From assembly GCA_017557425.1 (NCBI GenBank), contig JAFYYU010000015.1, forward strand, positions 186,001-250,000: a stretch of 64,000 nt of DNA, read 5' to 3'. The stretch's first letter is position 1. Each line of letters starts with the position of its first letter. Under the pieces are notes generated by a model, which ran no database searches, was not told the DNA's origin, and saw only the letters and a program-made list of their open reading frames with translations. The DNA comes from Muribaculaceae bacterium (GTDB taxonomy: Bacteria > Bacteroidota > Bacteroidia > Bacteroidales > Muribaculaceae). This document shows positions 1 through 64,000 of this stretch, piece by piece. A program made the position numbers and the translations under genes.

Positions 1-1
1 G

Positions 2-547
2 TGGGCGTTCGACAACAAGAAAGACATGGTATCGCCCATCTTCAGCGACAACAACAACGTGATGGTTGCCGTTGCTGTCGACGATATCTATGAGGACGGT
101 TACCTGCCCTACAACTTCAGCCAGGGCAAGGAGATGCTGACCAACCGCGTTCGCAACAGCAAGAAGGGTGATGCTCTGATGAAGCAGTACCAGGGCAAGG
201 CTAAGGACCTGAACGGCTATGCTGCAGCCATGGGCGCCCAGATTGACACCGTCAACATCGTGTTTGCCGCCAACAGCGATCCCAAGCTGGGTAGCGAGCC
301 TGGCCTGATCGGCCGCATGGCTGCCGCCAAGCAGGGTGAGCTGCAGGGTCCCTGGAAGGGCGAAAACGCAGTGTTTGTTTACCAAGTTGTTAAGCAGGAG
401 AAGTCCAACTACAACCCCAGCAAGGAAGAGTTGGATAACCGCTACGCACAGAGCCGCGGTAACCAGGTGCTCGCCAACGCGCGCAACATCTACAACATCC
501 TGTCCAAGGCAACCAAGGTGAAGAAACGCCTCATTGATTTCTATTGA
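2..547 (+). CDS. Peptidylprolyl isomerase (PpiD/SurA-like), C-terminal part
   Basis: The open frame enters from the left edge, so only the last 181 or so residues are seen and the true start lies outside the window. The visible part includes NNNVMVAVAVDDIYEDGYLPY followed by a charged helical stretch and an Asn/Lys-rich tail ending KVKKRLIDFY. This looks like the C-terminal region of the large Bacteroidales periplasmic folding catalysts that have an N-terminal membrane anchor and parvulin (PpiC) domains. The parvulin domain itself is not in view, so the assignment rests on resemblance of the tail and is moderate. A strong terminator follows directly, making this the last gene of its unit. Confidence 0.6.
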   Translation, partial: WAFDNKKDMVSPIFSDNNNVMVAVAVDDIYEDGYLPYNFSQGKEMLTNRVRNSKKGDALMKQYQGKAKDLNGYAAAMGAQIDTVNIVFAANSDPKLGSEPGLIGRMAAAKQGELQGPWKGENAVFVYQVVKQEKSNYNPSKEELDNRYAQSRGNQVLANARNIYNILSKATKVKKRLIDFY

Positions 548-570
548 TCCCAATAGACACAACACATCAT

Positions 571-607
571 CAAGTCCCGCCGGTATTCTGCTGGCGGGAC
601 TTGTTTT
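571..607 (+). terminator. Rho-independent terminator after the PPIase gene
   Basis: A perfect 11-bp stem (CAAGTCCCGCC pairing with GGCGGGACTTG) is separated by an 11-nt loop and followed by a run of T. Confidence 0.9.
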
Positions 608-663
608 TGGACCGAAAAATGCATTTTTATCGCCAAGAGGCCTCCTATCTCAAAAAAATAGCC

Positions 664-671
664 TAACTTTG
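664..671 (+). promoter_or_regulatory. Bacteroidota -7 element for sufE
   Basis: TAACTTTG lies 33 bp before the sufE start and matches the TAnnTTTG -7 box used by the primary sigma factor of Bacteroidota. Confidence 0.65.
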
Positions 672-703
672 GAGGTTAAACTAAAAATGACCTTTTTTTT
701 GAC

Positions 704-1138
704 ATGTCAACAGTTAACGAGCGGCAAGACGAAATCATTGAGGAATTTGAGGGTCTGGACGACTGGATGGACCGCTATGCCGTCATCATCGACATGGGCA
801 ACGCCATGCCTGCGCTTGACGAGCAATACAAGACGGCCGACAATCTGATTGACGGCTGCCAGAGCCGTGTGTGGCTTCAGGCCGACTGCATAGACGGCAA
901 GATGCATCTACAGGCCGACAGCGATGCCATCATCGTCAAGGGCATCATTTCGATGCTCGTGCGAGTGCTTGACGGCGCCACGCCCCAGGAGGTGCTCGAC
1001 ACCGACCTCTACTTCATCGAGCACATCGGGCTGCGCGATCACCTCTCCCCCACCCGCAGCAACGGCCTGCTGGCGATGATCAAGCAGATAAGGGCCTATG
1101 CCATCGCCTATCAGGCACGCGAGCACTCAGGCTGTTGA
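704..1138 (+). CDS. sufE: SufE family cysteine-desulfurase sulfur acceptor
   Basis: A 144-residue protein of usual SufE length. SufE takes persulfide sulfur from the cysteine desulfurase SufS and hands it to the SufBCD scaffold for Fe-S cluster assembly in the cytosol. The acceptor cysteine is Cys52 in the loop DGCQSRVWL, the signature of the family, and the N-terminus carries the typical ERQDEIIEEFEGLDDWMDRY helix. It stands alone between the upstream terminator and the transporter gene; other suf genes are not adjacent. The start at 704 follows a TAACTTTG promoter at a suitable distance. Confidence 0.93.
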   Translation: MSTVNERQDEIIEEFEGLDDWMDRYAVIIDMGNAMPALDEQYKTADNLIDGCQSRVWLQADCIDGKMHLQADSDAIIVKGIISMLVRVLDGATPQEVLDTDLYFIEHIGLRDHLSPTRSNGLLAMIKQIRAYAIAYQAREHSGC

Positions 1139-1186
1139 AACGATAATAACACATTATTAATATATTAACCAAAACCAAACAAAATT

Positions 1187-2773
1187 ATGTTTAAAAACCA
1201 TCCTAAGGGGTTAATCCCCGCCGCGTTGAGCAACATGGGCGAGCGCTTTGGCTACTACATCATGAACGCCGTGCTGCTGTTGTTCCTGTGCTCCAAGTTT
1301 GGCCTTGACGAGGGCACATCAGGCGCCATCTACAGCGTCTTTTATGCCGGTATCTACGTGTTGAGCCTGGTCGGCGGTTTCATTGCCGACCGCACCCAGA
1401 ATTACAAGGGCACCATCCAGTGGGGTCTTGTGATCATGGCCATCGGCTACGTGCTGTTAGCCATTCCCGTGATGCACACGGCCGGCAACCACATGTGGCT
1501 GCTCGTGTTCACTTGCGTGGCCCTGTTCCTGATTGCCTTCGGTAACGGTCTGTTCAAGGGTAACCTGCAGGCCATCGTGGGTCAGATGTATGACAACATG
1601 GAGGCCGACGCTATCGCCGCAGGCAAGTCGGATGAAGAGATCAAGGCAATCAAGGACCGCCGCGACTCGGGTTTCCAGATTTTCTATGTGTTCATCAACA
1701 TCGGTGGTCTGATTGCCCCCTTCGTTGCCCCGTTGCTGCGTCAGTGGTGGCTGGGTCTCAAGGGCATGGTCTATGATGCAGGTCTTCCCGCATTGTGCCA
1801 CCAGTACCTGAACGATGCCACGAGCATGGCAGGCGAGCAGATGACCAACCTCACCGCCCTGATGGAGAAAGCCAACCAGGGAGGTCTTGACCTGAGCAAC
1901 ATGTCCGATGCTTGCAGCAGTTACCTCAAAGTTTTCAACGAGGGTGTTCACTACAGCTTCATCGCTTCGGTTATCGCCATGTTCATCTCGTTGGCAATCT
2001 TCGTTGCCTTCAAGAGAATCTTCCCGACTCCCGCCAAGAAAGAGGCTGCCGCTGTCGAGGAATACACTGCCGAGGAGAAGCGTGCCATGGCCAAGGAAAT
2101 CAAGCAGCGCATGGCAGCGTTGTTCGCTGTGCTGGGCGTCTGCGTCTTCTTCTGGCTCTCGTTCCACCAGAACGGTCAGTCGCTGTCGGTATTCGCTCGT
2201 GACTACGTCATCACCGACAAAATCGCTCCCGAGATCTGGCAAGCCGTGAACCCGTTCTTCGTGATTGTGCTCACGCCGATTATCATGGCCATCTTTGCCG
2301 CTCTGGCAAGGAAAGGCAAAGCCATTTCCACCCCGCGCAAGATTGTCATCGGTATGTTTATCACCGGTTTGGCCTACCTGTTCCTGGTGCTGCTGAGCAT
2401 GAGCTACGACTATCCTAACGGTGAGACCTTCCGTGCACTGGGCATTGACCAGCAGGCAGCCATGAAGTCACAGTGGTGGGTACTCATCGCCACCTACTTC
2501 TTCCTGACCGTTGCCGAACTGTTCATTTCACCTCTGGGCCTGTCGTTCGTTTCCAAGATTGCTCCCAAGCACCTGCAGGGTATCTGCCAGGGCTTGTGGC
2601 TGGGTGCTACCGCACTGGGCAACCTGTTCATATGGATTGGCCCGGTTATGCTCAACAAGATGCCCAAGCTGTGGATGTGCTGGGCAGTGTTCCTGGTTAT
2701 CTGCCTCGTCGCCATGGGCGTCATGTGGGGTATGGTCAACTGGTTGGAACGCGTTACCGGCGAGAAAGAGTAA
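1187..2773 (+). CDS. POT/PTR family proton-dependent oligopeptide transporter
   Basis: A 528-residue polytopic inner-membrane protein of the major facilitator superfamily, POT branch, which imports di- and tripeptides with protons. The N-terminus holds the POT signature NMGERFGYYIM, residues 16-26, equivalent to the conserved ExxERFxYY motif, and hydrophobic segments fill the rest. A long charged loop around residues 285-310 (AKKEAAAVEEYTAEEKRAM) lies between the two helix bundles. It is followed by a paralogue in the same orientation and, after a terminator, by pepT, so the locus combines peptide import with cytosolic tripeptide cleavage. Exact substrate cannot be read from sequence. Confidence 0.92.
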   Translation: MFKNHPKGLIPAALSNMGERFGYYIMNAVLLLFLCSKFGLDEGTSGAIYSVFYAGIYVLSLVGGFIADRTQNYKGTIQWGLVIMAIGYVLLAIPVMHTAGNHMWLLVFTCVALFLIAFGNGLFKGNLQAIVGQMYDNMEADAIAAGKSDEEIKAIKDRRDSGFQIFYVFINIGGLIAPFVAPLLRQWWLGLKGMVYDAGLPALCHQYLNDATSMAGEQMTNLTALMEKANQGGLDLSNMSDACSSYLKVFNEGVHYSFIASVIAMFISLAIFVAFKRIFPTPAKKEAAAVEEYTAEEKRAMAKEIKQRMAALFAVLGVCVFFWLSFHQNGQSLSVFARDYVITDKIAPEIWQAVNPFFVIVLTPIIMAIFAALARKGKAISTPRKIVIGMFITGLAYLFLVLLSMSYDYPNGETFRALGIDQQAAMKSQWWVLIATYFFLTVAELFISPLGLSFVSKIAPKHLQGICQGLWLGATALGNLFIWIGPVMLNKMPKLWMCWAVFLVICLVAMGVMWGMVNWLERVTGEKE

Positions 2774-2808
2774 TTGCCGCAAGACACACTGCAACAATAT
2801 GAACTACA

Positions 2809-2853
2809 AGAGAATCTAGGGAGTCTAGGATATCTAGATTTTCTAGATTCTCT
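2809..2853 (+). repeat. CTAG-rich inverted repeat between the two POT genes
   Basis: AGAGAATCTAG at 2809-2819 is matched by its exact reverse complement at 2843-2853, and the 23-bp interior holds more TCTAG units. It could fold into a hairpin between the transporter cistrons. No T-run follows, so it is not a standard terminator. Confidence 0.6.
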
Positions 2854-2870
2854 AAATAAAGAAGACTATT

Positions 2871-4406
2871 ATGTTTGAGAACCAACCTAAAGGACTTTTC
2901 GCGTTGGCGCTGGCCAACACAGGCGAACGCTTCGGCTACTACACGATGATAGCCGTGTTCGCGCTGTTTTTGAGGTCGAACTTCGGTTTCGACCCCAAGT
3001 GGGCAGGTGAAATCTATGGCGATTTCTTGATGCTCGTGTACTTCCTCCCGATTGTGGGCGGTTACCTTGCCGACAAGTTCGGCTATGGCAAGATGGTCAC
3101 TATCGGCATTATTATCATGTTCCTGGGATATCTGTTGCTGTCGGTGCCTCTGGGCGGGCAGACCGTCGCTATCGTGGCGATGCTGGCAGCCCTGCTGCTC
3201 ATCAGCTTGGGAACAGGCCTATTCAAGGGCAACCTCCAGGTAATGGTGGGCAACCTGTATGATGACACGCGCTACGCCAAGCAGCGCGATGCCGGTTTCT
3301 CGCTGTTCTACATGGCCATTAACATCGGCGCGTTGTTCGCTCCGACAGCCGCCGTCAAGATTACCGAGTACGCCCAGACGCATCTAGGCTACACCGCTCC
3401 TGGCGAGGCCTATCACTTCGCCTTCATGGTTGCGTGTGCGTCGCTGGTGCTCTCAATAGCCATCTACTACTTGACGCGCAGCACCTTCCGCCACACCGAA
3501 GGCAGTAAAAAAGATGTCGCCAAGGCTGCTGAAACCGTTCAGGAGCCCGAGTTGAGCAAGGAGGAAACCAAGGCACGCATCATTGCCCTGCTGCTCGTAT
3601 TTGCTGTGGTCATCTTCTTCTGGATGGCATTCCACCAGAACGGCCTGTCGCTGACCTATTTTGCCGATGAGTTCACCGCCAAGACCGCATCGGGTGTGCA
3701 TACCATGCCCTTTGATGTAATCAACCTGGTAATGATTATCCTTATCGTCTATGCCGGCTTCTCGCTGTTCCAAAGCAAAACCGGCAAGGGCAAAGGCATC
3801 TCGGCCGCTATCATCCTCGCATGCCTTGCGGTGCTGGGTTACAAGTACACCCGCGCCACTGGCACCGTCGACATTTCGGCACCCATTTTCCAGCAGTTCA
3901 ACCCGTTCTATGTCGTGGCATTGACGCCCGTTTCGATGGCTATCTTCACCTATCTGGCCAACAAGGGCAAAGAGCCATCGGCGCCCCGAAAGATTGCCTA
4001 TGGTATGCTCGTGGCAGGTGCAGCGTTCTTCATTATGCTGTTCGCCTCCCAAGGTCTGAACACGCCTAACGAGCAAGCCGCATTGGCCGAAAGCGGCCAG
4101 CTTGGCGCGCTCGTTTCACCCTACTGGTTGATTTCGACCTATCTGGTGCTGACCTTCGGTGAGCTGTTGCTCTCGCCGATGGGCATCTCGTTCGTCAGCA
4201 AGGTAGCACCTCCCAAGTACAAGGGTCTGATGATGGGCGGCTGGTTCGGCGCCACCGCCATCGGCAATAAGCTGGTAAGCGTGGGCGGTTACCTGTGGGG
4301 CGACCTGCCCCTGTGGGCGGTATGGACCGTGTTCATCGCTGTCTGCCTCGCCGCGGCTATCTTCATGTTCGCCATGATGAAGCGCCTGGAGAAGGTAGCC
4401 AAGTAA
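2871..4406 (+). CDS. Second POT/PTR family oligopeptide transporter
   Basis: A 511-residue paralogue of the preceding transporter; both begin MF(K/E)N(H/Q)PKGL and carry the same signature (here NTGERFGYYTM, residues 16-26). Multiple hydrophobic helices, the SFVSKVAPPKYKGLMMGGW stretch near the C-terminus and a cytoplasmic charged loop (GSKKDVAKAAETVQEPELSK) fit the POT fold. It sits 97 bp after the first copy, so the two may be co-transcribed despite the hairpin between them. A terminator closes the unit. The pair probably arose by tandem duplication and may differ in peptide preference. Confidence 0.92.
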   Translation: MFENQPKGLFALALANTGERFGYYTMIAVFALFLRSNFGFDPKWAGEIYGDFLMLVYFLPIVGGYLADKFGYGKMVTIGIIIMFLGYLLLSVPLGGQTVAIVAMLAALLLISLGTGLFKGNLQVMVGNLYDDTRYAKQRDAGFSLFYMAINIGALFAPTAAVKITEYAQTHLGYTAPGEAYHFAFMVACASLVLSIAIYYLTRSTFRHTEGSKKDVAKAAETVQEPELSKEETKARIIALLLVFAVVIFFWMAFHQNGLSLTYFADEFTAKTASGVHTMPFDVINLVMIILIVYAGFSLFQSKTGKGKGISAAIILACLAVLGYKYTRATGTVDISAPIFQQFNPFYVVALTPVSMAIFTYLANKGKEPSAPRKIAYGMLVAGAAFFIMLFASQGLNTPNEQAALAESGQLGALVSPYWLISTYLVLTFGELLLSPMGISFVSKVAPPKYKGLMMGGWFGATAIGNKLVSVGGYLWGDLPLWAVWTVFIAVCLAAAIFMFAMMKRLEKVAK

Positions 4407-4448
4407 CTACTACCCTAACTGCGAGGCGCTGCCTCGCAATACCCCGAC

Positions 4449-4496
4449 AAAAAGCCATGCAAATCCACAAAATTGTGGATTTTGTATGGCTTTTTT
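4449..4496 (+). terminator. Terminator after the POT pair
   Basis: A long stem pairs AAAAAGCCAT and AAATCCACAA with TTGTGGATTT and ATGGCTTTTT and ends in a T-run; A/T tracts on both sides suggest it can act in both directions. Confidence 0.9.
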
Positions 4497-4508
4497 AGGT
4501 ATTCTTGC

Positions 4509-4516
4509 TAACTTTG
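4509..4516 (+). promoter_or_regulatory. -7 element for pepT
   Basis: TAACTTTG, 42 bp upstream of the pepT start and directly after the terminator, fits the TAnnTTTG promoter box. Confidence 0.65.
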
Positions 4517-4557
4517 TGAGTTGAAAAGAAATTAACCATTAACAACAGGATATCACT

Positions 4558-5778
4558 ATGACAAAATTAGTTGACAGATTTTTGAAGTATGTGAAGTTCG
4601 ACACCCAGAGTGACGAGCTCACCAACCTGACGCCGTCCACGCCTGGCCAAATGGTATTTGCCAAGGAATTGGAGAGGGAATTGCGTTCCATGGGCTTGAG
4701 TGACATCTCGCTCGATGAAAACGGTTATCTGTTTGCCACCCTGCCCGCCAACACCGACAAGCCCGTGCCCACCATCGGCTTCATTGCCCACATGGACACC
4801 GCGCCCGACATGAGCGGCCATGACGTGAAACCCCGCATCGTGAAATATGAGGGAGCGCCCATCGTGCTGAGCGAGGAGCCCAACATCGTGCTTGACCCGC
4901 AACAGTTCCCCGAGATGAACGATTATCTGGGCCAGGAATTCATCGTGACCAGCGGCGACACCCTGCTCGGCGCCGACGACAAAGCCGGTATCGCCGAGAT
5001 CCTGAGTGCCGTAGAGTGGCTGCAAGAGCATCCTGAGGTGAAGCACGGCAATATCCGCGTGGGATTCAACCCTGACGAGGAAATCGGCCTCGGTGCCCAC
5101 CACTTTGATGTAGAGAAGTTCGGTTGCGACTGGGCTTACACTATGGACGGCGGTGCCGTGGGCGAACTGGAGTATGAGAACTTCAATGCCGCCAGTGCCA
5201 AGATCACCTTCAAGGGCTTGAACGTCCATCCCGGTGCTGCCAAGCACAAGATGCTGAACTCGATGCGCGTCGCCTTGCAGTTTGCCACCATGCTGCCACG
5301 TTGGGAGACCCCCGAACACACCGAGGGATATGAAGGTTTTTATCACCTCATCAGCATGCAGGGAGGTGTCGAGGAGACCACGCTGAGCTACATCATCCGC
5401 GACCATGACCGCGACCGCTTCGAGAGCCGCAAGCGCGAGATTGAGCACCTGTGCCGCAAGATCAACTGCGAGTTCCCCGACTGCGCTTCCTGCGAAATCA
5501 AGGACCAATACTACAACATGCGCGAGAAGATTGAGCCTGTGATGAACATCATCGACGTGGCCAAGCAGGCCATGGAGAACGCCGGTGTCACACCCAAGGT
5601 ACAGCCCATACGTGGCGGCACCGACGGAGCCCAGCTGTCGTTTAAGAACCTGCCCTGCCCCAACATCTTCGCTGGCGGCATGAACATGCACGGACGCTTC
5701 GAGTACGTGCCCATTCCCTCGATGGAAAAGGCCATGATGACCATCATCGAGATCTGCAAGCTCGTTGCCGAAAAGTAA
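4558..5778 (+). CDS. pepT: Peptidase T (tripeptide aminopeptidase)
   Basis: A 406-residue M20B metallopeptidase that removes the N-terminal residue from tripeptides in the cytosol. The family's zinc and catalytic motifs are visible in order: [11 protein letters not shown] (metal His and Asp), GADDKAG (bridging Asp), NPDEEIG (catalytic Glu pair) and a late metal His in [20 protein letters not shown]. Length matches PepT. It has its own promoter and lies next to two peptide importers, which supports a local peptide-nutrition role. Downstream is the promoter of a tRNA gene. Confidence 0.96.
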
Positions 5779-5817
5779 AAATCGGACGAATTATTTGGCG
5801 GGTATAGAAATTTGCTA

Positions 5818-5825
5818 TACCTTTG
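5818..5825 (+). promoter_or_regulatory. -7 element for tRNA-Lys
   Basis: TACCTTTG ends 15 bp before the mature tRNA, the expected spacing for a short tRNA leader. Confidence 0.7.
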
Positions 5826-5840
5826 CACCGCTTTTTGGGA

Positions 5841-5913
5841 GATTCGCTAGCTCAGCAGGTAGAGCACATCCCTTTTAAGGATGGGGTCGTGGGTTCGAGC
5901 CCCACGCGAATCA
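5841..5913 (+). tRNA. tRNA-Lys (anticodon TTT)
   Basis: The cloverleaf can be drawn fully: acceptor GATTCGC/GCGAATC, D arm GCTC...GAGC, anticodon arm CATCC-CTTTTAA-GGATG with anticodon TTT, and T arm GTGGG-TTCGAGC-CCCAC. The CCA end is not encoded. The discriminator base is A. Confidence 0.97.
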
Positions 5914-5922
5914 CTCATCAGG

Positions 5923-5950
5923 AACGCAGTCCAACAGGGCTGCGTTTTTG
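5923..5950 (+). terminator. Terminator after tRNA-Lys
   Basis: AACGCAG pairs with CTGCGTT and is followed by a T-rich tail, 10 bp after the tRNA. Confidence 0.8.
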
Positions 5951-6047
5951 TTTTGTCCCCTTTCCAGTACATGAAAAAACAGGCGCCGGCAGTGCGAGAC
6001 TTGTCGGAGCCTGTAGAGCTTATAATCCTCACTACGAGGAGCTGTTA

Positions 6048-7775
6048 TCAGTTTCTCAAGATGATGTCAATAACCGCATTCACGTCGGCGATATTGACCT
6101 CGTAGTCATCATTCACATAGGCGCGACCATGGAATTCACTAGCTTCAACATAGCCCAAAATCACATCAATCAAGCAGTTCACGTCGGCGATATTGACCTC
6201 ACCGTCTTTATTGACATCTCCTTCGATGCGGGGGATAAAGACGAACTCATCGAGGTAGGCCATGCGGCGACGGATCCAATCCTCGACATAATCCATTTCG
6301 GCGCTCAGGTCAAGTGTTTTGCCCGCAAGGTCTGAGTCACCGCTCCAGCGGGCTTCTTCGCGAGCAGCAGCACCCGACATCTCCAGTTCGTTGATGGCCG
6401 TGCGGAAACGGTCCACGAGGCTGTCGGTATTGAGGTAGGTCTCGCGCAGCTCGCGATAACGAGCCAGCAACTGATTATAGTACCATTTAACCTCAAACAT
6501 GTCGGCCATAGGCACGTGGCTGATCCAACCTGAGGGATAACGCTCGGGGCTTACCATGTCAGGCAGATTCACACCAGGTGCATAATTCTGGCCAAGAGAG
6601 ATGTCCAAATCCCAGGGAGTCATGGTAATGCGGGTGTTCTTGCGGAAGTCTTGCACTGAATAGTAAATGTTGATACACTCGTTGTCGAGAGCCTGCAGTG
6701 AGACGAGGAAGATGTAATAGTCCTGCAAGACGGGCAGGTCAAAGTAATATCCCATGCTGTCGCGTCTCGCAAAGTTAGTGTCAGCACCGTTAGCGAACCA
6801 TACCGCATTATACAATGAGCCCCAATGATAAGCATAGATTTCGCTATAATCAGGGTACTTGATGACAAAACCGTCCCAAGTCGTAACACCCAAAGCTTTC
6901 TTTGGGTTACTCATGTTCACGGTTGTGGTCCAAGTATCTGCCTTCCACAGCACACCATGAATGAGATGCCTGTTTGGCGAGGTAGTCTCATAGCGTTCAA
7001 GTTTCAACTGCTTGCGGTCAATAGGCTCACACATGTCATAGATACCCACATATGCGCCATTGAGCAGCACCTCAACCATGTGTCCGCGCGAGCCATTGCG
7101 CACGTTGGCAACAGAGTCGGCATACCAAGGCTTGCGGGCCATGTCGAGCCACAAGTCAGCGTTGATACGGTTGCGGATGCGCAGGAAGTCAACCTGTCCG
7201 GCGTCAAGAATCCAGCTATTATCGTGACGCAAGCCGAAGAAACGGTGGTTATCCTTTGTTGTATCCTCCTCATGAAGGAACTTAATGTGGTAGTTGCGCT
7301 TGTTGCGACCATTTTGATTGGTTGCACCGCCACGCCACTTAACCTTGGCAAACATGGGCTCTGCATAAGCTGAGTCCGGCTCACTCACCGTGACAGAGCC
7401 ATAAGAATAATTATAGCCAAAGTTTCCTGTGAGTTCCACAACGGGGAGCCATGTGAAGGTGATATTGCCAGTGTAAAGGCTGTCGCCCATCATGGCTTCC
7501 ACGGCATACAGCTTTCCTCCCTCAATGCCGGTAAACACAAAGGAGTCGCCGCTCTGGACTGCCGTGCTGTCAATCATCAAGCCGCTAATAGCGTCATCGT
7601 AGGTCACTGTCGCTTCAAAGTCACTACCGAAGAGTGATTGCGGAACGCTGCACAGCCAGACGTGGTTGAGCGTATCCAGCGGAGCACGGTGGCCGCCAAT
7701 GTTAAAGGTCTGTCCCCAAGAGGCCATAGCAGTCAACAAGATTGCCAGGGCCGAAAGAAACTGTTTGTTCTTCAT
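6048..7775 (-). CDS. Exported CotH-kinase-like protein with dockerin-like C-terminal repeats
   Basis: About 575 residues when started at the ATG of MKNKQFLSAL; the preceding in-frame ATG at 7808 gives a less typical signal peptide. Residues 1-22 form a signal peptide ending near SWGQ. The middle holds CotH-family motifs: NYHIKFLHEED, FFGLRHDNSWILDA, DFLRIRNRI, NGAYVGIYDMCEPIDRKQLKL and MTPWDLDISLGQNY; CotH proteins are atypical protein or spore-coat kinases. The C-terminus has two calcium-loop dockerin-type repeats, GDVNKDGEVNIADVN and VNDDYEVNIADVNAVID, a common tail on secreted Bacteroidales proteins. It probably acts at the cell surface. Substrate is unknown. A TATCTTTG promoter lies upstream. 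Confidence 0.82.
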   Translation of the reverse strand: MKNKQFLSALAILLTAMASWGQTFNIGGHRAPLDTLNHVWLCSVPQSLFGSDFEATVTYDDAISGLMIDSTAVQSGDSFVFTGIEGGKLYAVEAMMGDSLYTGNITFTWLPVVELTGNFGYNYSYGSVTVSEPDSAYAEPMFAKVKWRGGATNQNGRNKRNYHIKFLHEEDTTKDNHRFFGLRHDNSWILDAGQVDFLRIRNRINADLWLDMARKPWYADSVANVRNGSRGHMVEVLLNGAYVGIYDMCEPIDRKQLKLERYETTSPNRHLIHGVLWKADTWTTTVNMSNPKKALGVTTWDGFVIKYPDYSEIYAYHWGSLYNAVWFANGADTNFARRDSMGYYFDLPVLQDYYIFLVSLQALDNECINIYYSVQDFRKNTRITMTPWDLDISLGQNYAPGVNLPDMVSPERYPSGWISHVPMADMFEVKWYYNQLLARYRELRETYLNTDSLVDRFRTAINELEMSGAAAREEARWSGDSDLAGKTLDLSAEMDYVEDWIRRRMAYLDEFVFIPRIEGDVNKDGEVNIADVNCLIDVILGYVEASEFHGRAYVNDDYEVNIADVNAVIDIILRN

Positions 7776-7824
7776 TTTCTTTAAAAACGTCCTTAAAATG
7801 ATAGTCATTGTTCAAATTTCGCCG

Positions 7825-7832
7825 CAAAGATA
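7825..7832 (-). promoter_or_regulatory. -7 element for the CotH gene
   Basis: On the minus strand this reads TATCTTTGC. It lies about 50 bp before the MKNKQ start and only 16 bp before the more distal ATG, which favours the internal start. Confidence 0.65.
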
Positions 7833-8011
7833 GTAAAAAAGTTGATGAGGGAACCAAAATAATTGAAATGATGTGCTCAAGACACGACAACATTAACATT
7901 TACAGGCGTTTTTACCACCATTTTTAATGGCGCAAAGACCTCTTCAGCCATGTACCAAAAAAAAATCCACAGATTTTTCTTTTTTTTGTTTCACATCCGC
8001 TGAAAAACGAG

Positions 8012-8019
8012 TAACTTTG
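8012..8019 (+). promoter_or_regulatory. -7 element for nnr
   Basis: TAACTTTG followed by C, 40 bp before the ATG, preceded by a run of T and A. Confidence 0.65.
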
Positions 8020-8059
8020 CTCTCTCTTATCACTCATCTTTTGAAATCTCTCGATAGCA

Positions 8060-9580
8060 ATGAAAATATTCACCAATGATGGACTGCGTCGCATTGGCGA
8101 CCGTACCGTGGAAAAAGAAGACATATCGATGCTTGACCTGATAGAGAGAGCAGCATCGGCGGTGTCCTATGAACTCATATCACGTTGGAGGACCTCCAAA
8201 CGTTTCGTCTTTTTTGCAGGCCCCGGAGATAACGGAGCCGACGCGCTGGCTGTGGCCCGTATGATGTATGAACAAGGCTACCATCCCGAAGTTTATCTCT
8301 TTAACATCAAGTCCGCCCAGCTGTCCCCGTGCTGTCTGGCCAACCGTGACCGCCTGTTGCAAGTTGCCGGCGAAAACATCGATTTTATCGAAGTCATCCA
8401 AAACTTTTCCCCGCCCGAACTTGATGAGAACGACGTTGTCGTTGATGGCTTGTTCGGCAACGGACTGCGCACACCGCTCAAGGGTGGTTACACCGCATTG
8501 GTGCAGTACATCAACAGCAGCGGAGCCTATGTCGTGTCCATCGATGTCCCGTCGGGCATGTTTGGCGAGTGGAACGTCGGTAACGACCGCCGCAACATCA
8601 TCAAGGCCAACCTGACGCTGACTTACCAGAGTAAGCGCTTAGCCTTCTATTTCGCCGAGAATGCCGAATTTGTAGGCGAATGCAAGGTTTTGGATATCGA
8701 GTTGGACAGCGAGAGCATTGCCCGCACGCCGACCGACTTCTACCTCATCGAGCGTGAAGACGTGCATGAGGTGATGCGTCCGCGCAACCCCTTCATCAAC
8801 AAGTATGACAACGGCACGCTGTTACTCATCGCCGGCAGCTACGGCATGATGGGTGCCGCCGTGCTTGCAGCCCGAGGAGCACTGCGTGCAGGAGCCGGAC
8901 TGGTGACGGTGCATGCGCCGCGGTGTGGCTACCAGGTCTTGCAGACCGCGGTCCCCGAAGCCCTTTTTGAGCCAGACCGCAACGAGCTGATGACTGAGTC
9001 AATCGACCTGCGCCACACCTATAGCGTAGTGGCTTTGGGTCCTGGCATGGGCGTCCATGACGAGACGCTGGAAGCGGTGCACCACTTCATCATGAACTTC
9101 AAGCGCCCGTGTCTGATTGATGCCGATGCGCTCAACTGCATTGCCCACCGCCCCATGCTTCTCAAGAGCATCCCGACCCGTTCCATCATCACGCCTCACG
9201 CAATAGAGTTTGACCGCCTCTTTGGCGAACACAACACCGATGAGGAACGCCTGAAAAAGGCCATCGACGTCTCCAGGCTCTACAACATCACGATCGTGCT
9301 GAAAGGCCATTATACCATGACTGTGCGCCCCGACAGCAAAGTGTATGTCAACAGCAGCGGCAATCCAGGTATGGCCACACCAGGCAGCGGCGACGTGCTG
9401 ACAGGTGTCATCGCCTCACTCATCGCCCAGAACTATCCCGCCGACTGGTCTGTCGTGCTGGGTGTGTATCTGCACGGCCTGGCCGGCGACCTTGCCGCAC
9501 AGGAGCACGGCACCTATGGCATGATTGCCAGCGACATCGTTGAGAATCTGGGCAAGGCAATCATCGAAGTGATGAAGTAA
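8060..9580 (+). CDS. nnr: Bifunctional NAD(P)HX epimerase / ADP-dependent NAD(P)HX dehydratase
   Basis: A 506-residue fusion that repairs hydrated NADH and NADPH. The N-terminal half (about 1-215) is the YjeF_N epimerase, with FFAGPGDNGADALAVARMM and VVDGLFGNGLRTPL binding the cofactor. The C-terminal half (about 225-500) is the ribokinase-like dehydratase, with LIAGSYGMMGAAVLAARGALRAG, ALGPGMG, DADALN and the nucleotide-binding NPGMATPGSGDVLTG loop. Both halves look intact, the common bacterial arrangement. It is transcribed alone, ending in a terminator shared with the convergent tRNA-Leu. Confidence 0.95.
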   Translation: MKIFTNDGLRRIGDRTVEKEDISMLDLIERAASAVSYELISRWRTSKRFVFFAGPGDNGADALAVARMMYEQGYHPEVYLFNIKSAQLSPCCLANRDRLLQVAGENIDFIEVIQNFSPPELDENDVVVDGLFGNGLRTPLKGGYTALVQYINSSGAYVVSIDVPSGMFGEWNVGNDRRNIIKANLTLTYQSKRLAFYFAENAEFVGECKVLDIELDSESIARTPTDFYLIEREDVHEVMRPRNPFINKYDNGTLLLIAGSYGMMGAAVLAARGALRAGAGLVTVHAPRCGYQVLQTAVPEALFEPDRNELMTESIDLRHTYSVVALGPGMGVHDETLEAVHHFIMNFKRPCLIDADALNCIAHRPMLLKSIPTRSIITPHAIEFDRLFGEHNTDEERLKKAIDVSRLYNITIVLKGHYTMTVRPDSKVYVNSSGNPGMATPGSGDVLTGVIASLIAQNYPADWSVVLGVYLHGLAGDLAAQEHGTYGMIASDIVENLGKAIIEVMK

Positions 9581-9618
9581 CCCCCAACGGTATAAGGCCC
9601 ACTTCAGGAACAAAAAAA

Positions 9619-9656
9619 CAAAGGGCTAGCAGTCATATGGCTGCCAGCCCTTTTCG
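9619..9656. terminator. Bidirectional terminator between nnr and tRNA-Leu
   Basis: AAAGGGCT pairs with AGCCCTTT around an interrupted inner stem (AGCAG/CTGCC), with A/T tracts on both flanks. Confidence 0.8.
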
Positions 9657-9659
9657 TTG

Positions 9660-9744
9660 TACCTGAAGTGGGACTTGAACCCACACGGCCGCAATGGCCA
9701 AGGGATTTTAAGTCCCTCGTGTCTACCGATTCCACCATTCAGGC
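9660..9744 (-). tRNA. tRNA-Leu (anticodon TAA)
   Basis: An 85-nt class II tRNA: the acceptor begins GCCTGAA, the anticodon loop is ACTTAAAATCC with TAA, a long variable arm (TTGGCCATTGCGGCCG) is present and the T arm is GTGGG-TTCAAGT-CCCAC. The first acceptor pair is G-T. Confidence 0.95.
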
Positions 9745-9765
9745 GTGCGGTGCGGTTTGCGGGTG

Positions 9766-9773
9766 CAAAGATA
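9766..9773 (-). promoter_or_regulatory. -7 element for tRNA-Leu
   Basis: Minus-strand TATCTTTGC, 21 bp before the tRNA 5' end. Confidence 0.7.
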
Positions 9774-9821
9774 CTACTTTTTGAGAATATCCTTGCTTTT
9801 TCATTGGTTTTTTTGATTTAA

Positions 9822-11150
9822 TCAGTCTTTGATCAACTCCATCAGGCAGATGTCGCCTGTTGTCTGTTGCTGTGCAAGCCGCTGGCCGTCAATTTGGGCA
9901 AACAGCTTGTCAAAACGTTCATCAGCCTTATCCAGGAAACGGCTCTGCCCCATGTCGGCCAACGCATTCGTCACCATATTGACGGTGATATCATCAGGGT
10001 CACAAGCAGGCTGATAAGCCAATTCGCCTTCTTCGCCACCGGCCACAGCGGTGAGCAGTCCTGCCCGTTGCAGCCGCTCCAAGAGGTAATCGGCCAGCAC
10101 CCTGGGGATGTCGTAGTCGTTGACCAGGTCGCCACGGGTTATGGCGGGTTGTCGCAGCTTGAAGCGTTTGGTGGCAATTGCCACCACGGCGATGGCCAGC
10201 TGGTTGCTATAGGCATGGGAGATATCTTTCACCTTGTCGCGGTGGGCATAACTGTCAAAATTCTGCCAGGCATAGGTCAACACGACACCCGACAGCGCGA
10301 TGAGCCATGAGAGCTGGAGCCACACGAGCATCAAGGGCAGGAAAGCAAAGCTACCATAGATGGCGTTGTATTTCGACACATAGACCTGTCCCGTAACAAA
10401 CAGCCACTGTATCGCATGGAACAGCGTGCCGCACAGAATGCCTGCAAACAGAGCGCTCAAGAACTTGACTTTGGTGTTCGGCACCAGGTAATAGGCCGCC
10501 GTGAAAACGATCCAAGAGATGAGTATGGGTATAAACGCCAGCAGCCGATGCATCAACGGGGACACAAAGTCGCCGGTAAAGACATGCTGCACCGCATCGC
10601 TCATGAAAATGGAGATACCTGCCGAGCACACCATCAGCACGGGCAACAGCAGAAACAACGCCGTATAGTCAGTAAGTTTGCGCCTGAAGGAGCGCTTGCC
10701 GGTCACGCCCCACACGTGGTTGAACGAATCCTCGACATTGCTCATCAGTGACACAAGGGTCCACAACAGCAGCACCAGACCGATGCCCACAAACACCCCC
10801 TGGGATGCCTGGGACAGATAATTGTCCACATAGACCGATGCCTGCTCCAGCGCTTCGCGTTGGGCGGGGAAATAGCGGAAAAGCTCGCTCTGCAACAACT
10901 TCTGAAAGCCGAAGCCGCGGCCTATTGCGAACAACATGGCCAGAGCGGGCACAATGGCCAGCACTGTCCTGTAGGTGAGGGCGCAAGCCTGAGTCTGCAG
11001 ATCTCGGTCCAAGAAAGACCGGACACTAAGGTTGATGATTTTTACTGTTTGAACCGGCCATGACGCACGGGTGTCATTCCACACGCCACTAACACAGTAG
11101 CGCAGGTTGCGGTCAATGCGTTGCCACAGGCTTTCTTGCCTATCCCCCAT
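9822..11150 (-). CDS. YihY/BrkB family membrane protein with C-terminal extension
   Basis: A 442-residue inner-membrane protein. The central YihY/BrkB region shows QTQACALTYRTVLAIVPALAMLFAIGRGFGF, SLMSNVEDSFNHVWGV and several hydrophobic helices (about residues 65-300). The last 140 residues are soluble and helical and resemble a winged-helix domain, an extension found in Bacteroidota members. Despite the old BrkB and RNase BN names, the molecular role is not settled. It starts 6 bp after adk ends, so it is the last gene of an hpt-adk-yihY operon. Confidence 0.88.
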   Translation of the reverse strand: MGDRQESLWQRIDRNLRYCVSGVWNDTRASWPVQTVKIINLSVRSFLDRDLQTQACALTYRTVLAIVPALAMLFAIGRGFGFQKLLQSELFRYFPAQREALEQASVYVDNYLSQASQGVFVGIGLVLLLWTLVSLMSNVEDSFNHVWGVTGKRSFRRKLTDYTALFLLLPVLMVCSAGISIFMSDAVQHVFTGDFVSPLMHRLLAFIPILISWIVFTAAYYLVPNTKVKFLSALFAGILCGTLFHAIQWLFVTGQVYVSKYNAIYGSFAFLPLMLVWLQLSWLIALSGVVLTYAWQNFDSYAHRDKVKDISHAYSNQLAIAVVAIATKRFKLRQPAITRGDLVNDYDIPRVLADYLLERLQRAGLLTAVAGGEEGELAYQPACDPDDITVNMVTNALADMGQSRFLDKADERFDKLFAQIDGQRLAQQQTTGDICLMELIKD

Positions 11151-11156
11151 ACGAGA

Positions 11157-11729
11157 TCAAAGGTTGTCCAGCTCTTGCCTGATCAGGTCAAAGATGCCAT
11201 CGATGGTTCCCAGGCCGTTGATGGCGAGGTATTTGCCCTGTTCCTCGTAATAGGCCTTCAAGGGTGAGGTCTGGTTATAGTACACTTCCAGACGCTTGCG
11301 GGCAGTCTCCTCGTTGTCGTCGGCGCGGCCGCTCAGCTGGCCACGCAACAGGATGCGCTTGATGAGTTCCTCATCGGGCACTTCAAGGCCCACTACAGCA
11401 TCCACCTGGGTGCCACGGTCGGCAAGCAGCTGTTCCAGCGCCTCGGCCTGCGGTATGGTACGGGGATAACCGTCAAAGATGACGCCATCGGCCGCGTTTT
11501 CCTTGTTCTCGTCAAGGACTTGGGCCAGCAGGTCGATGATGAGCTCATCGGGGACGAGTTGACCCTGGTCAATGTACCCCTTTGCAATCTTTCCAAGTTC
11601 AGTACCACGGCGCATATTGTCGCGCAGCACATCTCCTGTCGAGATGTGGAACAGATTATAGTGCTCGATGAGCTTATCGCTCTGGGTGCCTTTGCCCGAA
11701 CCAGGCGCACCAAAAATAACTATGTTCAT
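11157..11729 (-). CDS. adk: Adenylate kinase, short form
   Basis: Catalyses ATP + AMP = 2 ADP. Started at the second of two adjacent ATGs (MNIVIFGAPGSGKGTQS), it has 190 residues, matching the short-LID adenylate kinase of Bacteroidota. Visible are the P-loop GAPGSGKGTQ, the AMP-binding HISTGDVLRDNMRRGTELG, FDGYPRTIPQAEAL and the LID arginines RGQLSGRADDNEETARKRLEVYY. The LID lacks zinc-binding cysteines, as expected for the short type. An ATG 3 bp upstream and one at 11759 are alternatives. It lies between hpt and yihY in the same direction. Confidence 0.95.
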   Translation of the reverse strand: MNIVIFGAPGSGKGTQSDKLIEHYNLFHISTGDVLRDNMRRGTELGKIAKGYIDQGQLVPDELIIDLLAQVLDENKENAADGVIFDGYPRTIPQAEALEQLLADRGTQVDAVVGLEVPDEELIKRILLRGQLSGRADDNEETARKRLEVYYNQTSPLKAYYEEQGKYLAINGLGTIDGIFDLIRQELDNL

Positions 11730-11788
11730 CATATTACTGTTTTTAGTTGTATTTATCAATCTATCCTACAAAAAGCCGAAAGCCCTCA

Positions 11789-12331
11789 TCATTTCTCCTT
11801 CAGGACATAGATGTCGGGCAGGTTGCGAGCCAAGCCATCCAAATCCAGGCCATAGCCCAAGATGAACTTGCTGGGGATCTCGAAGCCGACGTATTCGGGT
11901 CCACGGCCCACAGTCAACGCTTCAGGCTTGAAGAGCAGGGAAACCATCTTTACCGACTTGGGGTTGTGCTTGGCCAGTTCCTTGCGCAACTGGGCAGCAG
12001 TGACACCGCTGTCGATGATGTCTTCGACGATGAGCACATTGCGGCCCGTCAGGTCCTCGGTGAGTCCCATAATTTCCTTGACCGAGCCTGTGGATTCCAT
12101 GCCCTCATAAGACTTGAAACGAATGAAAGTGATCTCGGCATCACGCAGGTCGCATGCACGAAAGAGGTCTGCCGCAAAGATAAAGGAGCCGTTAAGGACA
12201 CATAAGAACAAGGCATTCTCGTTGGCGTAGTCACGCTTGATTTCCTGGGCAAGGCGGTGCACTTGCTTAGCAATCTCTTCACGTCTGATGTAAGGCTCAA
12301 ACGTTAGGCCCTGATAGGTAACTTCTTCCAT
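11789..12331 (-). CDS. hpt: Hypoxanthine phosphoribosyltransferase
   Basis: A 180-residue purine salvage enzyme that transfers the ribose-phosphate of PRPP to hypoxanthine or guanine. The PRPP loop VLIVEDIIDSGVTAAQL is intact, and the protein carries the flexible-loop region FKSYEGMESTGSVK and the C-terminal VGFEIPSKFILGYGLDLDG. The open frame extends to an ATG at 12364, but the -7 box at 12353-12360 lies inside that stretch, so translation must begin at MEEVTYQ (12331). It is the first gene of the hpt-adk-yihY operon. Confidence 0.94.
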   Translation of the reverse strand: MEEVTYQGLTFEPYIRREEIAKQVHRLAQEIKRDYANENALFLCVLNGSFIFAADLFRACDLRDAEITFIRFKSYEGMESTGSVKEIMGLTEDLTGRNVLIVEDIIDSGVTAAQLRKELAKHNPKSVKMVSLLFKPEALTVGRGPEYVGFEIPSKFILGYGLDLDGLARNLPDIYVLKEK

Positions 12332-12352
12332 AATAAAATAAAAAATAGGCGA

Positions 12353-12360
12353 CAAAGTTA
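12353..12360 (-). promoter_or_regulatory. -7 element for the hpt-adk-yihY operon
   Basis: Minus-strand TAACTTTG lies 21 bp upstream of MEEVTYQ; a second related box (TAATCTTTGC) overlaps just upstream. It decides the hpt start. Confidence 0.7.
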
Positions 12361-12482
12361 GCAAAGATTATCGGGCCACACAACTTTTATCAAGATTTAT
12401 CCACATCATCAATACACGACGGCAAAAAGTTAAATACTGTTAAATCATCATGACAAGCCATTGCCGGTTCAAAATTTGCATA

Positions 12483-12490
12483 TATCTTTG
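12483..12490 (+). promoter_or_regulatory. -7 element for the SPFH operon
   Basis: TATCTTTG followed by C, 51 bp before METKEF. The in-frame ATG at 12461 is upstream of it and so is not a likely start. Confidence 0.7.
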
Positions 12491-12541
12491 CGATATCAAA
12501 ATGATATCAATTTAATAATAACCTTTCAATATTTATCTGTT

Positions 12542-13510
12542 ATGGAAACGAAAGAATTTAATTTCAAAGGCTTAACCGTCAACGGTTTCTTGATGTTATT
12601 CGTGGCACTCGTGTTACCGATTCTCGCCGTGTGGTGTGTTTATAAGAGCATCATCTTGTTTGATATGCCCAACCATGATTGGCTTGCCGGTACGCTATTG
12701 GCGCTCGGCATCGTGTTGGCGATCTGTGAGATTCTGATTCTGTGCGGCTTCATCATGCTGGAGCCCAACACCGCCCGAGTGACCACCTGGTTCGGCAAGT
12801 ATAGCGGCACGTTCTCGCGCACGGGTTTCTACTGGATCAATCCTTTCTACAGCACCAAGAAGGTGTCAATGCGTGCCCGCAACCTGGATGCCGAGCCCAT
12901 CAAGGTCAACGACAAGGTGGGCAATCCCGTGATGATCGGCCTTGTGCTGGTGTGGAAGCTCAAGGACACCTACAAGGCTCTGTTCGAGGTAGACTCGCAG
13001 ACAATGGCTGCGACCACCGGGACTGTCGGTGGAGACACGAAGGGTCTGATGCGTGCCCTGGAGAACTTCGTGAGCGTTCAGAGTTATGCCGCCTTGAGGC
13101 AGGTTGCCGGCCAGTATGCCTACGACGACAACGACGAGGACACCAAGGAACTGACGCTGCGTTCAGGCGGTGACGAGATCAACGAGATGCTCGAGGCCAA
13201 ACTCAACGAGCGCCTGTCGCTCGCTGGTATCGAGGTCGTTGAGGCCCGCATCAACTACCTGGCCTATGCTCCCGAAATCGCAGCCGTGATGCTGCGCCGT
13301 CAGCAGGCCAGCGCCATCATCACCGCCCGTGAGAAGATCGTCGAGGGTGCTGTGAGCATGGTCAAGATGGCCCTCGACAAACTCTCGAACGAGAATATCG
13401 TTGAACTTGACGATGACAAGAAGGCCGCCATGGTGAGCAACCTGCTCGTTGTCCTGTGCGCCGACGAACAGGCCCAACCCGTGGTCAACACCGGCACACT
13501 CAACCAGTAA
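12542..13510 (+). CDS. SPFH (stomatin/prohibitin/flotillin-like) membrane protein
   Basis: About 322 residues from METKEFNFKGL. Two hydrophobic segments lie at about residues 17-35 and 45-68, followed by an SPFH/band-7 domain (ARVTTWFGKYSGTFSRTGFYWINPFYSTKKVSMRARNLD) and an alanine- and glutamate-rich helical region (AAVMLRRQQASAIITAREKIVEGAV). SPFH proteins form oligomeric cages or membrane scaffolds facing one side of the inner membrane. A frequent Bacteroidales pairing puts a small ribbon-helix-helix protein directly downstream, as here. It heads an operon of two membrane proteins and two nucleases. Confidence 0.88.
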   Translation: METKEFNFKGLTVNGFLMLFVALVLPILAVWCVYKSIILFDMPNHDWLAGTLLALGIVLAICEILILCGFIMLEPNTARVTTWFGKYSGTFSRTGFYWINPFYSTKKVSMRARNLDAEPIKVNDKVGNPVMIGLVLVWKLKDTYKALFEVDSQTMAATTGTVGGDTKGLMRALENFVSVQSYAALRQVAGQYAYDDNDEDTKELTLRSGGDEINEMLEAKLNERLSLAGIEVVEARINYLAYAPEIAAVMLRRQQASAIITAREKIVEGAVSMVKMALDKLSNENIVELDDDKKAAMVSNLLVVLCADEQAQPVVNTGTLNQ

Positions 13511-13521
13511 CCCTGCGGGGC

Positions 13522-13567
13522 TAATGCGAATTGCGCGAATTCAACAAATTCAGCGCAATTCGCATTA
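13522..13567 (+). repeat. Long perfect hairpin between SPFH and RHH genes
   Basis: TAATGCGAATTGCGC at 13522-13536 is the exact reverse complement of 13553-13567. A second small palindrome (GAATTC-like) lies in the 16-bp loop. There is no T-run, so it may be a processing or attenuation structure rather than a terminator, letting the SPFH and RHH genes be expressed at different levels. Confidence 0.7.
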
Positions 13568-13592
13568 AAACCTATAAAGTATTTAGCAGACT

Positions 13593-13808
13593 ATGGCAAA
13601 GAAAGCCACAAAGAGTTTCATCCTGCGTGTCGACAGCGACACGATGGATGCCATTGAAAAGTGGGCAGCCGACGAGTTCCGCTCCACCAACGGCCAGTTG
13701 CAGTGGATCATTACCGAGGCGCTGCGCAAGGCCCGCCGTCTGCCCAAAAAGAAGAAAGCCGAAACCGACAACCAGGAAGGAGGAGACAGCCATGAAACCA
13801 ATGAATAA
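13593..13808 (+). CDS. Arc-like ribbon-helix-helix protein
   Basis: A 71-residue protein. ATKSFILRVDSDTMDAIEKWAADEFRSTNGQLQWIITEALRKA fits the MetJ/Arc ribbon-helix-helix fold: one beta strand (SFILRVD) that contacts DNA and two helices. The tail is Lys/Glu-rich. Such genes commonly sit behind SPFH genes in Bacteroidales. It overlaps the next gene by 17 bp, so the two are translationally linked. It may regulate the operon, but no operator was found. Confidence 0.85.
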   Translation: MAKKATKSFILRVDSDTMDAIEKWAADEFRSTNGQLQWIITEALRKARRLPKKKKAETDNQEGGDSHETNE

Positions 13809-14427
13809 AAAAACGCTGACATTTACGGCCGCTACCGCGATGGGGCTCATCATTGTGGCGATGGTCATTGCCCTATTTTTGGAAGGGAAGATCAGCGAAA
13901 CGACATTTTGGATCGTGTGGATTGTTTTGGGCCTTGCATCAGCGCCTGTCATTTATTTGATTGTCCACGGTATCACTTCCGGCATCAAGAGCCCGCGGGA
14001 ACAGGCAGCCGAACTCGCCGATGACATCGACACCGACAACCTCACGTTGCCGCGAACGCCCGAAACCACTGTCATTGAGGTTACCACTGCGGTTATTGTC
14101 ATTGCTGCGGCGGTTGCAGCAATAGCCACTCATTTTGCGGGGCTCAATGGCCGAGGCTTGGCTGGATTCACAATTATTCCTACCTGGCTGCTCATCAGTG
14201 CCTATACTCCCAGGCCTTCGTTCCTGTGGGGAGAGATGCACAGCCTCAAGCAAGTCTCTATTTCATCACGACTCATGCGCATCCTGGCCATTATGATTGC
14301 CTTTGGTGGTCTGTTGCGGGCTTGCGTCTGGCTCTACACTCCGATGATTGGATACATCTGCGATGGCCTTACCCTCCTGACCTACATCGTGGGCCGCATT
14401 ATACAGTACAGGGCCTGGAAAAAGTAA
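13792..14427 (+). CDS. Multi-pass membrane protein of unknown function
   Basis: About 211 residues starting at MKPMNKKTLTF. This ATG, inside the end of the RHH gene, has a strong AGGAGG site 8 bp upstream; the open frame before it overlaps the RHH gene and is not used. Six hydrophobic stretches are seen (about 9-29, 36-57, 102-123, 128-147, 165-185 and 190-207) with a charged loop (PREQAAELADDIDTDNLTLPRTPE). The segment TVIEVTTAVIVIAAAVAAIATH resembles part of the next gene, which suggests relatedness. No function is recognised. Confidence 0.75.
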   Translation: MKPMNKKTLTFTAATAMGLIIVAMVIALFLEGKISETTFWIVWIVLGLASAPVIYLIVHGITSGIKSPREQAAELADDIDTDNLTLPRTPETTVIEVTTAVIVIAAAVAAIATHFAGLNGRGLAGFTIIPTWLLISAYTPRPSFLWGEMHSLKQVSISSRLMRILAIMIAFGGLLRACVWLYTPMIGYICDGLTLLTYIVGRIIQYRAWKK

Positions 14428-14903
14428 TGTTCCACTTGAATAAACAAACGACAATGAAACTGACTAATCAACAACAAGAAGAGTTTGACATCAATAATGT
14501 CAAGGTGCATCGCACCATCGAAGGGACCATATTTGAGGTCGTCGCCGCCATACTCGTTATCACCACTTGGATCATCGCACTTGCCCGGCATCAGTTTAAC
14601 GGCACTTTTGGCGAACAGTGGTTGACGTGCATCATCGCACTCACCCTTGGCACAATTGTCCTGCTCGTCTGTTGCTATTACCCTCGTCTATCGAGGAGCT
14701 CGTACCGGCTCAAAAACTTCAGTCAAGTACTTATCTCTATACGTACGTGCCGAGTACTGGCTGTTGAGTTTGCAGTGGCTATGCTCTGTATCGCCATCTC
14801 GAATTGCTCGCTGATGGTCCAGCCCATCGGTCCAAAAATCTTTATTGCTGTCATCATCATCACGGCTTTAGCATCCAGCTTCTTACTTCACAGAGCGAAA
14901 TAA
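14427..14903 (+). CDS. Small multi-pass membrane protein
   Basis: 158 residues if read from the ATG that overlaps the previous stop codon (TAATG); a second ATG at 14454 gives MKLTNQQQEEF. Four hydrophobic helices are present. Its region TIEGTIFEVVAAILVITTWI is similar in position and composition to the upstream membrane protein, so the two may be distant paralogues. Nothing in it suggests an enzymatic role. It lies in the SPFH operon, just before the first nuclease gene. Confidence 0.7.
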   Translation: MFHLNKQTTMKLTNQQQEEFDINNVKVHRTIEGTIFEVVAAILVITTWIIALARHQFNGTFGEQWLTCIIALTLGTIVLLVCCYYPRLSRSSYRLKNFSQVLISIRTCRVLAVEFAVAMLCIAISNCSLMVQPIGPKIFIAVIIITALASSFLLHRAK

Positions 14904-14918
14904 GTTCAAAGTGCGACA

Positions 14919-15755
14919 TTGAGCCGATTTGAGCACATCTATCAGCGTTGGGGCGACACGGTCAGGTTCCTGCTTTGGGGCCTGACGGTGGCGTTGGTAT
15001 GCTTTTTGCTGTATAAGGTCATCGTGAACAATTCCGATACACGACATCTGGTGCTCTTGAGTGACGAGGGACGCGACAGCCTGATGACGGTGGCCATGCC
15101 TGGCGGCATGAGTGACACGCTACTACACTACGATGCTTTTGACGTGCATTTCAACAGCAGTCGAGGCATTGCCAACTGTGCTGCCTATGAGCTCGTTGTC
15201 AACGAGCTCAACGGAACAAGAGAGCGCTCGGGCGAGTTCATGCCCGACCCCGGCGTGAAAGGTTGTCCCACGCTAGCCGACTATGCGGGCAGTGGCATGG
15301 ATCGCGGTCATCTGGTACCTGCCGCCGACCTCAAGTGGAATGAGGAGGCCATGCGCCAGTCGTTCCTGCTGACCAACGTGTGCCCAATGCACAAGGCGCT
15401 CAACGAGGGCGGCTGGACCAAGCTGGAGGAGAAAGTGCGCGAATGGACGGCACGCGACAGTGTGCTGCTGGTGTTCACGGGACCCGTCGTCAGCGAGGGC
15501 GACACGACACTGGCAAGCGGGCGCGTGACAGTGCCCAACGCCTACTACAAGGTCATCATGGCACCGTGCGTGAGGCCCAGGCGGGCCATCGCGTTTATTT
15601 ACCCGAACGGACACAGTGGCGGACGGCTGCTGCAATATGCCGTGAGCGTTGATGAGGTGGAACGCAGGACGGGTCTCGATTTCTTCCCCACCCTGCCCGA
15701 CGAGGAACAGCAACGTCTGGAAAGCGTGCTCAACCTCGACGCATGGCTCAACTAA
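14919..15755 (+). CDS. DNA/RNA non-specific endonuclease (NucA family), membrane-anchored
   Basis: A 278-residue protein begun at a TTG 16 bp after the previous gene; this is the only start that keeps the N-terminal hydrophobic anchor (VRFLLWGLTVALVCFLLYKVIV, about 15-36). The beta-beta-alpha metal nuclease core carries the catalytic motif D128-R129-G130-H131 in MDRGHLVPAADL and the metal-binding Asn in LLTNVCPMHKALNEGGW. The family cleaves single- and double-stranded DNA and RNA outside the cytoplasm. It is the first of three adjacent paralogues. The N-terminal anchor suggests it faces the periplasm. Confidence 0.92.
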   Translation: MSRFEHIYQRWGDTVRFLLWGLTVALVCFLLYKVIVNNSDTRHLVLLSDEGRDSLMTVAMPGGMSDTLLHYDAFDVHFNSSRGIANCAAYELVVNELNGTRERSGEFMPDPGVKGCPTLADYAGSGMDRGHLVPAADLKWNEEAMRQSFLLTNVCPMHKALNEGGWTKLEEKVREWTARDSVLLVFTGPVVSEGDTTLASGRVTVPNAYYKVIMAPCVRPRRAIAFIYPNGHSGGRLLQYAVSVDEVERRTGLDFFPTLPDEEQQRLESVLNLDAWLN

Positions 15756-15781
15756 AAACTTAAAACTAAAAACTAAGATAC

Positions 15782-16738
15782 ATGAAGCAGATACTGAAAA
15801 TCTGGGTAATGGTGGTGGCGCTGGTAATGGGCGGTGCACTGCCTCCGCAGTTGACGGGCGACAACGAGGTCACCACCCAGTGGTGTGCCCAGGCCAAGAG
15901 CAAGAAAAAATCCAAGAAGAATAAAAAGAGCCAGAAGAACAAGAAAAAGGCCAACAAGGCAAAGAAGGCAAAGAAAGCCAAGAAGGCCTCGGTAGCCTCG
16001 CAGCTGGTGAGCGTGCCCACTATCGGCAAGACGGCAACAACGACCGTAACGCAGCAGAGTACCAACGCTCTGCTGGGCGTGGGCATCCCCAAAGGGGTGT
16101 CCAACCAAGTGCTTAACTACAAGACCATCAGGGTGAACTTCAACCCATCGTACAGGATTCCCAACTGTGTGGCCTACGAACTCACGGCGACCATGGTATC
16201 GATGGCCGATGCCCCAGACCACGAGGTGCGCAAGAACTACAACTACGCTAAAGACAGTAACGTCAAGAACTGTCCCGAGAACTGGGAATACCGCGGCAGC
16301 GGCTACAGTCGCGGCCACATGGCCCCCGCCATGGATATGCGCTGGGACAAGACGTCGATGACGCAGTGCTTTTACATGACCAACATGTGCCCGCAGGACA
16401 CCAAACTCAACAATGACGACTGGCGCGTGCTGGAAGAAAAAATACACCGATGGGCCAAGCGTGACAAGCGATTGATGGTCTATACCGGCCCCATCATGGG
16501 CAAGAACCCCAAAATGATCGGCAAGGACAAGCAGAACATCGCGGTGCCCGACGCCTTCTTCAAAGTCGTCTATGCCCCCGAGCAGGGTCGCGCCATCGCA
16601 TTCATCTACGACAACAAGCCCTGCCCCGGCAACATCAGCAAGTATGCCGTCACCGTCGCCGAGGTCGAGCGCCGCACGGGCCTCACCTTCTCCAGCGCCA
16701 TCCCTAAGCGTCAGTGCAACATCAACGACTGGCAATAA
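15782..16738 (+). CDS. DNA/RNA non-specific endonuclease with lysine-rich N-terminal tract
   Basis: A 318-residue exported nuclease. A signal peptide (MKQILKIWVMVVALVMGGAL) is followed at about residues 38-67 by an unusual tract made almost only of Lys, Asn, Ala and Ser. The nuclease core has R177-G178-H179 in SRGHMAPAMDMRWD and MTNMCPQDTKLNNDDW. The basic tract could bind nucleic acid or cell-wall polymers. It lies 26 bp after the first nuclease, separated by a short CTAAAAA-type repeat, and ends in a terminator. Confidence 0.92.
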   Translation: MKQILKIWVMVVALVMGGALPPQLTGDNEVTTQWCAQAKSKKKSKKNKKSQKNKKKANKAKKAKKAKKASVASQLVSVPTIGKTATTTVTQQSTNALLGVGIPKGVSNQVLNYKTIRVNFNPSYRIPNCVAYELTATMVSMADAPDHEVRKNYNYAKDSNVKNCPENWEYRGSGYSRGHMAPAMDMRWDKTSMTQCFYMTNMCPQDTKLNNDDWRVLEEKIHRWAKRDKRLMVYTGPIMGKNPKMIGKDKQNIAVPDAFFKVVYAPEQGRAIAFIYDNKPCPGNISKYAVTVAEVERRTGLTFSSAIPKRQCNINDWQ

Positions 16739-16778
16739 GCCACTAAAGTCACAAAAGAAGCCAACCGCATCCACTACT

Positions 16779-16811
16779 AATAGCCGCTTTCTCATGAAAC
16801 GGCTATTTTTT
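16779..16811 (+). terminator. Terminator after the second nuclease
   Basis: AATAGCCG and CGGCTATT form an 8-bp stem followed by a T-run. Confidence 0.88.
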
Positions 16812-16854
16812 GAATGGGACTGAAGGCAGTGTGAAGGATGTGAAGAATTTTGTG

Positions 16855-16862
16855 TAACTTTG
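16855..16862 (+). promoter_or_regulatory. -7 element for nuclease 3 and mnmE
   Basis: TAACTTTG lies 23 bp before MTKKQKRR. The in-frame start at 16850 would precede transcription and is rejected. Confidence 0.7.
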
Positions 16863-16885
16863 TAGGCGAGAAAAAAAGAAGGATT

Positions 16886-17779
16886 ATGACGAAGAAACAG
16901 AAAAGACGTTTATACTACGGCCTGTTGGCGGTGTTGATGGCTTTTGCGGGCTATCACACTTACCAGAAGAGCGGATTCTACAAGAGCGCCTATAATGAGG
17001 ATCTGCCCACCGTGGAGCAGACCTTCAACAAGCAAAACGAGGGCAAGGAGTACCAGTCCACGGGCGACCAGTCGCTGCTGGACGTGAGACTGCCCAAAGG
17101 ACTGGACAACCAGACGGTGCGCTACAAGGCCATCACGGTGTATTTCAACAAGCATTACCATGTACCCAACTGCGTGGCCTATGAGTTGACCAACACCATG
17201 ACGTCGATGGCCGACTCGAAGGACGCCGAGAACCGCGCTGACTACAAGTTTGAGCGCGACTATGACGTGAAAGGCTGCCCCGACTGGTGGGACTACAAGG
17301 ACAGCGGCTACACACGCGGCCACATGGCGCCGGCGATGGATATGCGCTGGGACAAGACCGCTATGGAGCAGTGCTTCCTGATGACCAACATCTGCCCGCA
17401 GCTCGACGAGATGAACGACGGCGAGTGGCGCCACATCGAGGAGGCGGTGCACAAGTGGTCACGGTCGGCCAAGCGGCTCATCGTGTTCACAGGCCCGATT
17501 TTTTCCGATGACATGGAATACATCGGCAAGGATATCGACATCGCCGTGCCCGAGAGCTTCTTTAAGGTTGTGTACTCGCCCGAGCAGAACCGCGCTATCG
17601 CCTTCATCATGGAGAACAAGGGCACGCCTAACAGCTGGACCAACTATGCCACCACCATCGACAAGGTGGAGGAACTCACTGGCTATGACTTCCTGGCCAA
17701 ACTCGAGGACAAAGTGGAAGACGTCATCGAGAGCAAAGAAAATATCAAGGACTGGCCTGCTTATTACCCCCGCCGATGA
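16886..17779 (+). CDS. DNA/RNA non-specific endonuclease, third paralogue
   Basis: About 297 residues from MTKKQKRR, which has a GAAGG site upstream and a promoter at 16855. A single N-terminal hydrophobic helix (YYGLLAVLMAFAGYHTY) acts as anchor or signal. The core has R144-G145-H146 in TRGHMAPAMDMRWDKTAMEQC and MTNICPQLDEMNDGEW, nearly the same as the second paralogue. It is on a separate transcript from the first two and overlaps mnmE by 4 bp (ATGA), so a periplasmic nuclease is translationally coupled to a tRNA-modification GTPase. Confidence 0.92.
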   Translation: MTKKQKRRLYYGLLAVLMAFAGYHTYQKSGFYKSAYNEDLPTVEQTFNKQNEGKEYQSTGDQSLLDVRLPKGLDNQTVRYKAITVYFNKHYHVPNCVAYELTNTMTSMADSKDAENRADYKFERDYDVKGCPDWWDYKDSGYTRGHMAPAMDMRWDKTAMEQCFLMTNICPQLDEMNDGEWRHIEEAVHKWSRSAKRLIVFTGPIFSDDMEYIGKDIDIAVPESFFKVVYSPEQNRAIAFIMENKGTPNSWTNYATTIDKVEELTGYDFLAKLEDKVEDVIESKENIKDWPAYYPRR

Positions 17780-19173
17780 ATCCCCTCGAGTTGACAGGTT
17801 TGACAGGTGACACCATCTGCGCCATCTCGACCCCGCCGGGCCGAGGCGGCATCGCTGTGGTCAGAGTGAGCGGCCCTCAGGCGCTCGACATCGTGCAGCG
17901 CCGCTGGCAAGGCAAGCCGTTGGCCGACATGGCCACACATACCGTCCACTTGGGGCATCTCATGGATTCCACGGGTGATGTGCTCGACCAGGCAGTGCTC
18001 ACAGTCTATCGTGCGCCCAATTCGTTCACGGGCGAGGACGTGGTGGAACTGGCATGCCACGGCTCGACATGGATTCAGCAGCAGGTCATCCAGACGCTTA
18101 TCGATGCGGGTTGCCGACTTGCCACAGCTGGCGAATTCACGCGCCGCGCGTTTGCCAACGGCCGTATGGACCTTTCGCAGGCCGAGGCCGTTGCCGACGT
18201 TATCGAGGCGCAGTCCCGTGCGGCACACCATGTGGCAATGAGCCAGATGCGCGGCCGCTACAGCGACGAACTGAAAGGCCTGCGCGACAAGCTGCTGCAC
18301 TTCGTGGCACTGATTGAACTGGAACTGGATTTCAGTGAAGAGGATGTAACCTTTGCCGACCGTAGCGAGGTAAGCACGCTGGCCCGCGACATCCACGCCC
18401 TGATCAGCCGCCTTGCCGATAGCTACAGCGACGGCAACGCCATCCGCAACGGCATGCCCGTCGCCATTGTGGGACAGACCAATGCCGGCAAATCCACCCT
18501 GCTCAATGCCCTGCTGCGTGACGACCGCGCCCTGGTGAGCAACATCCACGGCACCACGCGCGACACCATCGAAGACACTGTGGTTATGGGCGGGACGCTG
18601 TTCCGCTTCATCGACACAGCAGGCATACGCCAGTCGAGCGACACCGTTGAGCAGATGGGCATCGAGCGTACCTGGCAGGCTATCGATAAAGCCAACGTCG
18701 TGCTATGGGTTGTTGACGTCACCAGCGCCGACACCAGCATGGCCAGTGACATCCTATCACACTGCAACGGCAAAGCCCTCATCGCCGTACTCAACAAGAC
18801 CGACCTTGACGACGATTTCGCCGCGAGGAGTGAGCTCAACAACCTCCTGCCCGAGGGCACACCGGTTGTGGCCATCAGCGCCAAGAGCGAGAGCGATATC
18901 GAGGCCCTGCGCAATCTCATCGTCGAGACCGCCACCCTGCCCGACGTGGACAGCGACGCCGTCATCGTCACCAATGCCCGCCACTACCAAGCCCTGACCC
19001 GCGCCCGCGACGCCATTGCACGCGCCATCGACGGCCTGGACAACGGCCTGAGCGGCGACCTGCTCGACCAGGACATCCGCGAATGTCTCCACTGGCTCGG
19101 CGAAATCACCGGCGAAATCACCACCGACAACATCCTTGGCGAGATCTTCGCCCACTTCTGCGTCGGAAAGTAA
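17776..19173 (+). CDS. mnmE: tRNA uridine-5-carboxymethylaminomethyl modification GTPase MnmE
   Basis: A 465-residue GTPase that works with MnmG to modify U34 of certain tRNAs in the cytosol. Seen in order: the N-terminal folate-binding domain (DTICAISTPPGRGGIAVVRVSG), helical domain, the G domain with P-loop GQTNAGKSTLLNALL, switch region GTTRDTIED, DTAGIRQ and NKTD, and the C-terminal FCVGK that carries the family's essential cysteine. Length is normal. It is the last clear core gene before the integrase region. Confidence 0.97.
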   Translation: MNPLELTGLTGDTICAISTPPGRGGIAVVRVSGPQALDIVQRRWQGKPLADMATHTVHLGHLMDSTGDVLDQAVLTVYRAPNSFTGEDVVELACHGSTWIQQQVIQTLIDAGCRLATAGEFTRRAFANGRMDLSQAEAVADVIEAQSRAAHHVAMSQMRGRYSDELKGLRDKLLHFVALIELELDFSEEDVTFADRSEVSTLARDIHALISRLADSYSDGNAIRNGMPVAIVGQTNAGKSTLLNALLRDDRALVSNIHGTTRDTIEDTVVMGGTLFRFIDTAGIRQSSDTVEQMGIERTWQAIDKANVVLWVVDVTSADTSMASDILSHCNGKALIAVLNKTDLDDDFAARSELNNLLPEGTPVVAISAKSESDIEALRNLIVETATLPDVDSDAVIVTNARHYQALTRARDAIARAIDGLDNGLSGDLLDQDIRECLHWLGEITGEITTDNILGEIFAHFCVGK

Positions 19174-19266
19174 TTCTCTATAATACGCTGAAGAACAGAT
19201 GGTTACAAGTTTTGCAAAAGGGAATAAGCAATTTTTGATAAGTATTGACATTCAATAAGTTACACT

Positions 19267-19274
19267 TAGTTTTG
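19267..19274 (+). promoter_or_regulatory. Putative -7 element at the left edge of the accessory region
   Basis: TAGTTTTG followed by C, embedded in a 16-bp sequence that recurs before the 21203 gene; candidate promoter for the HTH-integrase pair. Confidence 0.45.
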
Positions 19275-19286
19275 CAAATAATCACA
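19271..19286 (+). repeat. 16-bp direct repeat, copy 1
   Basis: TTTGCAAATAATCACA, repeated exactly at 21174-21189. The two copies bracket the HTH and integrase genes. It may be a duplicated promoter/leader or a recombinase-related site. Confidence 0.6.
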
Positions 19287-19362
19287 CGATAAAATCGTCA
19301 TTTTTTCCACCTCATTCTTACTCATTTTCAGGGGTGTTGACAACACAACCAATTTTATTATT

Positions 19363-19394
19363 ATATACCGAGCCACTCTAATGTGGCCGTATAT
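19363..19394 (+). promoter_or_regulatory. Inverted repeat just upstream of the HTH gene
   Basis: ATATAC-CGAGCCAC and GTGGCCGTATAT form an imperfect palindrome that ends 3 bp before ATG 19398. It could be an operator or an RNA hairpin that hides the ribosome site. Confidence 0.5.
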
Positions 19395-19397
19395 AAT

Positions 19398-19997
19398 ATG
19401 TTCTTAAAAAACTACAAGTATTTTCATGATCCATTCGAAAGGCTGGACCAAAAATGGCAGTATGCAATTGCCAAAGGTTACCTGACAGTAACCGAGACAG
19501 CTGAACTATCAGGATTCAGCCGCCAGTATGTCAACAGCCAGATTTTATCGGGCAAGATCAAAAGCGTAAAAGGCCGTAATGGAACCATCGGAATTCGTGC
19601 AAGGGAATTCACGAAGTGGTATTCTTCACTAGACGTCCTTCCCTCATCTCCCATCGGGAAAAGCTCCTTTTCTCTGAAGGGGCTCATGAAGCAAATCAGA
19701 ATGGGAAGGGCTTGGGTACTGAAGTTTGCCAACAGGAATAATATCTCTTGCTATTATCTTGGCAAGTTCAGAAGATTTGACAAAGAGGAAGCTATTGCAG
19801 CCTGGGACAGAGAACGCTTTCTGTATCAAAAATGGATCACTGTGGAAGAGGCAACGCTCAACATGGAGATCACACAGCACGAGCTGTACATGCTCGTCGC
19901 CACTCACCTGGTAAGGACAAGGAAGATGGAATGCGTCCTCCACTATCTCAAGAGTGACATCGCAAAAAATATAGAAAGGAGGCAACACCATGTATAG
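19398..19997 (+). CDS. Excisionase-like helix-turn-helix protein
   Basis: About 199 residues from MFLKNYKYF; a GTG at 19383 adds five residues. Residues about 23-60 (GYLTVTETAELSGFSRQYVNSQILSGKIKSVK) match the MerR/excisionase-type HTH that recombination directionality factors use, and a second HTH-like stretch (WITVEEATLNMEITQHELYML) lies near residue 150. It overlaps the recombinase gene by 8 bp. I infer that it regulates or directs the recombinase. Confidence 0.65.
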   Translation: MFLKNYKYFHDPFERLDQKWQYAIAKGYLTVTETAELSGFSRQYVNSQILSGKIKSVKGRNGTIGIRAREFTKWYSSLDVLPSSPIGKSSFSLKGLMKQIRMGRAWVLKFANRNNISCYYLGKFRRFDKEEAIAAWDRERFLYQKWITVEEATLNMEITQHELYMLVATHLVRTRKMECVLHYLKSDIAKNIERRQHHV

Positions 19998-21105
19998 AGT
20001 TGCATTGAGATACAAATCAAAAAGAGGTGACACCATGAAGTCTGTCTACCTTGAGTTCAGACCTTCCATTACTGATATTCGGGGCCATGTCATCAGATAT
20101 GAGTTCCTGAACCTTGAGCTCTATACGAAGCCGAAAAACGCTATTCAAAAACAGCATAACAAGGTGATTGAGGAAGTTGCGGAGGAAATCCGATGCAAGA
20201 GGTATCTACAGTTGGTGAGAAGGGACTTCTCTTTTATCTCGAAAGACAATCTGGATGGTGACTTTTTGGAGTATTTCAGAATGAATGGTGACTATCATGG
20301 TCCAAAGTACGAATGCGCGAGGCTCCACTTCGAGAAATTCTGTAACCACAAATGCGCATTCAAGGATATTAACGGTGCTTTGTGTAATAAGTACAGAGCA
20401 TATCTTTTGAGAGACACAAAGCTGCACGACGGAGAAAAGGAGCTGTCACATAATACAGCAAGTGCCTACTTCAATGTGTTCTTGAGTTTGGTCAAGCTTG
20501 CGTTCGTGGATCATGTCCTTGACGAGGATTACACAAAATATGTGAGACCAATCAGATGGAACCATGACACCCAGAAGGAGTACTTAAGCATCAACGAGGT
20601 ACATCTGCTAGAGCAAACTCCATACGAGAAGTGCCCAGAACTGAGGAGAGCATGCCTCCTTTCCATCTACACAGGTCTAAGAAGGAGCGATGTACTGAAA
20701 TTACATTGGGAGCAAATTGTAGACAGATCGACTCAGAACACCTATATTGAGATCAAGATGTCGAAGACAGACCGCTTCGTCCAGCTTCCTCTCTCAAGGG
20801 CCGCCATAAATATCTTGGGAGAAAGGCAGAATGAAGGATTGGTGTTTACGAAACTGACAGAAAGCATTCTGAATACACATCTTTCGAGGTGGCTCAAAAC
20901 AGCGGGTATCAACAAACATATCACGTTTCATTGCTTTAGGCACACTTTTGCCATGATGCTTCAGGAACTGGGCACAGGAATATACGTCATCTCCAACCTG
21001 CTCGGTCACAAAAATGTATCAAGCACTCAGCTTTATGCCAAGATGAAAAGCAGTGATGCGCAAGAGGCAATTGACAGGATGGATAAAGCCTATGAAATGA
21101 AATAA
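19990..21105 (+). CDS. Tyrosine recombinase/integrase
   Basis: A 371-residue site-specific recombinase. The N-terminal arm and SAM-like core-binding domain are followed by the catalytic domain with all the expected residues: Arg in YTGLRRSDVL, Lys in MSKTDRF, HCFRHTFA (His-x-x-Arg), GHKNVSSTQ and the nucleophile Tyr in QLYAKM. The start at 19990 has a strong AGGAGG site; ATG 20035 with AGAGGTG is an alternative. It lies next to mnmE with an excisionase-like gene, so it marks the integration end of a mobile element. No att site pair could be fixed. Confidence 0.95.
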   Translation: MYRVALRYKSKRGDTMKSVYLEFRPSITDIRGHVIRYEFLNLELYTKPKNAIQKQHNKVIEEVAEEIRCKRYLQLVRRDFSFISKDNLDGDFLEYFRMNGDYHGPKYECARLHFEKFCNHKCAFKDINGALCNKYRAYLLRDTKLHDGEKELSHNTASAYFNVFLSLVKLAFVDHVLDEDYTKYVRPIRWNHDTQKEYLSINEVHLLEQTPYEKCPELRRACLLSIYTGLRRSDVLKLHWEQIVDRSTQNTYIEIKMSKTDRFVQLPLSRAAINILGERQNEGLVFTKLTESILNTHLSRWLKTAGINKHITFHCFRHTFAMMLQELGTGIYVISNLLGHKNVSSTQLYAKMKSSDAQEAIDRMDKAYEMK

Positions 21106-21162
21106 GTTATAATTGATTAAAAAATAAGAGTAAGGGCTTCTAATCTTTTGCCATACAGAATA

Positions 21163-21181
21163 TAATCATTAACTTTGCAAA
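21163..21181 (+). repeat. 19-bp promoter-region repeat, copy 1
   Basis: TAATCATTAACTTTGCAAA, found again exactly at 25356-25374. It includes the -7 box TAACTTTG (21170-21177) of the 21203 gene. Confidence 0.65.
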
Positions 21182-21189
21182 TAATCACA
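21174..21189 (+). repeat. 16-bp direct repeat, copy 2
   Basis: TTTGCAAATAATCACA, the second copy of 19271-19286; overlaps the promoter of the next gene. Confidence 0.6.
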
Positions 21190-21202
21190 GACACAAAAAA
21201 GT

Positions 21203-22180
21203 ATGGAAGATAAAGATAAAGCCCTTATAGAACAAACCCAGTCGTATATCTATTCTTTGATCGACCAGACAATTAAAATATGGGTAGTTGACGACGAGCT
21301 TCGAAAGAGAATGCCGGCAGTGCTGATTGAGCAGTACAAGTGCTACATATCATCACTGTTCGGCATTCCCGTGATGCTGTGTTACCCGAAGGAAGTGAAA
21401 ACACTAACCCCGGCACAGATACAGCGACATATGCAGATCATGTCAGATAAGTGCGGTATCATTAGTATTATTGTTATCAGAGACGTCCCATCATACAACA
21501 TCCAGCGTCTTATCCACCAGCGCGTGAACTTCATCATTGTCGGGAAACAAATGTTCGTCCCTTCCCTGCTGATGGATCTTAGAAAACTGCCTCAGACAGG
21601 CAAAGACATAAAGGAAGAAATTCCTGCATTGGCACAGTGCCTGATACTACACAGTATCATCTTTGGACCGCTATGGATTAGTGTCAATGAAATCATGGAA
21701 GCGTTTGACGTTTCCTATTCGACAGCTAACAGGGCTGTAAGATGGCTCAAATCGAAAGAACTGGTCTTAGTGTCAAGAGGTGAGGAAAAGAAAGTGCAGA
21801 TGATGAAATCAGGAAGAAGCCTGTGGGAGTCCTGCATTGCATATCTAAGTTCTCCGATAGAGAAAGTAGTATATTCTGATGAAAGGCCCGATGGTGCATT
21901 ACTGACTGGAATGGATGCTGTACGCCATTATACCAATTCGGCTAATACAAATGAAGGGACACGCTACGCTATCAGCAAAAGCCAATTATCTGAGATTACG
22001 GTTTTCGATGAAAAAGGGAACCATCCATATTCATTAGAGGTATGGAAATACAATCCAAAGTCGCTAAGCCAATCCATTGTTGTTGACATCCTTTCTTTAT
22101 ACATTTGCCAGACGTCAAACAGCGATGAAAAATTAACGAATGTACTGGAAAACTTCATGGATAGATATTTTCGTCTCTGA
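21203..22180 (+). CDS. Winged-helix regulator-like protein of the mobile region
   Basis: A 325-residue protein. Residues about 165-205 (WISVNEIMEAFDVSYSTANRAVRWLKSKELVLVSRGEEKK) form a clear winged helix-turn-helix. The N-terminal 150 residues are mixed alpha/beta (LCYPKEVKTLTPAQIQRHMQIM, IISIIVIRDVPSYNIQRLI) and the C-terminus (VYSDERPDGALLTGMDAVRHY) resembles AbiEi-like or COG4861-like regulators, but I cannot assign a family firmly. It has its own TAACTTTG promoter and follows the integrase. It may be an antitoxin-type or element regulator. Confidence 0.6.
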   Translation: MEDKDKALIEQTQSYIYSLIDQTIKIWVVDDELRKRMPAVLIEQYKCYISSLFGIPVMLCYPKEVKTLTPAQIQRHMQIMSDKCGIISIIVIRDVPSYNIQRLIHQRVNFIIVGKQMFVPSLLMDLRKLPQTGKDIKEEIPALAQCLILHSIIFGPLWISVNEIMEAFDVSYSTANRAVRWLKSKELVLVSRGEEKKVQMMKSGRSLWESCIAYLSSPIEKVVYSDERPDGALLTGMDAVRHYTNSANTNEGTRYAISKSQLSEITVFDEKGNHPYSLEVWKYNPKSLSQSIVVDILSLYICQTSNSDEKLTNVLENFMDRYFRL

Positions 22181-22697
22181 CAGATATGCTTTATTTTTAT
22201 TCGAATAATATAATGGCATTTAAAAAACTGGATTTTTGAAAGTTGGAGAAGTGACTCAATCAAGAAAAAATCGAGTTTTAGGTTTAAGTTTAATCATGTA
22301 TTATACATGCCATTAATTAGAAACTAAACTCTGAGACATTCATGCAAGTTTAAGTTTACCTTTATATGCATATTAGACTCTTTAAAATTAAAAAACTTAA
22401 ACCCAAACCTTTTATCAACTGTTTTTTCTGACTGAACACTAAATCAAATAGTTGAGTAACCTCCTCAAATCTAATCACATAAATGTATCAGTGAGTTATG
22501 AACACTTGGTACAGATATGAATTACTACTAAAGCCTGCCAACAGCAGCTATTTTATAGGCTAGCTCCTTTTCTCATACTATCTAAAACTGCCCATGGAGG
22601 ATAATAGGTTGCATTGTTGGGAACAATTGATTTAGTGATAAATATGAAGAATCAATGTCGTCATTCACTCGTTTATATATTTCCCCTCCTTACTCTA
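22181..22697. other. AT-rich non-coding stretch
   Basis: No gene is supported. An inverted-repeat pair (GGTTTAAGTTTA near 22283 and AAACTTAAACCCAAACCT near 22400) and a direct copy of AAGTTTAAGTTTA are the only structure seen. A hydrophobic 64-residue frame at 22614-22808 overlaps the ATPase fragment on the other strand and is not credible. Confidence 0.5.
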
Positions 22698-22928
22698 TTA
22701 GTTACAACCTTTAAATTCATCTTCAAAGTAAGGGATGGCCCCATACTTCCTTTCCAGATAATTCTTCTCGTAGTTGCTGTCTTTTCTGGGTTTTGCCCCA
22801 TTGTCTAATGTGATATTCATCATCGATGTTAGTTTCGTAGAATAATGCGTTTTTGCTGTCTTCTCTACAAATATCACCTGATCTCGTCTCAGCAATTTCT
22901 TCGATAACATATTAATACAATAGTCCGT
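22698..22928 (-). pseudogene. C-terminal fragment of an AAA ATPase (abortive-infection/RloC-like family)
   Basis: The minus strand encodes NMLSKKLLRRDQVIFVEKT...SNYEKNYLERKYGAIPYFEDEF. This is the characteristic C-terminal end of the AAA_15-type ATP-binding proteins of phage-defence loci, with LLRRDQ-I-FVEK and YL-GKYGAIP. The frame stays open upstream of the ATG at 22910 until it meets the IS4-type element, so the rest of the gene was lost or displaced. The Walker motifs are absent and the fragment cannot function as an ATPase. Confidence 0.7.
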
Positions 22929-22954
22929 TAAAAAATCGATATATGGCGAAACGG

Positions 22955-24178
22955 CTATGCCGCGCCGCCAAAGAGTTCATTGAAAATCTGAGTAATTAAA
23001 GTTTGGTTCGGTCGGTATCGGGACACGTCTAAAATTCGCTTGGCCATGAACGTGTTGGTCATCAGCAGTTTGAACTTGGACATGGAATATTCCATTCCCC
23101 GTTCCTTCATCATGACCTTTGCCAGGATGAGCGAGGCGAAAGATGCATTGAATGCACAGTCGAGTTTGTTGGCATCCCTTGTCTGCGAGTGTGTCAGCCC
23201 GCAATACTGCTTAGCATCACGGAAGCAGAACTCGATCTGGAACCTTGTCCTATAGAAGTCCAGGACTTCCTCGCCCGTGAGCGAGGTGTCGGTGGAGAAG
23301 AACAGCTTGTGCTTGCCTGTGGGCATGATCCAGATGACAAGCCGCACCGTGCACTTCAGCGCCTTAGAGTAGGCCAGCAGCGTGTAGGCCTTGCCCGGCA
23401 GCCCGTCCACGACGAGGGGTGTCATCCTTGACATGTCGAGTTTGTTGACGTCGATCTTGCCGTCCTTTATCCTGGGGCGCCCCTTCTTGCCTGTTGGCCC
23501 TCCCTGATAGAGGTAGTACAGCACGGCATTGTCGCGGAAGCGGCTGATGAGGTGGAACCCTTGGGCACGGATGCCTTCATAGAAGGTGCGGGTCGAGAAG
23601 AAGGCGTCGGCAACGACAAGGTCGGTCAGCTTGAGCAGTTCCTTGCGGTAGCGCTTGATGACCGCTATATAGTGGTCCGCCAGCGTCTTGTTGCGCTTCT
23701 TGAGTTCGAAGTTCCCCGGTGTCTGGTGGGCACGCAGCATCATGCAGTTGTGGGCGTCGATATCTATCAGCCCCAACCCCATGATCTCAAGCCCGTGCTT
23801 GACGGCACCCGCACATCCCGACCAGAAGCGACCGATATGCGGAGTCTTCTTGCCCGCCTTGCTGATGTAGCTGGGTTCGATGGCGATGGCCTTGCGACCC
23901 TCGGTGCCGAAGTAGCGCAGGGCAAGAGCGGCGTTGAAGCGCAGCCAGTTCAGGCTCTTCGAGCGCAGCCGCCCGAAGTTCTGGCGGTAGCACTGTTCGC
24001 AGTGTCTGCCGTAGCGGCCCATTTGGGTGAAGTTTATCTTGCCTGGTATGACCATGTATAAAAGTAGTACCTCGATGATGACTGACTCAAAACTTTTGCT
24101 TAACTTTGACGCGCAATCGTGCAAGGCCTCCTTGCAGATGCCCGTATATTGGTCGAGTGCTTCTGAAATATATCTCAT
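22955..24178 (-). mobile_element. IS4-type DDE transposase
   Basis: A 407-residue transposase. The C-terminal YREK signature is intact (FYRTRFQIEFCFRDAK) and the earlier acidic residue lies in LVVADAFFSTRTFYEG, so the DDE triad appears complete. An N-terminal Cys-rich patch (RHCEQCYRQNF) and GRPRIKDGKID are also visible. GC content is clearly higher than that of the flanks. Terminal inverted repeats could not be settled by eye; the element's left end lies near 22930 and the right end between 24180 and 24300. It interrupts an AAA ATPase gene. Confidence 0.9.
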
Positions 24179-24299
24179 ATCTTAGCAGTGTTTGGCGACC
24201 ACTAAGTTACTGAATATCAGGCACTTGACCAAATTTTATCAGTTATATATTGTTAAAATAACTCATTGATTTTCAAATATTTAAATTAATTATTAACTA

Positions 24300-25050
24300 A
24301 GTATTGTTAATAAGGGAACAAAAGAAAACCTCTAGCTCCCCGACCTACCCGACTGGCAAGACGGGCATGTCATACAACTGTGGTGAAAGTCCATACTGGG
24401 CGTAGTTACCGACAGACCCAATAGCGACTTACAGGTTTCAAGCGGCAAGGCTTGGGAGAAAGGAGGCAATAGCGAAATCGTGGCTTGACGAACAAAAATC
24501 AGATATTAAAGCGTACCGAGCGGTCAAGTTGGCAAATGGTAACGATGCACTCAAAAGTGAGCCGTAATCTTGATGTTTAAATCTGGCGAGTAAACGATGA
24601 GAGATGTATGTCTTATCCCAGAAGGTATAGATGACTCATAAGGGATAGTAAAAAAGAATGCCGAAAAATCAGGAGTAGTTGAATTTGTGGACTGTGAGTC
24701 AATCAAAAACGAAGGACTGAATGGTTTGCAACATCAACTGAGAATGTATATTCCGCTATGAATTACTGACGAGGTGCAATAGCTGAAACGCACATGATGT
24801 TTCTTCCGCAGAGATAGGTACAATCAGTCCTCAGCATAAGTTAAGGAAGGTGGAGACGGTTACATCGGCTAAGCGTCACTCCTATAATAGTGGTTATCAA
24901 ACGCGGCCCAGTTCCCACCGCTCCCTAACTTTAATTTGTAACATAAATCGCGGTCGCACTTGTCGACCAGGCCTGCAGGCGATGGCTTTGCATCGCCCAG
25001 ATAGGCAAGACAGGCAGATACCTAGCATCGGTCGAGCCGACTAGGATGCT
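24300..25050 (+). ncRNA. Large structured RNA candidate, possibly a group II intron remnant
   Basis: About 750 bp with no credible reading frame but many ribozyme-like features: GTGGTGAAAGTCCA, GCGTACCGAGCGGTCAAG, short G-rich/C-rich complementary segments and many GAAA and GCAA tetraloop-like sites. This resembles the 5' domain I of bacterial group II introns. I could not find a recognisable domain V and no reverse-transcriptase frame is present, so it would be a deleted or ORF-less form. A different structured RNA class is possible. Confidence 0.4.
25021..25045 (+). repeat. Strong two-part hairpin at the end of the structured region
   Basis: CCTAG (25021-25025) pairs with CTAGG (25041-25045), and within it TCGG pairs with CCGA around the loop TCGAG. 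Another hairpin, GGCGATG/CATCGCC, lies at 24978-24997. Confidence 0.6.
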
Positions 25051-25068
25051 ACCGCCATGGCCCAGTTT

Positions 25069-25287
25069 TCAGGCGACGGTATTGTTGTCATTGTCATTAT
25101 CGTAATAGATAAAGCCGTAGGACTTGAACTCCATCATCTTTTTACCGCTTGCGTAATAGATGCAATAGGAACCGTGCTGATCCTCGTCAATGCTGGGCGT
25201 TAGAATTCCGTTTTTGTCCCTCATGCGGATGGTATTGCCAGACAGCAAGTCTATCACCGCGCTCTCGCTTAACAGCAGCCCGGGCAA
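25069..25287 (-). pseudogene. Protein-coding remnant, unknown family
   Basis: About 72 residues from a TTG, with sensible composition (ESAVIDLLSGNTIRMRDKNG, YCIYYASGKKMMEFKSYGF) and an acidic Asn-Asp tail. The same frame continues upstream (FNPNRTSSLPG) until a stop, without an ATG, so this looks like the 3' end of a gene whose beginning is lost. No family is recognised. It ends against the structured RNA region. Confidence 0.35.
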
Positions 25288-25355
25288 CGAGGATGTGCGG
25301 TTTGGGTTGAACGTGTGAGAACGATTTTATAATTGAAAATTTGTTGATTAAAAGT

Positions 25356-25374
25356 TAATCATTAACTTTGCAAA
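25356..25374 (+). promoter_or_regulatory. Promoter of the DUF4747-like/4-TM pair, within 19-bp repeat copy 2
   Basis: TAATCATTAACTTTGCAAA repeats 21163-21181 exactly. The -7 box TAACTTTG is at 25363-25370, 22 bp before METERQQ, which rules out the ATG at 25368. Confidence 0.7.
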
Positions 25375-25391
25375 CCAAAAAAAATTGGAGG

Positions 25392-26231
25392 ATGGAAACA
25401 GAACGACAACAATACTGCAGGGTAAAAATATTCAATATTGTCTTATATCCCGAAACGGATCAGGTAAGAGACAACTATATTGGATTGTTCCGTCACATAT
25501 TTGATGATGGTATTTTAATATCGACATTTGGAGACCGAGCTACCCATATCCGCACACTATATGGTCCTGATGAAAACGGAGTTTTTCATGGCGATTTCTC
25601 CAATGCGATATATATCAAGCCAGACTCTGATGCGATAGATAGGAATACCAATCAGATTGTGCCTTCAGCCACAGATCCGAATAAAGGGCTTAGCGTTAAG
25701 ATTTGGCCATATATTTTTGTGCCTGAGTTTCATCGTATAGCCGTTATTGAACCTTTCCCTGATAAGCAGGTTTTGAAATTCTTAAAGAAGGCCATTGAGC
25801 AATATCGAGATGTTGACTCATTTGAAGTCACTTTAGAGAAGGATAGAGGCGTGTTGGAACGCATTCTTAATGCACCAGCCTTGTCAAGGTTAGAGGTCAA
25901 TATTTCATATACCAACAATGACAACCACGAGGACTGGGCTGAAGCGATTGATAACCAAATGCGTCAGAGTAATGCAAGGACATCTAAAACAGTTGTAACA
26001 GGAACGAAGCGAAATCCTATTGACATACGGCAGAGTGAGATGCTTCAAGCTTATGTTAGACTGAGCGGTTCCAATGGTCATACTATAGCCACAATATACG
26101 ATGATGATGTGCCTGAAAGGATTGACACCTCGGAGCATCCCATGGTCAAAACCATCCCATACTATGGCAATTCGCCAACCTATGCGGTTTTTGATTTTAT
26201 CAGACGTTTAGCAAGAGGTGAAAATGGGTAA
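25392..26231 (+). CDS. DUF4747-like protein
   Basis: About 279 residues from METERQQY, preceded by a GGAGG site. The stretch VEVTLEKD...LERILNAPALSRLEVNISYTNNDN, with a preceding hydrophobic strand pattern, resembles the DUF4747 family (a conserved Arg-Leu-x-x-Leu-x-(I/V) followed by Asn and Asp). There is no signal peptide or membrane helix. It overlaps the next, four-helix membrane gene by 8 bp. The pair looks like a sensor plus membrane effector, such as RexA/RexB, but that is inference from architecture. Confidence 0.55.
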   Translation: METERQQYCRVKIFNIVLYPETDQVRDNYIGLFRHIFDDGILISTFGDRATHIRTLYGPDENGVFHGDFSNAIYIKPDSDAIDRNTNQIVPSATDPNKGLSVKIWPYIFVPEFHRIAVIEPFPDKQVLKFLKKAIEQYRDVDSFEVTLEKDRGVLERILNAPALSRLEVNISYTNNDNHEDWAEAIDNQMRQSNARTSKTVVTGTKRNPIDIRQSEMLQAYVRLSGSNGHTIATIYDDDVPERIDTSEHPMVKTIPYYGNSPTYAVFDFIRRLARGENG

Positions 26232-26859
26232 GAAAATTACAAGTCCAGGTTGGAGCGCGGTATTTCAATGCTATACTTTACATAACTTGCGCCGCTCAGT
26301 TGTATGGCCGCTAATTATCACATTATTAGTGGTTTTATGCTCAATGGCATCGACTGAATCCCCAACAATACTTATTGATGCTGTGGCGACGTTATCTCTA
26401 ACCATAGCACCCACAGTTCTTGGATTCACTCTTGCGGGTTATGCTTTGATGATGGGAATGTCAGGCTCAAAGGTCATGCAACCCATTCTGGACGGGGAAA
26501 AGCCAACATTGTTTCAAAAGTTGAACTCGACATTTGCCATCGTGCTTGGTGCGTCTTTTATAACTACTTTGGTTTGTGTGTTTATCAAGATTGGCATGAG
26601 TTTCGTTGGTCACCTTGGCGCGCTTAATTATAACTTGAAAATTTGCATTAAGGCATTTACTTTGTTTTCGCTGGTTTTCCTATTGATTTACACGATTTTC
26701 TCAATCAAGGATATAACAATCAATATCTTCAATTTTGGTCAATTCGCTCAAACATACCATGATGTCCATCCAGACGACGAACGTGCTGCAGGAGACATTA
26801 TTGTCATTAAAGAGAATCTTCTGATGCGCTTCCTCGATCGATTTAGAAAGAAATCGTAA
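26224..26859 (+). CDS. Four-helix inner-membrane protein paired with the DUF4747-like gene
   Basis: About 211 residues from MGKKITSPGW (a GTG at 26218 is possible; AGAGGTG serves as its ribosome site). Hydrophobic helices lie at about 26-44, 48-72, 101-124 and 136-160, followed by a soluble tail of about 50 residues (HDVHPDDERAAGD). It overlaps the upstream gene, so they form one translational unit. No family is recognised. In context, a pore-forming or membrane-perturbing effector is plausible but unproven. Confidence 0.65.
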   Translation: MGKKITSPGWSAVFQCYTLHNLRRSVVWPLIITLLVVLCSMASTESPTILIDAVATLSLTIAPTVLGFTLAGYALMMGMSGSKVMQPILDGEKPTLFQKLNSTFAIVLGASFITTLVCVFIKIGMSFVGHLGALNYNLKICIKAFTLFSLVFLLIYTIFSIKDITINIFNFGQFAQTYHDVHPDDERAAGDIIVIKENLLMRFLDRFRKKS

Positions 26860-26863
26860 AAGA

Positions 26864-27041
26864 TCAATACTTCTGTGCAATACCGAACATGCTGCCAACT
26901 ATGAGTGCGAGAATGTAAATGGCGGCTATAAGTGTGTGACTGAGAGGAAAAGTATTGTCCCAGTCTTTATCCTATATTTCGGCGTAGCTGCCAGTTGAGT
27001 TTCTCTCCAGACGGAGTGGTGTATAACCAAAATAGGCATAA
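26864..27041 (-). pseudogene. Gene fragment cut by the IS, with an internal stop
   Basis: Minus-strand translation from the IS edge reads AYFGYTPLRLERNSTGSYAE, then Ile and a TAG, then KDWDNTFPLSHTLIAAIYI, LALIVGSMFGIAQKY and a TGA. The composition and the C-terminal membrane helix are those of a real protein; the TAG suggests decay after disruption. The missing upstream part may be the frame reading LFHRIDNGFWVKLITNILG on the far side of the IS (minus strand, about 28375-28440). Family not recognised. Confidence 0.45.
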
Positions 27042-27060
27042 TGGTCATTTTGCAGGATGA
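27042..27060 (+). repeat. Outer left copy of the IS end sequence
   Basis: TGGTCATTTTGCAGGATGA, identical over 19 bp to the inner left end 41 bp away. Confidence 0.8.
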
Positions 27061-27075
27061 AAAAGCCATATAGTG

Positions 27076-27101
27076 GTTCTATTGGTCATTTTGCAGGATG
27101 A
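27076..27101 (+). repeat. Inner left terminal inverted repeat
   Basis: A 26-bp sequence, starting GTTCTATTGG and ending GCAGGATGA, whose exact reverse complement is at 28251-28276. Confidence 0.88.
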
Positions 27102-27253
27102 ATTTTCAGGGCAGGTATTGCTTATTGAAAAGGGCGCGTTATCTTTGCCGTGCAGCCTGAAGCGTAACATGGCTCTGCTGGGGAGCAACCATGCCAGGAA
27201 TAGGGCTGCGGCGCAAGACGCAGAACAATGGGGCGGAGAGGATTCGCCCTTTT

Positions 27254-28183
27254 CTATTGCGGATTGTTGCCCAATGCCAAGAAAAACCCGTTGATGAAGC
27301 GTTCCCGATTCTTGCGGCTCATGCCGCTGTGATTGTTGATGTTGCGCTTCAGGTCGGCAAAGATACCCTCCAACTTGTTGTTGGTGTTGGGCATGCCCTT
27401 GACCTCTTGCCATGTGAACAGATATGGCAGGTAAAAGCGGATGCTGGCCATGGCAGAGCGCAACCTGCGGTGGGTGTAGAATGTCTTGCCCGTCTCGGGG
27501 CTGACGGTGCGTTCTTTCAGGAACGCATCCCACTTGATCACCCACGCTTCGAAGGCCTCTGTGAAGCGCTCTCTGTCACTGGTGGTCAGCGTCGCCATCA
27601 GCGCCTTCAGTTCAATGCCGGCGGACAGACGCGGATTGCCTGTGAGCTTCCTCCTGACGATGGCGCACATGTGGTACTGGCACATCTGCACCTTGTATCC
27701 GTCAAAGAGCGTGAACAACGTCTGCATCCCGTCGATGACGATGCCGTCAACCACATAGCCGTCATGCTCAATCCACGCCAGCGCGTCCGCGTAGTCCGAG
27801 GTGCGCTCATGGGCGATGTGTTTCAAGTACAGAGGCCGTCCGCTCGATGCCTCAAGGGCAACCAGAACGCCGCAGTTGCGCCCGAAGTAAGTCGCGCCAA
27901 TCTGCACCACACCATACCCGCGGCACACCGGGTTGCGCCATGGAATACTGACACCGCGCAATAGGCGCTGCACTGTTGAAATGCTCACGCTATGGGTGGC
28001 GGCAAGCTCATTCAATGTCTGCTTGCCTTCCAAATAGTGTTCCCAGAGGGTTAGCTTGTCCAGATACACCTTACCCCGGAACTGGCGGCCACAGGCCATG
28101 CACTTGTACAGTTGAACACCGCCTCGGGTGCCATTGCGCACCGTAATAGGCGAGCAGCAATGAGGACACTTTTTTTTGTTCAT
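27254..28183 (-). CDS. Zinc-ribbon MULE-type transposase (IS1249/IS256-like)
   Basis: A 309-residue transposase. The N-terminus is a zinc ribbon (CPHCCSPITVRNG...LYKCMACGRQF) followed by an HTH (LNELAATHSVSISTVQRLLRG). The catalytic core of the MULE/IS256 type includes GIVIDGMQTLFTLFDGYKVQMCQYHM and the late NTNNKLEGIFADLKRNI with the catalytic Glu. The start ATG is backed by the zinc ribbon directly following. It appears complete, so the element may be active. Confidence 0.85.
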   Translation of the reverse strand: MNKKKCPHCCSPITVRNGTRGGVQLYKCMACGRQFRGKVYLDKLTLWEHYLEGKQTLNELAATHSVSISTVQRLLRGVSIPWRNPVCRGYGVVQIGATYFGRNCGVLVALEASSGRPLYLKHIAHERTSDYADALAWIEHDGYVVDGIVIDGMQTLFTLFDGYKVQMCQYHMCAIVRRKLTGNPRLSAGIELKALMATLTTSDRERFTEAFEAWVIKWDAFLKERTVSPETGKTFYTHRRLRSAMASIRFYLPYLFTWQEVKGMPNTNNKLEGIFADLKRNINNHSGMSRKNRERFINGFFLALGNNPQ

Positions 28184-28250
28184 ATCGTTCTGTTTTTAGA
28201 CCTTTTCAAATAGTCACAAATATAGTGGCTATCGGGCTTCAACGCAACTC

Positions 28251-28276
28251 TCATCCTGCAAAATGACCAATAGAAC
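28251..28276 (-). repeat. Inner right terminal inverted repeat
   Basis: Exact reverse complement of 27076-27101. Confidence 0.88.
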
Positions 28277-28353
28277 GCTTTTAATAGCAGATTTTCGGCT
28301 GAAAATTTTGAAATGCCTGCAAAGCCAGTGTTCATAGGCTCTACAGGCACTTC

Positions 28354-28377
28354 TTATCCTGCAAAATGACCAATAGG
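28354..28377 (-). repeat. Outer right copy of the IS end sequence
   Basis: Reads CCTATTGGTCATTTTGCAGG then ATAA on the minus strand; differs from the inner end by one base in the shared core. Confidence 0.75.
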
Positions 28378-28436
28378 CCCCAAAATATTCGTAATCAATT
28401 TTACCCAGAAGCCATTGTCGATTCGATGAAAGAGTC

Positions 28437-28444
28437 TATCTTTG
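28437..28444 (+). promoter_or_regulatory. -7 element for the 57-residue gene
   Basis: TATCTTTG followed by C, 37 bp before ATG 28482. Confidence 0.6.
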
Positions 28445-28481
28445 CAGCCGATTTTATATAAATAACCTAATAACAGCAGCA

Positions 28482-28655
28482 ATGCAGAGACAAAAATTCG
28501 ACATATTAGCAGGATTGAACATTCTTGGCACTTGGGGCCTTGAACGGGATAACGATATGCTTCTGTCAAGCATTGCGCTCACAAGTTGTCCGCGCACAGA
28601 AAGACTTCCCATGTCAGCACGAGGATGGAACGACCAGTTCCGTCTAAGCAATTGA
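28482..28655 (+). CDS. Small protein of 57 residues, unknown
   Basis: MQRQKFDILAGLNILGTWG begins a 57-residue frame that ends FRLSN. It has its own TATCTTTG promoter and is followed 28 bp later by a strong terminator, so it is a complete, independently transcribed unit. No signal peptide or clear domain is seen; the mix of hydrophobic (LAGLNILGTWGL, LLSSIALTS) and basic residues could suit a small regulatory or toxin-like peptide, but there is no direct evidence. Confidence 0.55.
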   Translation: MQRQKFDILAGLNILGTWGLERDNDMLLSSIALTSCPRTERLPMSARGWNDQFRLSN

Positions 28656-28682
28656 AGCTGATATCACACGCAAGTCATTATG

Positions 28683-28723
28683 GTGGTTGGGAAGTCTGCA
28701 AAACTTTCCAACCACTTCTTTTT
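28683..28723 (+). terminator. Terminator after the 57-residue gene
   Basis: GTGGTTGG-GAAG and CTTTCCAACCAC form the stem and a T-rich tract follows. Confidence 0.85.
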
Positions 28724-28890
28724 GTGCCGATCACAAACGATGAAAAATGCTGACTTACCACCAGCCCAACTTCTCCTCACCGCTCGGCCTAAGGCACAAC
28801 TTACAGAGAAGGGCTCAATCGACTGAACCCAAATCACAATCAATCATTAACCGCGCAGCGATGCGCACAAAACAAGAGGAAGATAAAACA

Positions 28891-29520
28891 ATGAATAAAA
28901 TCTATTTCACGGCCGACCTACATTTCGGCCATTCAAATATACTGAAACATTCGCCAAAACGACCATTTTCAGAGACAGTGGATATTGTGGCACATGATGA
29001 GTGGTTACTGGATCTCTTGAAGAGTACGGTAGACAAGCGGGATACTGTGTATATTCTAGGCGATTTGACATTCTTGAAAAGCGAGAAGGCCCGCCGGTTG
29101 TTAGAGATGCTACCTGGGCAGAAGTTCCTGATTGAGGGGAATCATGATGGTTCAATCCGGGCTTACAAAAACTATTTTAAGGAAGTCTATCAGATTAAGG
29201 AGATGTGTTTCAAACCAACGGTTGCACCTTTTCTAACAGAGGACTTCCGCGTGGTTATGTGCCACTATCCGATGGTAACATGGAATAAGAAACCACGAGG
29301 ATCTGTGATGCTACACGGACACAGTCATGGAAAATTGGACGAGTATAATTCCTTGTCAACGGATTTGCGTTTCGACGTCGGAATAGATGGCTCGCTTGCT
29401 AATCTGCATTTCTTGTCGCTAGAGGACATCTACAACGCCGCAAAACAGAAGATAATACAATACAATTGCGACACTTTTGTGGAGTACGCACAGAACAACT
29501 ATCGTGGCGAGGTAAGGTAA
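28891..29520 (+). CDS. Calcineurin-like metallophosphoesterase
   Basis: About 209 residues from MNKIYFTADL, with GAGGAAG as ribosome site; the longer frame to 28747 lacks family homology. The metal-binding motifs occur in order: DLHFGH (residues 8-13), GDLTF, GNHDG, CHYP and HGHSHG. The family hydrolyses phosphoesters, ranging from cyclic nucleotides to dinucleoside polyphosphates; the substrate is open. It is followed by two genes in the same direction (29596 and 30789), suggesting an accessory operon. Confidence 0.9.
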   Translation: MNKIYFTADLHFGHSNILKHSPKRPFSETVDIVAHDEWLLDLLKSTVDKRDTVYILGDLTFLKSEKARRLLEMLPGQKFLIEGNHDGSIRAYKNYFKEVYQIKEMCFKPTVAPFLTEDFRVVMCHYPMVTWNKKPRGSVMLHGHSHGKLDEYNSLSTDLRFDVGIDGSLANLHFLSLEDIYNAAKQKIIQYNCDTFVEYAQNNYRGEVR

Positions 29521-29595
29521 TAAGTTGAACTACAAATTGAAAACCAGAAAATGAAGAAAATACAAATATTGAGGTACAACGATCTCTGAGATCTG

Positions 29596-30792
29596 ATGTA
29601 CTTAACCCATGAACACCATTTGAACGGTGTTGTTGTCGATGATGCAGCACTCGAAGTGATGCTTCGAATAGAGTATACCATGCAGCGACTGGAGGTGATG
29701 AGCAATGACGAGCAACGTTGGCTCTGGATAGAACTCGAGTCGCCAGGTAAGCGTAATCGCATGGAAAGTGCAGATGCAAACGGGAACTATTGGTATCAGG
29801 TGATTACTGCCAGCTATCAGGATTTCCACTGCATGATCATCAGGAACCGCGAGGGGATGTATCACGATCTTAGGAGTACCAGATATATTGGAGGTGAGCG
29901 AAAGCCAGATGTATGGCATGGGAATGTGTCAAAGCCACTGAAAAAACTGGAAAAGTACATCACTGCACTGCTAGATAGCATCTGCGAGAATCCCGATGCC
30001 TACAACACCCATATCGATAAGAACCTCCCATATTCAAAGCGAGACGGTATCATCAAGCGTGCAGACCTAAACCGCATCTGCCCAATTTATCGGACGTTTG
30101 ATAATCCAAAGCGAGTGGTGGATATCGTAACAAAGATGAACATGCTGCCTTTATGGTCAGTAGATAAGATGACGCTCAGAACCTACATGCATATATGGCG
30201 TATACTCTATGAGGCATACAGAACAAAGAACAGGTATGAGCCAATTTCCAAGTCGGCATTTGCCAATAAGACAGACATAGATGTATTTGTGCGCTACAAT
30301 AGCAAGGGAAGAGAGATAGAAGGTCTGGATCTCGACAACGAGCAGGACTACCAGAAATGGCATGATGAGAACAGTTCTTATCACTGCATGGATGTCAACT
30401 ATGCCAGAATCCATCTCTATCCCCGAAAGAAAGAAAACCGATGGGCTAACGAGGATGTGCCAGTAGCTGATGGCCAATGGTATTTTACATTATCATATAG
30501 TGTCTATGGCTATTCCAATGATGTGGTTAATATGTTGGAGGCATTGTGCGACGCTGGAATTGGGGTGGTATGCCATGAGTCAGCCCGATTGCTTCGTATT
30601 ACTCAAGAGACCGACTATGTTGGCATTACTCCTGGAGCTAACAAATACGTTCATGACGAGAAGATCGGAAATGAAATCAGGCTTCCTTATGTGCAAGATG
30701 GCATCACAGCTCAACAAGTTGCAGATGTAATTGCTGCCACTGAATGGGAGCCTCTGAGAAAAGTTAAACCAATTAGAGAAAAACAGCGATGA
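29596..30792 (+). CDS. Hypothetical protein of about 398 residues
   Basis: A soluble protein with no recognised family. Features include DEQRWLWIELESPGK, a Trp/Tyr-rich N-terminal part, the stretch DVFVRYNSKGREIEGLDLDN and a basic C-terminus. An in-frame ATG with a plausible beginning (MKKIQILRYNDL) lies at 29551 but is separated from this frame by a single TGA at 29587, so the native start may be upstream with a nonsense mutation, or the 12-codon frame may be a leader peptide. It overlaps the next small gene by 4 bp. Confidence 0.65.
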   Translation: MYLTHEHHLNGVVVDDAALEVMLRIEYTMQRLEVMSNDEQRWLWIELESPGKRNRMESADANGNYWYQVITASYQDFHCMIIRNREGMYHDLRSTRYIGGERKPDVWHGNVSKPLKKLEKYITALLDSICENPDAYNTHIDKNLPYSKRDGIIKRADLNRICPIYRTFDNPKRVVDIVTKMNMLPLWSVDKMTLRTYMHIWRILYEAYRTKNRYEPISKSAFANKTDIDVFVRYNSKGREIEGLDLDNEQDYQKWHDENSSYHCMDVNYARIHLYPRKKENRWANEDVPVADGQWYFTLSYSVYGYSNDVVNMLEALCDAGIGVVCHESARLLRITQETDYVGITPGANKYVHDEKIGNEIRLPYVQDGITAQQVADVIAATEWEPLRKVKPIREKQR

Positions 30793-30938
30793 GAATACAA
30801 TACATGAGTAACCCGCAAATGGAGTTTGCAGAAAACAGCAGATACATAAAGCATTGCGGATTTCTCGTCACAGGCAATGTACTTGTGATAGCTGGGAACA
30901 AGTTCTATCTAAACAACTACGAAGTCAGAAAACAGTAG
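30789..30938 (+). CDS. Small protein of 49 residues coupled to the 398-residue gene
   Basis: The ATG overlaps the upstream stop (ATGA), a typical coupling arrangement. The sequence MRIQYMSNPQMEFAENSRYI followed by KHCGFLVTGNVLVIAGNKFY is regular and has a short hydrophobic stretch (FLVTGNVLVIAG). Too short for family assignment; the overlap and composition are the evidence that it is real. Confidence 0.5.
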   Translation: MRIQYMSNPQMEFAENSRYIKHCGFLVTGNVLVIAGNKFYLNNYEVRKQ

Positions 30939-30966
30939 TCAAGCAGAATCGTTAAATATCAAAATT

Positions 30967-31023
30967 CCGAAAGATAACTGCCGATTTTGCAAAAATTTTG
31001 CATTTTAGCAAGTTGTCTTTCGG
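30967..31023 (+). repeat. Long-arm inverted repeat after the metallophosphoesterase operon
   Basis: CCGAAAGATAACT pairs with AGTTGTCTTTCGG (one G-T pair); the loop is TTTTGCAAAA-rich. A weak T tract follows, so it may be an operon end or a recombination site. Confidence 0.5.
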
Positions 31024-31128
31024 ATTTTGGCAAAATAACTCAAACATAGCTTTTAGATATTATTTTCAGGTATGCGCATTATACAGTCAACACGAATGTC
31101 GTCAAGTATTGTAAACGTCTCTGATTAT

Positions 31129-33315
31129 TTACGAACATTCATTCTCTTCCCCACTTGCTCTGTTTTCTGGTAAAGCATCTTCCATGAGACGATCGATGAA
31201 TGCTTTGTTTCTTAATGAAGCACGCTCTCGTAGCACAGAAAATTTAAGAACCTCCATATACAAAGTACCATCAACGCCTGCTCCACTATCATCCGGTATC
31301 GTTTTCTTTGGCCTAAAAAGATAATCAAGATTAGGTGCAGTTTGAAAATCACCATCAACTGCTCGCACATCTCGTTTTTCCACGCTTTCACCTATAAGGT
31401 AACCATAGAAAGTAATAAACTTGAATTGAGGCTTTGTGAAGTTCCTGAGGAAATAGGCATACTTTGTTATCTGGTTAATGCAGTCAGCGACATTTACCTT
31501 TGGATTTTTAAACTCTATAATTACACATTTACCCTCAGCAGGAAATAGTAATACATCAGTTCGCATATCTGCTCTCTTCTCTCCTAACGAATTTAGATAG
31601 CGCTCTTCCTCCTCGTCAATGATATCTTTGAAGATACGTTCACCATCCAATTTCAATTGCGATAGTTTGCTTTCTGAAGAACCCGTAAAATACATATATT
31701 CTTCATTTATAAGCCACATGTCGCTTGAAAGAGGATTATCACTATGCTGCTTAAATATGAGATTGTGAAGCAATTTTTCGTCCTGATTTCTTTTATCATC
31801 ATCTTGACAATCTGCAAGACGATCCAGTATTTTACCCATTAGTTCGATTACCATCTTGCGTCGCGCAACATATTTAGACAATGTTGCGCGATTCTGAACG
31901 GGCAATGATTCGACTAAACTATCAACAATACTAGAGAGTTGATCTTGATAATCATCAGTTGTCGGATTCAACTCATTCAACTTCTGTACGCTCTTCTCGT
32001 ATGCAGCACTTTGTTTCGCCATTACCTTTGCATCATAGGTATATGCTTTTTTGAACACATCATCAATGGAATCACTCAATGATACCTCTAATAATGCATC
32101 TTCGGAAAGCAGATAATCTTTCTTCAACTGCTCAAGCCTTTCCTGAAACTCTTCATTCTGAGTTAATATTTCAGAATAGATCTCGCTTGCTTTTGCATTC
32201 ACTCCATCTTGGATATCATTAAGCACAATCTGATGCTCAATATATCCTTGAGCTTTAGCTACTTTTTTGAATTCTGTCTTATCTAATATCTCAATATTGC
32301 CACGCTCATCACCTTCTAAATCATCAAAATAATCACTTGAAAGCAGGAATAAATATCTGCAATTATCTAATTCTGCATCTGGATCAATACATGTTAATTT
32401 TATCTTGGTGTTATCGCAAATCTCTCCTTTACTAGTAATCTTTATCTCACTAGTTTGGAGCATATCTGCATTAATCTTATAGGGAAGTATCTTGATTGGT
32501 ATATGCGTATCCTCTACCTCTTGGATTCTTTTCATGTCATCAGATATCTTACAAAGAGGCACTGAAATCAAAACATCAGTGCAAGTTGGATCAGGAATGT
32601 CATCAACTAGAATTGTATCACGATCTTTTACTTCCCCACCAATCTTATAAATAATGCTTATCAAAGGTAATGAATCCTTTCCATTACAAAAAGTAAGTAA
32701 ATAGTGATTTATGAGTTTTTTCTTTATGTCGTCTGCGCCTAATTCGGCGTACTCTTTAGCATCATGTTCATTAGTGGGTAAATACATCTTGAGGGTAGTC
32801 TTAATCTCCTCGTCACCTTCTAGTGCAGTTGGCTCTTCTGTTTTATAGATAATCGTATTCTTATCAATGAATGGCCTTGTTCCGGATATAACGAATCCTC
32901 GCTTCATCAATATGTCTCCTTCCTTATAGATACTATCATATTGGGATAACTGAAAAGCATGAATCATTTGAATTCGGCCAGAGCCTCTATTATTATAACC
33001 TTTGGTATCATCTTTAAAGACAACAAGTCGCTTGTAGTTATCTTCATCAAATCCTATACCATTGTCTTCGATGGTTAAGCTCGACAAATCTAAACTATCA
33101 CCATCAGTCGATGAATTATAACTAAGTATGATATTGATATAAGGAGAAAAATCATCCCCTCTTTTTATCCGCATCTTGATCGACTCTAGACTATTTGTGA
33201 AACCCTCAAAGAGTGGTTGCAGAATATTAGCAGATTTTTTAATGCTCTTCAAGATGCCCGACCATTTCAAGTCATTGTACTTTTCGAACTTTGTTACATC
33301 ATCAAATTTTATCAT
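31129..33315 (-). CDS. GHKL (Hsp90-like) ATPase fused to a PD-(D/E)XK nuclease-like domain
   Basis: A 728-residue protein. The N-terminal GHKL ATPase shows the N box FEGFTNSLES (Glu37, Asn41), the G1 box IEDNGIG (Asp84-Gly88) and the glycine lid NNRGSGRIQ (residues 108-116). A coiled, charged middle (about 400-540) leads to a C-terminal restriction-like fold: Asp587, then after 13 residues E601-F602-K603 in TDVLLFPAEGKCVIIEFK. Known relatives with ATPase-nuclease architecture act in defence. It starts 12 bp after the DUF3307 gene, third in the operon. Whether the nuclease is active is inferred from the intact D...ExK only. Confidence 0.8.
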   Translation of the reverse strand: MIKFDDVTKFEKYNDLKWSGILKSIKKSANILQPLFEGFTNSLESIKMRIKRGDDFSPYINIILSYNSSTDGDSLDLSSLTIEDNGIGFDEDNYKRLVVFKDDTKGYNNRGSGRIQMIHAFQLSQYDSIYKEGDILMKRGFVISGTRPFIDKNTIIYKTEEPTALEGDEEIKTTLKMYLPTNEHDAKEYAELGADDIKKKLINHYLLTFCNGKDSLPLISIIYKIGGEVKDRDTILVDDIPDPTCTDVLISVPLCKISDDMKRIQEVEDTHIPIKILPYKINADMLQTSEIKITSKGEICDNTKIKLTCIDPDAELDNCRYLFLLSSDYFDDLEGDERGNIEILDKTEFKKVAKAQGYIEHQIVLNDIQDGVNAKASEIYSEILTQNEEFQERLEQLKKDYLLSEDALLEVSLSDSIDDVFKKAYTYDAKVMAKQSAAYEKSVQKLNELNPTTDDYQDQLSSIVDSLVESLPVQNRATLSKYVARRKMVIELMGKILDRLADCQDDDKRNQDEKLLHNLIFKQHSDNPLSSDMWLINEEYMYFTGSSESKLSQLKLDGERIFKDIIDEEEERYLNSLGEKRADMRTDVLLFPAEGKCVIIEFKNPKVNVADCINQITKYAYFLRNFTKPQFKFITFYGYLIGESVEKRDVRAVDGDFQTAPNLDYLFRPKKTIPDDSGAGVDGTLYMEVLKFSVLRERASLRNKAFIDRLMEDALPENRASGEENECS

Positions 33316-33327
33316 CGATTTCCTCTT

Positions 33328-34098
33328 TTAGAGTTTCACAACAATTATACCTATAAAAAAAGCTATTGCCAACGATACCAAAGAACCAGCCAACACATAC
33401 TCAGACTTCTCACTCTCTGAGTGTGCTTGGCTAAATCGCAAAATAGACTTTGCTGTGAGCAAGAAACCTATTGCTTCGTATTGAGACAGAATAACAAACA
33501 AGAGAATTAATACACGCTCTATATTTCCTATCAGCGCGCCTGAATGAAAGTTTCCGTGATCTTCTTCAGCGACCTTTACCTTACAAGCTTTAAGAACTAA
33601 TAATACCAGAACATTGGCAGGTTTCAAAACCAAAGCCATCGCTAATATCGTCTTTATCCATAATGGATGCTGCAAGTATAAAGATGCCACCCAGTTAAAC
33701 TGACTCCAATCATTACCAACCAGGAACCAAAGGTTCACAATGCTAACTATAATACCTATATGAAGCAACTGGTCAACTACAAATAACGGTAAATCATATT
33801 TAGCATTTTTCCCATCAGTTACATTAAGTTCAGCAATATTTACAATATTGTATTTAACCTGAAAATAAGATTTCAGGCTGTCGATTGCAAAATGAGATAT
33901 TATCAGCAAAAGAATTATCCACCAAGCAGCACAATCCATAACAGCAAAACAGGAAAGAATTCCAATAATTATAGCATGGGTAATCATTCCCCAGCCACTC
34001 CAATTATTCTCCACTTTGCTCCTACACATGCAGCCATTTTGCAAATAAAAGTCACCTACAAAATGAGCCACCAATAAGTTTATTATCATATCTATCAT
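33328..34098 (-). CDS. DUF3307 membrane protein
   Basis: A 256-residue protein. The N-terminus MIDMIINLLVAHFVGDFYLQ with the His and Asp of AHFVGDFYLQ, and LLLIISHFAIDSLKSYF, match DUF3307, a family of integral membrane proteins; about six hydrophobic helices are present. It overlaps the upstream SatD-like gene by 4 bp and precedes the GHKL gene by 12 bp. SatD and DUF3307 occur side by side in other bacteria, but their function is not established. In this operon it could be the membrane effector of a nucleotide signal. Confidence 0.82.
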   Translation of the reverse strand: MIDMIINLLVAHFVGDFYLQNGCMCRSKVENNWSGWGMITHAIIIGILSCFAVMDCAAWWIILLLIISHFAIDSLKSYFQVKYNIVNIAELNVTDGKNAKYDLPLFVVDQLLHIGIIVSIVNLWFLVGNDWSQFNWVASLYLQHPLWIKTILAMALVLKPANVLVLLVLKACKVKVAEEDHGNFHSGALIGNIERVLILLFVILSQYEAIGFLLTAKSILRFSQAHSESEKSEYVLAGSLVSLAIAFFIGIIVVKL

Positions 34099-34745
34099 AA
34101 TTCTCTCACGATTTCTTTATAATACTCTATTACCTGTTCAATAGAACTCCAACAGAGCGCATTAAGATTCTGATTAACCCCCGACGGGGTAATACCCATG
34201 TTCTTTGCAATCATATTCGCATCCTTATAGAGGATTTTCTCATAAAGTGTGCGACATCTACGAGCTGTAGTTTTATTAACCAAGTCATTGATTAGCGAAA
34301 ACATGATTCTCAAAATTTGTTCTTGCTTTCCATCAGCCATGGAGATAGTAAACGAATACTTCGATCTACCCACAAGGCTATCTAGAGCTCTTCCAGATCG
34401 ATAGATGGCATCACCATCCATCATATCGCGATCTCGACTTACGGTCTTCATATCACCTAAGCCAATTGCAATCCTAAGACCATATTTGCTAAAACTATAT
34501 TTAGCATCGCTCTTTGGTACAAATGATTTTACCCATGTTTTCAGTACAAGTGCTGCCTCAAGGGCATCCTCTGGCGATTTCAGAATGCATTCTATTGTGT
34601 CACCTCTTACAATACGTCCCCAGAAGCCCATATATCTATCTTCAAGAAGAGCTAGGCACTTCTTGATATGCTCGTTAAGCCCTATCATGGACTCTATTGA
34701 TAATGAAGTAGAAGAAACTACATCTGCTGATATTGTTGCGTACAT
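34095..34745 (-). CDS. SatD-family protein with class III nucleotide-cyclase-like domain and C-terminal HTH
   Basis: 216 residues. The pattern of class III adenylate/guanylate cyclases is recognisable: SADVVSST with metal-type Asp8, RGDTIECIL with Asp49, LRIAIGLGDM, then GDAIYRSGRALDSL with Arg119 in the place of the transition-state Arg. The usual Asn of GD-x-(V/I)-N is Tyr115. A C-terminal HTH (DANMIAKNMGITPSGVNQNLNAL, about 175-197) follows. It is the first gene of the operon and lies behind two palindromic operator candidates, so it may control itself. Catalytic activity is inferred, not shown; a nucleotide sensor is the alternative. Confidence 0.72.
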   Translation of the reverse strand: MYATISADVVSSTSLSIESMIGLNEHIKKCLALLEDRYMGFWGRIVRGDTIECILKSPEDALEAALVLKTWVKSFVPKSDAKYSFSKYGLRIAIGLGDMKTVSRDRDMMDGDAIYRSGRALDSLVGRSKYSFTISMADGKQEQILRIMFSLINDLVNKTTARRCRTLYEKILYKDANMIAKNMGITPSGVNQNLNALCWSSIEQVIEYYKEIVREL

Positions 34746-34775
34746 ATTCTTATAAGTATTATTTCAAATGTTAAA

Positions 34776-34793
34776 ACAAGTTCTAGCACTTGT
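34776..34793 (-). promoter_or_regulatory. Operator candidate 1 upstream of the SatD operon
   Basis: ACAAGTTCTAGCACTTGT, ACAAG-N8-CTTGT symmetry. It sits just upstream of a -7-like TTAACATTTG (minus strand, 34764-34773), the classical position for a repressor site. Confidence 0.6.
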
Positions 34794-34804
34794 TTTCTGA
34801 CAAT

Positions 34805-34822
34805 ACAAGTTCCAGAGCTTGT
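34805..34822 (-). promoter_or_regulatory. Operator candidate 2 upstream of the SatD operon
   Basis: ACAAGTTCCAGAGCTTGT, the same ACAAG-N8-CTTGT, 29 bp from copy 1 (start to start). Confidence 0.6.
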
Positions 34823-35027
34823 AATTAGGCTTTGAGCCAATGTTGCTAACAGGGCTATTCATCGCCTTATTGCAGTGGATTAACTTGATATTTTGATTTG
34901 CAAATATACTGAATACATCCGACAAACAAGAAGAAATTGAGAAAAACTATTGATTTGAGGCTATGTTTTTGATTACCGTCATAATTTTATTGAATAAATA
35001 ATTGAAGGCAAGATTGAGAAAACAAAG

Positions 35028-35132
35028 ATGAAAAAACCATCTTTCAAGATGGTTTTGACGGCAGTTGGACAATATGCTTATATGCGAGCCGACGGTGTAA
35101 TGGTTATTCCGATAGCTTGCCTGAAAGATTAA
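35028..35132 (+). CDS. Possible 34-residue frame
   Basis: MKKPSFKMVLTAVGQYAYMR begins a frame ending ADGVMVIPIACLKD. It reads like a folded protein end, perhaps a fragment of a longer Bacteroidales family rather than a complete gene. No ribosome site or promoter is clear. Confidence 0.3.
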   Translation: MKKPSFKMVLTAVGQYAYMRADGVMVIPIACLKD

Positions 35133-35230
35133 TATTAGAATGATTATGACTCAACCGCTTTTTCTATTATATTATGCTATTTGTGAACTACAACTGATTC
35201 ACCCAATGTCGATTCAGTTGAATCTACCAG

Positions 35231-35366
35231 GCGTTAAACTATGTCAAAAGTATTAAATGTGAAGGCTTTGAAAGTTGTACTTCAAAACTCTACCATAGTT
35301 GTACCGTTTAATATATAAATATCCGATAATCAATTAACTGTAACTTCTGCGTGGAAAGGTAAATAC
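35231..35366 (+). repeat. Dispersed repeat, copy 1
   Basis: About 136 bp sharing GTTAAACT-TGTCAAAAGTATTAAATG, TTTGAAAGTTGTACTTCAAA and an ATATATAAATAT core with copies at 38359 and 40681, all in the same orientation. Confidence 0.8.
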
Positions 35367-35507
35367 TTATGCAATTTTATTGCAACTATATTAGTTTTAG
35401 TATCGTTTTTCCTTAAATAACAACATGAGAAAAATCTGATTTCGTTGGAAAAACAACACTAGACATCATTCAACTTACTAATACAACGCATTTTGCAGTC
35501 AATCATT

Positions 35508-36032
35508 CTATTCCTCTGGCATATCTGAATAATCATAATAGATGTCCCACATTGTGTCAGGGAATCCCCAGCCGGATGACTCGCAATTATGCAGAATTGT
35601 GTCTATCCGTTGCTGGAAATGACTTTGAAGATGGTGTTGGCTTATAAACTTCATGGCTGCTTTGAAATTGTTCTCGGCTGCATCGTAGAACTGTTCCCAC
35701 ATGTCGCCACACTCATCAGCAATTTGACTGGCATATTCCGGAATGCTGAGCATCAAGTCGGCCAACAACTCGGGAAGAGGATCGAGTGACTTGAATTCTG
35801 ACACCGCTTTACGGCAGACCGAGAATCTCAATTTTGCATCGCCACGGCTGGGAAAAAACTCATTTGTAATGATTTTCCTATATTCTTCCAGCTTCGCATT
35901 GTCATCTGGCTTGATCACATACTCAAGATACTCTTTCGCTTCTTTGCGAGCCGAATACAAGTCCATCACCAACCCCTCTAATGAGCTGCGCTCCAGTGAC
36001 TTGATATAGTTCTTGACTTCTGATTTGGACAT
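35508..36032 (-). CDS. DUF6155 family protein
   Basis: A 174-residue soluble helical protein. The N-terminal MSKSEVKNYIKSLERSSLEG and YSARKEAKEYLEYVIKP match the DUF6155 family of Bacteroidota, which typically consists of HEAT-like or helical bundles; function unknown. It lies between two copies of the dispersed repeat with a second small gene (36097) and an ATPase. Nothing indicates secretion. Confidence 0.75.
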   Translation of the reverse strand: MSKSEVKNYIKSLERSSLEGLVMDLYSARKEAKEYLEYVIKPDDNAKLEEYRKIITNEFFPSRGDAKLRFSVCRKAVSEFKSLDPLPELLADLMLSIPEYASQIADECGDMWEQFYDAAENNFKAAMKFISQHHLQSHFQQRIDTILHNCESSGWGFPDTMWDIYYDYSDMPEE

Positions 36033-36096
36033 TTCTATTTCAATTGGAGTTTTTCAAAAATGCTTTTGAGTACAAAAAACATGAATTGTATTGAAG

Positions 36097-36489
36097 TCAG
36101 TTGGAATCGTTTGAGTAGAATGATGCAAATCTTTTGATGTACTCACGGGGCTCGTCGCTGAAGCGGGCAATTTCTTCATCGGTCAGCCATTTGTCAAAGT
36201 ACAGGACTGCAACGCAATCGAGGTAGTGGGAGCCTGTGACATCGTCGTAGCGGCGAGCCACGTGATCGTTGAATTTGTCGGTGGCTCTGAACAGCTGGGT
36301 GAAGCGTTTGTGCCGCACTCGTTCGACACTTTGACCGTTCTCCTCACGGTAAGGTTCGAAGAGTTGTTCGGGAGGGATCGGATCGCTGGCAATTCTCTGA
36401 ATCTGTTCCACAAAATGCCTGCACTCCCTTTCGAGTCCAGTATTGATTAATTCACGGCATAGGCGCTTGTCTGATTTAGATAGTTTCAT
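36097..36489 (-). CDS. Hypothetical protein of 130 residues
   Basis: A soluble helical protein rich in Arg and Asp (KLSKSDKRLCRELINTGLER, YLDCVAVLYFDKWLTDEEIARFSDEP). The pattern of conserved-looking aromatic and charged residues and good composition supports a real gene. It is not recognised as any family. It precedes the DUF6155 gene in the same orientation, 64 bp away, so the two may be one unit. Confidence 0.65.
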   Translation of the reverse strand: MKLSKSDKRLCRELINTGLERECRHFVEQIQRIASDPIPPEQLFEPYREENGQSVERVRHKRFTQLFRATDKFNDHVARRYDDVTGSHYLDCVAVLYFDKWLTDEEIARFSDEPREYIKRFASFYSNDSN

Positions 36490-36792
36490 AATGTTTTGGT
36501 TAGATTATTGAGTTACAAAAGTACAAAAAACGCTGATTATAAGCCCGGAGAAAAAAGTTCAGGATATCATGAATGTTGTCGCAAGTGATCTAACGTCTTA
36601 AGATGTATCATGAGGTGGTTTAGAAATAGAGAAGATGCCATTATCTTGTATTCATTATTTTGTTAGCAAAAATAGACATTTTTTGTCTAACTGCGCAAAT
36701 AGATATGAAAGAAAGTCCTATTATTATATTTTTGACTTATTTATTTCAGTTAATTGTATCGATGCTGTCGACGCAATCAAAGTATTCAATCT

Positions 36793-36868
36793 TTGAGAAT
36801 TTCGGCATTTTTCAATATTCGACCATTGAGAATATCGGCATTTTCTGCACTTTTCCTTTGATATTTGG
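36793..36868 (+). repeat. Three phased motifs before ATPase A
   Basis: TTGAGAATTTCGG (36793), TTGAGAATATCGG (36826) and a weaker TTGATATTTGGG (36858), with a pitch of 33 and 32 bp. They end just before the -7 box. Confidence 0.7.
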
Positions 36869-36879
36869 GATTTTATGGT

Positions 36880-36887
36880 TACATTTG
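36880..36887 (+). promoter_or_regulatory. -7 element for ATPase A
   Basis: TACATTTG followed by C, 25 bp before the MKMAERIF start; the 415-bp gap 36490-36904 otherwise holds only the phased motifs and an imperfect palindrome near 36661-36690. Confidence 0.6.
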
Positions 36888-36904
36888 CACCTGATAATAC
36901 AAAG

Positions 36905-38278
36905 ATGAAAATGGCAGAAAGAATTTTCAGACGCAAAATATATGAGCAAATGCTGAGTTGGAAGAAAAATCAGCACGGAACGACAGCACTTCTTATCAGG
37001 GGTGCAAGGCGTGTCGGCAAGTCCACTGTTGCCGAGCAATTTGCCCGTAATGAATACGAGAGCTACATATTGGTTGACTTCTCAACAGCAACGCAAGCAA
37101 CACACCGTTTGTTTGAAGATGTCTCCAATCTGGACTACATCTTCACGCAACTGCAACTTAACTATCGAAAAAGCCTGAAACCACGCAAGTCTGTCATCAT
37201 CTTTGATGAAATACAGAAGCAGCCATTAGCCCGGCAAGCTATTAAAACACTTGTGGCCGATGGACGCTACGATTACATCGAAACTGGCTCTCTGTTGAGC
37301 ATCAAGCGTAAAAGGAAGTCAGCTGGCAACTCCGAGCAACAGAAAAACATTCTCATTCCCAGTGAGGAAACGCACCTTGATATGTACCCCATGGACTATG
37401 AGGAGTTTCGTTGGGCATTGGGAGATGACCAAACTATTCCCCTTTTGCGTACAATGTTCAACAATTTAAGTCCACTGAGTGATGATACGAATCGTCGCAT
37501 GATGCGCGATTTCCGTCTATATGTTTTGGTTGGAGGCATGCCCCAGGCAGTCAATGACTACCTTGACACTCACGACATGAGCATTGTTGACCAACGCAAG
37601 CGTAGCATTCTTGACCTATACGATGAAGATTTCTACGACTTGGATCCATCAGGTCAAACCTCCGACCTGTTTCATGCCATTCCTGCTCAACTAAACAGTA
37701 ACGCCTCTCGCTATCAGGTGAGTAGCGTGATTGAGGGAGGAAAACTGGATCGTTTGAGAGGTCAGATAAATATCCTCAAAGATTCCATGACCGTCAATAT
37801 AGCTTATCATGCCAACGACCCAAGTGCAGGATTGGCATCACACATCAACCGCGACCAGTTCAAATTGTTTTGCGGAGATACAGGACTATTTGTCACTCTC
37901 GCTTTCTGGGACGATAAATTTACAGAGAATGTCATTTACCAAAAATTGTTGAGCGATAAACTGAATGCTGATGTGGGCTATGTATACGAGAACTTGGTGT
38001 CACAGATTCTGACAGCCACTGGGAATAAGTTGTATTACCATACGTGGCCGACACCATCGGGCAAACATAACTACGAGATAGACTTCCTGTTGTCCCGTAA
38101 AGCTAAAATCTGCCCGATAGAAGTCAAGTCATCGACATCCAATCTTCATGTTTCCATTGATGAATTCCAGAAGAAGTTCTCGGCCCGCATCCTTCAACGG
38201 TACCTCCTTCATTCAAAGGACATTCGGAAAGAACGGGACTTGATAATGCTGCCAATGTATATGGCAATTTTTCTTTAG
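36905..38278 (+). CDS. AAA+ ATPase with DUF4143-type C-terminus (ATPase A)
   Basis: About 457 residues from MKMAERIFRRK. The P-loop is GARRVGKST (residues 34-41) and Walker B is SVIIFDEIQ. The C-terminal region ends with a restriction-endonuclease-like strand-helix (CPIEVKSSTSN), as in the AAA_14/DUF4143 family. These proteins are abundant and of unknown role in Bacteroidales. Upstream lie three phased motifs; downstream is dispersed-repeat copy 2. It is expressed from its own promoter. Confidence 0.85.
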   Translation: MKMAERIFRRKIYEQMLSWKKNQHGTTALLIRGARRVGKSTVAEQFARNEYESYILVDFSTATQATHRLFEDVSNLDYIFTQLQLNYRKSLKPRKSVIIFDEIQKQPLARQAIKTLVADGRYDYIETGSLLSIKRKRKSAGNSEQQKNILIPSEETHLDMYPMDYEEFRWALGDDQTIPLLRTMFNNLSPLSDDTNRRMMRDFRLYVLVGGMPQAVNDYLDTHDMSIVDQRKRSILDLYDEDFYDLDPSGQTSDLFHAIPAQLNSNASRYQVSSVIEGGKLDRLRGQINILKDSMTVNIAYHANDPSAGLASHINRDQFKLFCGDTGLFVTLAFWDDKFTENVIYQKLLSDKLNADVGYVYENLVSQILTATGNKLYYHTWPTPSGKHNYEIDFLLSRKAKICPIEVKSSTSNLHVSIDEFQKKFSARILQRYLLHSKDIRKERDLIMLPMYMAIFL

Positions 38279-38358
38279 TGCAATCAGGTTATAGATTTGA
38301 AACTATTCCGATATGATTAAGATGATGGTCAAAATCCCCGTTTTTGACTCATTTCGAT

Positions 38359-38489
38359 CGTTAAACTTAGTCAAAAGTGTTAAATGTGAAGGCTTTGAAA
38401 GTTGTACTTCAAAACTCTACCATATTTGCACCGTTTAATATATAAATATCTGATGTTCAATAATTTGCATTTTCTGCATCGGCAAATAA
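38359..38489 (+). repeat. Dispersed repeat, copy 2
   Basis: About 131 bp, the best preserved copy, ending TTTCTGCATCGGCAAATAA 7 bp before the methyltransferase ATG; it could carry that gene's promoter (CATATTTGCACC). Confidence 0.85.
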
Positions 38490-38495
38490 TTTAAT

Positions 38496-39017
38496 ATGAG
38501 CAATAATTCTTTGAGATTCAGAGTGTTTAAGGCAATACTAGCTTTGCCTATACCCGTTTGTATCATTATACCATCGATATTGCTGTATTTTTCTGATTGG
38601 CAACCGGGAGGTTTGCCTGTATGGAGGGCCGTAATCGGTGTAATTTGTTTCCTTGCAGGCATCTTTTTAGCAGTATCGACAGTGAGATTGTTCCCCAAAC
38701 TTGGCAATGGCACTCCAGCGCCATGGGATCCCACTACAAAAATGATAGTCACAGGCCCGTATGCCTACGTACGCAATCCGATGATTACGGGTGTTGTTCT
38801 AATTCTCATCAGCGAGGCTTTGATGTTTGGCTCATTGGCTATCGGCATTTGGGCAGTAGTATTTCTCATCATCAATATGTTTTACTTTCCCTTGTCCGAA
38901 GAACCTGGCCTTCGCAAGCGTTTCGGCAAAGAATATGAAGAGTATTGCAAAAATGTGCCACGATACATCCCACGCCTAACGCCGTGGAAACCAGATTCGT
39001 CACCATCCTTAGAATAA
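38496..39017 (+). CDS. Isoprenylcysteine carboxyl methyltransferase-like (ICMT/PEMT) membrane protein
   Basis: A 173-residue protein with three to four hydrophobic helices. TTKMIVTGPYAYVRNPMITG is the SAM-binding GPYxxxRNPM motif, and EEPGLRKRFGKEYEEYCKNVPRYIPR matches the C-terminal helix of the family. These enzymes methylate small lipids or modified residues at the membrane; the substrate is open. It lies between dispersed-repeat copies 2 and 3 with ATPase B. A paralogue lies at 58643. Confidence 0.88.
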   Translation: MSNNSLRFRVFKAILALPIPVCIIIPSILLYFSDWQPGGLPVWRAVIGVICFLAGIFLAVSTVRLFPKLGNGTPAPWDPTTKMIVTGPYAYVRNPMITGVVLILISEALMFGSLAIGIWAVVFLIINMFYFPLSEEPGLRKRFGKEYEEYCKNVPRYIPRLTPWKPDSSPSLE

Positions 39018-39150
39018 TATCAACAAAAAAAGTCCTATATACAACCCTGAATAATCCTGAAGCATGGTCTCTCAATCAAACTATGCTCAACAAAGAATAG
39101 TTTGATTTCTAAATAATGCACTTTTTTATGATTTTTCTTGGCGGCATAAT

Positions 39151-39228
39151 TTGAAAAGTGTAATTTTGCAGTGGTAAATTATATTGAAAAGTGTATTTTT
39201 CTACTGCTGAAAATATTTGAAAAGTGTA
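39151..39228 (+). repeat. Three phased motifs before ATPase B
   Basis: TTGAAAAGTGTA at 39151, 39184 and 39217, exactly identical and 33 bp apart. The first overlaps a candidate -7 box (TAATTTTG, 39161-39168); the last ends 6 bp before the ATG. Confidence 0.85.
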
Positions 39229-39234
39229 AATTCA

Positions 39235-40599
39235 ATGCTATACAGAAAGATTACATCATATCTTGAGGACTATTTAAAGTCTGATACTGACACGATTCTA
39301 ATATTGGAAGGGGCCCGTCAGGTCGGCAAGTCATTCAGTATCCGTGAGGTTGGCACACGATTGTACCCGAATTTTGTCGAAATAAACTTTGTGGAAGACG
39401 ATGAGGGTCAGCAATTGTTTAAGAATATCCACAGGAAAGAAGACTTCTACCTGACACTCAGTATGGTGGCTGGAGACAAGTTATCCAGTCGTGATGATAC
39501 GTTGGTGTTTCTAGACGAGATTCAACACTATCCTCAGTTCCTGACCATGCTGAAGTTTCTGCGTGAGGATGGGCGTTACCGTTATATTGCTAGCGGCAGT
39601 CTGCTTGGCATCACTCTGCAGGACACAACCTCCATTCCCGTAGGCAGTATTATCCGCAAGGAGATGTTCCAGCTTGACTTCGAGGAATTTCTCATTGCCA
39701 ATGGCTTTGGCTCTGAGGCCATAGACATGTTGAGACAATCCTACTTGAATCGTCAAAGTCTTACTGAGGAGCATCACAAACACGTGTTGGATTTATTCCG
39801 CCGATATCTTTTGGTGGGCGGATTGCCTGATGCAGTCAATATCTATCTAGACACGCATAATATCGTGCGAGTGCGCGAAGTGCAGGATGGCATACGAAGC
39901 CTATATGCGGATGACGCATCCAAATACGAAAGAGAGCACTCCAAGAAACTGCTTATACGCCGCATCTATGAAATGATTCCTTCACAGATGGAAAACAAAA
40001 AGAAGCGCATAGTGGCCCAGAAGATACGGGGAAAGGAGGGTGACCGTTTCTCCCAATATCAGGAAGAATTTGAATACCTGGTCTCGTCAGGCATAGCACT
40101 AGCTGTTCATGCCATATCCAATCCACATTTCCCCTTGAGTGAGTCTCTCCAGAAAAACCTGCTAAAGTTGTATCTAAATGATGTGGGGCTGCTTACCGGC
40201 CTTCTCTATCATAACAACATACGTCCTGTTATCGACGATGTGAGAAGCATCAATCTGGGTTCAGTTTATGAGAGTGTTGTTGCTCAGGAACTGAGAGCGC
40301 ATGGCCACAAACTCTTTTACTACGATAATCGTAAACAGGGCGAAGTGGACTACCTTATTGACGACCATACTGCAATGAGGCCCCATCCGATAGAAGTCAA
40401 GTCGGGCAAGGACTATAACGTACATAGTGCGCTTAACAATCTCCTAAAGAACCCCGATTACGATATTCAAGCAGCTACCGTCATCTCCAATGAGCGTGAG
40501 ATCTATCAGAAGGACAAAGTCACTTATTTGCCCGTCTATTTTGTCATGTTCATGGAAATTGATACACCTCAGACAGATGAATCAGCATACATTTTCTGA
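39235..40599 (+). CDS. AAA+ ATPase with DUF4143-type C-terminus (ATPase B)
   Basis: About 454 residues from MLYRKITSY. Walker A is EGARQVGKS (residues 25-33) and Walker B is LVFLDEIQHY. The end of the protein includes HPIEVKSGKDY with an ExK pair as in restriction-like nuclease folds. It is more than half different from ATPase A but has the same architecture. The ORF could begin at a TTG inside the third motif, but that would place translation in the repeat. Function unknown; in context, possibly part of a defence or plasmid-stability system. Confidence 0.85.
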   Translation: MLYRKITSYLEDYLKSDTDTILILEGARQVGKSFSIREVGTRLYPNFVEINFVEDDEGQQLFKNIHRKEDFYLTLSMVAGDKLSSRDDTLVFLDEIQHYPQFLTMLKFLREDGRYRYIASGSLLGITLQDTTSIPVGSIIRKEMFQLDFEEFLIANGFGSEAIDMLRQSYLNRQSLTEEHHKHVLDLFRRYLLVGGLPDAVNIYLDTHNIVRVREVQDGIRSLYADDASKYEREHSKKLLIRRIYEMIPSQMENKKKRIVAQKIRGKEGDRFSQYQEEFEYLVSSGIALAVHAISNPHFPLSESLQKNLLKLYLNDVGLLTGLLYHNNIRPVIDDVRSINLGSVYESVVAQELRAHGHKLFYYDNRKQGEVDYLIDDHTAMRPHPIEVKSGKDYNVHSALNNLLKNPDYDIQAATVISNEREIYQKDKVTYLPVYFVMFMEIDTPQTDESAYIF

Positions 40600-40680
40600 T
40601 TGTTTACATGCAAATTGACAACTTCACAGTATATGTCGAAATGGAAAACCTGTTTGCCATTTAGGCAGCATTAATACCAG

Positions 40681-40814
40681 CGTTAAACTTAGTCAAAAGT
40701 ATTAAAAATGAGGGGTGATGAAATAGGTACTGTAAAACTCTACCGTATTTCTGCCATTTAGTATATAAATATATGAAATTCAATTAGTTGTATCTTCTGC
40801 ATCGGCAAATAAAG
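40681..40814 (+). repeat. Dispersed repeat, copy 3
   Basis: About 134 bp, more diverged in its middle, between the convergent ATPase B and PorU genes. Confidence 0.75.
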
Positions 40815-40839
40815 CTTTACAAAGAACTTTGAAGAACAC

Positions 40840-43800
40840 TCAATCGGCTGGTATAGTGAGTTTCTGGGCTCTTGTCGCCATTTGCACGCCATCGGCCGTG
40901 ACAGTAACGCGGTAGATGTAAATGCCGCCAGGCACACGTGTGCCACCGTTGTCCTTCATATTCCATTTGACGGGTGTGGCGGTGAATATGCCACTACTAC
41001 CCGACGGCGCACTGTGCCATACGCAGCGCCCCATCAGGTCATACACCTCGATGGTCAGGCTCACCTCAGCACCCAGACGATTATGTCGCACATAGAAGGT
41101 CATATCCGAGCCGTCAAACGCGGTGTAGATATCGAGGTTCTCGGGGGCAGTGATCTCGGGTACTGCGCCGTTGGTGACGTTGAAGGTAATGGTCTTCTCA
41201 CTCACATTGTTGTGCACGTCCCACACGGTCAAGGTCAGGGAGTGCTCGCCCTCGGGCAGTTCGTTCAACTGGTAACTGATGCTCCCTATCGTTCCCTGTT
41301 GAGCAGACATGGGGATATAGTAATTCACCACGTCATCGTAAATGATGCTGCCGTCGAGCGTGAGCACCATGCTGTGCACACTGCCTGACGATAGGTTCAC
41401 TCCGCTCTCATCAGCAACGGTCGCCAACAGCATCGGCGACGAGTTGACGTCGCTGCCGTCAATGAAGGTTTCATCATTCAGGACCATCGTGATGATGTCG
41501 GGACCGATGGTGTCGGTCTTCTCATCCCCAAAGATGAAGAAATCATTGCTGGAACCCTTTGCCTCCAGCGTGTCACGACTATCGTAAGCGTACAGGCTGA
41601 TCAGCGCAGGGCGATAATTGTCATTCTCATCGTTGACTTCGTCAGGAATGATGACACGGACCGTGAACTCGCCATTCACAACGGTATCTGAATTGACGGT
41701 GAGGCGGTTGGACCAATCATCATAGGTGACCTCCGCACCAGTAGCGCCATAGCCGTTGGTGGTCACCGACTGTTCAGGGCCAAACAGCGTCGAGACCATT
41801 ACACCGTTGAAATCGGTAGCTACTTTACCGTCCAGTCCGATAATCTTGCCTCCAAACTCTACAGACTCATGCGCCGCAAACACTAACGGTTCATAGTTCT
41901 CATCGTCAACTGCTCGGCCGTTGATGGTCTCAATACGAGCCGTCAAGGGTGCATATGCCAGCCTCATGGCAGGGTCACCGAACACAATGAAGCGGCGGTT
42001 ATTGTCACTCATCGTTGGGATATCGTTCTTGGCCATTTTGATGATATCTCCGATGCGTGTTGGACAGCCTCTCTCATCACCAGCGAAGATGTAGCCCCCC
42101 ACAGCCCGATCCATCTGGCCATTGGGGGAAAGATAGGTTAGCCTGGCGGGACAGATGGCTGCTATGACGCCGCCGTTGGGGTTGATGAACATGTGCTCGC
42201 CGCTTGATACCGAATCGTTGTCAAAGCGGCAGAAATCGGCAGTAGCGGCATATAGAACTGGCAAATGACTGTAATTCAGCAGACTTTCAACATCTGATTG
42301 TGTCAACAGCCCCTCATTGGTCCACTGCTGTGTATTGGAGCGCCCGATGTAGTTCCACCACAGGCTGCCCTCGTTCAACGAGTTGAACATCTTGGCTCGT
42401 GCATCGGGATAGGTACGTCTCCCGCCCTCGCTCACGGCTTCAAAGGCGTCGATGTACACATAATCGTAATCCATGTTTTCGCCACCGTGGCTGCGGATGG
42501 TGCTGATCATGGCATTGGATTGATTCATATGAGCACCATTGTCCTCGTCGTCGGCAACAAACATCATCCGGTTCTTCCAGGAACCGTAGTCGGGCCTGGT
42601 GATATAATTCTCAAGTTTGTCCACCACCGTACGTGCCTCGTCCTCGCTCCTGAAAATCATGCGTCCCACAGCGATGCTCATCTTATCATTATTATCGATG
42701 CCGCTGCCATCGTCCAGCAATGCGAAGTAGTCGTCGGTGGTGAAGGAATATTCTTCGGCGCTACTCGTCTCGCTCTGCCATGTGATCAGCCTGGGGGAGT
42801 CCTGAGAACCGGCATCGCTGCCTATAAAGCGGTTGTCGTAGCTACCGCCGCCAAACAACAGCAGGTACTGCAGCCGGTGGCCGTGTTGGCTCTCGCCACG
42901 GTCATAGAACATCTTGCACAGCCGGCGATAGGCCATCGCATCCGGGGTGCCGCTGGAGAACTCGTTGAACACCTGCTCGTGGTCCAGAACCAACACGCTG
43001 AAGTGGTCATATCGCTCGTGAAGCGCTGCCACCCGCTGCGCCTGCTCCAGATAGGCAGCAGGAGCGAGGATAATCATGTCGGGCGTCGCCTGGGCATGGA
43101 TGTCTTGGTTGGATACTTTGCCCACCAGTTCAGGATGGGAGTAGGCGGTCGCCGATTCATCGAAGGCGATGAACTCGCGGCGGCCGCTCGTGCCGGGACT
43201 GAATGCGGCAATGCCATCAGTCGTGGTTATATTCTGTTGCACCGGGGCTGAGGGCACGGTGACGTCCCACACTCTGGTGGGACCCACACAACACGTCAGC
43301 TGGTAAGTGGTGTCGCGGCTCGCATTGTTCAAGCCGAATGCCAAGCAACCGTTTCTCATAGCCAAGCGGCGCTCATAGTTGATGGTGATGAAGTCCAGAC
43401 GCGCCTCAAGCACCGTACCTGGGCAGGAAAAATCGACCTGAAACCAGAGTTGATCGGTACCATCAAGAGTGAACCGCTTGACCGTCTTTGCCAGCTTGTA
43501 ATGTTCATAACTCAGATTGTAGCAAATACCGATGATGTCATCATCGGTCTGTGCCAACTGGGTACCGTTGTACCAGTAGGTCAGGGAACTCTTAGCGTCG
43601 GTCGTCTTAGCGGCAAATACGGGATAGACACTGACCATGGAGCCGTCTACCAGCCCGTCCAGGTCAAACTGGAATGTCTGACTGCGGTTGTCGACAAAAC
43701 TCTCGCCCAGGTAGTTGCGTCCCGTATGACCAGGGTTAATGATATCCTGCTCATGGTAAAGGCGTTCGATGTAGGTGCTCTTTGACGGACCTGTGAGGCT

Positions 43801-44298
43801 GTTGTCGGCCACGGTAATGTCAATATCGTCGTAACGGGCGCTGTTCGTGACCAGATAACAGCCTGTGTTGGCATAGGGGTTCTGCACCTGCACATAAGGA
43901 ATGATATTGTTTAACCGTTGCCAGGTAGTGGGTCCCTGGGCGTAAAACAGGATGCGGTCGCCATGGCGCACAACGGGCACCTGCGGCAGGTCATCGCAGT
44001 AGTTGTCGCTCAGCATCACCTCGCTCAGCGGTGCGCCACCGTATCCGAATATATGGATTTGCGACAGGTCGGAGCCTAAGCCCCAGTTACTGACGTCTTC
44101 ATCGGTAATCTGGAAAATGCCGCTCTCGTGGACGGCAATCTTGACCCATTGGCCCTCAGCAAGTTTGCTGGCAGGCGCATAATAACTCTGGTCCAATGCC
44201 TTGGCACTGCCGGCGGTAATCGCCAACACACCAAGGCACACAATCAAACGAATGAAATATTTCACCATTGTTTTCGCAATATTAGATATCATGCTCAT
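40840..44298 (-). CDS. porU: PorU-type type IX secretion C25-family protease
   Basis: About 1152 residues from MSMISNIAKTMVKYF, chosen for a strong AGAGGAG site; an ATG at 44331 and the open frame to 44397 have none. The N-terminal signal peptide, IHIFGYGGAPLSEVMLS, PDMIILAPAAYLEQA, QYLLLFGGGSYDNR and the C-terminal VYDLMGRCVWHS...GGIYIYRVTV beta domain fit PorU, the signal peptidase that removes C-terminal sorting domains. The usual NYxGHG is NYIGRS (Arg653) and the usual TxCxF is TADFCRF (Cys690), so the catalytic pair looks altered. It may be a variant or degenerate copy. Outer-membrane location is expected. Confidence 0.8.
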   Translation of the reverse strand: MSMISNIAKTMVKYFIRLIVCLGVLAITAGSAKALDQSYYAPASKLAEGQWVKIAVHESGIFQITDEDVSNWGLGSDLSQIHIFGYGGAPLSEVMLSDNYCDDLPQVPVVRHGDRILFYAQGPTTWQRLNNIIPYVQVQNPYANTGCYLVTNSARYDDIDITVADNSLTGPSKSTYIERLYHEQDIINPGHTGRNYLGESFVDNRSQTFQFDLDGLVDGSMVSVYPVFAAKTTDAKSSLTYWYNGTQLAQTDDDIIGICYNLSYEHYKLAKTVKRFTLDGTDQLWFQVDFSCPGTVLEARLDFITINYERRLAMRNGCLAFGLNNASRDTTYQLTCCVGPTRVWDVTVPSAPVQQNITTTDGIAAFSPGTSGRREFIAFDESATAYSHPELVGKVSNQDIHAQATPDMIILAPAAYLEQAQRVAALHERYDHFSVLVLDHEQVFNEFSSGTPDAMAYRRLCKMFYDRGESQHGHRLQYLLLFGGGSYDNRFIGSDAGSQDSPRLITWQSETSSAEEYSFTTDDYFALLDDGSGIDNNDKMSIAVGRMIFRSEDEARTVVDKLENYITRPDYGSWKNRMMFVADDEDNGAHMNQSNAMISTIRSHGGENMDYDYVYIDAFEAVSEGGRRTYPDARAKMFNSLNEGSLWWNYIGRSNTQQWTNEGLLTQSDVESLLNYSHLPVLYAATADFCRFDNDSVSSGEHMFINPNGGVIAAICPARLTYLSPNGQMDRAVGGYIFAGDERGCPTRIGDIIKMAKNDIPTMSDNNRRFIVFGDPAMRLAYAPLTARIETINGRAVDDENYEPLVFAAHESVEFGGKIIGLDGKVATDFNGVMVSTLFGPEQSVTTNGYGATGAEVTYDDWSNRLTVNSDTVVNGEFTVRVIIPDEVNDENDNYRPALISLYAYDSRDTLEAKGSSNDFFIFGDEKTDTIGPDIITMVLNDETFIDGSDVNSSPMLLATVADESGVNLSSGSVHSMVLTLDGSIIYDDVVNYYIPMSAQQGTIGSISYQLNELPEGEHSLTLTVWDVHNNVSEKTITFNVTNGAVPEITAPENLDIYTAFDGSDMTFYVRHNRLGAEVSLTIEVYDLMGRCVWHSAPSGSSGIFTATPVKWNMKDNGGTRVPGGIYIYRVTVTADGVQMATRAQKLTIPAD

Positions 44299-44526
44299 GT
44301 GAACTCCTCTAGGTAAAACATGTTTTATCATTGCAGCAAATGCTGTAGTTCTTAATCTACTGCAAAAATAGCTACTCCTATTGTAACTACCAACCATTTG
44401 GGGGACAATTCTCGGAATTGTCCATTTTTACGCACTAATTATTACATTACCCCATTCAATAGTTCAAGCGGGCTTGACATGCAGATGGTAATTAAAAAAA
44501 TCAGACAATGAATAACAAACTTTTCG

Positions 44527-44534
44527 TATCTTTG
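44527..44534 (+). promoter_or_regulatory. -7 element for the SDR/ligase pair
   Basis: TATCTTTG followed by C, ending 7 bp before ATG 44542, so the transcript would begin at or next to the start codon (leaderless). Confidence 0.6.
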
Positions 44535-44541
44535 CAGGCAA

Positions 44542-45303
44542 ATGATGAGCCTCTGGAAAAAAATAGTCTATCCCTCCATTGCGATAAGCGATGACAAATT
44601 GAGCAGGCACCTTGCGGGCAAGTGGGTTGTCGTCACAGGAGCGACGTCGGGCATCGGTGAAGCATTGACCCTTAGGCTGATCCATGCAAAAGCCAACCTC
44701 TATCTGATTGCCCGGAACGAGCAGAAATTGATAGACCTGTGCCATCAGGCCAAGGAGAATGGTTGTGAGGCGTGTTATGACGTCATCGATCTGAGGCAGC
44801 GCGAACAGTTAGACACCCTTTGCGGCGCATTAAGAGAGAGGTTCCCTGCTGTGTCCTATCTTTTTTGCAACGCGGGGAAATCCATCAACCGAACAATTAA
44901 TGACTCCATCGACAGGATGCATGATTTTGACCGTACCATGGATTTGAATTATCGTTCAATGGTCGCGTTGTCCTTGGCACTGATGCCTGCCCTGAGAAAA
45001 GCAAAAGGCCGTATTGTATATACTTCATCGGTGAGCAGCCGATATCCTTTCATCCCGGGATGGTCAGCCTATCATGCATCCAAATGCGCCGCCAACGCAT
45101 GGTGCAGGACAGCCCGCAGAGAATACAAGCAGCTTGGGGTAAAGGTACAGATAGCATACATGCCCCTGGTCCATACGCCGATGTCGGATGTGAATGAGAG
45201 ATACAAAAACATGCCCGCTTATTCCGCCGATGAGGCCGCCTGCATCCTATTGCGATTGGCGATGAGTGGAAAGTTTTGTTATAAACCCTGGTGGGCCATT
45301 TAG
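44542..45303 (+). CDS. Short-chain dehydrogenase/reductase
   Basis: A 253-residue Rossmann oxidoreductase: cofactor loop VVVTGATSGIGEA (about residues 29-41), NAG in FCNAGKS, and catalytic SSVSSRY with YHASK (the Tyr-x-x-x-Lys pair). Acts in the cytosol on an NAD(P)-linked substrate not readable from sequence. Two ATGs open the frame (44542, 44545). It is followed by an acyl-CoA ligase gene 14 bp later, suggesting joint action on a lipid or acyl substrate. Confidence 0.9.
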   Translation: MMSLWKKIVYPSIAISDDKLSRHLAGKWVVVTGATSGIGEALTLRLIHAKANLYLIARNEQKLIDLCHQAKENGCEACYDVIDLRQREQLDTLCGALRERFPAVSYLFCNAGKSINRTINDSIDRMHDFDRTMDLNYRSMVALSLALMPALRKAKGRIVYTSSVSSRYPFIPGWSAYHASKCAANAWCRTARREYKQLGVKVQIAYMPLVHTPMSDVNERYKNMPAYSADEAACILLRLAMSGKFCYKPWWAI

Positions 45304-45317
45304 GGGGTAAAAACGCC

Positions 45318-46826
45318 ATGAACAGGTCAATATTCACAAAACTTGCTAAACTGCACATCATCACGCCAGGCGGAATTTTTCACTTGGCAAAAAGCTTTTC
45401 CCGCGATGGCATTTCGCTGATGGCATTATTGCGCTTTTCGGCCCATTATTACCCTGACCGTTGCGCCTTGGTTTCGGAGGGAGAGCGGTTAACGTACAAA
45501 GAGATGTATGAGTCCGCCAATCAGTTGGCCAAAGTGCTGTTCTCGGATTATAGCCTGAAAGCGGGAATGTGTGTCGGACTGCTGTGCAGGAGTCACATGA
45601 TGGGAGCATTGCTGTTACCGGCATTGTCTCGTCTTGGAGTTAAAGTGAAACTGCTGAATACCGGCATGGCCCAGTGCAAGTTGAATGACTTGATCAAGAA
45701 AAACAAGATCGATTTGCTCATTTATGACCCGGAATTGAAAAACACACTCATCCCCGACGACCTGCCATGTGCAACCGAAGAAACCGAGGATTTATACCAC
45801 AGGTTGTCAAACAAGGACAAAAGCAACGACCAGATACTCCCTCACATCAAACGAGGAGGCGAGCTATCGGTGTTTACTGGTGGGACAAGCGGAAAATATA
45901 AGGAAGCGCCAAGGCAGATGTCTATCTTCCAGTTCCTGCCTCCCTTTTTTGCGCTGTTGGAAAAACTACGTATCGATGAGTATGACAGTGTGTTCTTGCC
46001 CTTGCCCGTGTATCACGGTTTCGGGCTGGCCACCCTCGTTATATCACTCCTGATGGGCAAGAAAGTTTGCCTTGTGAAGCATTTTGATGCCGATAAAGCC
46101 TTGAAAATCATATCCGAAGAAAAGACAGAAGTGTTGCCTGTCGTTCCTGCAATGCTTGCCCGGTTGTGGCAAGCTGGCAATGCGCCCACACTGATGAAAT
46201 CGGTACGGTGTGTCATTTGTGGCGGGGACCGCCTTGACAGGAAATGGATTACCGCGACTAACGAACACCTGGGCAATGTCATCTTTAATCTATTCGGCAC
46301 CTCCGAGGCGGGTTTCTTTATGGTAGCGACTCCCGACGACTTGTCAAGAAACGAAGAAGTCACCATCGGCAGGCCCATATCTGGAGTGAAATGCCAAATC
46401 AAGGATGCTGACAGTAACGGAACAGGTTCGCTGTGGGTGCGTTCCGGTTGGGCAATGATCAACATGAAAGACAAATGGCAAGATACCGGCGACCTGGTTT
46501 ACCGCAATTCTGAAGGCTGTTACTTCTATCGGGGCCGGACAGACAATATGGTCGTTTGTGGCGGAGAGAACGTCTATCCTGAAAATGTCGAAAGAATCAT
46601 CAACGGGCATCCTGACGTCTTGGCCTCGTTAGTGTTCCCTGTCTCAGATCCTCAATTCGGGACCGTGCTTAATGCCCAAGTCGAACTCATCCAGGACTCG
46701 TCCTTGACCCCTGACGGACTCAAATCATGGTTGCATTCACGGCTTTCCCGTGCCGAAATGCCCCATCTCATATCAATTCAACCCATCCATACCTCAGAAA
46801 CCGGCAAGAAGACGCGTGACATATAA
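45318..46826 (+). CDS. AMP-binding acyl-CoA synthetase/ligase
   Basis: About 502 residues from MNRSIFTK with a GGGGG site upstream (an ATG at 45291 overlaps the previous gene). Adenylation motifs are VFTGGTSGKYKEAP (P-loop, a variant of the usual TSGTTGxPK), FGTSEAGF, DTGDLVYRN, YFYRGRTDN and VVCGGENVYPENVE, with the final catalytic Lys in TGKKTRDI. It activates a carboxylate with ATP for thioester formation. Together with the SDR it could form a small lipid pathway, but no product can be named. Confidence 0.88.
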   Translation: MNRSIFTKLAKLHIITPGGIFHLAKSFSRDGISLMALLRFSAHYYPDRCALVSEGERLTYKEMYESANQLAKVLFSDYSLKAGMCVGLLCRSHMMGALLLPALSRLGVKVKLLNTGMAQCKLNDLIKKNKIDLLIYDPELKNTLIPDDLPCATEETEDLYHRLSNKDKSNDQILPHIKRGGELSVFTGGTSGKYKEAPRQMSIFQFLPPFFALLEKLRIDEYDSVFLPLPVYHGFGLATLVISLLMGKKVCLVKHFDADKALKIISEEKTEVLPVVPAMLARLWQAGNAPTLMKSVRCVICGGDRLDRKWITATNEHLGNVIFNLFGTSEAGFFMVATPDDLSRNEEVTIGRPISGVKCQIKDADSNGTGSLWVRSGWAMINMKDKWQDTGDLVYRNSEGCYFYRGRTDNMVVCGGENVYPENVERIINGHPDVLASLVFPVSDPQFGTVLNAQVELIQDSSLTPDGLKSWLHSRLSRAEMPHLISIQPIHTSETGKKTRDI

Positions 46827-46888
46827 GACAGATTCATAAAAGCGATCAGTCGTTTTTGCAAAATATAGCAAACAAAAGAACAGAAAAA

Positions 46889-46965
46889 TGTAAAATATCG
46901 CGTTTTAGAATCCAAAAAATTGTAAAATATCGTGATGTGTCAGCAAGAAAACTTGTAAAATATCG
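46889..46965 (+). repeat. Three phased motifs before ATPase C
   Basis: TGTAAAATATCG at 46889, 46921 and 46954; copies 2 and 3 continue TGAT. The pitch is 32 and 33 bp. Confidence 0.85.
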
Positions 46966-46986
46966 TGATTTATGAAAAACTATATA

Positions 46987-46994
46987 TATCTTTG
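46987..46994 (+). promoter_or_regulatory. -7 element for ATPase C
   Basis: TATCTTTG followed by C, 20 bp before the ATG and 21 bp after the last phased motif. Confidence 0.7.
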
Positions 46995-47014
46995 CATATC
47001 AAAAAGCAGGTATT

Positions 47015-48301
47015 ATGGCAATTGATAAAAGGACACTAGAATTTGTTCTGACCGAGCAAAGGGAAGAATTAGAAGACAGGGCAAAGGAAAACTATTGCTA
47101 TCGAAGCGAAGCAGAACTTGTTGACCTATCGAGCACACAGGCTCAGGTAATTATCGGAGTGCGTCGCAGCGGCAAGTCAACCCTTTGCTATCAAGCATTA
47201 CAGAGCAAAGGTGTAAAATATGCCTATGCCGATTTTGATGATGAACGATTAGCAGGCATCGAAGCAGTACAGCTGAATGATATCCTGGAGACCCTGTATA
47301 AGATCTATGGTGATTTCAATTATTTATTCCTTGATGAAATCCAAAATGTCGAAGGATGGCACCTGTTTGTGAATCGTATGCTCAGGAAAAGAATGCATGT
47401 CATCATCACAGGCTCCAATGCAAAACTGCTAAGTGTGGAATTGGCAACACATCTCTCAGGAAGAAACAAAGAGATCCCTTTGTATCCTTTCTCATTTAGG
47501 GAATACTGTGATATGAAAGGAGTCGATACCAATACTAAGACCACCAAGGCCGAAGCATTTCGCAGGGCTGCATTTGATGAGTACATGAAACAAGGTGGAT
47601 TTCCTGAACTATTAACAATCAAAGACAACAAGGCTTACGTCAGAAATCTAGTTGACAATATCCTGAAGCGAGATATCGAGCAACGATACCGCATCACATA
47701 TAAGGCTGCTTTTGAGAGACTTGCCCAACATCTCTTAAACAACTCGCCCACTATTATCGTCACAAAGGAATTAGCAAATATCTTCAACTTCAAGTCAGAT
47801 CAAACGGCCAAAAACTATGTAGACTATTTGAAGCAGGCCTACCTTTTAATAGGGGTTCAAAAATACTCACAAAAAAGCAAACTTAGAATCGTACAAGAGA
47901 AAGTCTATCCAGTTGACGTGGCATTAATGAGCCAACGTGATAATGCTTTTGCGGGCGAGAACCTCGGGCACCGTCTTGAAACCATCGTACTGGTTCATCT
48001 TTTGCGCAAATGCAAGACCGAAGGGCTTGACGTGTATTATCTGAATGACCGTTGTGGTGAATGTGACTTCGTGGTCTGTCGAGGCAATACCGTGGTTCAA
48101 GCTATACAAGTGTCCTACGATATCTCAGCTGACAAGACTCGCAAACGCGAGATCAAGGGGCTAGATATTGCAGCGAGACAGACAGGCTGTTCCAACCTGT
48201 TACTGCTCACTGACAATGAGAGCAACACAATACAAGAAAACTCTGGGCGCAAAATCAAGGTACAACCCGTTTATGAATGGTGCCTTGAACTTGGGCTCTA
48301 A
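47015..48301 (+). CDS. AAA+ ATPase with DUF4143-type C-terminus (ATPase C)
   Basis: A 428-residue protein. Walker A is GVRRSGKST (residues 48-56), Walker B YLFLDEIQNVEGW. Its C-terminal region AIQVSYDISADKTRK lies where ATPases A and B have an ExK motif and lacks it. Otherwise the domain order matches. Phased motifs and a promoter are upstream. It lies between the ligase gene and the GH109 gene without sign of co-transcription. Confidence 0.85.
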   Translation: MAIDKRTLEFVLTEQREELEDRAKENYCYRSEAELVDLSSTQAQVIIGVRRSGKSTLCYQALQSKGVKYAYADFDDERLAGIEAVQLNDILETLYKIYGDFNYLFLDEIQNVEGWHLFVNRMLRKRMHVIITGSNAKLLSVELATHLSGRNKEIPLYPFSFREYCDMKGVDTNTKTTKAEAFRRAAFDEYMKQGGFPELLTIKDNKAYVRNLVDNILKRDIEQRYRITYKAAFERLAQHLLNNSPTIIVTKELANIFNFKSDQTAKNYVDYLKQAYLLIGVQKYSQKSKLRIVQEKVYPVDVALMSQRDNAFAGENLGHRLETIVLVHLLRKCKTEGLDVYYLNDRCGECDFVVCRGNTVVQAIQVSYDISADKTRKREIKGLDIAARQTGCSNLLLLTDNESNTIQENSGRKIKVQPVYEWCLELGL

Positions 48302-48346
48302 ATAAATAGGGAATAAGATAGAACTCAACATCCAATAACCAACATT

Positions 48347-49876
48347 ATGAGACAGAGAAATATCATTGCACTTGTTTTGGCAGTGTTTGTGTTGCTGCCG
48401 GGACGCTTGTGGGGGCAGTTCAACTGGCCTTATACGATTCAGGACGGAACCATTGTAACCGAGGTGCCTAAACGGCCTGCAGGCCAGCAGTCGGCCTTGG
48501 GGCTGGCGGTGAAAAAGATTCCCGTCGTTAGAGTGGCTTTTGTGGGTTTGGGAATGCGTGGACCCGACGCGGTGGAGCGCTGGACGCATATCCCCGGCAT
48601 CGAGGTGATAGCCCTATGCGACCATGAGCGCGACCGTGCCGAGACATGCCAGAAAATACTAAGGGATGCATCGATGCCCGCTGCAAAAATTTATTACGGC
48701 GAGGACGGCTATAAAGAACTGTGCCGCCGCACCGACATCGACCTGGTGTATATCGCCACCGATTGGCTTCATCACTATCTGATAGCCCGCGAGGCACTAG
48801 AGCACGGCCATCACGTCGCCATCGAGGTCCCCTCGGCAATGAACATGACCGAAATCTGGTCGCTCATCAACCTGAGCGAGAGCAAGCGCCTGCATGTGAT
48901 GATGCTCGAGAACTGCTGCTACGACTTCTTCGAGCTTAATTCGCTGTATATGGCGCAACAGGGCCTGCTGGGCGAGGTCATCTATGTGCAAGGGGCTTAC
49001 CGCCACGAGTTGTCACCCTATTGGGATGCCTACTGGAAGCGCGGTGCAGATGATAAACTGGGGTGGCGACTGGACTATAACAGCAAGTTCCGCGGCGACG
49101 TTTATCCCACCCACGGACTGGGCCCCATAGCCCAAGTGCTGAACATTCACCGCGGCGACCGCATGAAAACGCTGGTGGCGATGGATACCCGCTCCTTCAA
49201 CGGCAAGGAACTGGTCAAAGCACGCACCGGCGAGGATTGCCCTGACTTCAGGAACGGCGACCATACAACCACGCTCATCTCGACCGAGAACGGCAAGGTC
49301 ATCGAGGTACACCACAACGTGATGACGCCGCAGCCCTATAACCGCATGTACCAGCTCACGGGCACCAAAGGCTTTGCCAACAAATATCCCGTCGAGGGGT
49401 TTGCATTGGCAACCGATGAGATGAAAAAGGCGGGTATCGGCCCCATCAGCAAAGAATATACGGGCCACTCCTATCTCAACAAGGAAGATACCGAAACCCT
49501 CCTGAAATCGTTCACCTCGCCCCTCGTGATCCGCTATGGCGAGGAGGCCAAGGAAGTGGGCGGACACGGCGGCATGGACTTTATCATGGACTCGCGACTG
49601 GTGTATTGCCTGCAAAACGGGCTGCCGCTGGACATCGACGTCTATGACCTCGCCGAGTGGTGTTGCCTGGCCGAGCTGGGCAGCATCTCGATGGATAACG
49701 GCAACTTGCCCGTGCAGGTGCCCGACTTCACCCGAGGCGAATGGAACAAGACCCGCGGCTACCGCCATGCCATGGCCTCACCCGACGACGAAAAACTCGC
49801 GCGTACTGTCGCTGAAGCTTTTACCAAGCAACTGAAGGCCCAGGGGGCCAAGTATTGGGAGGAAAATGCGCATTAG
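48347..49876 (+). CDS. GH109-like exported Gfo/Idh/MocA glycosidase
   Basis: A 509-residue protein with a signal peptide (RNIIALVLAVFVLLPGRLWGQ). The NAD-binding fold begins VRVAFVGLGMRGPDAVERW, and MMLENCCYDFFELN, YRHELSPYW and YPTHGLGPIAQVLN are typical of GH109 alpha-N-acetylgalactosaminidases, which use bound NAD+ for a redox-assisted cleavage. It would act in the periplasm on mucin-type or blood-group glycans. The next gene is a hexosamine kinase-like protein, so a GalNAc release-and-use pair is likely. Confidence 0.85.
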   Translation: MRQRNIIALVLAVFVLLPGRLWGQFNWPYTIQDGTIVTEVPKRPAGQQSALGLAVKKIPVVRVAFVGLGMRGPDAVERWTHIPGIEVIALCDHERDRAETCQKILRDASMPAAKIYYGEDGYKELCRRTDIDLVYIATDWLHHYLIAREALEHGHHVAIEVPSAMNMTEIWSLINLSESKRLHVMMLENCCYDFFELNSLYMAQQGLLGEVIYVQGAYRHELSPYWDAYWKRGADDKLGWRLDYNSKFRGDVYPTHGLGPIAQVLNIHRGDRMKTLVAMDTRSFNGKELVKARTGEDCPDFRNGDHTTTLISTENGKVIEVHHNVMTPQPYNRMYQLTGTKGFANKYPVEGFALATDEMKKAGIGPISKEYTGHSYLNKEDTETLLKSFTSPLVIRYGEEAKEVGGHGGMDFIMDSRLVYCLQNGLPLDIDVYDLAEWCCLAELGSISMDNGNLPVQVPDFTRGEWNKTRGYRHAMASPDDEKLARTVAEAFTKQLKAQGAKYWEENAH

Positions 49877-49921
49877 GCGCTGATAAAGGATTAGTGATTA
49901 GAGATTAGAGATTAGAGAAAT

Positions 49922-51010
49922 ATGGAAACAATCGACACTGCCAGCATACTGGCGCAATTCGAAATAAAAGGCCCGGTCAAGGAAGTCCTGCCACTGGGCA
50001 ACGGGCTCATCAACGACACCTATCACGTCGTCACCGAAGGCGATGCACCCGATTATGTGCTCCAGCGCATCAACAATGCCATTTTCCAGGACGTGGATCT
50101 GCTGCAGCACAACATTGAGGTGGTAACGGCACACATCCGCCACAAGCTAATAGCTTGCGATACGACCGACATCGACCGCAAGGTGCTGCAATTCGTCAAA
50201 GCCCGTGACGGCAAGACCTATTACCGCGACGAGGCCGACCGCTACTGGCGCGTCATGGTTTATATCCCCGATTCGGTCACCCGTGAGGCCGTTACGCCCG
50301 AGAGCGCATACGATTGCGGCAAGGCTTTCGGCAACTTTGAGAAGATGTTGGTGGATGTCCCCGAACAGTTAGGCGAGACTATCCCTGATTTCCACAATAT
50401 GGAACTGCGCATGCGCCAGCTGCGCGAGGCCGTCCAGAACGATGCCGCAGGCCGTCTTGACGAGGTGCGTGACATTGTCGATGAGCTGGAACGCGATGCC
50501 GACGAGATGTGCCAGGCCGAGCGGCTTTACCGCGAGGGCAAGTTGCCCAAGCGCATCTGCCATTGCGACACCAAGGTCAACAACATGCTGTTTGACCAAG
50601 ATGGTCAGGTGCTGTGCGTCATCGACCTCGACACCGTGATGCCGTCGTTCATCTTCTCGGACTACGGCGACTTCCTGCGCACCGGTGCCAATTTCACCGC
50701 CGAGGACGACCCCGACATGTCAAAGGTGGGTTTCAACGAGGAGATTTTCAAGGCCTTCACAACGGGTTATCTCGAATCGGCGCGCGACTTTCTCACGCCC
50801 ATCGAGATTGAACTTCTGCCTTACGCAACGGCGCTGTTCCCCTTCATGCAGTGTGTGCGCTTCCTCGCCGATTATATCAACGGCGACACCTATTACAAAA
50901 TCAAGTATCCGACCCATAACCTGGACCGCGCCCGTAACCAGCTCGCCCTGTACCGCGACGTGCGCCGGCATGACGACATGATGGCCGCCTTTATTCATGG
51001 GCTGCTGTAG
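49922..51010 (+). CDS. Phosphotransferase of the APH/N-acetylhexosamine kinase type
   Basis: A 362-residue cytosolic kinase. RICHCDTKVNNMLF contains the catalytic Asp/Asn of the aminoglycoside phosphotransferase fold, and VIDLDTVMPSFIFSDYGDFLRTG the metal-binding Asp. The family includes N-acetylhexosamine 1-kinase and is often next to host glycan genes in Bacteroidales. Here it follows a GH109-like gene by 45 bp across a GATTAGAG-type repeat, supporting phosphorylation of the released amino sugar. Confidence 0.85.
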   Translation: METIDTASILAQFEIKGPVKEVLPLGNGLINDTYHVVTEGDAPDYVLQRINNAIFQDVDLLQHNIEVVTAHIRHKLIACDTTDIDRKVLQFVKARDGKTYYRDEADRYWRVMVYIPDSVTREAVTPESAYDCGKAFGNFEKMLVDVPEQLGETIPDFHNMELRMRQLREAVQNDAAGRLDEVRDIVDELERDADEMCQAERLYREGKLPKRICHCDTKVNNMLFDQDGQVLCVIDLDTVMPSFIFSDYGDFLRTGANFTAEDDPDMSKVGFNEEIFKAFTTGYLESARDFLTPIEIELLPYATALFPFMQCVRFLADYINGDTYYKIKYPTHNLDRARNQLALYRDVRRHDDMMAAFIHGLL

Positions 51011-51117
51011 TGTTTATCAAACAACAAGCACAACAGGTCATTTCATCAAAATATACACTTTTTCTCCAATGTCATTTAGGGATGTCAAGTTTATGATAAA
51101 GAGGCATAGTAAAATAA

Positions 51118-51143
51118 GGGCAGGCAAATAAATCTGCCTGCCC
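51118..51143. terminator. Bidirectional terminator
   Basis: GGGCAGGCA and TGCCTGCCC form a 9-bp stem between convergent genes with A/T tracts on both sides. Confidence 0.85.
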
Positions 51144-51150
51144 ATTTTAA

Positions 51151-52563
51151 TTAACTAAACAATCCATGCGTTACAAGATACTGTGTAAATGGGATTGCTG
51201 CAACATCATAGAAAGAGCTCGTCTTTCCAATCACATTTGGATTGTAGTGAACAGAAGGAAAAAGATTCGTATATAACGAAATATCCAATTCTTTCAGGTT
51301 GAACTCTGTAGTAGAGGGATTGACTATCCAACCGATTGTATCAGTTCTAGGATCATACTTCATAAGTTCAGTAATGCCGCACAAAACAGGATAGAAATAC
51401 GCATAAGGGTACTTGTATGATACCTCGGTATCGAGTGTCCTGAACAAGAAATTCTTATTCTTTTTCAGTTCAACACTATTCATTTTGCCAAAACTGCCGC
51501 CTGCTTCGTTGTACATTCCAGGGAACCTATCATAAAGGATATCAAAGAACTTCATGATGTCCTCAGTCATGTTTAATGCAGACTTTATCAGCCCACTCTT
51601 CAAAATGTATTTGCCTTCTCCAACTGGTTTATCACTAAATTTTTCATTCATGATGACCTTCCCAAAGAACTTGATACAAGCCCCCTTCTGTGAATAAACG
51701 CTAACCTTATTTAAAGTGCCGAATATATCAGAATCGAGTTTCCCTTTTTTCTGCAAGTACATAAAAGGAATTGTTGCAAGAGAAATGACATCCTCTACAC
51801 GGATAACGCCATTATCCTCTCCAGGTTTCCAAGAAATTGGATAGACCTCTTTAGGAAGAATGGTTTTCAAATAGTCGTAGCATCCTTCTTGGTTATCCTT
51901 TGCAGGTTGCCCTAACTGGACATTGTTATTTCTTGCATCGCAAATAGAAGCAATCGCATCGCAATACTCTTCATCGTCTTCATTATTTTCAGGTGAGAGG
52001 ATTTCAATGGGGATTGAGAATCTGAACTGGTCATTATCATCACCTCCCTTATCTTTGAAACGCTTAGTGATCTCGGTATAATTCTCATTCCAGAATTTCT
52101 TGCAGTCTATCCACCTCTTCCATTTAACCTCAAAATCAAGCACATTAACTATGAAATATGCAATAGCAAATGCATTATGACCACCATCCATAATTCCTTC
52201 TTGGAGTTTTAGTTGGTCATCCGCTGTTTCGGGGTCATAAAGACTGATTCTAACTCGATTTCTATCAAGAACCGTACAATGCTTTGTTGCAACAACTATA
52301 CCCTTTGACATCAGACTGAACAATTCTGGAGAAACTGTTAGAGTCTCAATAATGTCCTTCGCGACCTTATTATTTGTGGCATTACGAGGGTTAATGTCGT
52401 TGTTAGCATAAAACAATAATTTGATAAAATTACCCACAGAAATACTAGATGTGATTTTCTTGATTTTCACACCTTCACGTGAAATTTGAGGAGCATTCGA
52501 CTGCTCCAATTTCAAAATCAAATAATTTTCGACAGAATTTTGATCCTTAATAATATTATTCAT
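51151..52563 (-). CDS. AIPR/DGQHR-like abortive-infection protein
   Basis: A 470-residue soluble protein. The stretch GIMDGGHNAFAIAYFIVNV and DARNNNVQLGQPAKDNQEG resemble the conserved core of AIPR (abortive infection phage resistance) and DGQHR proteins, which share an (N/D)G-x-(H/Q)-(T/N) element followed by a conserved Asn-rich segment. No other motifs are obvious. It is monocistronic, ends at a bidirectional terminator and is preceded by a short palindrome. A role in phage defence is inferred from family only. Confidence 0.6.
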   Translation of the reverse strand: MNNIIKDQNSVENYLILKLEQSNAPQISREGVKIKKITSSISVGNFIKLLFYANNDINPRNATNNKVAKDIIETLTVSPELFSLMSKGIVVATKHCTVLDRNRVRISLYDPETADDQLKLQEGIMDGGHNAFAIAYFIVNVLDFEVKWKRWIDCKKFWNENYTEITKRFKDKGGDDNDQFRFSIPIEILSPENNEDDEEYCDAIASICDARNNNVQLGQPAKDNQEGCYDYLKTILPKEVYPISWKPGEDNGVIRVEDVISLATIPFMYLQKKGKLDSDIFGTLNKVSVYSQKGACIKFFGKVIMNEKFSDKPVGEGKYILKSGLIKSALNMTEDIMKFFDILYDRFPGMYNEAGGSFGKMNSVELKKNKNFLFRTLDTEVSYKYPYAYFYPVLCGITELMKYDPRTDTIGWIVNPSTTEFNLKELDISLYTNLFPSVHYNPNVIGKTSSFYDVAAIPFTQYLVTHGLFS

Positions 52564-52629
52564 AATAAATTAACGCTACAACTTTTGATAAAAAAAAGTA
52601 AGAACAATAAGGATCCAATGATTCTTCAA

Positions 52630-52644
52630 ACAACTAGAAGTTGT
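52630..52644 (-). promoter_or_regulatory. Palindrome upstream of the AIPR-like gene
   Basis: ACAACT-AGA-AGTTGT, 66 bp before the start; resembles the ACAAG palindromes before the SatD gene. The 339-bp gap to 52902 otherwise holds only the next gene's promoter. Confidence 0.5.
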
Positions 52645-52870
52645 AGCTTATTAGAACTAGTCACTTTTCAGTCACATCAAAATCCTCGTCTCTATCCAGA
52701 GACAGTTACACTAATCCAAGTGCAGTTCGTATTTGAACGCTACAAAATTATAACGAATCCTTCTATTTTCAAAGATTATAACTAGAAATTAATATTATTT
52801 AACACCCGGATGGTTTATAATCGAATCAAAAGAAATGTCATTTTGATGTATGATTATCAGGAAATAGTCG

Positions 52871-52878
52871 TATCTTTG
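52871..52878 (+). promoter_or_regulatory. -7 element for the CarboxypepD_reg gene
   Basis: TATCTTTG followed by C, 24 bp before ATG 52903. Confidence 0.65.
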
Positions 52879-52902
52879 CGAGAAAATATGGAGGAACGCT
52901 TT

Positions 52903-53256
52903 ATGAGACAGATATTGCTATACTTATTCCTATTAATCGCCATTAGTGTAAGTGCTGAACAGTTTCTGATAAAGGGCAAGGTGGTTGATGAAAACAATGA
53001 ACCTTTGATCGGTGCGACCGTGTATGTAAAAGGTACCAGCCGCGGTACCGCCACCGATATAGATGGCAATTACAGCATTGTAGTTGAAAAAGGTGCAATC
53101 CTTAAGATCACGTATGTGGGATACTATGAAAAGGAAATAGAGGTTTTGAATGATTCTTCTCTTATCATTGAATCGAGAGACAATAGACAAATGATAAAAC
53201 TTCCGGTGAATAGTGCTGATTCTCTTGACTCTGCATGCCCCAAAGCGAACCAATAA
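52903..53256 (+). CDS. Exported protein with one CarboxypepD_reg-like domain
   Basis: About 117 residues from MRQILLYLF, which has GGAGGAA as ribosome site; the ATG at 52888 lies in that site. A signal peptide (LLYLFLLIAISVSA) is followed by one beta-sandwich of the type that starts SusC receptors: GKVVDENNEPLIGATVYVKG, GTATDIDGNYSI and VGYYEKEIEV. No TonB-dependent barrel follows, so this is a stand-alone domain or the truncated front of a SusC gene. It probably faces the periplasm. Confidence 0.8.
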   Translation: MRQILLYLFLLIAISVSAEQFLIKGKVVDENNEPLIGATVYVKGTSRGTATDIDGNYSIVVEKGAILKITYVGYYEKEIEVLNDSSLIIESRDNRQMIKLPVNSADSLDSACPKANQ

Positions 53257-53512
53257 AGCTTCAAAATTAATCATTTAATGGTGAGCTCGTCCAATTAATC
53301 GACATTGCGATGGAGGCAAGAAGTTTATTACTGTTGATTATGGAAGAAAAAATTTTGCGGCACATGTAACCTTTTGCTTTCCTGACCTGTTATAGGAGTG
53401 AACTGCGGTGCAAGCCAACGCAATGCAAACGAGGCGCAGCCCGCAGAACCCGAGCACAAGCGAGGGGAACCGGTTCAAGAAAACAAAAGTTTAACGTCAT
53501 AATTTTTTAAAA

Positions 53513-53959
53513 ATGAATCATTTAGCCCCTGTATTAGTGTCCATCGCAATTGGTTGTGTGCTTCCTATCGTAGTCGTGTGGCTGGTTGTCCGCCAGCGTA
53601 TGAACGAGACCAATTCCCGCACTCAGATTGTCATGGCCGCAATTGAGAAGAATCCCGACATGGATATCGAGGAACTGCTTAAGAAATTTGCCCGCAGTGG
53701 AAAACTGTTGAAAGAAAAACTGCTCACGAAACTGCTTTGGGGCACCCTGTCATCACTACTCGGCATCGGATTGATTGGCACAGGAGCATGGCTTGGCTGG
53801 GTGGGCGGTGGAGGCTCAAACGACCCCTTTGCAGCAGCCTGCTTTGGCTTGATTGCCCTCGGTGTGGGCATCGCCTTCCTGATCAATTATTTCATCGGTA
53901 AGAGGATGCTCGCCAAGGAAATCGAAGCCGAGGAGAAACTGTTGACGGAGCACGAATAA
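53513..53959 (+). CDS. DUF6249 membrane protein
   Basis: A 148-residue protein with an N-terminal helix (LVSIAIGCVLPIVVVWLVV), a charged helical middle (NPDMDIEELLKKFARSGK) and two further helices. This fits DUF6249, usually found with an ECF sigma factor and anti-sigma-like membrane protein, as here (next two genes, 6-bp spacing). Likely part of an envelope-response unit. Confidence 0.8.
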   Translation: MNHLAPVLVSIAIGCVLPIVVVWLVVRQRMNETNSRTQIVMAAIEKNPDMDIEELLKKFARSGKLLKEKLLTKLLWGTLSSLLGIGLIGTGAWLGWVGGGGSNDPFAAACFGLIALGVGIAFLINYFIGKRMLAKEIEAEEKLLTEHE

Positions 53960-53965
53960 TCCTCT

Positions 53966-54442
53966 GTGACCCGCGACGTATTCATAGCACATGTCGAGCG
54001 TGAGCAAGAGGCACTTCGAGGCTTCTTGCTCGCCCTGTGCTGCGGCAACAAGAGCGATGCCGACGACCTGGCTCAAGACACGCTGGTCAAGGCTTACCTC
54101 TCGCTGACGGGCTTTCAGGACAAGGGGCGTTTCCGCTCATGGCTCTTCAAGATCGCCCACAACACATTCCTTAACCACATGGCGCGCCAACGGACAACGG
54201 AGAGCATCGATGAGGCGCGGACGCTCGTCAGCAACACTGCCGCCGATTCCTCCTTCGAGCACCAGGACCTCTATATGGCTCTTCGAGCTCTCCCGCCCAA
54301 AGAAAGGTCAGCTATCACCCTGTTTTACCTGAACGGATACAGCATCAAGGATATCGCAAAGATTACCGATGCATCAGAGGGGGCCGTGAAAACACAGCTC
54401 TCACGAGGACGTGACAAACTTAAAGCGAAACTACAGTTATGA
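53966..54442 (+). CDS. ECF-type RNA polymerase sigma factor
   Basis: A 158-residue sigma-70 family member starting at GTG. Region 2 (KSDADDLAQDTLVKAYLSL, FRSWLFKIAHNTFLNH) and region 4 (LPPKERSAITLFYLNGYSIKDIAKITDASEGAVKTQLSRGRDKL) are complete. ECF factors activate envelope stress or nutrient genes and are kept inactive by membrane anti-sigma partners. Its stop overlaps the next gene's start by 4 bp. Confidence 0.95.
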   Translation: MTRDVFIAHVEREQEALRGFLLALCCGNKSDADDLAQDTLVKAYLSLTGFQDKGRFRSWLFKIAHNTFLNHMARQRTTESIDEARTLVSNTAADSSFEHQDLYMALRALPPKERSAITLFYLNGYSIKDIAKITDASEGAVKTQLSRGRDKLKAKLQL

Positions 54443-54903
54443 ACAAAGATAAAGCACTTGAGGAACTCTTCCTCGCCCAGAAACCGCATTTCGACGACAG
54501 TGAGGCCTTTATGGCATCGCTTACCAAGCGCCTGGATGCCGTGGAGTACATCAAGCAGCATCAGGAGGCAACGATTCGTCGCTACAAGATGGCAATGCTT
54601 GTGGCATTGGTCGTGGGCATCATCAGTGGTGCCTTCACTATGGCACTTATCCTTTCTACGCCGCTTGATGTACCCCTGTTCTCGTTCTTGGGCGCAAAAA
54701 GCGATAACCACGTCGTTGCAGGCCTGCTGTGGCTCAGTGAGAATTCACGCCTGATGACCGCTGCTTTACTCTCGGTGCTGATAACCCTGGGCATGATCAG
54801 CATTGTCAACAATGTTCAGGAAATCAAAGCCATGCGCTACTCTTTGGGGAATCTGCAAATCAAATCATCGGCAGACGTTAGCCAAAAACTGGAGTCGATG
54901 TAA
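54439..54903 (+). CDS. Membrane partner of the ECF sigma factor (anti-sigma candidate)
   Basis: A 154-residue protein coupled to the sigma gene by ATGA overlap. A soluble N-terminal helix (EELFLAQKPHFDDSEAFMASLTKRLDAV) precedes two hydrophobic helices (about 50-75 and 103-121). There is no zinc-type HxxxCxxC motif. Position and architecture suggest an anti-sigma factor. The 3' end overlaps the convergent kinase gene by 67 bp. Confidence 0.7.
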   Translation: MNKDKALEELFLAQKPHFDDSEAFMASLTKRLDAVEYIKQHQEATIRRYKMAMLVALVVGIISGAFTMALILSTPLDVPLFSFLGAKSDNHVVAGLLWLSENSRLMTAALLSVLITLGMISIVNNVQEIKAMRYSLGNLQIKSSADVSQKLESM

Positions 54904-55376
54904 GTGACTGGTTCGCCGTATTCTTGACAGCCGTTGATGTAAGCCTGATTGTCGGCTTTCAGGCCTTGAATGGTGCACGACGAGTCGTCCAAGCGGGACT
55001 CGATGGCGGAGGCGTGTTCCTTGATTTCAGCGAAGTGCTCATCGATGTATTCGTCGGTCATGGCGAGGCAGATGAAGCGGATTGACGGCAAATACCGCTC
55101 GTCAAAGTCCTGCCGCCAGTTGAAGGGGATGTAACACCCTTCCACAATCAGGTTTTGATCGTTCTCGATGGCGGTTTTTATCATCTCTCTGACGATGGGC
55201 CATAGATAGGTGGTCAGTTCGCCATCATCTTCAGGCGTGAGGTCTGTATAGCCGCTGCGGATCAGTCCCATCTTCAAGTGATCGATGGAAAGACAGGGAT
55301 AATGGTATTTCTCCAGCATTCGCTGCGCCAACAGCGTTTTGCCCGTGTGGGACGCGCCTGTTATCAATATAATCAT
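54837..55376 (-). CDS. P-loop kinase (adenylate kinase/zeta-toxin-like)
   Basis: A 179-residue protein. Walker A is GASHTGKT (residues 7-14). It carries SIDHLKMG, NLIVEGCYIPFNW and RLDD, typical of small P-loop nucleoside or metabolite kinases. The substrate is unknown. It overlaps the acetyltransferase gene upstream by 4 bp, so the two are co-translated, and overlaps the sigma-unit gene convergently by 67 bp. Confidence 0.75.
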   Translation of the reverse strand: MIILITGASHTGKTLLAQRMLEKYHYPCLSIDHLKMGLIRSGYTDLTPEDDGELTTYLWPIVREMIKTAIENDQNLIVEGCYIPFNWRQDFDERYLPSIRFICLAMTDEYIDEHFAEIKEHASAIESRLDDSSCTIQGLKADNQAYINGCQEYGEPVTYIDSSFWLTSADDLICRFPKE

Positions 55377-56053
55377 AGCCTTGCCTTGATTTCTTGCTTA
55401 ACCTTTTCCAAATCTTTACAGGAGAGGAGGGGCATCAGGGTTTCAATTTCCTCGATGCTTTTGTCCCACCATTTGAATTGCAGCAACAAACTGATGAGTT
55501 CATCATCAAAACGCATCTTGACTACGCGACAGGGATTGCCCACAGCAATGGCATAAGGCGGGATATCACTTGCCACGACCGAGTTTGTCCCGATGATGGC
55601 GCCGTCGCCGATGTGCACGCCAGGCATGACGGTCACATTCTGCCCTATCCACACATCATTGCCGATGACGGTATCACCTTTCAGCGGCAGTTCTTCCTTG
55701 ACTGGGGCGATGGCCGTTCCCCAATCACCGCCCATGATGTAAAATGGATAGGTGGTCACACAGTCCATCCTGTGGTTTGCCCCGTTCATGACAAACTCCA
55801 CGCCCCGTGCAATCGCGCAAAACTTCCCGATTATCAGTTTGTCGCCGATGAACGGGTAAAAGTGCGTGACGTGCTTCTCGAACTGGTCAGCACCATCCAC
55901 GTCATCATAATAGGTGTAATCACCCACGATGATGTTAGGGTTCTTCACCACATTCTTGATAAGACAAAGGCTAGGAATCTTGGGATTGGGAAACGCCTCG
56001 TTAGGATCAGGTCGGTTGATTATCTTCATATACTCTGGATTATCAGTTTTCAT
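55373..56053 (-). CDS. Vat/CatB-type O-acetyltransferase
   Basis: About 226 residues from MKTDNPEYM. A left-handed beta-helix hexapeptide acyltransferase of the xenobiotic class: VGDYTYYDDVDGADQFEKHV, IGKFCAIARGVEFVMNGANHRMD, IGNDVWIGQNVTVMPGVHIG and IGTNSVVASDIPPYAIAVGNP. The NGANHRMD active-site stretch is as in streptogramin A acetyltransferases, which suggests drug acetylation, but chromosomal homologues of unknown substrate are common. It sits between a nitroreductase and a kinase gene with 4-bp overlaps on both sides. Confidence 0.85.
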   Translation of the reverse strand: MKTDNPEYMKIINRPDPNEAFPNPKIPSLCLIKNVVKNPNIIVGDYTYYDDVDGADQFEKHVTHFYPFIGDKLIIGKFCAIARGVEFVMNGANHRMDCVTTYPFYIMGGDWGTAIAPVKEELPLKGDTVIGNDVWIGQNVTVMPGVHIGDGAIIGTNSVVASDIPPYAIAVGNPCRVVKMRFDDELISLLLQFKWWDKSIEEIETLMPLLSCKDLEKVKQEIKARL

Positions 56054-56751
56054 GCCCATTTGAAGTTTTCAGTTCCTGCGCCGATTTCGAAGTGGTATCG
56101 GGCGATGCCCAGGTCCATTTGGGTGTAGCCTACAAGTGAGAAATGGCGCTTGGCAAGGACGCGCGCGGGCTGGCCTTCCTCGGCGGGCAGGAGTTCAAAG
56201 GAGAACTTCTGCTGATTGATGGCCGTGGGAGCCAACAGGGCCGCTTCGACGCCACGGCGGAACCAGTCGGGGCTGTCATCGCTGACGTTGCTCACCTGGT
56301 CGATGCGCTTGATTTTGTGCTTCACGCCCTGCGTCTCGCCGTAGCCGATGGCGATGTAGCAAGCGATTTTCTCGCCCTCGTCGAATACGTAGGTCCCCGG
56401 TATCTTGGTGTAGCTGAGGCCGACCCAGCAGGTGTTCAGTCCGATGGTCTGGGCAAACAGCACCAACTGCTCGCCGTAGTAGCCGATGCGCTCGTCCAGG
56501 TCGTCGGCCTGTTTGCCTATCATGACGAGGTAGTTCCTTACCCCGCGGAACTTGCCGTAGCGGGCAAACGGCCCGAGGAACGCCTTGGGCTCATTTTGTA
56601 TCAGCTGGATGTGCAGCTGCCCCTCGCGGTTAAGTTCGGCAATCTTCTCTTCCAGCGCTTGTGCATCGGCGGCTGTCAGTGGCTGCTCTTTATAGGCCCT
56701 CACACTGTGGCGGGCTTGAATGGCTTCTTGTAGTGTCATTGTCGATGTCAT
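56050..56751 (-). CDS. Nitroreductase family protein (TM1586-like)
   Basis: About 233 residues from MTSTMTLQEAI (ATGs at 56769 and 56739 also possible). ARHSVRAYKEQPLT is the FMN-phosphate binding region, with CWVGLSYTK and CYIAIGYGE; the C-terminal half (LLAPTAINQQKFSFELL) repeats the fold, the two-domain form of putative TM nitroreductases. A flavin-dependent reductase of unknown substrate. It leads the three-gene unit with the acetyltransferase and kinase. Confidence 0.82.
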   Translation of the reverse strand: MTSTMTLQEAIQARHSVRAYKEQPLTAADAQALEEKIAELNREGQLHIQLIQNEPKAFLGPFARYGKFRGVRNYLVMIGKQADDLDERIGYYGEQLVLFAQTIGLNTCWVGLSYTKIPGTYVFDEGEKIACYIAIGYGETQGVKHKIKRIDQVSNVSDDSPDWFRRGVEAALLAPTAINQQKFSFELLPAEEGQPARVLAKRHFSLVGYTQMDLGIARYHFEIGAGTENFKWA

Positions 56752-57000
56752 TTTTATTTCACGTCTCAAAAATACTCATAATCCCCGATATGGCAAAATT
56801 GTGCTCGCTGACGCGAGCAGTTTAGAGATTAGGGCTTAGAGGTTTCTGCCCTGCGAGGACTCATTTGATTCAAAAACACATCAAAATATATGGATCGTGC
56901 TGCGCACGAATAATTGAAACAAATCTAGAACAAATCAAGCTAATACTATTTAGTCCGTCATAAATCCAAGAGAAAGTGAGCGCTTAGAGAAAATATTCGC

Positions 57001-57008
57001 TACCTTTG
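57001..57008 (+). promoter_or_regulatory. -7 element for the 57064 gene
   Basis: TACCTTTG followed by C. The gap 56752-57063 also has a TTAGAGATTAGGGCTTAGAG heptamer-like stretch (56821-56840) and nothing else supported. Confidence 0.6.
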
Positions 57009-57063
57009 CCACAGTAAAAAAGTGAATAAATTCCATTTTTGCCAGATATAATACTCAACCCTT

Positions 57064-57456
57064 ATGAATAAGAAGAAATTGTGGTTTGTCATCCTGATTG
57101 TATTGGGTATCATCGGAGGTTATCTTTGGATGAACGATACCCTCTATTCTAGCGGCAAAGACGTATCTCAACATCTGACCATAACGGCCGATATGGCCTA
57201 TCAAGGAGTAAACAACTATTGCCATAGCGCTTATGACTGGAGCGTGGCAGAAGAGAATCCTTCCATGATGTCTTTAACGATGGGAGAAGAGACAGAAACG
57301 GAGTATCAAGTGATATTCCGAAGTTATACAGGCGCCATAGTAAATTTTTATGTCGATAAAACCACTGGCACCACAAGAATGGTTGAATATGTCCCAACGC
57401 TTGATGTCAAAAACGAAGCAGGAACCATCGACCTATTTGACTACATCGAGAAATAA
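57064..57456 (+). CDS. Membrane-anchored hypothetical protein
   Basis: 130 residues. One N-terminal hydrophobic helix (LWFVILIVLGIIGGYLWM) followed by a soluble domain with alternating beta pattern (EYQVIFRSYTGAIVNFYVDKTTGTTRMVEYVP). It has its own promoter and a hairpin terminator 12 bp after. No family is recognised; a periplasmic or surface-facing role is likely. Confidence 0.7.
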   Translation: MNKKKLWFVILIVLGIIGGYLWMNDTLYSSGKDVSQHLTITADMAYQGVNNYCHSAYDWSVAEENPSMMSLTMGEETETEYQVIFRSYTGAIVNFYVDKTTGTTRMVEYVPTLDVKNEAGTIDLFDYIEK

Positions 57457-57467
57457 AATAATTAAAT

Positions 57468-57504
57468 GACATCAAAAGAACCGTCCCTTTGATGTCTTTA
57501 TTTT
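57468..57504 (+). terminator. Terminator after the 57064 gene
   Basis: GACATCAAA and TTTGATGTC form a 9-bp stem with a T-rich tail. Confidence 0.88.
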
Positions 57505-57540
57505 TCTAGAAAGATACTCTTGATTTCAAAGCCTTTTGTT

Positions 57541-58593
57541 TTAAAACAGTATCGCAAATCGGGAGAGATAGCGTTGGTAGGCTTGCCAGGCGGGGTGGAG
57601 GGCGGTCGTGTCGTGGCCGGCATCGAAGAAGGTTGCTTGGCAGGTGGGCTTGAAGGGGGACCAGTTGCCGCAGATGATGCCGTCACGGGCGATGACGGGT
57701 TGGAAGATGCCGCTGTTGTTGTGGGCGCGGTGGGTGTGCTCGGGCGGGAGGACGATGTCGCGGCTCTTGTAGCCGATGAGGTATTCGTCGTAGGGCGGAA
57801 TCAGGAGGTATTTGCCCTTGCGGAAACCTCGAGTGCGGCAATCATCCGTCAGGTAGAATTCCCTACCCTTCCATTTCACGGTGTGAATCCCGTTGCCCAA
57901 CATGGCGATGCCCTTGCGGCAGTCGCTGATGTTCAGGCCCGACCACCAGACAAAATCCTCAAGCGTGGCGGGCTGATGGCTCTGGAAATACTTGCGGGTA
58001 AAGCACATCAGGGCCTCGTCTCGGTCTATCTTGCCTGAAGCTTTCACCTTGTTTGCAGTGAGCGCGTAGGTCGCTTTCATGGGCAAGAGATCGCCGCTGC
58101 ACAGGGTTCCCGACATTTCGGCCATGCGGATGTGGTAGGACAGCCGATGGTCATCCATGCGAATATCCCTCTCGGCCAACGCCTGAACGAGGTCCTCTTT
58201 GGTCACGCTGCCCTTGTCGGCAGCCGTCCGGGCAAGGATGTCCCGAATGCTCATCAGTTCCTCGTCAGGAATACTAATTTTATTGCTGCTCATCCACCCC
58301 TTGGTGACAGCGATGGCTTTGGGGGCACACAGGCTGAGCCAAGTCCAGTAGTCATCGGCCGAGACCAGTTGCCAGGTGCCGCGCATCAGGTGCAGACGGA
58401 TAATCCGCCCGCTGTCAAAGGCCTTCTTGAATGCCCGGGCCGACGGCTTGCGGGTGCGCATCTCCACCGCCCAGCGCATCATGCGGTATTCCTGCGCCTG
58501 CATGGCGCCCATGTGGCTGACCACCTGGGCAGGGTCGCTGAACTGAGGCGCGACAAGCTGCTGGTTGAGAAGACGGATGGCTACGGGGTTCAT
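57541..58593 (-). CDS. Winged-helix AlkZ-like DNA glycosylase (HTH_42)
   Basis: A 350-residue protein. GAMQAQEYRMMRWAVEMR contains the Gln-x-Gln catalytic-type motif of AlkZ/AlkX DNA glycosylases, which unhook interstrand crosslinks; IIRLHLMRGTWQLVSADDY and the C-terminal RGFRKGKYLLIPPYDEYLIGYK are also as in this family. It stands first (of five) among convergent minus-strand genes and lies 2.6 kb from an alkD-type gene, pointing to an alkylation-repair setting. Confidence 0.85.
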   Translation of the reverse strand: MNPVAIRLLNQQLVAPQFSDPAQVVSHMGAMQAQEYRMMRWAVEMRTRKPSARAFKKAFDSGRIIRLHLMRGTWQLVSADDYWTWLSLCAPKAIAVTKGWMSSNKISIPDEELMSIRDILARTAADKGSVTKEDLVQALAERDIRMDDHRLSYHIRMAEMSGTLCSGDLLPMKATYALTANKVKASGKIDRDEALMCFTRKYFQSHQPATLEDFVWWSGLNISDCRKGIAMLGNGIHTVKWKGREFYLTDDCRTRGFRKGKYLLIPPYDEYLIGYKSRDIVLPPEHTHRAHNNSGIFQPVIARDGIICGNWSPFKPTCQATFFDAGHDTTALHPAWQAYQRYLSRFAILF

Positions 58594-58596
58594 GTG

Positions 58597-58640
58597 TTAG
58601 TTTCTAGTTTCTAGTCCCTAGTCCTTAGTTTTTAGTCGTT
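58597..58640 (-). repeat. Heptamer-type tandem repeat between genes
   Basis: Six degenerate TAGTTTC/TAGTCCC-type units on the plus strand fill the gap before the 57541 gene's start. Confidence 0.6.
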
Positions 58641-58642
58641 TT

Positions 58643-59125
58643 TCACCAGTAGCGGCCGACGCGTTGTTTGTAGTCGAGGTATTCCTGGCCGAAGTCTTTT
58701 TCGAGGCGCTTTTCCTCGCTGCGGACCTGCAAAGTGAGCAGGATGACCTCGACGAGGAAGACGAGCAGCGGAAGGGCCGTCCATAGCCAAACGAGAACGC
58801 CTATGTCATAGAGGTAGATGCCCACGAGCATCGGGTTGCGGCACAGGCGGTACGGGCCCTCGGTCATCAGGCGACGGGTGCGGGGCGCTACTTCATGGTT
58901 ATAGGCATCGAAGGGGTTACCCTTGCCGACAACACGTATATAGACGATACTGTAAATGCTGAGACCCAATCCACCGATGATATACAGGGCAGCGACCATA
59001 TAGCGGATGAGCGTGTCGGGCACATAGGGAAACGGCCGCCCCGACACCCACCACATGAGAGCCGGAATGCCGATGACAAAAATCAGCAGCCCCAAGAGAT
59101 AACCGATGATATGCGATTTAAACAT
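58643..59125 (-). CDS. ICMT/PEMT-like membrane methyltransferase
   Basis: 160 residues with four hydrophobic helices. TEGPYRLCRNPMLVGIYLY is the SAM-binding GPYxxxRNPM motif and EEKRLEKDFGQEYLDYKQRVGRYW the C-terminal helix. It is a paralogue of the 38496 protein. The substrate is unknown. The next upstream gene in the same direction is DUF4298. Confidence 0.88.
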   Translation of the reverse strand: MFKSHIIGYLLGLLIFVIGIPALMWWVSGRPFPYVPDTLIRYMVAALYIIGGLGLSIYSIVYIRVVGKGNPFDAYNHEVAPRTRRLMTEGPYRLCRNPMLVGIYLYDIGVLVWLWTALPLLVFLVEVILLTLQVRSEEKRLEKDFGQEYLDYKQRVGRYW

Positions 59126-59190
59126 TCTTTTGTTTTATTCTTTTGTTGGCCGTGACATAGTCACGGCACACTGAACCAGGAGGGAATGGA

Positions 59191-59490
59191 TTATTTACCG
59201 AATTTCCTTAAAAGGATTTTCAGTTCACGGCAGTCGGTGAGCAGGTTCCAGATGCCGTCCTCACTGAGCACACCGCGTTTCAGGTCTTTGGGTAAGAGTC
59301 CCATTTCGTCGTCGGCATAGTCTTGGCGCCATGCCTCGCTACCGTAATACTCGTCTAGCGCTGCAATGTCCTGCTGGGCCGTCTCATATTTGTCGAGGGC
59401 TGTGGCGAGGCGTTTCACGGCAGCCGTGGCACGGTCGAGGCGCCGCTCCATCTTGCGGATGCGGGCTATCTGTTCTTTATTGTCACCCAT
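59191..59490 (-). CDS. DUF4298 family protein
   Basis: 99 residues, mostly helical. ERRLDRATAAVKRLATALDKYE, DIAALDEYYGSEAWRQDY and LKRGVLSEDGIWNLL are the hallmarks of DUF4298, a small cytosolic family of unknown function. It starts 7 bp after the nitroreductase stop and may be co-transcribed with it. Confidence 0.88.
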   Translation of the reverse strand: MGDNKEQIARIRKMERRLDRATAAVKRLATALDKYETAQQDIAALDEYYGSEAWRQDYADDEMGLLPKDLKRGVLSEDGIWNLLTDCRELKILLRKFGK

Positions 59491-59497
59491 AATCGTG

Positions 59498-60115
59498 TTA
59501 TTTGATGTATTTCACTTTAGACTCGTCACGCGGCTTGGCTTCGGGCTGCTCGTCAGGATAGCCGATAGCGATGATGTAGTTCAGCTTGTAGTCCTCAGGG
59601 ATGTCGAGGCGGTCGATAAAGAACTTGCAGCGCTCATTCGACAGCAGGAAACGCACCGGCCCGCCCAGGCAGCATGTTCCCAGTCCCAACGACTGTGCCG
59701 CCAGCATCATGTTCTCGCCCAACAGACCGGCATCGAGTTCACCACCGCCCTTGGCGGGTGTACAGACGCAAATGAGGTTGGGAGCATTACGGAACATGTT
59801 CTTGAAGTTCGGATCTCGTTTTACCTGCTCGGGATTCTCCTGTATGAACACCTCGTTCACGTCGGCTATCAGCTGCTGGTCCTCGACCACACGGATGATC
59901 CACGGCTGGCGGTTCATGCCGCTAGGCGCATTGATGCCTGCACGAACCACCACCGCCAATTTCTCATGCTCGACAGGCTTATCAAGATACTGCCGCACGG
60001 AACGCCGCGCCATGATGTTGTTGATCACTTCGTTCTCATACACACTCTGTGCCGACATCGTCAGCGAGGTAAGCACTGCCATCAGGCCGGCAATAGCCAA
60101 TATTCTCTTTTTCAT
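59498..60115 (-). CDS. Nitroreductase with signal peptide
   Basis: 205 residues. The N-terminus KRILAIAGLMAVLTSLTMSAQ is a signal peptide, unusual for a flavin reductase. The core has IMARRSVRQYLDKP, AGINAPSGMNRQPWIIRV, LGLGTCCLGGPV and YIIAIGYPDEQP. If exported, it would need FMN delivered to the periplasm. A TATCTTTG promoter on the minus strand lies upstream. Confidence 0.85.
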   Translation of the reverse strand: MKKRILAIAGLMAVLTSLTMSAQSVYENEVINNIMARRSVRQYLDKPVEHEKLAVVVRAGINAPSGMNRQPWIIRVVEDQQLIADVNEVFIQENPEQVKRDPNFKNMFRNAPNLICVCTPAKGGGELDAGLLGENMMLAAQSLGLGTCCLGGPVRFLLSNERCKFFIDRLDIPEDYKLNYIIAIGYPDEQPEAKPRDESKVKYIK

Positions 60116-60150
60116 TGCGGTAATAATGATGATTTCGATTAACTACGGAA

Positions 60151-60158
60151 CAAAGATA
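60151..60158 (-). promoter_or_regulatory. -7 element for the exported nitroreductase
   Basis: Minus-strand TATCTTTG, 36 bp before the start. Confidence 0.65.
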
Positions 60159-60222
60159 GTGCAAGTCGAGTGGAGAGCCAAACAAAAACACATTTTTGTT
60201 TGGGCTATCCCGAGGCTTTCAT

Positions 60223-60230
60223 TATCTTTG
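60223..60230 (+). promoter_or_regulatory. -7 element for the alkD-like gene
   Basis: TATCTTTG followed by C, ending 8 bp before ATG 60238, so the leader would be minimal; rules out the ATG at 60196. Confidence 0.65.
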
Positions 60231-60237
60231 CAGAATA

Positions 60238-60987
60238 ATGACTGCAAAGGAAATAATCAAGTACATGGAGTCGCTGCAGGACGAGAAGCAGCGGCAGGTG
60301 TTGATGAGGTTCTTCAAGACGGGGCCAGGCGAGTATGGCCACGGCGACGAGTTCCTGGGGCTGAAGGTGCCGCAAACACGTGAAGTCGTCAAACTCGCAG
60401 CATGGGACACTCCTCTTGATGAGGTGCCCGAACTGCTGATGTCGCGGTGGCACGAGGTCAGACTGTGCGGACTGCTCATTCTGGTCGATCAGTTCAGCAA
60501 ACAGGCCACCAAGCGGCTGGCCAATGACGAGAAAGCAATCGCAACCCGGGATGCCATCGTGTCGATGTACCTGCAATATGCCGAGCAGGCCAACAATTGG
60601 GACTTGGTGGACCTGTCAGCACCCAAGATTCTGGGCCATTGGCTCTTGCTGCCCACGCATCTGGGCGACAAGCAGCAGATTCTTGACGGATTGGCGTCAA
60701 GCCCATGCCTGTGGAAGCAGCGGATGAGCATGGTGTGCACTTGGAAAACTTTGCAACAAGGCGACCCCTCGTGGTGCCTGCGCTATGCCGAGATGCACCT
60801 GCATCACCCGCACGACCTGATGCACAAGGCGGTGGGCTGGATGCTGCGTGAGATGGGCAAGCGTTGCAGCATGGACCTGCTGCAACAATTCCTGGAGCGC
60901 CATGCCCATGAGATGCCACGCACCGCCCTGCGTTACGCCATCGAAAAGATGTCTCCCGCCGAGCGCGAGCACTGGATGAGCCGTTAG
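60238..60987 (+). CDS. AlkD-like DNA alkylation repair protein
   Basis: 249 residues from MTAKEIIKYM. HEAT-repeat glycosylase pattern: YGHGDEFLGLKVPQTREV, HEVRLCGLLILVDQF, NNWDLVDLSAPKILGHWL, LWKQRMSMVCTW and HDLMHKAVGWMLREMGKR. The Trp and Asp of NWDLVD and the Arg of LREMGKR are as in AlkD, which removes bulky alkylated purines without base flipping. Confidence 0.9.
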   Translation: MTAKEIIKYMESLQDEKQRQVLMRFFKTGPGEYGHGDEFLGLKVPQTREVVKLAAWDTPLDEVPELLMSRWHEVRLCGLLILVDQFSKQATKRLANDEKAIATRDAIVSMYLQYAEQANNWDLVDLSAPKILGHWLLLPTHLGDKQQILDGLASSPCLWKQRMSMVCTWKTLQQGDPSWCLRYAEMHLHHPHDLMHKAVGWMLREMGKRCSMDLLQQFLERHAHEMPRTALRYAIEKMSPAEREHWMSR

Positions 60988-61034
60988 GGGCAAACACCAT
61001 TATTGATAAATACTAACCAAAAATATAAACCATC

Positions 61035-64000
61035 ATGAATATCAAGAAACTATTTGCCGGAATTGCCGCACTGCTGGCAGTCAGCGGCGCCACAGCACAA
61101 ACCAACCCGTTGTGGATGCGCTTCAGCGCCATTTCACCCGATGGCCAGACCATCGCTTTTTCCTACAAGGGAGACCTGTTCACTGTGCCCGTCCAGGGTG
61201 GCACGGCCCATCAAGTGACCAGCAATGCCGCCTATGACGCTTACCCCGTGTGGAGCCCCAACGGGCAGCAAATCGCCTTTGCCTCGGCCCGCGAAGGGAG
61301 CCTGGACGTGTATATCGTCGGCAAGAACGGCGGCACGCCCACACGGCTGACCACCGACAGCGGCAACGAGACACCGCTTTGCTTCCTCAATGACGGCACG
61401 GTGCTCTTTGAAGCCACCGGCATGCCAACAGCCCAATCGATCCTGTTTGCCGACCGTTCGTTCCCGCAGGTTTATCAGGTGAGCACCAGCGGCGGCAGGG
61501 CTCGTCTGTTCTCGGCCTTGCCCATGCAGGACTTGAGCATCAATGCCAAGGGAGACATCCTGTACCATGACATCAAGGGCTATGAGGACCCCTTCCGCAA
61601 GCACCATACCAGTCCCATCACGCGTGACATCTGGCTCAACCGTGACGGCAAGTTCACCAAGCTCACCGACTTCAACGGCGAGGACCGCACCCCGCGCTGG
61701 AGTGCCGACGGCAACGCCTATTACTACCTGAGTGAGCAGGACGGCACATTCAACGTGTATAAGAGCACCATCGGCGGGAAGGCTGTGCAGCTTACCCACC
61801 ACAAGGACAATCCCGTGCGTTTCCTCACGGTGGCTGAGAACGGCACGCTATGCTACGGCTACAACGGCGAAATATACACCCTGCGCGAGGGCGGCGAGCC
61901 TCAGCGTGTCAACATCACCATTGCTGCCGACTGCATCGAGAAGGAACTGGTAAGGGACATCAAGAAAAACGGCGCCACCGCCATCTGCGTGTCGCCTGGC
62001 GGCAAGGAAGTGGCCTTTGTGATGCATGGCGACGTGTATGTAACCTCAGTGGAGTACAACACCACCAAGCAAATCACCAACACGCCCGAGCAGGAACGCA
62101 CCATCGACTTCTCGCCCGACGGCCGCAGCATCGTCTATGACAGCGAGCGTGGCGGCATGTGGCAGATTTATCAGACCACCATCAAGAACAAGGACGAAAA
62201 ACTGTTTACCTATTCGACCGACCTGGTAGAGGAACAACTTACCAACACGGGCCACACCTCGCTGCAGCCCAAATACAGCCCCGACGGCAAGAGCGTGGCC
62301 TTCCTTGAAGACCGCGGCACACTGCGGGCCGTGGACGTGAAAACCAAGGCTGTGCGCACGCTGATGGACGGCAAGTACATCTACTCCTACAGCGACGGCG
62401 ACGTGTGGTATGAGTGGAGTCCCGACAGCCGGTGGCTACTCTCGTCCTACATCGGCACCGGCGGTTGGAACAGCCAGGATGTCGCCCTGGTCAACGCCAG
62501 CGGCAACGGCGAAGTGCACGACCTGACCGAGAGCGGCTATAACGAGGGTAACGCCAAGTGGGTGCTGGGCGGCAAAGCCATGATTTTCACCAGCGACCGC
62601 GCGGGCTATCGCAGCCACGGCAGCTGGGGCAGCGAGGACGACGTGTACATCATGTTCTTTGATCTGGACGCCTATGAGCATTTCCGCATGACCAAGGAGG
62701 AGAAAGTGCTGCGTGAGGAGGCCGAGAAAGAGAAGAAAAAAGAGGCCGACAAGGAAAAGGCCGAAAAGCCTGCCAAGAAAAAAGACAACAAGAAGAAAAA
62801 AGGCGCCAGCGAGGAAAAACCCGCTGTGGAGCCCTTGCAGTTTGACCTGGAGAACTGCCGTGACCGCGTGGCGCGCCTGACGGTGAATTCCTCCCGCCTG
62901 GGCGATGCTGTGCTCTCCAAGGGCGGTGACACGCTGTATTACCAGGCGGCCTTTGAGGGCGGCATGGACCTGTGGAAACACGACCTGCGCGAGAACAAGA
63001 CCGAAATCGTCCTCAAGGATGTGGGACGTGGACCGATGATGGCCGATAAGGACGGCAAAAACCTGTTCCTGTGCACCGGTAAGGGCATCAAGAAGATTGA
63101 TCTGGCCAAGGGCAAACCCGAGGCCGTCAACTTCGAGGCCAACTTCAACTACCGCCCCCAGGAGGAGCGCGAATACATCTTCAACCACATCTGGCAACAG
63201 GTCAAGGACAAATTCTACGTCGAGGACATCCACGGCGTGGACTGGGAGGGCTACCGCGAGAACTACAAGCGTTTCCTGCCCTACATCAACAATAACTACG
63301 ACTTCCGCGACATGCTGAGCGAGATGCTGGGCGAGCTGAACGGCTCCCACACCGGCGCCCGCTACAACCCCGAGGGTCCGAGCCTCAAAACGGCGGCCCT
63401 GGGCCTCTTCCTTGACAACAGTTACACGGGCAACGGCCTGCGCGTCGAGGAGGTCATCAAGCGCGGCCCGTTTGACGTGAAGAAGACGGGCGTCACGGCA
63501 GGATGCATCATCGAGAAAATCGACGGCAACGAGATTGGCTCCGACGCCGACTACAACTGGATGCTCGACGGTAAGGCGGGCAAGCCCATCCGCGTCACGG
63601 TGTACAATCCGGCGACCAAGAAACGCTTTGACGTCAACGTCAAGGCCATCAGCAAGGGCGAGCAGCAGGAACTGCTCTACAGGCGCTGGGTAGACCGCAA
63701 CCGCGCGTTGGTTGACAGCCTGTCGGGCGGTCAGCTGGCCTATGTCCACGTCAAGGAGATGAACAGCGAGAGTTTCCGCACCGTCTATCGTGAACTGCTC
63801 AACGACAAGAACCGCAACCGCAAGGCCGTCATCGTCGATGAGCGCCACAACGGCGGCGGCTGGCTGCACGACGACCTGTGCACCCTGTTAGGCGGCAAGC
63901 AATACCAAAGTTTCGTGCCTCACGGCCAGTATGTGGGCGCTGACCCGTTCAACAAGTGGACCAAGCCCTCGTGCGTGCTCATGTGCGAGGACGACTACAG
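61035..64000 (+). CDS. Tricorn-like S41 peptidase, 3' end outside the window
   Basis: The plus-strand frame from MNIKKLFAGIAALLAVSGATA (signal peptide) stays open for about 988 residues to the window edge. The N-terminal half is two beta-propeller modules with repeated SPDG/SPNG-x-x-(I/V)-(A/V)-F motifs, then a Lys/Glu linker (EKEKKKEADKEKAEK...KKDNKKKK), a PDZ-like domain (GLRVEEVIKRGPFDVKKTG) and the C-terminal protease domain (VIVDERHNGGGWLHDDL). The sequence stops at CEDDYS, where the catalytic Ser is expected. Exported; degrades peptides. Confidence 0.93.
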   Translation, partial: MNIKKLFAGIAALLAVSGATAQTNPLWMRFSAISPDGQTIAFSYKGDLFTVPVQGGTAHQVTSNAAYDAYPVWSPNGQQIAFASAREGSLDVYIVGKNGGTPTRLTTDSGNETPLCFLNDGTVLFEATGMPTAQSILFADRSFPQVYQVSTSGGRARLFSALPMQDLSINAKGDILYHDIKGYEDPFRKHHTSPITRDIWLNRDGKFTKLTDFNGEDRTPRWSADGNAYYYLSEQDGTFNVYKSTIGGKAVQLTHHKDNPVRFLTVAENGTLCYGYNGEIYTLREGGEPQRVNITIAADCIEKELVRDIKKNGATAICVSPGGKEVAFVMHGDVYVTSVEYNTTKQITNTPEQERTIDFSPDGRSIVYDSERGGMWQIYQTTIKNKDEKLFTYSTDLVEEQLTNTGHTSLQPKYSPDGKSVAFLEDRGTLRAVDVKTKAVRTLMDGKYIYSYSDGDVWYEWSPDSRWLLSSYIGTGGWNSQDVALVNASGNGEVHDLTESGYNEGNAKWVLGGKAMIFTSDRAGYRSHGSWGSEDDVYIMFFDLDAYEHFRMTKEEKVLREEAEKEKKKEADKEKAEKPAKKKDNKKKKGASEEKPAVEPLQFDLENCRDRVARLTVNSSRLGDAVLSKGGDTLYYQAAFEGGMDLWKHDLRENKTEIVLKDVGRGPMMADKDGKNLFLCTGKGIKKIDLAKGKPEAVNFEANFNYRPQEEREYIFNHIWQQVKDKFYVEDIHGVDWEGYRENYKRFLPYINNNYDFRDMLSEMLGELNGSHTGARYNPEGPSLKTAALGLFLDNSYTGNGLRVEEVIKRGPFDVKKTGVTAGCIIEKIDGNEIGSDADYNWMLDGKAGKPIRVTVYNPATKKRFDVNVKAISKGEQQELLYRRWVDRNRALVDSLSGGQLAYVHVKEMNSESFRTVYRELLNDKNRNRKAVIVDERHNGGGWLHDDLCTLLGGKQYQSFVPHGQYVGADPFNKWTKPSCVLMCEDDY

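What the first reader, a model, noticed from the sequence alone, without database searches (positions are those of the whole stretch)
36793..46965. Three unrelated-by-location ATPase genes each have three locus-specific motifs at a 32-33 bp pitch
ATPase A (36905), B (39235) and C (47015) are all AAA+/DUF4143-type. Before each start lie three copies of a motif of about 12 bp: TTGAGAAT-type (36793, 36826, 36858), TTGAAAAGTGTA (39151, 39184, 39217) and TGTAAAATATCG (46889, 46921, 46954). Copies are near-identical within a locus but differ between loci, while the 33-bp pitch (about three helical turns) is constant. This suggests cognate, self-specific DNA recognition, for example each ATPase or a bound partner controlling or marking its own gene on one DNA face. 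I do not know a published description.
Basis: seen in the sequence. Interest (0 to 1): 0.8.

Follow-up and report, generated by a model that had tools for sequence, protein, structure and literature searches.

The report
Self-addressed repeat arrays of defence-candidate ATPases
Many copies of a very common but uncharacterised bacterial defence-candidate gene carry, in front of themselves, a private set of DNA repeats spaced at whole turns of the helix, which looks like a lock that only that gene's own protein can read.

Summary
The repeats are real. At B (39151/39184/39217) and C (46889/46921/46954) three perfect 12-mers at 32-33 bp pitch are the only such triplets in the window, and each 12-mer occurs exactly three times in the 2.58-Mb genome. 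At A only two copies are good; close orthologues have three.

The pattern is general. The genes are AAA_14+DUF4143 ATPases, PADLOC's single-gene 'phage defence candidate' PDC-S01. In 101 genus genes a three-copy array (>=9/12) stands before 35, against 2 of 2020 shuffles and 3 of 269 controls, all three beside such genes. B orthologues in Bacteroidota, Bacillota and Lentisphaerota keep motif and pitch (71 of 74; exactly 33/33 in 67). A orthologues at 52-62% identity have other motifs but the same pitch. Motif similarity follows the predicted winged helix in one clade (n=49), not within A or C alone. Arrays overlap or adjoin the promoter; array plus ORF is the shared unit.

Best explanation: each protein binds its own helically phased operator and represses itself. 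Binding, repression and defence are inferred, not shown. My searches found no published description. The structure prediction never returned.

The parts
36793..36838 (+). Array A: two good copies of TTGAGAAT[T/A]TCGG (36793-36805, 36826-36838), pitch 33
   Evidence: orthologues with three perfect copies
36857..36874 (+). Array A: degenerate copy TTTGATATTTGGGATTTT, next to the promoter-like box TACATTTGC (36880)
36905..38278 (+). Gene A: AAA_14 + DUF4143 ATPase (P0001), PDC-S01
39151..39228 (+). Array B: TTGAAAAGTGTA x3 at 39151, 39184, 39217 (33/33); the promoter-like box TAATTTTGCA (39161) overlaps copy 1; copy 3 ends 6 nt before the ATG
39235..40599 (+). Gene B: AAA_14 + DUF4143 ATPase (P0002), PDC-S01, PD-(D/E)XK-like residues E370, D372, E387, K389
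46889..46965 (+). Array C: TGTAAAATATCG x3 at 46889, 46921, 46954 (32/33); promoter-like box TATCTTTGCA at 46987
46857..46868 (+). Possible weak fourth copy of array C (TGCAAAATATAG)
47015..48301 (+). Gene C: AAA_14 + DUF4143 ATPase (P0003), PDC-S01; the E-x-K motif of the nuclease-like end is not kept

Best explanation
Each gene is a self-contained unit: promoter with a cognate operator array, plus one ORF encoding an AAA+ ATPase, a winged-helix DNA reader and a PD-(D/E)XK-like end. The protein binds the copies of its own array side by side. Because the copies are about three helical turns apart (two or four in some subfamilies), the protomers lie on one face of the DNA and can touch through their AAA+ domains. 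The bound oligomer covers the promoter and represses the gene. The constant pitch reflects the fixed size of the protomer; the private sequence lets many paralogues live in one cell without cross-repression. In defence, infection would presumably disturb ATPase state or occupancy and release the protein. Shown computationally: arrays, pitch, genome-wide uniqueness (B, C), motif-protein covariation, promoter overlap, array + ORF as the shared unit. Inferred: binding, oligomer, repression, nuclease activity, defence and its trigger.
For: Arrays before 35 of 101 genus genes against 2 of 2020 shuffles and 3 of 269 controls; direct repeats at lag 32 in 38 and lag 33 in 31 of 101 genes, at lags 31 and 34 in 2 and 0 (controls 6, 3, 3, 3 of 269). 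B: 71 of 74 orthologues with three copies, pitch 33/33 in 67, the last copy at -18 to -98 from the ATG; motif kept in Bacillota and Lentisphaerota. A: 20 of 30 orthologues with arrays, pitch 33/33 in 18, motifs quite different. B and C 12-mers: three occurrences each in the genome, the reversed control pattern none. Promoter box TAnnTTTG in the array span in 56 of 60 B and 28 of 41 genus genes; shuffles 76 of 820. Clade-I partial Mantel: winged-helix region r=0.52, p=0.0005; AAA -0.04; nuclease end -0.37. A B clade of six with base 10 changed from G to C/T has R271 changed to T/I; R in 65 of 65 others.
Against: No binding, expression or structural result; the fold job never returned. Within A alone (n=20) and C alone (n=14) the Mantel test does not single out the winged helix (A: nuclease end, C: AAA). 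The R271 link is one clade and one of five columns that change there; across 33 clade-I genes R goes with G in 22 of 26, and L052- has Y with G. 54 of 101 genus genes fail the three-copy test at p<=0.02; several have pairs or palindromes. A and C have the promoter box in the array span in only 13 of 20 and 6 of 14. The helix-turn-helix rests on one sub-threshold HTH_11 match (L046).
Confidence: 0.75

Rival explanations
1. The array is the recognition end of a mobile element: the ATPase-nuclease binds it to move array plus ORF to new places, and promoter overlap is secondary.
For: Among 103 B pairs of >=82% nucleotide identity the homology begins 81-140 nt before the ATG in 91 and ends within 20 nt of the stop codon in 77, mostly with unrelated flanks. 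Other subfamilies show the same edges. Arrays without their gene exist. Profile relatives include TniB weakly (5 of 19 members, best E 0.009).
Against: By eye no copy of the motif, inverted end or target duplication at the right edge. The only identical pair in one genome is bounded by N runs. Conserved edges may simply be the functional unit after gene exchange; I had no control gene family for this test.
Confidence: 0.1
2. The array acts in RNA: repeated motifs in the 5' leader bind the protein and control translation or RNA decay.
For: In B, copies 2 and 3 lie downstream of the promoter-like box, copy 3 near the start codon.
Against: In A and C the array lies upstream of the box. The distance of the last copy to the ATG varies from -18 to -98 while the pitch is fixed. 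Pitches near whole helical turns make sense for DNA.
Confidence: 0.05
3. A host transcription factor, not the encoded protein, reads the arrays.
For: Arrays sit at promoters.
Against: Every subfamily has its own motif in one genome; the B and C motifs occur nowhere else in it; the B motif is kept across phyla with other promoters; motif follows protein.
Confidence: 0.03
4. The arrays are iterons of a replication origin and the ATPase is an initiator of a small replicon.
For: AAA+ plus DNA reader plus iterated sites is initiator-like (recalled); a 2,630-bp Prevotella nigrescens plasmid carries one such gene.
Against: That plasmid's gene shows no array by the triplet test (L259); the units sit in chromosomal contigs; no other replication gene belongs to the unit.
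Confidence: 0.03

Closest known systems
PDC-S01 phage defence candidate (PADLOC)
   Same: All three proteins match PDC-S01 models over most of their length (best E 3.3e-94, 1.8e-179, 1.5e-96). One paper describes it as an ATPase fused to a PD-(D/E)XK member and as the fourth most common defence across prokaryotes (PMC12988326, passages).
   Different: The passages seen say nothing of repeat arrays or cognate operators; the array belongs to the unit as found here. Defence itself is not shown for PDC-S01 in those passages.
Archaeal ATPase_2 proteins (PF01637; PDB 2fna, 2qen)
   Same: Profile A1 matches 2fna (E 6.4e-9) and 2qen (E 2.9e-4) in the ATPase part; 13 of 19 members match PF01637 weakly.
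   Different: DUF4143 rather than the archaeal C-terminal end; arrays in archaeal members were not tested.
Iteron-bound plasmid initiators that repress their own gene (recalled)
   Same: Iterated, helically phased sites at the gene's own promoter, read by a winged-helix protein.
   Different: No origin or replicon evidence; motif private to each paralogue; nuclease-like end.
Autorepressed toxin-antitoxin and restriction controller (C-box) operators (recalled)
   Same: A potentially harmful protein under a cognate operator that travels with the gene.
   Different: One protein only, with ATPase, reader and nuclease-like end; three or more phased copies of constant pitch with very variable sequence.

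Membership tests
PDC-S01 (PADLOC) | Match to PADLOC's PDC-S01 profile models | tested here: met
   P0001, P0002, P0003
PDC-S01 (PADLOC) | ATPase domain fused to a PD-(D/E)XK member | tested here: inconclusive
   AAA_14 + DUF4143 met. E370, E387, K389 invariant and D372 >=90% in A2 (66 sequences, B-rich); P0003 lacks the E-x-K motif. The nuclease reading is from the paper's passage and motif, not from a profile hit or a model.
PDC-S01 (PADLOC) | Protects against phage | not testable with these tools
   No experiment; the passages call validation pending for most PDCs
Cognate autoregulatory operator | Sites at the gene's own promoter | tested here: met
   B 56 of 60, genus 28 of 41, shuffles 76 of 820; weaker for A (13 of 20) and C (6 of 14)
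Cognate autoregulatory operator | Site sequence varies with the protein | tested here: met
   Mantel r 0.44-0.66 in three sets
Cognate autoregulatory operator | The protein binds the site and changes expression | not testable with these tools
   needs bench work
Winged-helix reader in DUF4143 | Helix-turn-helix fold between ATPase and C-terminal part | tested here: inconclusive
   HTH_11 E 2.3e-4, 21.4 bits below its 25-bit cut-off, in 1 of 19 members (L046 217-246); structure job not returned
Transposon / insertion sequence | Terminal repeats or target duplication at both ends | tested here: inconclusive
   none seen by eye at the right edge of 21 B loci in five groups; no systematic search
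Plasmid iteron initiator | Replication origin function | not testable with these tools
   no replicon among the loci looked at except

The most novel reading that the evidence does not exclude
The array is more than an operator: it is the protein's private address. A mobile single-gene cassette carries its own DNA label, and the AAA+ oligomer assembled on that label is the resting, counted state of an immune nuclease; losing or titrating the label (invasion, replication, degradation) switches the nuclease on. Fixed pitch with freely changing sequence makes the family a natural library of orthogonal, helically phased DNA readers.
Probability: 0.15. Interest if true: 0.95.

Novelty: new variant of a known kind. 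Interest (0 to 1): 0.82.

Why it matters
PDC-S01 is described as the fourth most common defence across prokaryotes (PMC12988326, passages) and as the most frequent single locus in a rumen survey (PMC13356809, passages), yet how it works is not known. If each copy carries its own readable target, the family gets a first biochemical handle: a known DNA ligand for each protein. Site specificity, oligomer geometry and control become testable at once, and hundreds of natural protein-site pairs could be used to learn a recognition code.

Tried and rejected
Sequence search of solved structures with P0002 alone: none at E<=0.1. NCBIfam: no match for the three proteins. Identical intragenomic copies as proof of mobility (L111/L112): set aside because both copies are bounded by N runs. 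Viral contigs with two spaced B motifs: none. Thermus expression: a paper lists TT_P0211 (AAA 14, DUF4143) as 6.6-fold up in HB27 with plasmid, only when Argonaute is present (PMC4406477, section 7); I did not establish which of the pTT27 loci it is, and the locus I looked at (L337) has no array by the triplet test, so it is not used as support. Host-factor, RNA and iteron readings: see rivals. Archaeal members: not tested, for want of an archaeal locus. Per-domain Mantel within A and C did not support the winged helix and is reported as such.
Full report
CHECK. B and C have three perfect 12-mers at 33/33 and 32/33 bp; no other triplet of >=11/12 at pitch 28-40 exists in the 64 kb window. A has two good copies and a degenerate third; as a triplet it is not significant (350 of 3000 shuffles), as a 24-nt pair it is (0 of 3000). 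Each of the B and C 12-mers occurs exactly three times in the 2.58-Mb genome, all in its own array; the reversed control patterns occur nowhere.

WHAT THE GENES ARE. All three proteins are AAA_14 + DUF4143 and match PADLOC's PDC-S01. One search lists six DUF4143 genes in the genome and misses A, so there are at least seven. In the genus sample 60 of 61 genomes have such genes, up to 29 in one.

IS IT GENERAL? I collected 104 protein hits from the window and L001-L095, dropped two duplicates of window loci and one fragment, and kept 101 genes. The best three-copy 12-mer at pitch 28-40 scores >=9 in 35 of 101 genes, in 2 of 2020 shuffles, in 3 of 269 controls with intergenic >=120 and in 4 of 464 of all controls (the fourth was not looked at). 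By coordinates the three lie beside a DUF4143 gene: two divergent neighbours (L090, L045) and one array before a miaA-like ORF (L052). Direct-repeat pairs peak sharply: lag 32 in 38 and lag 33 in 31 of 101 genes; lag 31 in 2, lag 34 in 0. Scored gene by gene, 47 of 101 have a three-copy array at p<=0.02. With pairs and palindromes added, 88 of 101 have some organised site at p<=0.025, against 26 of 120 sampled controls; the control triplet rate (9 of 120) is itself above nominal, so these p-values are rough. Subfamilies differ: cluster 6 has arrays in 13 of 13; cluster 18 has none, but a palindrome in 7 of 9.

PITCH. Among 116 of 224 genes with arrays >=9 the pitch is 32-33 in 103, 20-23 in 11 and 40/41 in 2 (73 of the B orthologues are in this set, so it is B-heavy). 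Distant C relatives show weak 40-43 bp spacings. These lie near three, two and four helical turns.

B ACROSS PHYLA. Named relatives of B at 61-93% identity come from Bacteroidota, Bacillota and Lentisphaerota. Of 79 genes found in these loci 68 score >=9 (five or so are not B orthologues). Of 74 B orthologues 71 have three copies, pitch 33/33 in 67, 32/33 in 3, 33/32 in 1; spacers vary and the last copy lies between -18 and -98 from the ATG. In Bacillota the array is kept although the promoter looks TATAAT-like (by eye).

A AND C. A orthologues: 20 of 30 with arrays, 33/33 in 18; C: 14 of 29 (one further locus too short). At 93-97% identity A keeps TTGAGAATTTCGG; at 52-62% it has motifs such as TGGGATTTTGGA, ATTTTGCGGAAA, AAACGGACAAAT or GCGCTCGCGGGA at the same pitch.

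OTHER TAXA. A phylum-wide sample: 6 of 50 genes >=9 at pitch 18-45, shuffles 0 of 750; the frequency there is much lower than in the genus, and the sample is rich in a subfamily without arrays. Of 18 plasmid-borne relatives 7 pass p<=0.01: Azotobacter, Ensifer, Collinsella, Vescimonas, Glaesserella, Segatella, Peptoclostridium.

COVARIATION. Motif similarity rises with protein identity in A (n=20), C (n=14) and clade I (n=49), r 0.44-0.66. With the other parts controlled, the winged-helix region stands out in clade I (r 0.52, p 0.0005; AAA -0.04; nuclease end -0.37), but in A the nuclease end and in C the AAA part do, so the domain assignment rests on clade I. In B one clade of six (support 0.999) has C or T for G at base 10 and T or I for R271, R in 65 of 65 others; four other columns change in the same clade. 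In 33 clade-I genes R goes with G in 22 of 26; of five without R or K one has G. R271 falls where L046 has a sub-threshold HTH_11 match.

PROMOTER. The box TAnnTTTG (Bacteroidota promoter element, recalled) lies in the array span in 56 of 60 B, 28 of 41 genus, 13 of 20 A and 6 of 14 C genes; shuffles 76 of 820.

THE UNIT. In 103 B pairs of >=82% nucleotide identity with enough flank, homology begins 81-140 nt before the ATG in 91 and ends within 20 nt of the stop codon in 77; the sequences show it directly, as do other subfamilies. The exact two-copy B pattern occurs in 13 of 101 genus genomes: in 9 a B orthologue follows; in 4 it does not, one of these keeping the array and the start of the gene, one lying before gene A. 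Arrays are thus left behind when genes are lost.

MECHANISM. The simplest account is self-binding and self-repression by an oligomer on one face of the DNA. Everything from binding on is inferred. A nuclease function is likely for B (E370, D372, E387, K389 conserved) and doubtful for C (no E-x-K).

LITERATURE. 'DUF4143' is in one paper of the library; PF13635/PF13173 in one other, listing seen only; 'PDC-S01' in three, two seen in passages. Four further searches showed nothing on arrays in their listings. Subscription papers and preprints are largely not held, so this is no proof of absence.

Noticed in passing
window 35232-35350, 38356-38480, 40681-40812: A ~125-bp direct repeat (80-88% alike) found three times in the genome, all around cassettes A and B; relative L175 has the same pieces in another order, with B next to A's left flank.
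   Followed up: partly
L343, L344, L345, L350; L052 near 4000-4090: Orphan arrays without their gene, one with only the first ~26 codons left: relics of lost cassettes.
   Followed up: partly
L001, L019-L024, L040, L068, L070 and others: Cassettes repeatedly sit just after the same gene ends (reading ..QLRQFRFPILK* or ..LDRSNY..*), which may be exchange hotspots; by eye.
   Followed up: no
L111 and L112 (genome G021, 29 DUF4143 matches): Two identical 1,796-bp stretches with the gene on two contigs, bounded by N runs.
   Followed up: partly
L259: A 2,630-bp Prevotella nigrescens plasmid record with only a DUF4143-type ATP-binding protein and a TaqI-like specificity domain protein.
   Followed up: no
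L322-L329, L334, L336: Distant C relatives show TTTTGTGCAATA-like motifs in alternating orientation about 21 bp apart (by eye).
   Followed up: no
L013, L007, L010, L011, L014, L018, L008: Subfamily 18 has, in place of a direct array, one long palindrome at the promoter box (7 of 9 genes).
   Followed up: partly
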